Shown piece by piece: positions 1-20,039 of a DNA stretch of 20,039 bases. Both the position numbers and the translations under genes were made by a program. Under the pieces are notes generated by a model that saw nothing but the letters and a program-made list of their open reading frames with translations, made no database searches and was not told the origin of the DNA. The stretch's first letter is position 1. Each line of letters begins with the position of its first letter. Source of the stretch: a virus; the IMG/VR virus record IMGVR_UViG_3300030380_003005, positions 1-20,039 of that record; one strand, given 5' to 3'.

Positions 1-67
1 TATAATCCTGATACACCATGAGATCCACGAAGGCCTCTTGTCGTTTCGTTAGTTTTTTACTCTTCAT
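1..67 (-). CDS. Probable terminase small subunit, N-terminus only (gene runs off the left edge)
   Basis: The ATG at 67-65 opens a frame that stays open to the window edge and gives 22 residues, with the core LTKRQEAFVDL. This resembles the start of many phage small terminase subunits (Terminase_2 type), which begin with a helix of the form L-T-x-K-Q-E-x-F-V and bind packaging sites on phage DNA. A weak GGAAAA purine run lies just upstream of the ATG. The frame overlaps the end of the adenine methyltransferase gene by 11 bases, as is usual for translationally coupled phage genes. The call rests on one short motif, so another HTH-type protein remains possible. The sequence left of the window would settle it. 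Confidence 0.45.
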   Translation of the reverse strand, partial: MKSKKLTKRQEAFVDLMVYQDY

Positions 68-512
68 TATTTTTTTTTCCAAAAATTACAACCATGCTAT
101 CGTGCATCGGTCTATTATTTTTTGTTTCATTAAATACTTTTACACCAAAATTATTTATTCCAATAAAAGCAATTCGACCTTTAACAAATCTAATTTCTTT
201 TGCGTTAGGTTGAATGTAATCATGAAACAAAACACTACTGGTTCTAACAGGTAAAAGCATAACGCACAATTTTTCTTTTTTAGATTCATCAATAGCTTTT
301 TTAACAAAAGCATCTTTTAACTTTTGTGAATATGGAGGATTGACAAAATTTCTTTTTCCCCAATCGATTAATAACCCATCTCTTTCTGGGGTAATTTTAT
401 CAAAGTAAATAGGACAAGGATCAAAATCAAAATTAAACTCTTTATCTAATTCATCATAAAAATATTTTGGAGTTTGCCAATGATCACTAGTGTTTCTATT
501 TTCATTTTTCAT
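57..512 (-). CDS. Phage DNA N-6-adenine methyltransferase (Dam-type, PF05869-like), 151 aa
   Basis: This is probably an orphan phage adenine methyltransferase that transfers a methyl group from S-adenosylmethionine to adenine N6 in DNA. The order of motifs fits the small phage Dam family: W-Q-T-P at residues 12-15, a DFDPCP block at about 29-34, the catalytic NPPYS at 58-62, then the CVMLLPVRTSS strand and an FVKGRI strand. The length matches the compact family, which has no separate large target-recognition domain. No restriction partner is adjacent, so a role in protecting phage DNA or in regulation is more likely than a restriction pair. The start codon has no close Shine-Dalgarno site. 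The nearest (AAGG, 535-538) is 22 bases away across three ATTTTTT units. The recognition sequence cannot be read from the protein. Confidence 0.85.
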   Translation of the reverse strand: MKNENRNTSDHWQTPKYFYDELDKEFNFDFDPCPIYFDKITPERDGLLIDWGKRNFVNPPYSQKLKDAFVKKAIDESKKEKLCVMLLPVRTSSVLFHDYIQPNAKEIRFVKGRIAFIGINNFGVKVFNETKNNRPMHDSMVVIFGKKNNEE

Positions 513-531
513 TTTTTATTTTTTATTTTTT
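511..531. repeat. Three tandem copies of ATTTTTT at a gene start
   Basis: Three perfect ATTTTTT units lie between the start codon of the leftward adenine methyltransferase gene and the nearest Shine-Dalgarno-like AAGG. On the coding strand the segment reads as A-runs leading into ATG. A change in copy number would move the Shine-Dalgarno-like site by 7 bases relative to the start. Confidence 0.7.
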
Positions 532-571
532 CTACCTTATATCTTTGTTTAAAATTTGTTTATCCTTTGTA

Positions 572-640
572 TCTCTAGAGAACCTATCTCTATCAAAGAT
601 TGGGTGCGTCTAGCTACCCATCTATAGTTCTCTATAGAGA
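572..640. repeat. Long imperfect inverted repeat (possible cruciform or RNA hairpin)
   Basis: TCTCTAGAGAAC at 572-583 is answered by GTTCTCTATAGAGA at 627-640, with only a TA inserted. The pairing continues inward through CTAT and ATAG with one bulge, and an inner TGGGT...ACCCA stem lies at 601-605 and 616-620. Each outer arm is also a palindrome by itself (TCTCTAGAGA and TCTCTATAGAGA). On the leftward strand there is no T-run directly after the structure, so it is not a standard intrinsic terminator. Confidence 0.65.
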
Positions 641-830
641 TGCACATGCGCACAGCTGCACACCCTTGTAACCATGCGCCTTTCAGAGGTGCATGTGCGT
701 ATGTGCAGGCATGTGCAATTGCACAACCGCACAGACCCCTAAATCGCATAAGAATGCACCCTCCCAAGGGGTATGTGCAATTTGCCCTTTTGCCATTGCA
801 CAACCGTTTACACACATCGATCATGCATTC
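641..830. repeat. TGCA-rich iteron-like block
   Basis: Ten TGCA tetramers fall in about 190 bases, at 641, 657, 690, 704, 714, 720, 755, 776, 797 and 824. G(C/T)ATGTGC(A/G) occurs four times (691, 699, 710, 771). ATTGCACAACCG is repeated exactly at 718-729 and 795-806. TGTGCAATTGCACA at 712-725 is a perfect 14-base palindrome, and TGTGCAA (774-780) faces TTGCACA (796-802). The block looks like protein-binding iterons or an origin. No known origin family was recognised. Confidence 0.55.
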
Positions 831-864
831 ATACATACATCTAAATATACACGCATCCCATGAT

Positions 865-1374
865 TTATTTAGCAACATTTGTTCTCTCCAGATTATTTAT
901 TACAACCACCATTAAAGGTCTTAGGTATCCTGTCTTGGGTGCAATGTCATCATCGGTGTTAAATCTGTACCCATATGGGCCTTTAGGTTTCTCTAAAAAT
1001 CTAAGCTGAACATTATCTCTAGGCTTGTGTTCTTTTGCATTCCAAAAATACTGATGAAAGTACACAGAGTTTGTTGAAGCTGGCAACAAAAAAACACACA
1101 AGCATTGAGACTCTGAAGCTTTCTTAACAAACTTGGGTATGTATCTATCATACATAGGATGACAATATATAGTTTCATGATCCCAATCTTGCAGCAAAGC
1201 ATCTTGTTCTTTTGTCCAATACCTATCTACTAAATGATTTTTATCTGAAGCACATGCATCTACTGTAAAGTCAAACTCTTGCGATAAGTCTTCCCAGATT
1301 TCTTTGGGTGTGCGTATGTATTCCATAGGCAGAAGCTGTTTATCTTTAGCCAGTAAATTATAATGCTCTTTCAT
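865..1374 (-). CDS. Divergent Dam-type adenine methyltransferase homologue with altered catalytic motif, 169 aa
   Basis: This is a relative of the small phage N6-adenine methyltransferases and shares its layout with the gene at 57-512: R-T-P at residues 21-23, FDFTVDACAS at 34-43, a CVFLLPASTNS strand and an LRFLEKPKG strand. Where active enzymes have NPPY or DPPY, it reads CHPMYD (71-76). The catalytic Asn/Asp is therefore His and the second Pro is Met. It may be catalytically dead, may only bind DNA, or may have changed chemistry or substrate. The start at 1374 is chosen because a strong AGGAGGAG Shine-Dalgarno sits 6-7 bases upstream. It overlaps the end of the cytosine methyltransferase gene by 17 bases, which suggests coupled translation. 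Confidence 0.7.
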   Translation of the reverse strand: MKEHYNLLAKDKQLLPMEYIRTPKEIWEDLSQEFDFTVDACASDKNHLVDRYWTKEQDALLQDWDHETIYCHPMYDRYIPKFVKKASESQCLCVFLLPASTNSVYFHQYFWNAKEHKPRDNVQLRFLEKPKGPYGYRFNTDDDIAPKTGYLRPLMVVVINNLERTNVAK

Positions 1375-3241
1375 TTCTCTCCTCCTCTTCCAAGATAGCA
1401 AGGCCAATGTTGTATATGACTTGAGGCACAATAGAATTACCCAATGCTTTGAGTCGATTGACGCGTTCAGGGATGCCTGTTGCTACTCTTGGGATGTTGG
1501 GCTCTCGCTCGAATCCGAGATGTCCGTCCAGCCTTGCGGATATCCCATCAGCCATTCCACCCACTCCGGGTTCAGTGTGCCCTTGCCCGGTTTGTCCTTG
1601 ACTGCCATCGTCAGTCCCACTTGCTTGCCCTTCGCTAGCCTTCTCTGTATTGCTGGGTCGCTCATGTTCCCCCTGTCCCTGTTGTCCGAGGCGTTCGGTG
1701 TTGGCCACATCTTCTGCTCGATTGCCACTCGCTCCTCCAAGTTCCCCTTGTAGCCCCTGTCGTTGTTGTCCATCGCATTGACCACTGTGTCCATTGTCAT
1801 CGACATTCCTATCGAGCTCCTTGGCGTGGGATACATCTTGCTCTTGACTGCTCCTGCCAGCTTGCTCTTCTTGGCTAGCTTCTCGTAGTCCGTGTTCTCC
1901 CCTGTGTCCTTCCAGTCTCTGGCCGCTGGAGTTGGGAACATCTTGCCCGGATCCTTCTGCACTGCGTGCCTCAGAGCGAACTGAAGATTGATCCCCTCTT
2001 CTTTCTTTTTCTTCGCCCTTTTCTCCCAAGCTTCTAGTGTTTCGCTTTGATTCGCTAGATGATCTGAGTGTTGAGGAGTTGGGAACATCTTTTGATTCTG
2101 CCATTCTATTGACTGAAGAGTTGTCATCTCCTTGTCGTACTTGAGATCCTTCAAGTGAGGCTTGATTGTTTCCCAATCCTCGATTGACGGATGACTGAAC
2201 CCTGCTTTGTCCTTCCTGAACCAATGTTCGATTGTTGTCTTCTTGATGTCCGTCTTCTCTGCTAGTTCCTTGATTGTTGTCTGACTCCTTAGATACTTCA
2301 CAAACTTCTGCTGCTCTGGAAGATGAGGTCTCTCCACCATCTGATGATCTTGATAGAGTTCCATCAGCTCTGGATTCTTGAGAATCTCTTCCATCATGAT
2401 CCTGTCTGCTAATGTCTTTTGTATCGGTTGACCTGATGCCCTGTGTGTCTTGCCCTGTAGCATCTTCGTTGCATGCTTCAATGAGTCCTCCTTCGAGTCC
2501 ATTGTCGTTGGAGTTGGCCACATCAGATCTGGATGTGCCACCTGATCGTTCAAGCTGATTGGCATTCCCTTGTCCAACTTCATCTGCATTCTCTCCTTGC
2601 TCGATCCTCCCCTGCCGCAATGCGCGTCCGGGGTTCTCCATATCACTTGCTCCCTCAGATTCGAGCACCCTCCCTTCTTCGCTTCGTCTGACAGCTCCTC
2701 CTTTTTTCTCACTTGATTCACTCTCAATCCGTCCATCGCTTGAGGCGTTGCCCATAAACTTTCCGAGGATCCAGATTCGATCTCTTCGATGGGGCGCTTC
2801 GACACTGCAAGCTGGAATAATAAACGATTGCGTGGCGTAACCTTGGGCTTCCAAGTCAAGACACACATCATCGAGTGCCACATTGACGAAGCCACCAACG
2901 TTTTCGACAATGACCCAAGAGGGTTTTTTGTGTTTAATAATTTCATACATGTACGGCCAGAGGTGTCTGTCATCTTCCTTGCCTTTTTTCTTGCCTGCAA
3001 CACTGAACGGTTGGCACGGGATGCCTCCGCAGATGAGGTCGAAGTCTTGAATAATTCTTTCTGGTTCATTGCCTATCTCCTTTAGATCTTTATATATTGG
3101 CACATCTGGCCAATGTTTATTTAATACTTTACGACAGAAATCATCAAACTCACAGAAAGCAACAGTGTCAAAGCCACCTGTTGATTCTAATCCTAAGCTG
3201 AATCCTCCTATCCCGGAACAGATATCTAGTATCCTAATCAT
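1358..3241 (-). CDS. dcm: DNA cytosine-C5 methyltransferase with a long low-complexity insert, 627 aa
   Basis: The enzyme should methylate cytosine C5 in DNA using S-adenosylmethionine. Clear family motifs are the DICSGIGG SAM loop (motif I, 6-13), GGIPCQPFSVAG with nucleophile Cys76 (motif IV), ENV at 113-115 (motif VI), RRDRIW at 152-157 (motif VIII) and LGNSIVPQV near 600-608 (motif X). Residues from about 161 to 584, where the target-recognition domain should lie, are a Ser/Gly/Gln/Glu/Asp/Arg-rich low-complexity stretch with repeated D-V-[PA]-N-[ST] phrases. The whole protein is about twice the usual family length. This stretch is the out-of-frame shadow of a second protein (1483-3069). 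GGGAGGG lies before the ATG, which overlaps the preceding small gene by 8 bases. Base composition is visibly more GC-rich than the neighbours. How DNA is recognised without a normal domain is open. Confidence 0.9.
   Translation of the reverse strand: MIRILDICSGIGGFSLGLESTGGFDTVAFCEFDDFCRKVLNKHWPDVPIYKDLKEIGNEPERIIQDFDLICGGIPCQPFSVAGKKKGKEDDRHLWPYMYEIIKHKKPSWVIVENVGGFVNVALDDVCLDLEAQGYATQSFIIPACSVEAPHRRDRIWILGKFMGNASSDGRIESESSEKKGGAVRRSEEGRVLESEGASDMENPGRALRQGRIEQGENADEVGQGNANQLERSGGTSRSDVANSNDNGLEGGLIEACNEDATGQDTQGIRSTDTKDISRQDHDGRDSQESRADGTLSRSSDGGETSSSRAAEVCEVSKESDNNQGTSREDGHQEDNNRTLVQEGQSRVQSSVNRGLGNNQASLEGSQVRQGDDNSSVNRMAESKDVPNSSTLRSSSESKRNTRSLGEKGEEKERRGDQSSVRSEARSAEGSGQDVPNSSGQRLEGHRGEHGLREASQEEQAGRSSQEQDVSHAKELDRNVDDNGHSGQCDGQQRQGLQGELGGASGNRAEDVANTERLGQQGQGEHERPSNTEKASEGQASGTDDGSQGQTGQGHTEPGVGGMADGISARLDGHLGFEREPNIPRVATGIPERVNRLKALGNSIVPQVIYNIGLAILEEEERNERAL
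1483..3069 (-). CDS. Protein nested in the cytosine methyltransferase gene: aromatic-x-T-P repeats and HTH-like segment, 528 aa
   Basis: This frame lies wholly inside the methyltransferase gene, on the same strand but in another frame. Its ATG has an AAAGGAG Shine-Dalgarno 7-8 bases upstream, sitting within methyltransferase codons. The product looks ordered. Seven units begin with an aromatic-x-T-P tetrad (WATP near 105, WRTP near 143, WPTP near 184, FPTP near 327, FPTP near 376, YPTP near 412, WPTP near 453), most followed by a D or S a few residues later. TIKELAEKTDIKKTTIEHWF, at about 263-285, looks like a helix-turn-helix. The end (503-520) reads NPEWVEWLMGYPQGW. I recall similar tails in proteins found with phage cytosine methyltransferases, often left as hypothetical or labelled methyltransferase. 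A DNA-recognition partner supplied in trans is my inference. The alternative is that only the outer frame is translated. Confidence 0.65.
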   Translation of the reverse strand: MNQKELFKTSTSSAEASRANRSVLQARKKARKMTDTSGRTCMKLLNTKNPLGSLSKTLVASSMWHSMMCVLTWKPKVTPRNRLLFQLAVSKRPIEEIESGSSESLWATPQAMDGLRVNQVRKKEELSDEAKKGGCSNLREQVIWRTPDAHCGRGGSSKERMQMKLDKGMPISLNDQVAHPDLMWPTPTTMDSKEDSLKHATKMLQGKTHRASGQPIQKTLADRIMMEEILKNPELMELYQDHQMVERPHLPEQQKFVKYLRSQTTIKELAEKTDIKKTTIEHWFRKDKAGFSHPSIEDWETIKPHLKDLKYDKEMTTLQSIEWQNQKMFPTPQHSDHLANQSETLEAWEKRAKKKKEEGINLQFALRHAVQKDPGKMFPTPAARDWKDTGENTDYEKLAKKSKLAGAVKSKMYPTPRSSIGMSMTMDTVVNAMDNNDRGYKGNLEERVAIEQKMWPTPNASDNRDRGNMSDPAIQRRLAKGKQVGLTMAVKDKPGKGTLNPEWVEWLMGYPQGWTDISDSSESPTSQE

Positions 3242-3458
3242 TTGTTTCCCTCCCTTTAAACCACATGCGTGTGCAATATCTTCTGATGATTGCTACCACT
3301 GTTAACACCCCAGCTTGTGCCACTGAGATGATCAATGCATTCTGCGTGAACATCAAGCATATTGTCAGCACCACCCACACCAAGGGTAGATTGATTGCTG
3401 TGCCCATAAACGTATCAGCCATTGATTCTTTGAGTGCTGCTTTGTCTAACTTAATCAT
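3234..3458 (-). CDS. Small two-helix membrane protein, 74 aa
   Basis: This is a short hydrophobic protein with two likely membrane helices, at about residues 20-38 (INLPLVWVVLTICLMF) and 40-58 (LIISVAQAGVLTVVAII). The basic tail IIRRYCTRMWFKGR suggests the C-terminus lies in the cytoplasm. It resembles small two-helix phage proteins of the DUF7220 type, from memory and not from a search. The function is unknown. It overlaps both neighbours by 8 bases (the ATG lies within the end of the PAPS-reductase-like gene, and its stop lies within the start of the cytosine methyltransferase gene). It lacks a clear Shine-Dalgarno site, so translation is probably coupled to the gene before it. Confidence 0.7.
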   Translation of the reverse strand: MIKLDKAALKESMADTFMGTAINLPLVWVVLTICLMFTQNALIISVAQAGVLTVVAIIRRYCTRMWFKGRETND

Positions 3459-4296
3459 GACAAAAACAAGTCATCTGTTCATCGAACATGTCTTGCTCCT
3501 CATAGTGAGGTTGCTTGCTTATATCTAGAAGCTTGATGTAGTTGTCGCTGTCCTTCCTGAAGGTAGCGCCAGCATCTTTGCCAAACTTCTGCTCTTGTTT
3601 TATCCACCAGTCTGCCATCTCTGGCCTTTCCTTTAAGAGTTTGATCTTGGTATCCTTGCCCTTGAGAAAACATAAGTCACAGTTACCAGCCAATGTTTTG
3701 CCACTGAAGTTTGTTAGATTCAAATCAAAGTTTTGTTTCTCCCAGAAATCCGTCACATCTTTTACATCATGCTTGGCATGATACATAGGCAAGACATTCT
3801 CCCATGGGTTGTTCTGTCTCATGGCGCTTGACACTCTTCGAGGCTCATCGTATCTAAGGCCTATCACGTTGTACCAAGTCTTGTGTCCTTTCAACTTGCG
3901 CATGAACCTTGACATGACTTTGACCTTGAGTTCACTGGTGCAGAACCTGGCCACAGGATTGGGTAAATATTTTCTTCTATCAATTAAAGCTTCAAAAGGT
4001 TCACCATTTCTGCTTGCTGTTTCGTAGGTGACTTCTTTGGTGCGATAGACAGGACGCTCTTCACCAAAGTACAACTCCAACCAATGTATCTTCACGCCCC
4101 ACTTCTGTCCTATCTCATGTACAAAGTCCAATGTTTCCGGGGCTTCCTTGCCTGTGTTAGCAAAGGTAACGTATATATCTTCAGGCAATGTTCCACCATG
4201 CGCTTGAATAATATTCCATAGCATGAACCCGGAAGTTCGACCACCACTAAAGCTAATCAAAGCTGGCCCTGCTATCTTGTAAGGATTAGACTCCAT
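3451..4296 (-). CDS. PAPS reductase / DndC-like ATP-pyrophosphatase family protein, 281 aa
   Basis: The fold is the adenine nucleotide alpha-hydrolase type. SFSGGRTS at residues 15-22 is the PP-loop that binds ATP or PAPS, followed by FANTGKEAPETLDFV. True PAPS reductases make sulfite. DndC, a relative, activates sulfur for DNA phosphorothioation and carries an iron-sulfur cluster. Here Cys119 (in RFCTSELK), the pair Cys206/Cys209 (NCDLC) and C277/C279 (CFC) at the extreme end could ligate a cluster, which favours a DndC-like or tRNA-thiolation-like role over simple sulfate reduction. No dndD/E homologue is visible, so phosphorothioation is unproven. The ATG at 4296 follows GAGAGA. An upstream in-frame TTG at 4308 is less likely. 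It lies between replication and methyltransferase genes in one tightly overlapping operon. Confidence 0.75.
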   Translation of the reverse strand: MESNPYKIAGPALISFSGGRTSGFMLWNIIQAHGGTLPEDIYVTFANTGKEAPETLDFVHEIGQKWGVKIHWLELYFGEERPVYRTKEVTYETASRNGEPFEALIDRRKYLPNPVARFCTSELKVKVMSRFMRKLKGHKTWYNVIGLRYDEPRRVSSAMRQNNPWENVLPMYHAKHDVKDVTDFWEKQNFDLNLTNFSGKTLAGNCDLCFLKGKDTKIKLLKERPEMADWWIKQEQKFGKDAGATFRKDSDNYIKLLDISKQPHYEEQDMFDEQMTCFCHD

Positions 4297-4525
4297 AGAT
4301 TCTCTCAACTTGTCCCATTAAATCTTCGTGTGCGTTGTGCAAAAAATCTCTTTGCTCATAATAATTTTTATTTGTTTCTTGGGTTTTTATAAGCTGTCTT
4401 TGCAATCTTCCAATCAAGCGAGCTAGATCTAGCTTCTTATCAGCAACCACTGCAAGCTGATGTTTGACCATCAACTCCAAGACCTCTTCAATCGGATCTG
4501 TTATTGTCTCTAAGTTATCCATCAT
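4286..4525 (-). CDS. Small charged helical protein, 79 aa, unknown function
   Basis: I do not recognise this protein. It is nearly all helical in appearance, with a likely coiled coil across residues 15-60 (IEEVLELMVKHQLAVVADKK followed by LARLIGRLQRQLIKTQ) and no membrane segment. It starts in GGGAGGATGATG. The Shine-Dalgarno touches the first ATG, so the second ATG (4522) is an equally good start. It overlaps the end of the primase-helicase gene by 11 bases and the next gene by the same amount, and belongs to the same leftward operon. Such small proteins next to replicative helicases are sometimes accessory factors, but nothing here shows that. Confidence 0.65.
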   Translation of the reverse strand: MMDNLETITDPIEEVLELMVKHQLAVVADKKLDLARLIGRLQRQLIKTQETNKNYYEQRDFLHNAHEDLMGQVERIYGV

Positions 4526-6461
4526 CCTCCCAAGGTTTCTTCATCTCGTTATCTGCTAAGTAATACCAAGCGTTCTTACCTGGCACACTGTGAGTTTTGA
4601 CTCTCTCTGCTAGATACTTCTGCACATGTGACACTGCATACCTTGCGGCTCTCTCTCCTGAAGCCATGTCGCTTTCCTTCAATGCTTGTCTTGCTAGCAG
4701 TTCTAGTTCTTGCCTTGTATAAAACTTGCGCCTATCCATTCCAGCTGCTACCACTCTTGCTATCTCTACTTCGTCTGGTGAGTCTGATGCATCCACCACC
4801 CTAAAGAAGCCACGATCAAAATCAAAGTAGGCCAAATGTTGATCTGGTTCTCTTGCGTTCCTTGCCTCGTAAAAGATATCGATGTTAGGTTTCTTACCAG
4901 ACAGCTTGATACCAGAGTCCATCCAACCAGCGAAGGCACTACCACCACGAGCTGACATGAACGACAGATCATCTGCTCTCTCTTTACCAGTGTGATGAGC
5001 AATGATGACAGCAACACCAAAGAGTTCTATCAGCTTATCGACACGCGATAACATCTCGTGGATCTCTGAGTTAGAGTTCTCTTCTCCACTAAAGAAGTTA
5101 ATGACTGGATCGATCATGACAATGTCAGGTTTGTGATAGTCAATACTTGTGGCTATCTCATCAATGTCTTTGTCTCTCATGATGTTCTTTCTTAATCTTC
5201 CAGAAGCTATAAGGTTTGACTTACCAAGATCTAAGATCTCTCTGTCATGAATGAAAGGTTGATAGTACATGTCGATTCTTTTCTTTAAGAACTCATGAAT
5301 GATCTCTGCCTGTAACCACATAACCTTTAAAGGTCTATTGAATTGTTTACCCATAAACTCTGTGCCTGTTGTGGCCGCAGCAGCAAATGCACCCAACCAA
5401 TGAGACTTACCAATCTTTGGTTTACCCAAGAGCAAGACTCTTGATTGTTCAAAGACAAATGCATCACCCCAAAACTGTTCGATGCGATCTGAATCCATGC
5501 CATCCCAAAAAGGATCACCAAATGTTTTAAGGCCAAGCGGATCTCTTTCAGGTCTCTCTTCTTTTTTTTGTTGTTCGATAGGATCTTCTTGATCCATGAT
5601 CTCTTTGAGTTCGTCTGTTAGTTGTATCTGCCACTGACTTGTCTTCCACTCTGTGATACCAGCTACATCCTCTGGGTTTCTTTTCAAGTGCCCAGTGCAA
5701 ATACTGTTTACTGTTTGCAATACTTCTTGCACGCTCATGGGTGGATTGTTTGTTTGATTCCAATCCAAAGCTTTGATGATGACTTCACGCATACCCCAAC
5801 CTTCGAGGATCCACTTGCCTACCAATCTTGCAAGCGTATCGTTTCTCATGCCACTGCCAACACCATCCATTGATAGCGGTGTCTTTAAGTCTGAGTTTGA
5901 TTTGCCTACATTATTAAAGTCATAGATCACATTCATGTCTTGACTTGATAGTATGGGCAAGTCATCCATGTCGCTTGGCTCAACACCGTCCACGCTTTCA
6001 AACATGTAGTGGTCCGAAGGTGAGACCATGACATAGCCACCCTCTCCTCTGACATCAAGTCTGCCTGTGGTGTTTCTTATTTTTAGATCTGGATTGATGG
6101 CATAGAAATAATGATAGCCACCTCTTGGTGTTTTTTGTTTGAGTGTTGTTCTTGTGATCTGTCCTGATTCACAAAAGTCACAGGCCTCTTGTGTGTCTGC
6201 ATCGAGCACCACAAAATTAATTCCAGTGACAGCTGCCCAATTACAGTTTGGAAATTGTAAGTACCATTGTTTGATTTCTTTTAAGTGTGCTTGCTTTTCA
6301 ATATAGTTTGCCCACTTAACTCTTGGTGTCTTAGCCCAGCGCTTAACCAACACATCATCGTCTTCATAAGGATGTCTTGTTTTGAAATAATCTGGTATGA
6401 CATCTGTCTTGGATCCACAAGGTATTAAATGAAAGTTATTCTCATAAAAAGAAACCAACAT
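4515..6461 (-). CDS. Bifunctional primase-polymerase / RepA-like helicase, about 648 aa
   Basis: A two-part replication protein. The N-terminal half is an archaeo-eukaryotic primase-polymerase domain: the metal-binding VVLDADT motif near residue 84, TPRGGYHYFY, and LDVRGEGGYVMVSPS are its signatures. The C-terminal half is a RecA-fold RepA-like ATPase with the Walker A loop GKPKIGKS near residue 345, a Walker B-like IVMIDPVINF, and IAHHTGK. A likely winged-helix tail follows near the end. Together these would prime and unwind phage DNA. The first ATG is at 6461, preceded only by the purine-rich AAGAGAAAAGAA. The frame is open further upstream to a TTG at 6557, but that would overlap the HTH gene by 37 bases. 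A better AAAGGAG (about 6487) has no normal start codon behind it in frame. The start is therefore uncertain by up to 32 codons. Confidence 0.88.
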   Translation of the reverse strand: MLVSFYENNFHLIPCGSKTDVIPDYFKTRHPYEDDDVLVKRWAKTPRVKWANYIEKQAHLKEIKQWYLQFPNCNWAAVTGINFVVLDADTQEACDFCESGQITRTTLKQKTPRGGYHYFYAINPDLKIRNTTGRLDVRGEGGYVMVSPSDHYMFESVDGVEPSDMDDLPILSSQDMNVIYDFNNVGKSNSDLKTPLSMDGVGSGMRNDTLARLVGKWILEGWGMREVIIKALDWNQTNNPPMSVQEVLQTVNSICTGHLKRNPEDVAGITEWKTSQWQIQLTDELKEIMDQEDPIEQQKKEERPERDPLGLKTFGDPFWDGMDSDRIEQFWGDAFVFEQSRVLLLGKPKIGKSHWLGAFAAAATTGTEFMGKQFNRPLKVMWLQAEIIHEFLKKRIDMYYQPFIHDREILDLGKSNLIASGRLRKNIMRDKDIDEIATSIDYHKPDIVMIDPVINFFSGEENSNSEIHEMLSRVDKLIELFGVAVIIAHHTGKERADDLSFMSARGGSAFAGWMDSGIKLSGKKPNIDIFYEARNAREPDQHLAYFDFDRGFFRVVDASDSPDEVEIARVVAAGMDRRKFYTRQELELLARQALKESDMASGERAARYAVSHVQKYLAERVKTHSVPGKNAWYYLADNEMKKPWEDDG

Positions 6462-6520
6462 TTCTTTTCTCTTGTTGCCAAGAATCTCTTCTCCTTTTTT
6501 ATTTAAATGTAATTCCAAGA

Positions 6521-6715
6521 CTAACTCTCTTCTACTGCACCATAAATACTTTCCCAATCAAGAGCATGCCCGGTCATCTTGATTAATTTCTTGGCCTGGT
6601 TTACAGAGGGTTGTCTTGTGCTGTATCTCCACGATCTAATCGTAGACACTGAAACCTTGAGTTCTTTTGCAAGACTCTCTTCGCCACGTTTTTCTATGTA
6701 ATCTTTTAGTTCCAT
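6521..6715 (-). CDS. Small Cro/CI-like HTH regulator, 64 aa
   Basis: A compact DNA-binding protein. Residues 14-35 (LAKELKVSVSTIRSWRYSTR) fit a Cro/CI-type helix-turn-helix, and QPSVNQAKKLIKMTG follows as the next helices. It is the first gene of the leftward operon. The ATG at 6715 is preferred because AAGGAG lies 4-5 bases upstream. The longer frame from 6802 would run over promoter and operator-like sequence. By position it probably represses its own promoter and perhaps the rightward early promoter, using the 10-base inverted repeat at 6733-6794. This is inference from layout. The length matches phage Cro proteins. Confidence 0.75.
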   Translation of the reverse strand: MELKDYIEKRGEESLAKELKVSVSTIRSWRYSTRQPSVNQAKKLIKMTGHALDWESIYGAVEES

Positions 6716-6732
6716 CTCTCTCCTTATAAGGT

Positions 6733-6794
6733 GATGCGCTTCTATAAAAAAGGAGGACGTCAACCTCTTAGGGAGAAGACGAACGAAGCGCATC
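6733..6794. promoter_or_regulatory. 10-base perfect inverted repeat, candidate operator or leader hairpin
   Basis: GATGCGCTTC at 6733-6742 is exactly inverted as GAAGCGCATC at 6785-6794, with 42 bases between. The right arm lies at the predicted leftward transcription start and the left arm lies just upstream of the HTH gene's Shine-Dalgarno. As DNA it could be two operator sites for the HTH protein. As RNA the same arms would form a 10-base-pair stem at the 5' end of the leftward transcript. That loop contains CTCCTT, which could pair with the AAGGAG ribosome site. Confidence 0.5.
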
Positions 6795-6801
6795 GAAGAC
6801 A

Positions 6802-6830
6802 ATCATAAGTGACATGATACAAAAAGTAAA
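6802..6830 (-). promoter_or_regulatory. Candidate leftward sigma70 promoter for the HTH operon
   Basis: On the minus strand TTTACT (6830-6825) and TATGAT (6807-6802) are separated by 17 bases. They match the consensus -35 box at four of six positions and the -10 box at five of six. Transcription would begin near 6795, next to the right arm of the inverted repeat, leaving a leader of about 80 bases before the HTH gene. Confidence 0.45.
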
Positions 6831-6838
6831 GAAGATTG

Positions 6839-6866
6839 TTGACAAAGTTTTGATAATCATTATGAT
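6839..6866 (+). promoter_or_regulatory. Strong candidate sigma70 promoter for the rightward early operon
   Basis: TTGACA at 6839-6844 is a perfect -35 box and TATGAT at 6861-6866 is a one-mismatch -10 box, with a 16-base spacer. The start would be near 6873, about 25 bases before the ATG at 6898. Its -35 box lies 8 bases from that of the leftward candidate, so the two promoters are back to back. A near-consensus sigma70 promoter fits use by the host polymerase early in infection. Confidence 0.65.
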
Positions 6867-6897
6867 GGTATTTGTATTTGTTATTGGAGACAAACTT

Positions 6898-7338
6898 ATG
6901 GAAGATCAAACTAAAGAACTCGTTGGCCTGTTAAAAGCAAAGAAAGTAAATCTTGCCAAGCAAGCTGAGTTAAGAGAAGAATCAAAACATCTGGATGAAG
7001 CTATTGCTCAATGTCCTGAAGTTGTTGAGGTTACTAAATTATTATCAAACTCTGGTGGATCCAAAAGGGTGCAGCTTAACGGTTTGATACCCAAAGATTT
7101 AAGAGTGCAGTACAAGGTTACCAAGTCATGGGACCAAGACTACTTAAATGATTTATCAAAAGAACTACAAAACTTTCCATTTACTAAACAGTATGTGGAG
7201 GATTCTCGTGCAACCAATAAACTTCAGGATGAAGATCCGAAAGCTTGGGAGTACATTGAGAAAGGTTTGACAACTAAGATTAATGAAAGGCCTTATGTCA
7301 CATTCATTGATCCATTAAAAGGAGTAAGCGATGAGTAA
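6898..7338 (+). CDS. First gene of the rightward early operon, unknown function, 146 aa
   Basis: I do not recognise this protein. Residues 1-40 look like a charged coiled coil (LVGLLKAKKVNLAKQAELRE). The rest is mixed and acidic with no membrane segment or metal motif. The ATG at 6898 is chosen over an in-frame ATG at 6814 for two reasons: TTGGAG lies 8-9 bases upstream, and the strong promoter at 6839-6866 would fall inside the longer version. The hydrophobic N-terminus that the longer frame would add is then a translation of T-rich promoter DNA. As the first early gene before a Sak4-like ATPase and an SSB-like protein it may act in recombination or host takeover, but nothing shows this directly. 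Confidence 0.7.
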   Translation: MEDQTKELVGLLKAKKVNLAKQAELREESKHLDEAIAQCPEVVEVTKLLSNSGGSKRVQLNGLIPKDLRVQYKVTKSWDQDYLNDLSKELQNFPFTKQYVEDSRATNKLQDEDPKAWEYIEKGLTTKINERPYVTFIDPLKGVSDE

Positions 7339-7537
7339 GATAGGAGATTTCTTAATAGACGTTCAGTCTGATTCAGAATTTGTTATTGGTGGTTGCGAAA
7401 GCTTTGAGCAATTTTGCAGCAAGATGAAAAAAATAAATGCCATGTATATGCCAAGTTCATTGGTAGACATATGGGAAGAACACGTTGGTTCTCAAGAAGA
7501 TCTTAACGTTAATCATTATATAAGGAGACCAAGGTGA
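7331..7537 (+). CDS. Small acidic protein, 68 aa, unknown function
   Basis: The product is unrecognised. It has an AAAGGAG Shine-Dalgarno 7 bases before the ATG, overlaps the previous gene by 8 bases and ends inside the GTGA start overlap of the next gene, so it is very likely translated. It contains three Cys/Met-rich short segments (IGGCESFEQFC, INAMYMPSS) but no recognisable metal-binding spacing. The context is the early recombination cluster. Confidence 0.6.
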   Translation: MSKIGDFLIDVQSDSEFVIGGCESFEQFCSKMKKINAMYMPSSLVDIWEEHVGSQEDLNVNHYIRRPR

Positions 7538-8307
7538 GTCTATTGGATACCATTGAAACAGGCATCAAGGTGCCAGCAATAAAAATAAATGTAGCAGGAA
7601 CTGATGGGATAGGTAAGACCACCTTCGCATCTAATGCACCTAGGCCTATATTTATTAAGACAGAAGAAGGTACAAACTTTTTAGATGTATCTTCTTTCAA
7701 ACTATGCAAGTCATACGATGACATTGTTAAACAATTACAAACTCTTTATGAAGAGAAACATGATTACAAAACCGTGGTGTTTGATACCACTGATTGGGCT
7801 GAGAAACTTGTGCAACAAAAAGTTTGCGACATGCATTCGGTAAAGTCTATTGAGTCATTAGGTTTTGGTAAAGGTTACACAGAATCCGCTGAGTTATATA
7901 GGCGGATACTTAAAATGTTTGATTTGCTACTGGAGAAAAAGATGAATGTTATCTTGCTCTCTCATGTAGCTATCAGAACTTTCAATGATCCTGAGCGTGA
8001 GCCCTATGATCGTTGGGAGATGAGTCTACACAAGAAGGTATCATCGATGATCCGGGAATGGGTAGACTTCAACCTGTTTGCTAACTACGAAGTATCAACT
8101 CGTACTAGTGGCCAGGGTTTTAATGAAAAGACCAGAGCAGTGTCATATGGCAAGCGAAAGTTATTTCATAAATTCACCGCAGCCTTCGATGCTAAGAGTA
8201 GAGTTGACTTGGGTAACGCCCCATTGGATCTTGACTTCAACGCATTCATGACTGCTTTCAAAGAATCTTTAAAATCTAAAATGAAGGAGAAGAAAAATGT
8301 CGGATGA
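7534..8307 (+). CDS. Sak4-like RecA-fold ATPase (phage nucleotide-binding protein, AAA_24), 257 aa
   Basis: A RecA-fold ATPase of the type often found beside phage SSBs. Sak4 family members bind single-stranded DNA and, in tested cases, help anneal homologous strands with SSB. The Walker A loop GTDGIGKTT is at residues 22-30, a Walker B strand VVFDTTDW at about 80-87, and an ILLSHVAIRTF strand follows. The start is GTG, overlapping the preceding TGA stop in GTGA, with ATAAGGAG about 7 bases upstream. The SSB-like gene begins 11 bases before this gene ends, the usual Sak4-SSB pairing. An alternative role as a general P-loop nucleotide-binding protein cannot be excluded. Confidence 0.75.
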   Translation: MSLLDTIETGIKVPAIKINVAGTDGIGKTTFASNAPRPIFIKTEEGTNFLDVSSFKLCKSYDDIVKQLQTLYEEKHDYKTVVFDTTDWAEKLVQQKVCDMHSVKSIESLGFGKGYTESAELYRRILKMFDLLLEKKMNVILLSHVAIRTFNDPEREPYDRWEMSLHKKVSSMIREWVDFNLFANYEVSTRTSGQGFNEKTRAVSYGKRKLFHKFTAAFDAKSRVDLGNAPLDLDFNAFMTAFKESLKSKMKEKKNVG

Positions 8308-8809
8308 TTTATTTAATCTAAACTTAACTGATGTCGAGGATGACAGCGGTTCAATTGGGCCTATGCCTGCTGGAGACTACGAAATGGTAGGAGCATCATG
8401 GGAAAGTAAAAACAGTAAAGCCACAGGTCATAAGATGCTGAGTGTAACTTATGAAGTTGTGGGACCGAAGTATTCAGGTAGGAAAGTTTGGGAAAACTTT
8501 ATGCTTGAAGGCAACGGACTAAACGTCTCTAAAGGGAAGCTTCGTAACTGGAGAAAAGCCATGGGCATGGATCCTGATATGGAAGCTTTCGGTTTGGAGG
8601 ATCTTGAAAGCATGATGAGTGTCCCTTTCAATGCCAACCTTCGTATTGAAGAAGGCAGAGATAAGGGTGATGGTACGAAGTGGGAAGATAAGAATGTGAT
8701 CGCTAAGTTTTTAGCTGGCGGTTCGTCTGCAACGTCTTCCCCTTCCCCAGCTCCAGCACCTAGTGGTGGTGACTCATCAGAAGAAGATCCTTTTGATTGG
8801 GATAAGTAA
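8297..8809 (+). CDS. DUF669 / SSB-like single-stranded DNA-binding protein with acidic tail, 170 aa
   Basis: A likely single-stranded DNA-binding protein. The body looks like a DUF669-type OB-fold: PMPAGDYEMVGASWESKNSK, then LSVTYEVVGPKYSGRKVWENF, then a lysine-rich helix. It ends in a Ser/Pro/Ala linker (residues about 143-160) and an acidic, aromatic tip EEDPFDWDK, the arrangement by which SSBs contact partner proteins. The Sak4-like gene directly upstream fits a partner role. AAGGAG lies 7 bases before the ATG. A terminator-like hairpin begins 72 bases after the stop codon. Confidence 0.75.
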   Translation: MSDDLFNLNLTDVEDDSGSIGPMPAGDYEMVGASWESKNSKATGHKMLSVTYEVVGPKYSGRKVWENFMLEGNGLNVSKGKLRNWRKAMGMDPDMEAFGLEDLESMMSVPFNANLRIEEGRDKGDGTKWEDKNVIAKFLAGGSSATSSPSPAPAPSGGDSSEEDPFDWDK

Positions 8810-8861
8810 ATGATTTTCACCATGACATTGCAACAGGTCGACCTATTAAAAGGAGAGAGTG

Positions 8862-8891
8862 ATGTTGTTGGTGGAATCCTCGAGCGAGTAA
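8862..8891 (+). CDS. Possible leader peptide, 9 codons (MLLVESSSE)
   Basis: An ATG at 8862 follows AAAGGAG by 7 bases, one of the better ribosome sites in this operon, yet the frame ends after nine codons. Its TAA (8889-8891) lies within the left arm of the hairpin at 8881-8934. A ribosome here would block that hairpin. This is the layout of an attenuator leader peptide. It could also be chance, since the peptide carries no run of one amino acid beyond three serines. Confidence 0.3.
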   Translation: MLLVESSSE

Positions 8892-8945
8892 CTAAAGCTA
8901 TTAATGACCTGAACCTTGCTTTGGTTACTCCTCGCCTTTTTATTA
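8881..8945 (+). terminator. Strong terminator or attenuator hairpin
   Basis: GAGTAACTAAAGC (8886-8898) pairs with GCTTTGGTTACTC (8918-8930), 13 pairs with one T-G wobble. CGAG (8881-8884) pairs with CTCG (8931-8934) across one bulged C. The loop is 19 bases. CC and then TTTTT follow directly (8937-8941). It lies in the middle of the rightward operon, so it should reduce transcription of downstream genes unless it is bypassed. Confidence 0.6.
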
Positions 8946-8955
8946 TAACTAAACC

Positions 8956-8979
8956 GGGAATATTATTCCCATCTTTTTT
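8956..8979 (+). terminator. Second small hairpin followed by a T-run
   Basis: GGGAAT (8956-8961) and ATTCCC (8965-8970) form a six-pair stem with a 3-base loop, followed by TCTTTTTT. The stem is short and AT-rich, so alone it would be weak. It may act in tandem with the hairpin at 8881-8934. The T-run leads straight into the Shine-Dalgarno of the gene at 8991. Confidence 0.4.
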
Positions 8980-8990
8980 GGAGAAAAGAT

Positions 8991-9179
8991 ATGCTGATAG
9001 ACAAGAGAGAGGCCAACAACCTCATTAACGTAATGGAATCTTTGTTGAATTCTTTGGACAAAACATTTGATAGTTTGCCAACTGACATCGACCAGAAAGT
9101 AAAAGATGCTAAACTAACTTTATTAAATGTGGAAAGAAAAAATGATAGACAAAGAAAATTCCCTAGATTCTTTAGATGA
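8991..9179 (+). CDS. Small helical protein, 62 aa, unknown function
   Basis: The product is unrecognised. It is charged and helical (NLINVMESLLNSLDKTFDSL) with a basic C-terminus (RKNDRQRKFPRFFR). TTGGAG lies 7-8 bases before the ATG, which supports translation. It overlaps the next gene by about 38 bases. It is the first gene after the candidate attenuator, so its expression may depend on read-through. Confidence 0.5.
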   Translation: MLIDKREANNLINVMESLLNSLDKTFDSLPTDIDQKVKDAKLTLLNVERKNDRQRKFPRFFR

Positions 9180-9435
9180 AAGAACCTGTGATCAGGTGAT
9201 GCAAGATTTACATATGTGCATCGATGATTGGTCTAGACAAGATCTAGATACTAAAGCAGCTGTAGTTACTCTCGCAAGATTCTGTGTTGAATTATCTTTT
9301 AAATTTTCACACACCCCTTATGACGCTATGCAATTACTATCCACGGTAGTAATGGATAACCTCGAATCTTATGAACATGAAGAGTTAATGCAGCTTTTGA
9401 TACAACCTCGTGATCAAAAGAAAGTCATTCATTGA
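9142..9435 (+). CDS. Small acidic protein, 97 aa, unknown function
   Basis: The product is not recognised. It is acidic and mostly helical, with a hydrophobic middle (AAVVTLARFCVELSFKF) too polar at its edges for a confident membrane helix. The ATG at 9142 follows GGAAAG by 5 bases and is preferred over ATG 9127, which has no ribosome site. Its stop (TGA, 9433-9435) overlaps the TTG start of the helicase gene, so the two are probably coupled. This suggests an accessory role with the helicase, on position alone. Confidence 0.55.
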   Translation: MIDKENSLDSLDERTCDQVMQDLHMCIDDWSRQDLDTKAAVVTLARFCVELSFKFSHTPYDAMQLLSTVVMDNLESYEHEELMQLLIQPRDQKKVIH

Positions 9436-11096
9436 AACTTAGATACTACCAACGCAACGCTATAGATGCTCTTCACTCTTGGTTTGATACCAGGCCTGAA
9501 GACCCAACGCTTATTGCCTTACCAACAGCAGCTGGTAAGACCATTATATTTTCACACTTCATTAAAGAAGTCTTTAACAAAAACCCCAAGGCCAGGTTTC
9601 TTATCATGGCTCATAGAAAAGAGTTGGTTGCTCAAGCTGAAAGCAAACTAAAGTCTGTGTGGCCAGATGCCCCGGTGGGTGTACTCGCTGCTGGTATGAA
9701 ACGCTTTCAGCACAATGCACAGATTCTAGTTGCCAGTCGCGATACCTTGGCCTCGCCCAAGAGATTAGAAAAGGTTGGCAAGTTTGACTACATGATTATT
9801 GATGAGGCACACAACGTGCCACCTAGTTCTCTGACTCGCTACAAAAAGATCATTGACACTCTATCAGAACGCCAGTCCATGAAGGTCATGGGCTGTACTG
9901 CAACTCCTTATCGTATGGGTCAGGGCTACATCTATGGCAAGCGTAAAGATCATTTCTTTAAAGGTCTTGCCTACAGTGTATCGATACCAGAGTTAATACA
10001 AGCAGGTTACTTGTGCCGATTGTCTGCCTTTGCTGTCAACGACAATGCCATCATTGATGCTGGCAAAGTTAGTTTGAAGTTCAAAGGTGGAGACTTCCGG
10101 GAAAAAGAATTAGAAGATATAGCCATGGTGGATGAAACCATCATCGAAGTTATAAGTGATTGGATTGATAATGCCTACACAAAAGGCAGAACAGCCTCGG
10201 TGTTCTTCTGTGTTTCTGTTCTCCATGCTCAGAAGATGACTCAGTATTTACAGCAACATGGTATTAGTGCTGCTGTGGTTACAGGGGAGACGCCCAACCA
10301 AGAACGAGATAAGATTCTTGCAGACTTTGAGTCTGGTAAGATTCATGCTCTCTGCAATGTTGGGGTTTTAACCGAAGGCTGGGACGCCCCGCGAACAGAT
10401 TGTATAGCATTGCTTAGGCCAACGCAAAGCATTGGTTTGTATGTGCAGATGTGTGGTCGTGGCATGCGACTGCATGATGACAAGGAGAATTGTTTGCTAC
10501 TTGACTACGGTGAGAACGTAGCTAGGCATGGCTGTCTAGATGAAGTAGAGCCTGGCGAAAGTCTTCCCGGAAGATACAAGCCTAAGATTTGTGCAAGCTG
10601 TAATGCTATCAACTCACCTTCTGCTAAAGAATGTATTGAGTGCGGCCAGGTGTTTGAGTCAACACAATCAAAAGTTCTCTGGACCAAGAAGGAAAGGGAA
10701 GTAGCAAGGCGTACCAAGGCTGAGAGACAAGCTGTATTATCAGATGAAAGGAAAGCATCAGTCCCTAAAAACAAACCCATCACGGACATCTATGCGTCTG
10801 TGGTCAAGTCTAAAAATGGCAGTGAGTATTGTCAGGTAGTCTTTACAGTTAAGGATGAGTTCTTTCCTAAGAAGATGCCACTAATGTTTGGCCATCCCAC
10901 TGCACATAAGATGGCGGTGCGTAAGTGGAAGAAGATTACAACCAAGTGGGGATCACCAAGTCAACCATGGATGGCTGCTGAATTAATTAACAGCGGTGCA
11001 TTTGATACAATCTCTGAGATCATTGTGCAAAAGCAAGGTAAGTATGAGAACGTTGTTGGAATTAAAACCAAACAAAATGAGGACATAGATCTATGA
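9432..11096 (+). CDS. Superfamily 2 DEAH-type helicase with zinc ribbon, 554 aa
   Basis: An ATP-driven DNA helicase or translocase of superfamily 2. Motif I is LPTAAGKT (30-37), motif II IIDEAH with DEAH at 124-127, motif III TATP (156-159), and motif VI QMCGRGMR near 339-346. A CxxC...CxxC zinc ribbon (CASCNAINSPSAKECIECG) lies near 387-405. The C-terminal 140 residues look like an added phage-specific domain. The start is TTG in TTGA, overlapping the preceding stop, with a weak purine run upstream. The TTG is supported because KLRYYQRNAIDAL is the normal beginning of this family. Such helicases accompany phage replication and recombination modules. Confidence 0.88.
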   Translation: MKLRYYQRNAIDALHSWFDTRPEDPTLIALPTAAGKTIIFSHFIKEVFNKNPKARFLIMAHRKELVAQAESKLKSVWPDAPVGVLAAGMKRFQHNAQILVASRDTLASPKRLEKVGKFDYMIIDEAHNVPPSSLTRYKKIIDTLSERQSMKVMGCTATPYRMGQGYIYGKRKDHFFKGLAYSVSIPELIQAGYLCRLSAFAVNDNAIIDAGKVSLKFKGGDFREKELEDIAMVDETIIEVISDWIDNAYTKGRTASVFFCVSVLHAQKMTQYLQQHGISAAVVTGETPNQERDKILADFESGKIHALCNVGVLTEGWDAPRTDCIALLRPTQSIGLYVQMCGRGMRLHDDKENCLLLDYGENVARHGCLDEVEPGESLPGRYKPKICASCNAINSPSAKECIECGQVFESTQSKVLWTKKEREVARRTKAERQAVLSDERKASVPKNKPITDIYASVVKSKNGSEYCQVVFTVKDEFFPKKMPLMFGHPTAHKMAVRKWKKITTKWGSPSQPWMAAELINSGAFDTISEIIVQKQGKYENVVGIKTKQNEDIDL

Positions 11097-12184
11097 AAGA
11101 TATAAACCATTTGTTAGATGATGTTGAACTACAACAAAAGAGACACCAAAGATTTTATCTAGGTATCAGTCAGATAGGTAATCCTAACCAGCGTTTACTT
11201 TGGATGCGTTGGCGCTGGCTTATGCCTGACGATATGCCTGCTAGAGTCTTGAGACTTCTTGATCTAGGCAACGTGGTTGAGGATGATCTTATCAAGAAGC
11301 TTAGAAAGATTCCCGGTGCTCAGATATTTGATGTTGCCTCTAATGGTAAACAGTTTGAGACACAGACATTGGGAGGCCACGTCAAAGGTCATATCGATGG
11401 CGTAGGGCAAAACTTTCCGGGGATTGATACCAAAGATCCATTCTTGTTAGAGTTCAAGACAGCCAACGACAATCGCTTCAACAACCTATTAAAACTTGGT
11501 AGTTATTGTGATTGGTCAGAAGAGTATGCTGCCCAGTTACATTTATACATGGGCTTGTTTAAGTTTGATCGATGTATTGCAATTGTTTATAACAAAAATA
11601 ATTCAGACTTATATACAGAAATCATTGAGTATGATAGTATCGCTTTCGATTCTTTAATAGAAAAAGCAAAAAGTATTTTATTAGCAGAGTCTCCACCAGA
11701 TAACTACATACCGGAAACAGATTACCGAATTAAAAGTTATATGACACCAGGCCAACAAGCCTGTTATCTAGGTAGAGCGCTGCTACCTAACATACATTGC
11801 AGATCTTGTAGGTTCGCTGAGGTTGATATCGACAAGGGAGATGCACATTGGCATTGCACCCAGCACGATAGAAAGATTAGCGAAGACAGACAAACCAAGG
11901 GTTGTTCAAGACATAACTTTATACCTGAGTTGATACCAGCCCACGTCATGGAGAAGGATGACGATATGGTTTTGTATGAGAAGGACAAGATTAGATTTGT
12001 GAACGTGGCCGAGAACCTTAACACGCCGGGCGAAAACTTTTTTTCTAGCAAAGAATTAATTGAAGTTGTAAACAGTGGGTTTCCAGAAGATATCTTGGAG
12101 ACTTGCGATAAAGTTAAGAAGTTATTTAATGGATCATCTATTACAGAAATTAGACCTTGGGTTGAAAGCAGACCACCCCTCTAA
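11093..12184 (+). CDS. PD-(D/E)XK nuclease, Cas4/RecB-like, 363 aa
   Basis: Probably a phage exonuclease. The nuclease core is HIDG (about residues 100-104) followed by LLEFKT (about 117-122), the D...ExK metal site, and QLHLYMGLF matches the following helix with its Q-x-x-x-Y pattern. Late Cys residues (C in QQACYLG, CRSC, HWHC, KGCSRH) could hold an iron-sulfur cluster or zinc as in Cas4/AddB-type nucleases. It follows the helicase in an ATGA overlap, a common helicase-nuclease pairing for end resection. With the Sak4-like ATPase and SSB it could supply single strands for annealing. It is the last gene of the rightward operon and meets the leftward operon tail to tail. Confidence 0.8.
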   Translation: MKDINHLLDDVELQQKRHQRFYLGISQIGNPNQRLLWMRWRWLMPDDMPARVLRLLDLGNVVEDDLIKKLRKIPGAQIFDVASNGKQFETQTLGGHVKGHIDGVGQNFPGIDTKDPFLLEFKTANDNRFNNLLKLGSYCDWSEEYAAQLHLYMGLFKFDRCIAIVYNKNNSDLYTEIIEYDSIAFDSLIEKAKSILLAESPPDNYIPETDYRIKSYMTPGQQACYLGRALLPNIHCRSCRFAEVDIDKGDAHWHCTQHDRKISEDRQTKGCSRHNFIPELIPAHVMEKDDDMVLYEKDKIRFVNVAENLNTPGENFFSSKELIEVVNSGFPEDILETCDKVKKLFNGSSITEIRPWVESRPPL

Positions 12185-12510
12185 GCTTTGGGTTTTTTTA
12201 CTACGATTATTTCTGTGTCTGGGTACAGTGCCTCTACTAATTTCTTCTTCAATCTAAACATAGGTGTCTCGATTCCTTTCGTATCCTCGACCACTATCTC
12301 ACCCTCGCTGTTGACGTATCTAAAGTCAGCCTTATAAAGACAAACCTTTTTATCATTGACCACACATGGGAAAGGTGGATGCACTTCTATATTAGAGATA
12401 ATGCCATCAGCTTCTAGCTCTTTGAGGTGAGTGTACCTGGCCGCTTCTAACTTACTGTCAAAAGTTATGCCATCAAGTTTGACTTTCTTCGCCCGGTATT
12501 TGTTGTACAA
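12181..12510 (-). CDS. DUF1064-type phage nuclease, 109 aa
   Basis: A small PD-(D/E)XK-like phage protein of the DUF1064 group. GITFDSKLEAARY (residues about 14-26) is the typical start, ADFRYV (about 61-66) and VVEDTKG (about 73-79) make the D...(E/D)xK site, and MFRLKKKLVEALYP follows. It may cut DNA junctions or ends. The start is TTG at 12510, immediately after the stop of the 1349-aa gene, with a weak AGGA upstream. The frame matches the usual family N-terminus, so TTG is acceptable. It overlaps the end of the convergent nuclease gene by 4 bases. A replication-type nuclease at the end of a structural operon is slightly unusual. Confidence 0.75.
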   Translation of the reverse strand: MYNKYRAKKVKLDGITFDSKLEAARYTHLKELEADGIISNIEVHPPFPCVVNDKKVCLYKADFRYVNSEGEIVVEDTKGIETPMFRLKKKLVEALYPDTEIIVVKKPKA

Positions 12511-12511
12511 G

Positions 12512-15500
12512 TTATGGTGTTCCTACTAGTTTCTTTCTTTCTTCTTCTCTTAAAACTTCTGCTGCATTTAACCTATTAATAGGTCTATCAAATTGGCCTT
12601 CAATAGGCTGGTATTGCATTTCTCTTTCTAAAGATTGTATCTCTTTGGTTGGAACAGGAAGAGGGGCTCTTTCACTTGAGCCTAAATATGCTTCATCTGC
12701 TAGCTCTGTATTTAACTCTAATGGCTCAAATAAATTTCTCATGATTAAATCTGGAGAAGAAACCTTTGCTTGTGTAAGAGCATCAAGTATATCTCTTTCA
12801 CCAACTCCTAATATTCTAGCGTCTTTAATAGATCTATATAAATCTCTTAAAGATTCAAACCTATCAGCGTTGGTTTCTATATAACCCTTAATAAATTGTT
12901 CTGCTTCGACAGGAGTTTTTGATCGTAGCAAATCATTAAAGTTAGCACTAATGGCTGCTATTTCATCTCTTGCTTCATAAGCTTTAAAACCTATAGTCTT
13001 TTTCATTTGAGGTTTAACTTGTTTTAATCCAGTAAAAGCTTGCACCATTGTTTCTTTAACATCAATTGGTCCGCCTTTGGATGATATTAACTCTTGTCCT
13101 TTTGGATCTCCGCCCATAATACTTTTAACAATTTGAGTGGTGTCTTTTTGTTTTAAAGAAACATCTAATGGATTATTTGTTCCCACTTGATACTGAACTC
13201 CATATGGGCTGACAGTAGGTAATGCTGTATCAATTAAATGAATAAATCCTTTTGCTGCTCTAACTCCCGCTGGATCATCTGGATCAAATATTTCTCTTCC
13301 AGTTGCTGTTCTTCCGCTATTAATTTCTAGTAAAGCATTAGTAACAATTGATGGTTCAGCAAACATTAAACCAAACTCTTTTAAAAATTCTCCAGTTGCA
13401 TTTGCAACTTTGGTTCTTGTTTGTTCTTCGTTATCTGTGCCTTCTGCATATGACATCAATGCTGCTCTAGGTATTCTGTTTAACAAATCATATGGGTTCA
13501 AATAACTATAGTTTAGAAATCTGTCAACGTATCCATTCATGTCAGATGATATTGGTACTAATGTAGCTGTTTTATCCCAAGGAGTTCCTTGTCTTCTGTA
13601 TGCATCAATTTGTTCTTGACTAACTCCTGTAAGATTAGAGCCAAGTTGTTCTAATGCTTTTGGTGCGACAGCTGTTACCATAAAGGCGCCAGCCAATCTT
13701 CTTGCTCCTATTTTTTGTATTTCTGGATTTGTGCTAGCAATTTCTTTTAATCCTCTATCTGTAATGTTTACAATATTTCTTATAACCTCAGATGGAAAGG
13801 ATACAAAGTTACCAAATGGAGATAGTCTTACAACATTTTTGATTGCGTTTGGAACTCTTCCATAGTTTGGCACAGTATTTTTTGCTATCTCAGCAGACTC
13901 TGCATTAATAAATCTTTTTAATTGTTGGTCAGTTAAGTTTGCTGTTTTTAAATTTATGTTGCCAGCACCGTCAACAAACTCAGCAAACTCAGACATGTTT
14001 CTTCCTGCTGTCACAGGCATGGTTAGTTCTTTGTATCCTGCTTTAAAAGAATTGTTTAGAGCTCTGGTTAGCTTGCCTTGTTCCATAATATAATTGTGAA
14101 CCCTTGCCGCATCATCAGTCATACCGTAAACCTTTTCAGCAAAACGAACTCCGGGTATTTTTTTTGTAGACTTTAATATATCAAAAGAACTTTTTGATAG
14201 ATCTTTTACTTCAGCAAGGCCAGTAGCTCCCTTGCCTCTTAAAATAATTCCTAACTCTGTCATCTCATCAATAGGTTCTTTAAGTAATGTCTTAGTAGCT
14301 GGGTCAAATAATCCTGCAAAAGAATATTGAACAGCATCTGTTACTCTTCCTGTTGTTCCTAGATTTCCATTTGCTGCTGAAAACATAGGAGTATTTGTTA
14401 TGTTTCTTAACTGCGTACCCGGAGATGCAACAGTTTTACCATACTGAACAGCTGACTTAGTTCCTAAAAAAACTCCATATACGCCTTTAGAATACTCCCA
14501 CCAAGTTGGATCTGCTCCAGCATATAATCCTTTTTGAAATAATTTTCCTACAGAGTCTGATATATTTAATACATCACTTGATGCTCCTGTAATTGCATCA
14601 ACAACATCCTTTCTTCCGTAATAACCTTTTAATGCGCCAGTGCCTTCTCCAAATTGTTTCATTGGTATTGGGTTGCCTCTAGGGCCAGGCATTGTAAATG
14701 CAATACCAGTAACAGCATCGTTTTCTTTGCCGCCAATATATTGCATATTTGTTTTTGCTTTTTGAAAAGCAGAGTCACTTGCAAATTCTGATCTAGCTTT
14801 TCCAAAGTTTGGGTTTACTCCACCTCCTCCAGCTTCTGGATTTAACAGAAACTTCATTGCGCCTTCTTTATTATTTTCTTTTAGTATTTGTTGATAAGCT
14901 TTGTTCTTTCCAATAATTGTTGCAAGTTTTTTAACTGTTAAATAATTTTGTGCTTTAGTTTCTGCAAGTATATTTTTAGATCCTGATTGTAAGTAACCAG
15001 TTATTTGTCCCAACGCTTGCCTTACTTCTGGAAGTTTGTTTAATGTTCTTCCTTTTAGTAAACCTTTGCTTATGTTGTTTGTATATATTTCTGTATTAAC
15101 AAGCTCATCAAAATCATCAATGTTTTTAGAATTTTGTGCTAGCGTTTGAAAAGCATCGTAAGCTTCATTTTTACTTATGCCATTAAACTCTCTTTGTATT
15201 GCTTTAATTGCATTGTCTTGAAAAGTTGGATCAATATCAAAAGCCGCATCAACATATCTTTTATATGCTCTTGATCCATACATGCCAATGTTTTCTTCAA
15301 GAGCAGTGGCTAATTGTTCTGGTAATAGTAAGCTAGAAAAACCAGACTCATTAGTTTTAGAAAGCTGTTGTAGTTCTTCAGTTAAACCATCAATTAGTTT
15401 TCTAGATCCATTTAATATATCAGGAAGTCTAAGCCCCTCAAAAACATCTCCAGCCTCATCTATAAAGTTATAAGATTTATAATCAAGCAGCTCTTCAAAT

Positions 15501-16561
15501 TCTAATAAATTTTTCATTGCTTTGTTTTGTATTTTCTTTGCTAGTTTTCTTTGCTCTGATGCTGTTGCATTTGGTAATTCAAACTCAACTTTTGTAAGAG
15601 GAAATAAAAATTCATTAATAGATCTTGCTATGGATTCCTGTTGGCCTGTACTTATCTTTCCTCTTTTAACACCATCTTCAAAGAATTGTCCTATTTGAGA
15701 ATGCGCCATGTCTACTTGGTCAAGCAATCCTTCTGTCCTATCAGCTACTGCCTGTTGTGCTTGGTACACTGCTTGACTCGGCAATGCGCCTTCTTTGGTA
15801 AAGTTTCTTTTTAAAAAGTTATAAATGCCTCTGTTAGAATTATTTATTGTATCTTTTATTTTTGCAGGAACTAACTTACCTTTAGTCCATTGAGAGGCTT
15901 GAGCAACAGTCCTTGCAACGTCTCTTATAACTGGTAAAGAAACAGCTGTTTCAGCAACCCTGCCAACTCCTTCTAGACCTCCTTTAATTATGAGTGGAGC
16001 AAATCTAGTAATAGCAGCTCCTTCTCCAGCAATAACAAATCTTTCTTTTAGTCTTTCATAAGCCGCTTCAGATCCTCTTAGTCTAGCTAGTCTATCTTGA
16101 TCTGATTCGCTATCAAAAAAAACATCAGTCAAACTTTCTACATCATCAGTGTTGACTGCTCCATCCACAACACCAGCAGCTAATGCTCCTTTTAATTTGT
16201 TTGCTCTACCAAAGTTACTAACAATTCCTGCCGCTCCTAGTCCGGGCAAACCAAACTGCGTAACATATTGAGCTCCCACACCAAGGCCTGTTTTAACTTC
16301 AGGCTTGGCTTTTTCAAAATGTTTAATAACAGTATTGGTGACATCAGTATCATTAAGATGATCGTATACTGTAGTGGGTATGGTGACTAGTCCTTCTGCT
16401 ATACCAATGATGCCACGTTGAACACCACTAGCTATCTCTTCTAATGGCACTGTATTTTTTCTTTGGTTTGCTAAGTAATCTAGCTCTGCTTTTTTTAATG
16501 TTTCAGGTTTTGTATCTTGAACGAATACACTCGTGCCATCTTTAAATGTTACTGTTGGCAT
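12512..16561 (-). CDS. Large putative internal virion / DNA-ejection protein, 1349 aa
   Basis: No enzymatic motif is visible. The start MPTVTFKDGTSVFVQDTKPE resembles the short beta segment that opens many very large marine phage internal proteins. A Gly/Ala-rich hydrophobic stretch follows (about residues 45-125: GVQRGIIGIAEGLVTIPTTV, then GLGVGAQYVTQFGLPGLGAA), the type of amphipathic region that inserts into membranes during ejection. A long, mainly helical body with many charged coiled-coil segments then runs to the end. Size, its place after two other long virion-like genes, and the absence of catalytic motifs suggest a capsid-core protein pushed into the cell with the genome. A large polyvalent-type protein is the alternative. 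The gap to the preceding gene is 6 bases, so they are co-transcribed. Confidence 0.55.
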   Translation of the reverse strand: MPTVTFKDGTSVFVQDTKPETLKKAELDYLANQRKNTVPLEEIASGVQRGIIGIAEGLVTIPTTVYDHLNDTDVTNTVIKHFEKAKPEVKTGLGVGAQYVTQFGLPGLGAAGIVSNFGRANKLKGALAAGVVDGAVNTDDVESLTDVFFDSESDQDRLARLRGSEAAYERLKERFVIAGEGAAITRFAPLIIKGGLEGVGRVAETAVSLPVIRDVARTVAQASQWTKGKLVPAKIKDTINNSNRGIYNFLKRNFTKEGALPSQAVYQAQQAVADRTEGLLDQVDMAHSQIGQFFEDGVKRGKISTGQQESIARSINEFLFPLTKVEFELPNATASEQRKLAKKIQNKAMKNLLEFEELLDYKSYNFIDEAGDVFEGLRLPDILNGSRKLIDGLTEELQQLSKTNESGFSSLLLPEQLATALEENIGMYGSRAYKRYVDAAFDIDPTFQDNAIKAIQREFNGISKNEAYDAFQTLAQNSKNIDDFDELVNTEIYTNNISKGLLKGRTLNKLPEVRQALGQITGYLQSGSKNILAETKAQNYLTVKKLATIIGKNKAYQQILKENNKEGAMKFLLNPEAGGGGVNPNFGKARSEFASDSAFQKAKTNMQYIGGKENDAVTGIAFTMPGPRGNPIPMKQFGEGTGALKGYYGRKDVVDAITGASSDVLNISDSVGKLFQKGLYAGADPTWWEYSKGVYGVFLGTKSAVQYGKTVASPGTQLRNITNTPMFSAANGNLGTTGRVTDAVQYSFAGLFDPATKTLLKEPIDEMTELGIILRGKGATGLAEVKDLSKSSFDILKSTKKIPGVRFAEKVYGMTDDAARVHNYIMEQGKLTRALNNSFKAGYKELTMPVTAGRNMSEFAEFVDGAGNINLKTANLTDQQLKRFINAESAEIAKNTVPNYGRVPNAIKNVVRLSPFGNFVSFPSEVIRNIVNITDRGLKEIASTNPEIQKIGARRLAGAFMVTAVAPKALEQLGSNLTGVSQEQIDAYRRQGTPWDKTATLVPISSDMNGYVDRFLNYSYLNPYDLLNRIPRAALMSYAEGTDNEEQTRTKVANATGEFLKEFGLMFAEPSIVTNALLEINSGRTATGREIFDPDDPAGVRAAKGFIHLIDTALPTVSPYGVQYQVGTNNPLDVSLKQKDTTQIVKSIMGGDPKGQELISSKGGPIDVKETMVQAFTGLKQVKPQMKKTIGFKAYEARDEIAAISANFNDLLRSKTPVEAEQFIKGYIETNADRFESLRDLYRSIKDARILGVGERDILDALTQAKVSSPDLIMRNLFEPLELNTELADEAYLGSSERAPLPVPTKEIQSLEREMQYQPIEGQFDRPINRLNAAEVLREEERKKLVGTP

Positions 16562-16567
16562 AGCACA

Positions 16568-18613
16568 CTAGCCCGGATTCCTTTTTAACAATTGCAATCT
16601 TGAAACTATAACTGGTACAAGAGCAGGGTTTGAATTTTGATAAGAAAGAAGAGAGGTACTAGTAAATGGTTTCCCCTCTACTGGATCATATAAATAAAAA
16701 TCATCACCACTGGCTTGAGAATCTGTGGTGTTTCTATAGCTTACTAACTTATTTAAAAATATATCATCAAAAGCTTCTCTATTTTTTTCAGGATCAATAT
16801 CCTTATATGGATCTATACCTGAAGAAGCTCTTAATGTTTGCATGTATGCTGCTTTTTGTTCTGGATTTTTATCTAAGAATCTTAAAGTTTTAGCCATAGC
16901 AGATTCCATTTCAGCCTGTCTTGTTTCTTCTGCTAAATATGCATCGCCAAATGCAACAGCTGGATTAATAGGAACATATCCTTCAACAGGTCTCATCATG
17001 TTTAAGAAACCTGCCATCATTTTTTTAGCATAGTCTTCATCTCTTCCAACCTTATCCATGTAACTGCTTGGTAAAGTTTTTAAGTAATCAATAAACGTAG
17101 GTTTTTGACCAACGAAATTACCTTTGTCATCTACATTAAATCCTTTGTCAGTAATTAAATTGTATTTTATAATTTCTGCAAACTTATCAGATGATGCAAT
17201 ATCTTTTGGATCAAATTTATCTCCTGAAGGAGAGGGCGATGGTGCAGGCGATGGTGAAGGAGAACCTGATCCTACTGTTTTGGTTGAGGAAGAAGTTTTT
17301 GTTGTAGTTGTTGTTGTTCCAGGTTGAGCTAAAGTATTTGGATCTTGTTGACCAGGATCATTTTCTGGTAATAAAGCATTAGTATTGCTACCAGTAGAAA
17401 CCTCAGCTATTGTAGAACCATCTGGCTCAGGTATTGTTGTAACATTGTTTTCTTTGTCATCACTGCCAAACATTCTTTTTGCAATTTCCATGCCTCCATA
17501 TCCAGCAAGACCATACAATCCTAAATTTCCTAAAAACTTACCGCCTTTTGATAAAACTCTTCCACTTCCTTGTAAAAGTCTTTGGGTTCTACTCGGAGTT
17601 CCTGTACCTGAACCTTTAAAAGATTTATCCGCTGCTTTATTAACATTAGCTCCTTGGCCTGTTACAGGTTTTGGTGGGCCAACTTCAGGGGCATCTGTTC
17701 TTACAGGAGTTTGAGGTCTTATTGGCTGAGACGCTTCAGGTCTTTTTGGTTGAGGCGTTGTTGGCTCATTAGCTCTATTGATCCTAGCTCTTTCTAATCT
17801 AGCCTGTTGCGCTATAACCTCTGCCTCTCTTTGTTTGGCAGCATCTTCTATAATCTTTCTGTCTTCTGCGCTTGGTTCTTTTTCTTTCTTTGTTTTCTTT
17901 TTAGTTTTTGTTGGAAGCTTTTCTGCTATCTCATCCATCATATCCATGACAGTCATAACAGCTTTTTTCTTTTTACCGCCTGGAGTTTTTGCGCTAGCTG
18001 GTAGTATGCCACCATCTACCATACCGATAATACCACCTTCTGCTCTTTGAACAGGATATCCAGCTGTTTCAGAAACAGTTTCATAAATGATAGAAGCTGT
18101 TCCTTTTGGATCTTCTTTTAACGCTTGCGCTATTTCGCCCATTGAACCAGCTGTCTCTGGTGCTGATGTTACAAGATCTAAAATTCCTCTAGTGTATTCA
18201 ACTGGACCTTTTGCAAACTCTATACCTTCTCTTGCAAGCATGGTTGTTGGAACCATTCCAGCTAAAGCACCAAGGCCTTTCTTAACTTTTCTAGCAGTGT
18301 TCAAGCCTTTCATACCCATGGCCGCTGGGACTCCAACACCTGTAGCTGCCATACCTGCAGCTGCATAATCTAATGGATCGCTTGGATCAAAAATAAAATT
18401 AGTAATATCTCGTGCGTTAAGTCTTTCAGGGTCATCTCTCATACTAAAGAAACCTTCTCGGCTCATAAACCTAGGGCTTCCACCCTCTGCGAAACCTTCT
18501 ACACCGCGGCCTTTAAGTATATCAGCGCGAGTAACCTTGCCATCACCTGTTAGATCTGGGAAGCCACCGTCTTTTAATCTTACTGGCTCAAGGCCTGACA
18601 TTATTCCCGGCAT
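16568..18613 (-). CDS. Putative virion protein with EF-hand-like loop and disordered linkers, 681 aa
   Basis: The function is unknown and a structural protein is likely. DLTGDGKVTRAD at residues 20-31 fits a dockerin-type calcium loop (acidic or polar side chains at positions 1, 3, 5 and 12). FAEGG, RAEGGIIGMVDGG and similar phrases recur, as in many marine phage proteins. Residues about 215-290 are a lysine-rich and helical segment (TKKKTKKEKEP). Further on are Pro-rich repeats, a T-run (TTTTTTKTSSSTK) and SPSPSPAPSPSPS, typical of flexible linkers, followed by an ordered C-terminal domain of about 230 residues. The start at 18613 shares one base with the preceding stop (TAATG), and MSGLEP four codons later is an alternative start. 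The upstream GGAG supports the first. Confidence 0.55.
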   Translation of the reverse strand: MPGIMSGLEPVRLKDGGFPDLTGDGKVTRADILKGRGVEGFAEGGSPRFMSREGFFSMRDDPERLNARDITNFIFDPSDPLDYAAAGMAATGVGVPAAMGMKGLNTARKVKKGLGALAGMVPTTMLAREGIEFAKGPVEYTRGILDLVTSAPETAGSMGEIAQALKEDPKGTASIIYETVSETAGYPVQRAEGGIIGMVDGGILPASAKTPGGKKKKAVMTVMDMMDEIAEKLPTKTKKKTKKEKEPSAEDRKIIEDAAKQREAEVIAQQARLERARINRANEPTTPQPKRPEASQPIRPQTPVRTDAPEVGPPKPVTGQGANVNKAADKSFKGSGTGTPSRTQRLLQGSGRVLSKGGKFLGNLGLYGLAGYGGMEIAKRMFGSDDKENNVTTIPEPDGSTIAEVSTGSNTNALLPENDPGQQDPNTLAQPGTTTTTTKTSSSTKTVGSGSPSPSPAPSPSPSGDKFDPKDIASSDKFAEIIKYNLITDKGFNVDDKGNFVGQKPTFIDYLKTLPSSYMDKVGRDEDYAKKMMAGFLNMMRPVEGYVPINPAVAFGDAYLAEETRQAEMESAMAKTLRFLDKNPEQKAAYMQTLRASSGIDPYKDIDPEKNREAFDDIFLNKLVSYRNTTDSQASGDDFYLYDPVEGKPFTSTSLLSYQNSNPALVPVIVSRLQLLKRNPG

Positions 18614-19701
18614 TATTTAATAGCTCCATATCCAGTCATAAGCGTTCCAGCAGCACCAACCAATTGACCTAATCCTGTGGGTTGCTGATAGACACCACGT
18701 TGATATGCGCTTGTGCCAGTACCTCCAGAGATACCTCCCATTGGAGATCCAGCTAGAAGCTGTTGACCTGTGAGCAATCTTTGTAATGGTTCTTGAGCAA
18801 GCTGATTTGCTCCAGCAAACTGTCTTGATAGTGCTGCTTGCTGAGTAGCTTGGCCTTGTTGACCAAGTTGGTTAAGTAAGTTAACTTGATTGCCTAGTTG
18901 CTGTTGAGATTGCTGACCTAGTCCTGCAAGTCCACCACCAATCTGTCCAAACTGTCCGCCCATGCCAGCAGCTAATTGTCCAAGCCCACCAAGAGCCTGG
19001 CCTAGTTGTGCTTGCTGTCCACCCACTCCTGCTTGCATGGTTGCAAGTCCTTGTTGAGCACCACGTTGTTGTTCAAATGCTTGTTGCGCTTGTTGTTGAG
19101 CTTGGCCAAGTCCTGTTTGACGTGCTAATTCTTCTTGGGTAATTCTTCCTCTAGATCCACCAAATGCTCCAGCTGATACAGCTCTATCCCTAAGACCTAT
19201 GTCTTGTTGTGCAGACTGTCTGCCTATATCCTCTAATGTTTGCTGAACAACCTGATCTTCGTATGGATTAAAAAAGTTTTGTGCCATAGATGGATCGTAC
19301 ATTCCTGTAGTACCCATGGCTGTTTGCTCTGCTCTTTGTAATGCGCCAAGGCCGCCAGTAACTGCTTCACGGGCACCCGGCAAATATCCATAAGCTTCAT
19401 CTAAAGCTCTCTCTTGTCTACCGAAGAGTCGACCAGCTTCAGTTAGATAAGGTTGATATTCACCCATTCGACCTGCTTGTTGTCGAGCTTGAATTTGTAA
19501 AGGAGTAAGCCCAGCAGTTTGCTCGATGGGAATATCTCTGGGTCTAGATATAAGACCTTCGTATTCACCAGGTGCGCCAAAATAAGATCCTAATAATCTA
19601 CGAGAATAGTCCTCCATGTAAGGAGAAACAAAACTATAACCTGTTTGTGGGGTTGTTATAACCTCTGCTGGTGGTGCTGTTTTTGTTTTACTGAGACACA
19701 T
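18613..19701 (-). CDS. Gln/Gly-rich putative virion or ejection protein, 362 aa
   Basis: This is a likely structural protein. Residues 1-180 are ordered, with a block EDIGRQSAQQDIGLRDRAVS followed by GAFGGSRGR. From about 185 to 310 the sequence is a Q/G/A/L repeat built of LGQ, QQ and GGLG units with a hydrophobic residue every three to four positions, as in amphipathic helices or coiled coils of internal virion proteins. No enzyme motif is present. The stop shares one base with the next gene's ATG. A GGAAATAAATAGAAG leader gives only a modest ribosome site. This type of protein is common in marine podovirus-like genomes, from general recall and not from a search. Confidence 0.5.
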   Translation of the reverse strand: MCLSKTKTAPPAEVITTPQTGYSFVSPYMEDYSRRLLGSYFGAPGEYEGLISRPRDIPIEQTAGLTPLQIQARQQAGRMGEYQPYLTEAGRLFGRQERALDEAYGYLPGAREAVTGGLGALQRAEQTAMGTTGMYDPSMAQNFFNPYEDQVVQQTLEDIGRQSAQQDIGLRDRAVSAGAFGGSRGRITQEELARQTGLGQAQQQAQQAFEQQRGAQQGLATMQAGVGGQQAQLGQALGGLGQLAAGMGGQFGQIGGGLAGLGQQSQQQLGNQVNLLNQLGQQGQATQQAALSRQFAGANQLAQEPLQRLLTGQQLLAGSPMGGISGGTGTSAYQRGVYQQPTGLGQLVGAAGTLMTGYGAIK

Positions 19702-19708
19702 CTTCTAT

Positions 19709-20039
19709 TTATTTCCTATAATACATACCGCCTATCTGGTGAAAACCTTTCTTATCAAAAAGTTTCTTAGCTCTTTCTACACCTTCTAGGTTAAAAATGC
19801 CAAGAATCAAAGGCTTGTCTTGCTCTTTAGCATAATCTATTACTGCATCTATTAAAAGATGTGACGGTGGGATTTGGTCTTTTAAGTTCCTGTATTCAGG
19901 TAACACATAAAACCAACCATCGCCAATGTATTGTTCTGCTGACCACCAATAATCATCTGGTCCTGCTGCAATACTACCAATGATTGTATCACCATCTAGT
20001 ACATTATACACAATACCCTCAAACAAGAAATGATTTATG
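19709..20039 (-). CDS. GNAT-like N-acetyltransferase, cut by the right edge
   Basis: The C-terminal part of a GNAT-fold protein. The visible order is a beta strand DGDTIIGSIAAG, then DGWFYVLPEYRN where the acetyl-CoA loop normally lies, an amphipathic helix SHLLIDAVIDYAKEQ, then the strand LILGIFN, and the closing pair AKKLFDKKGFHQIG. The Q/R-x-x-G-x-G/A loop is degenerate, so acetyl-CoA binding is not assured. The reading frame stays open to the window edge, and the TTG at 20026 is probably an internal codon, so the N-terminus lies beyond the window. It precedes the virion genes in the same operon, as several phage GNAT genes do. Substrate unknown. Confidence 0.65.
   Translation of the reverse strand, partial: INHFLFEGIVYNVLDGDTIIGSIAAGPDDYWWSAEQYIGDGWFYVLPEYRNLKDQIPPSHLLIDAVIDYAKEQDKPLILGIFNLEGVERAKKLFDKKGFHQIGGMYYRK

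Follow-up and report, generated by a model that had tools for sequence, protein, structure and literature searches.

Does the long open reading frame (ORF) nested within the C5 cytosine methyltransferase (MTase) gene of this virus encode a protein of its own, and if so, what has that protein to do with the enzyme whose DNA it shares? The window, that is, the whole stretch of DNA analysed, is a virus record of 20,039 bases. An earlier note on this DNA, made from its letters, had described a 528-codon ORF on the same strand inside the MTase gene, MTase motifs I, IV, VI and VIII at one end of the outer frame with X at the other, and an AAAGGAG site belonging to the inner ORF. Each of these was located in the window. 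The outer and inner ORFs are referred to below as alpha and beta, and their features are as follows.

3241..1358, minus strand: alpha (outer ORF), large domain of a C5 cytosine MTase, 627 aa, ATG start
3226-3197, minus strand: alpha motif I
3025-2993, minus strand: alpha motif IV
2911-2888, minus strand: alpha motif VI
2800-2762, minus strand: alpha motif VIII
1456-1421, minus strand: alpha motif X, RLKALGNSIVPQ, conserved in alignment A4
3083-3077, minus strand: AAAGGAG, ribosome-binding site of beta, 7 bases upstream of the ATG at 3069-3067
3069..1483, minus strand: beta (inner ORF), +1 frame, 528 aa, ATG start, entirely within alpha
2755..3069, minus strand: overlap region A, beta N-domain (aa 1-105) over alpha motifs IV-VIII
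1582..2754, minus strand: overlap region B, beta module array, where the alpha frame is a linker
2754, 2640, 2520, 2085, 1938, 1833 and 1707, minus strand: starts of the beta modules
2209..2277, minus strand: helix-turn-helix-like stretch in the third module (B), beta aa 265-287, weak matches only
1519..1581, minus strand: motif-IX-like tail of beta, GTLNPEWVEWLMGYPQGWTDI, alignable with the IX-X end that actinobacterial MTases of the single-frame type carry in frame

Alpha was assigned to the C5 MTases on its matches to PF00145 (7.3e-42) and phrog_363 (5.5e-67) and on the presence of the catalytic motifs, with I, IV, VI and VIII in the N-terminal part and X at the C-terminus. Motif IX was not recognisable in the alpha chain, an IX-like tail being found in the +1 frame only. 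The position of the target-recognition domain (TRD) is occupied in alpha by an open linker of about 400 residues that is rich in G, S, E, R, Q and D (composition G15 S14 E12 R10 Q9 D8) and whose amino acids change freely among relatives. Judged by its sequence, alpha appears to have no foldable-looking TRD between motifs VIII and X.

The locus is flanked by genes for a Dam-like adenine MTase (PF05869) and a PAPS-reductase-like protein (PF01507), at 865-1371 and 3451-4308 of the window on the minus strand. PAPS-reductase genes also lie near the locus in phages C72C1 and BKO1-TP3, in the latter together with a putative adenine MTase. A non-coding-looking stretch at about 630-860 of the window is dense in TGCAC/GTGCA-like repeats and could be a regulatory or origin region.

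Beta is made up of an N-domain, seven modules each marked by W/F/Y-[P/A/R]-T-P and the motif-IX-like tail. Of 248 homologues, 172 have a Shine-Dalgarno (SD) core ahead of their first inner start, whereas such a core precedes 15 % of internal start-like codons.

The openness of the two frames was assessed by codon shuffling. When the alpha protein was held fixed and its synonymous codons were shuffled, the inner frame acquired a mean of 12.4 stops, and a mean of 21.1 if the codon usage of other genes was applied instead. With the beta protein held fixed, the outer frame after motif VIII acquired means of 14.7 and 41.5 stops, respectively. Not one of 20,000 shuffles was stop-free in either direction, and chance is therefore no explanation for the double open frame.

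The earlier note had also proposed comparing substitutions in both frames across homologues. In the flanks that belong to the outer frame only, differences between relatives fell at outer codon position 3 (19.6-29.3 %). In the module region, inner position 3 differed by 12.1 % among close relatives and by 24.3 % among the others, with inner positions 1 and 2 at 0.5-2 %; these percentages were taken from all pairs of relatives, which are not independent, and a separate test on disjoint pairs found inner position 3 to be favoured after motif VIII in 33 of 33 (p=1.2e-10). Over region A, outer-synonymous transitions were reduced to 3.8 % among close relatives, against 11.4 % in the upstream flank, and to 8.6 % against 17.2 % among other relatives, while transitions that are synonymous in the inner frame and change the outer protein became commoner. 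On this evidence both frames are constrained in region A, where motifs IV-VIII lie over beta aa 1-105, in agreement with the overlap with conserved MTase sequence noted before. The inner frame is, by the same comparisons, under selection, that is, a gene, and beta is almost certainly translated.

The relationship of beta to the MTase is most apparent where motifs IX and X change frame. In three Streptomyces genomes and the Gordonia phages CheeseTouch and JKSyngboy, motifs I-VIII and X share their frame with a tail homologous to that of beta. The beta tail resembles motif IX, and these single-frame relatives support the link. At the same loci IX is thus read in the outer frame, with the modules still in +1. 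The C-terminal parts of the single-frame MTases that were scanned (L248, CheeseTouch and JKSyngboy) match phrog_1008, the family to which beta belongs, at 3e-32, 1e-32 and 6e-43, and the PF00145 alignment of the CheeseTouch enzyme extends to position 316 of 324. In L041, L042, L138, L215 and Gordonia phage Float294, the outer frame terminates shortly after VIII and motif X is found in the inner frame; Float294 is annotated with two genes that overlap by 14 bases. In L080 and L104 a single stop interrupts the outer frame between VIII and X, and the inner frame is intact. Pfam DNA_methylase scored above its cut-off in none of four split-type beta proteins, and profile-profile comparison of the IX-X tail with three ordinary MTases aligned motif X alone, weakly.

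To what extent the arrangement is general was determined from loci picked by the MTase N-terminal domain only, and not by the inner ORF, taking the best 80 matches per collection. Within these, all 78 viral loci that were newly fetched had the motif-IX-like tail in +1, as did 70 of the 80 from bacteria. In 77 of the 78 viral loci X lay in frame 0, and in L138 it was in +1 together with the tail. The other ten bacterial loci among the best 80 included the three of Streptomyces type, with IX in the outer frame, one with a divergent +1 tail seen by eye (L240), one that appears frameshifted (L219) and one interrupted by a contig end (L264). Homologues with a broken inner frame beside an intact MTase, which the earlier note had named as a refutation of the inner gene, were not clearly found in the survey. 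The +1 frame is broken by stops in L283, L285 and L290, which are ordinary one-frame MTases with motif IX in the outer frame, and the nested ORF is shortened in L262, where motif X was not found.

Three further loci are recorded here as separate observations. In a Thiothrix MAG (L249, about 3000-3950), a C5 MTase that otherwise looks ordinary has a TRD-like sequence and X in frame and a canonical-looking IX (RRLMPSECEKLQGFPPGWTEI) in +1; either a frameshift or a case like EcoHK31I that arose independently could account for this. The outer frame of mycobacteriophage Ochi17 (L047, 950-1900) looks frameshifted between IV and VIII, and three genes near it are annotated DNA methylase. L208 has an unusually long inner-frame ORF (3167-4972, about 600 codons), and motif X was not found in its outer frame.

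Proteins of the beta type are already in databases, mostly as 'DNA methyltransferase' or 'hypothetical protein', as the earlier note had supposed in speaking of a family known under poor names. A profile search with the inner protein, which it had likewise suggested, matched phrog_1008 at 5e-46, making beta a member of that family; the family record is labelled 'DNA methyltransferase' and contains neither the nesting nor a small-domain role. Relatives of beta appear as 'g55 internal gene' in Paenibacillus phage Shelly, as 'putative Mte8-like protein' in Escherichia phage K1ind1 and as a second 'DNA methyltransferase' in the annotation of Xanthomonas phage PhiXhv-18, and tblastn with two compact beta homologues matched 219 and 225 phage records. 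The name 'Mte8' gave no lead, and the open-access literature searched contained no description of a nested or overprinted phage methyltransferase gene apart from the ShiLan element discussed below. A PDB sequence search with the beta profile gave no meaningful match.

The modules are the most variable part of beta. Their order in the window is eYBOiTE, against eYBiTE in L008, YcOBiTIE in L010 and QeYiTE in L018, and among close relatives 173 module copies of 39 types were counted, in shuffled orders. With the pattern that was applied, homologues show 0-9 modules, most of them having 1-4. In all three frames of 283 loci, the strict pattern [WFYL]PTPx[AS] was found 433 times, each time in +1, so that none of the 433 occurrences is in frame with motifs I-VIII; this restriction arises in part because the shared DNA reads VANT-like in the outer frame. 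Most module types had no database match. The helix-turn-helix-like stretch of module B matched Pfam HTH_28 at 0.009, which is below the cut-off, and the DNA-binding protein family phrog_4151 at 0.0035. The description of the inner protein as ordered-looking was not supported by structure prediction, since AlphaFold2 returned low confidence for beta alone (mean pLDDT 52, pTM 0.24), as it did for a compact 155-aa homologue (pLDDT 64, pTM 0.28). As no confident fold of beta was obtained, the assignment of module function is based on position and shuffling. By analogy with multispecific phage MTases, we lean towards the modules being TRD cassettes that confer several specificities.

In M.HhaI-type enzymes, the large domain contains motifs I-VIII and X and the small domain contains the TRD and motif IX (PMC3404938). 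The alpha and beta frames are split along this same line, which points to a two-subunit C5 cytosine-DNA MTase encoded by fully nested genes, with beta as the putative DNA-recognition small domain. We give this reading a probability of roughly 0.85. That alpha lacks IX and appears to have no foldable-looking TRD, and that beta has an IX-like end and a module array at the TRD position, argues for beta being a second subunit rather than an unrelated protein. The earlier note was borne out as to a nested, selected gene with its own ribosome-binding site, and had missed these features of alpha and beta.

Under the two-subunit reading, alpha would be the catalytic large domain, running from motifs I-VIII through a flexible linker to motif X. 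Beta would be initiated separately in the +1 frame from its own SD site and would form the DNA-recognition small domain, consisting of the N-domain, the WPTP array in replacement of a TRD, and motif IX. The two would assemble into an active enzyme in the manner of the large and small domains within the M.HhaI chain. The alpha linker would then be largely an out-of-frame shadow of the beta modules, kept open mainly to hold motif X attached. The modules would most likely act as exchangeable target-recognition cassettes, and an array of them may allow several sequences to be methylated and several host restriction enzymes to be evaded. We infer the translation of beta, the alpha-beta complex, the recognition of targets by the modules and the anti-restriction role. 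The chances are about even that C5 MTases of this kind are widespread in phages and prophages, with the whole recognition domain as a nested out-of-frame array of cassettes, each reading a different target, and with specificity changed by recombination of modules within a gene that codes in both frames.

Other explanations of the locus were weighed against this reading. Two programmed frameshifts could produce a single MTase chain that passes from alpha (I-VIII) to the inner frame (modules and IX) and back to alpha (X); such a chain would join all the motifs and tolerate the changes of frame of IX and X. It leaves unexplained, however, why the inner frame is constrained over motifs IV-VIII (region A), which lie upstream of the point where a shift would be of use, why an SD site precedes the inner start, and why alpha is open through the modules where X lies in alpha and not in L041, L042, L138 and L215. 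We consider it unlikely. We judge it just as unlikely that beta is a second protein of unrelated function whose gene has been overprinted on that of the MTase. Viruses often carry overprinted genes (PMC8227390), and beta is only weakly similar to anything else, but its C-terminus matches the MTase IX-X region of single-frame relatives, motif X joins beta in the split relatives, and beta is present where alpha is without IX and absent from the three ordinary MTases in the same survey.

It is highly improbable that the inner frame goes untranslated, as a by-product of the MTase sequence and of base composition. The frames are indeed tied by the same DNA over motifs IV-VIII, and WPTP in +1 corresponds to a VANT-like outer sequence, yet no shuffle among 20,000 was stop-free, the inner frame was favoured in all 33 pairs over the module region, and it stays open in L041, L042, L138, L215, L080 and L104, where the outer frame is broken. 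Least probable of all is an out-of-frame homing endonuclease insertion, for which there is a precedent in the ShiLan element of mycobacteriophage methylases, an ORF that has no stops and lies out of frame within the methylase gene (PMC11855218). Pfam and PHROG profile searches found no HNH or other nuclease domain in beta, which is near-universal rather than patchy in the survey of the best 80 matches per collection and overlaps the MTase motifs rather than sitting in an insertion. The homing endonuclease, the untranslated by-product and the unrelated overprinted protein were all set aside on these points.

If the locus does encode a two-subunit MTase, what is annotated as one phage cytosine methyltransferase gene would in many cases be a two-gene locus, and an outer ORF cloned with the inner one silenced would give an inactive enzyme. 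Long genes, one nested completely in the other and both contributing to one enzyme, would also make up a large natural family in dsDNA phages, and new cytosine-methylation specificities could be sought and tested among the shuffled modules. Errors of annotation can be seen in E. coli XYEH3314 (L295, 1863-3032), where RefSeq has two partial pseudogenes, although the outer ORF is fully open and the nested ORF intact.

M.EcoHK31I (YGGCCR) is a C5 MTase of two polypeptides, of which the large one has motifs I-VIII and X and the small one IX (PMC3404938). Judged by motif layout it is the closest known case, sharing with the window this same distribution of motifs between the large and small chains. 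The two differ in that the large subunit of M.EcoHK31I contains a predicted TRD, whereas that of the window has a low-complexity linker and the small subunit carries the module array. The beta ORF of M.EcoHK31I likewise lies in an alternate frame within the alpha gene. The two-subunit M.AquI (CYCGRG) also resembles the window in having the catalytic motifs I-VIII in one chain and IX in another, and its I-VIII / IX-X split is common to L041, L042, L138, L215 and Float294. Unlike M.AquI, the window keeps X in alpha, with the genes fully nested, and does not have IX and X together in the small subunit. The ShiLan HNH element is similar in that it, too, gives a phage methylase gene a second, out-of-frame ORF, but it contains a nuclease domain and is a homing insertion of patchy distribution, neither of which is true of beta. 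Finally, the multispecific C5 MTases of SPbeta-type phages resemble the window in having several recognition cassettes at the TRD position, in phages. Their TRDs are reportedly, in the work of Trautner et al. in 1996, in frame within one chain and have known targets. In contrast to that type, the modules of the window lie in a second frame, apart from the chain with the catalytic motifs.
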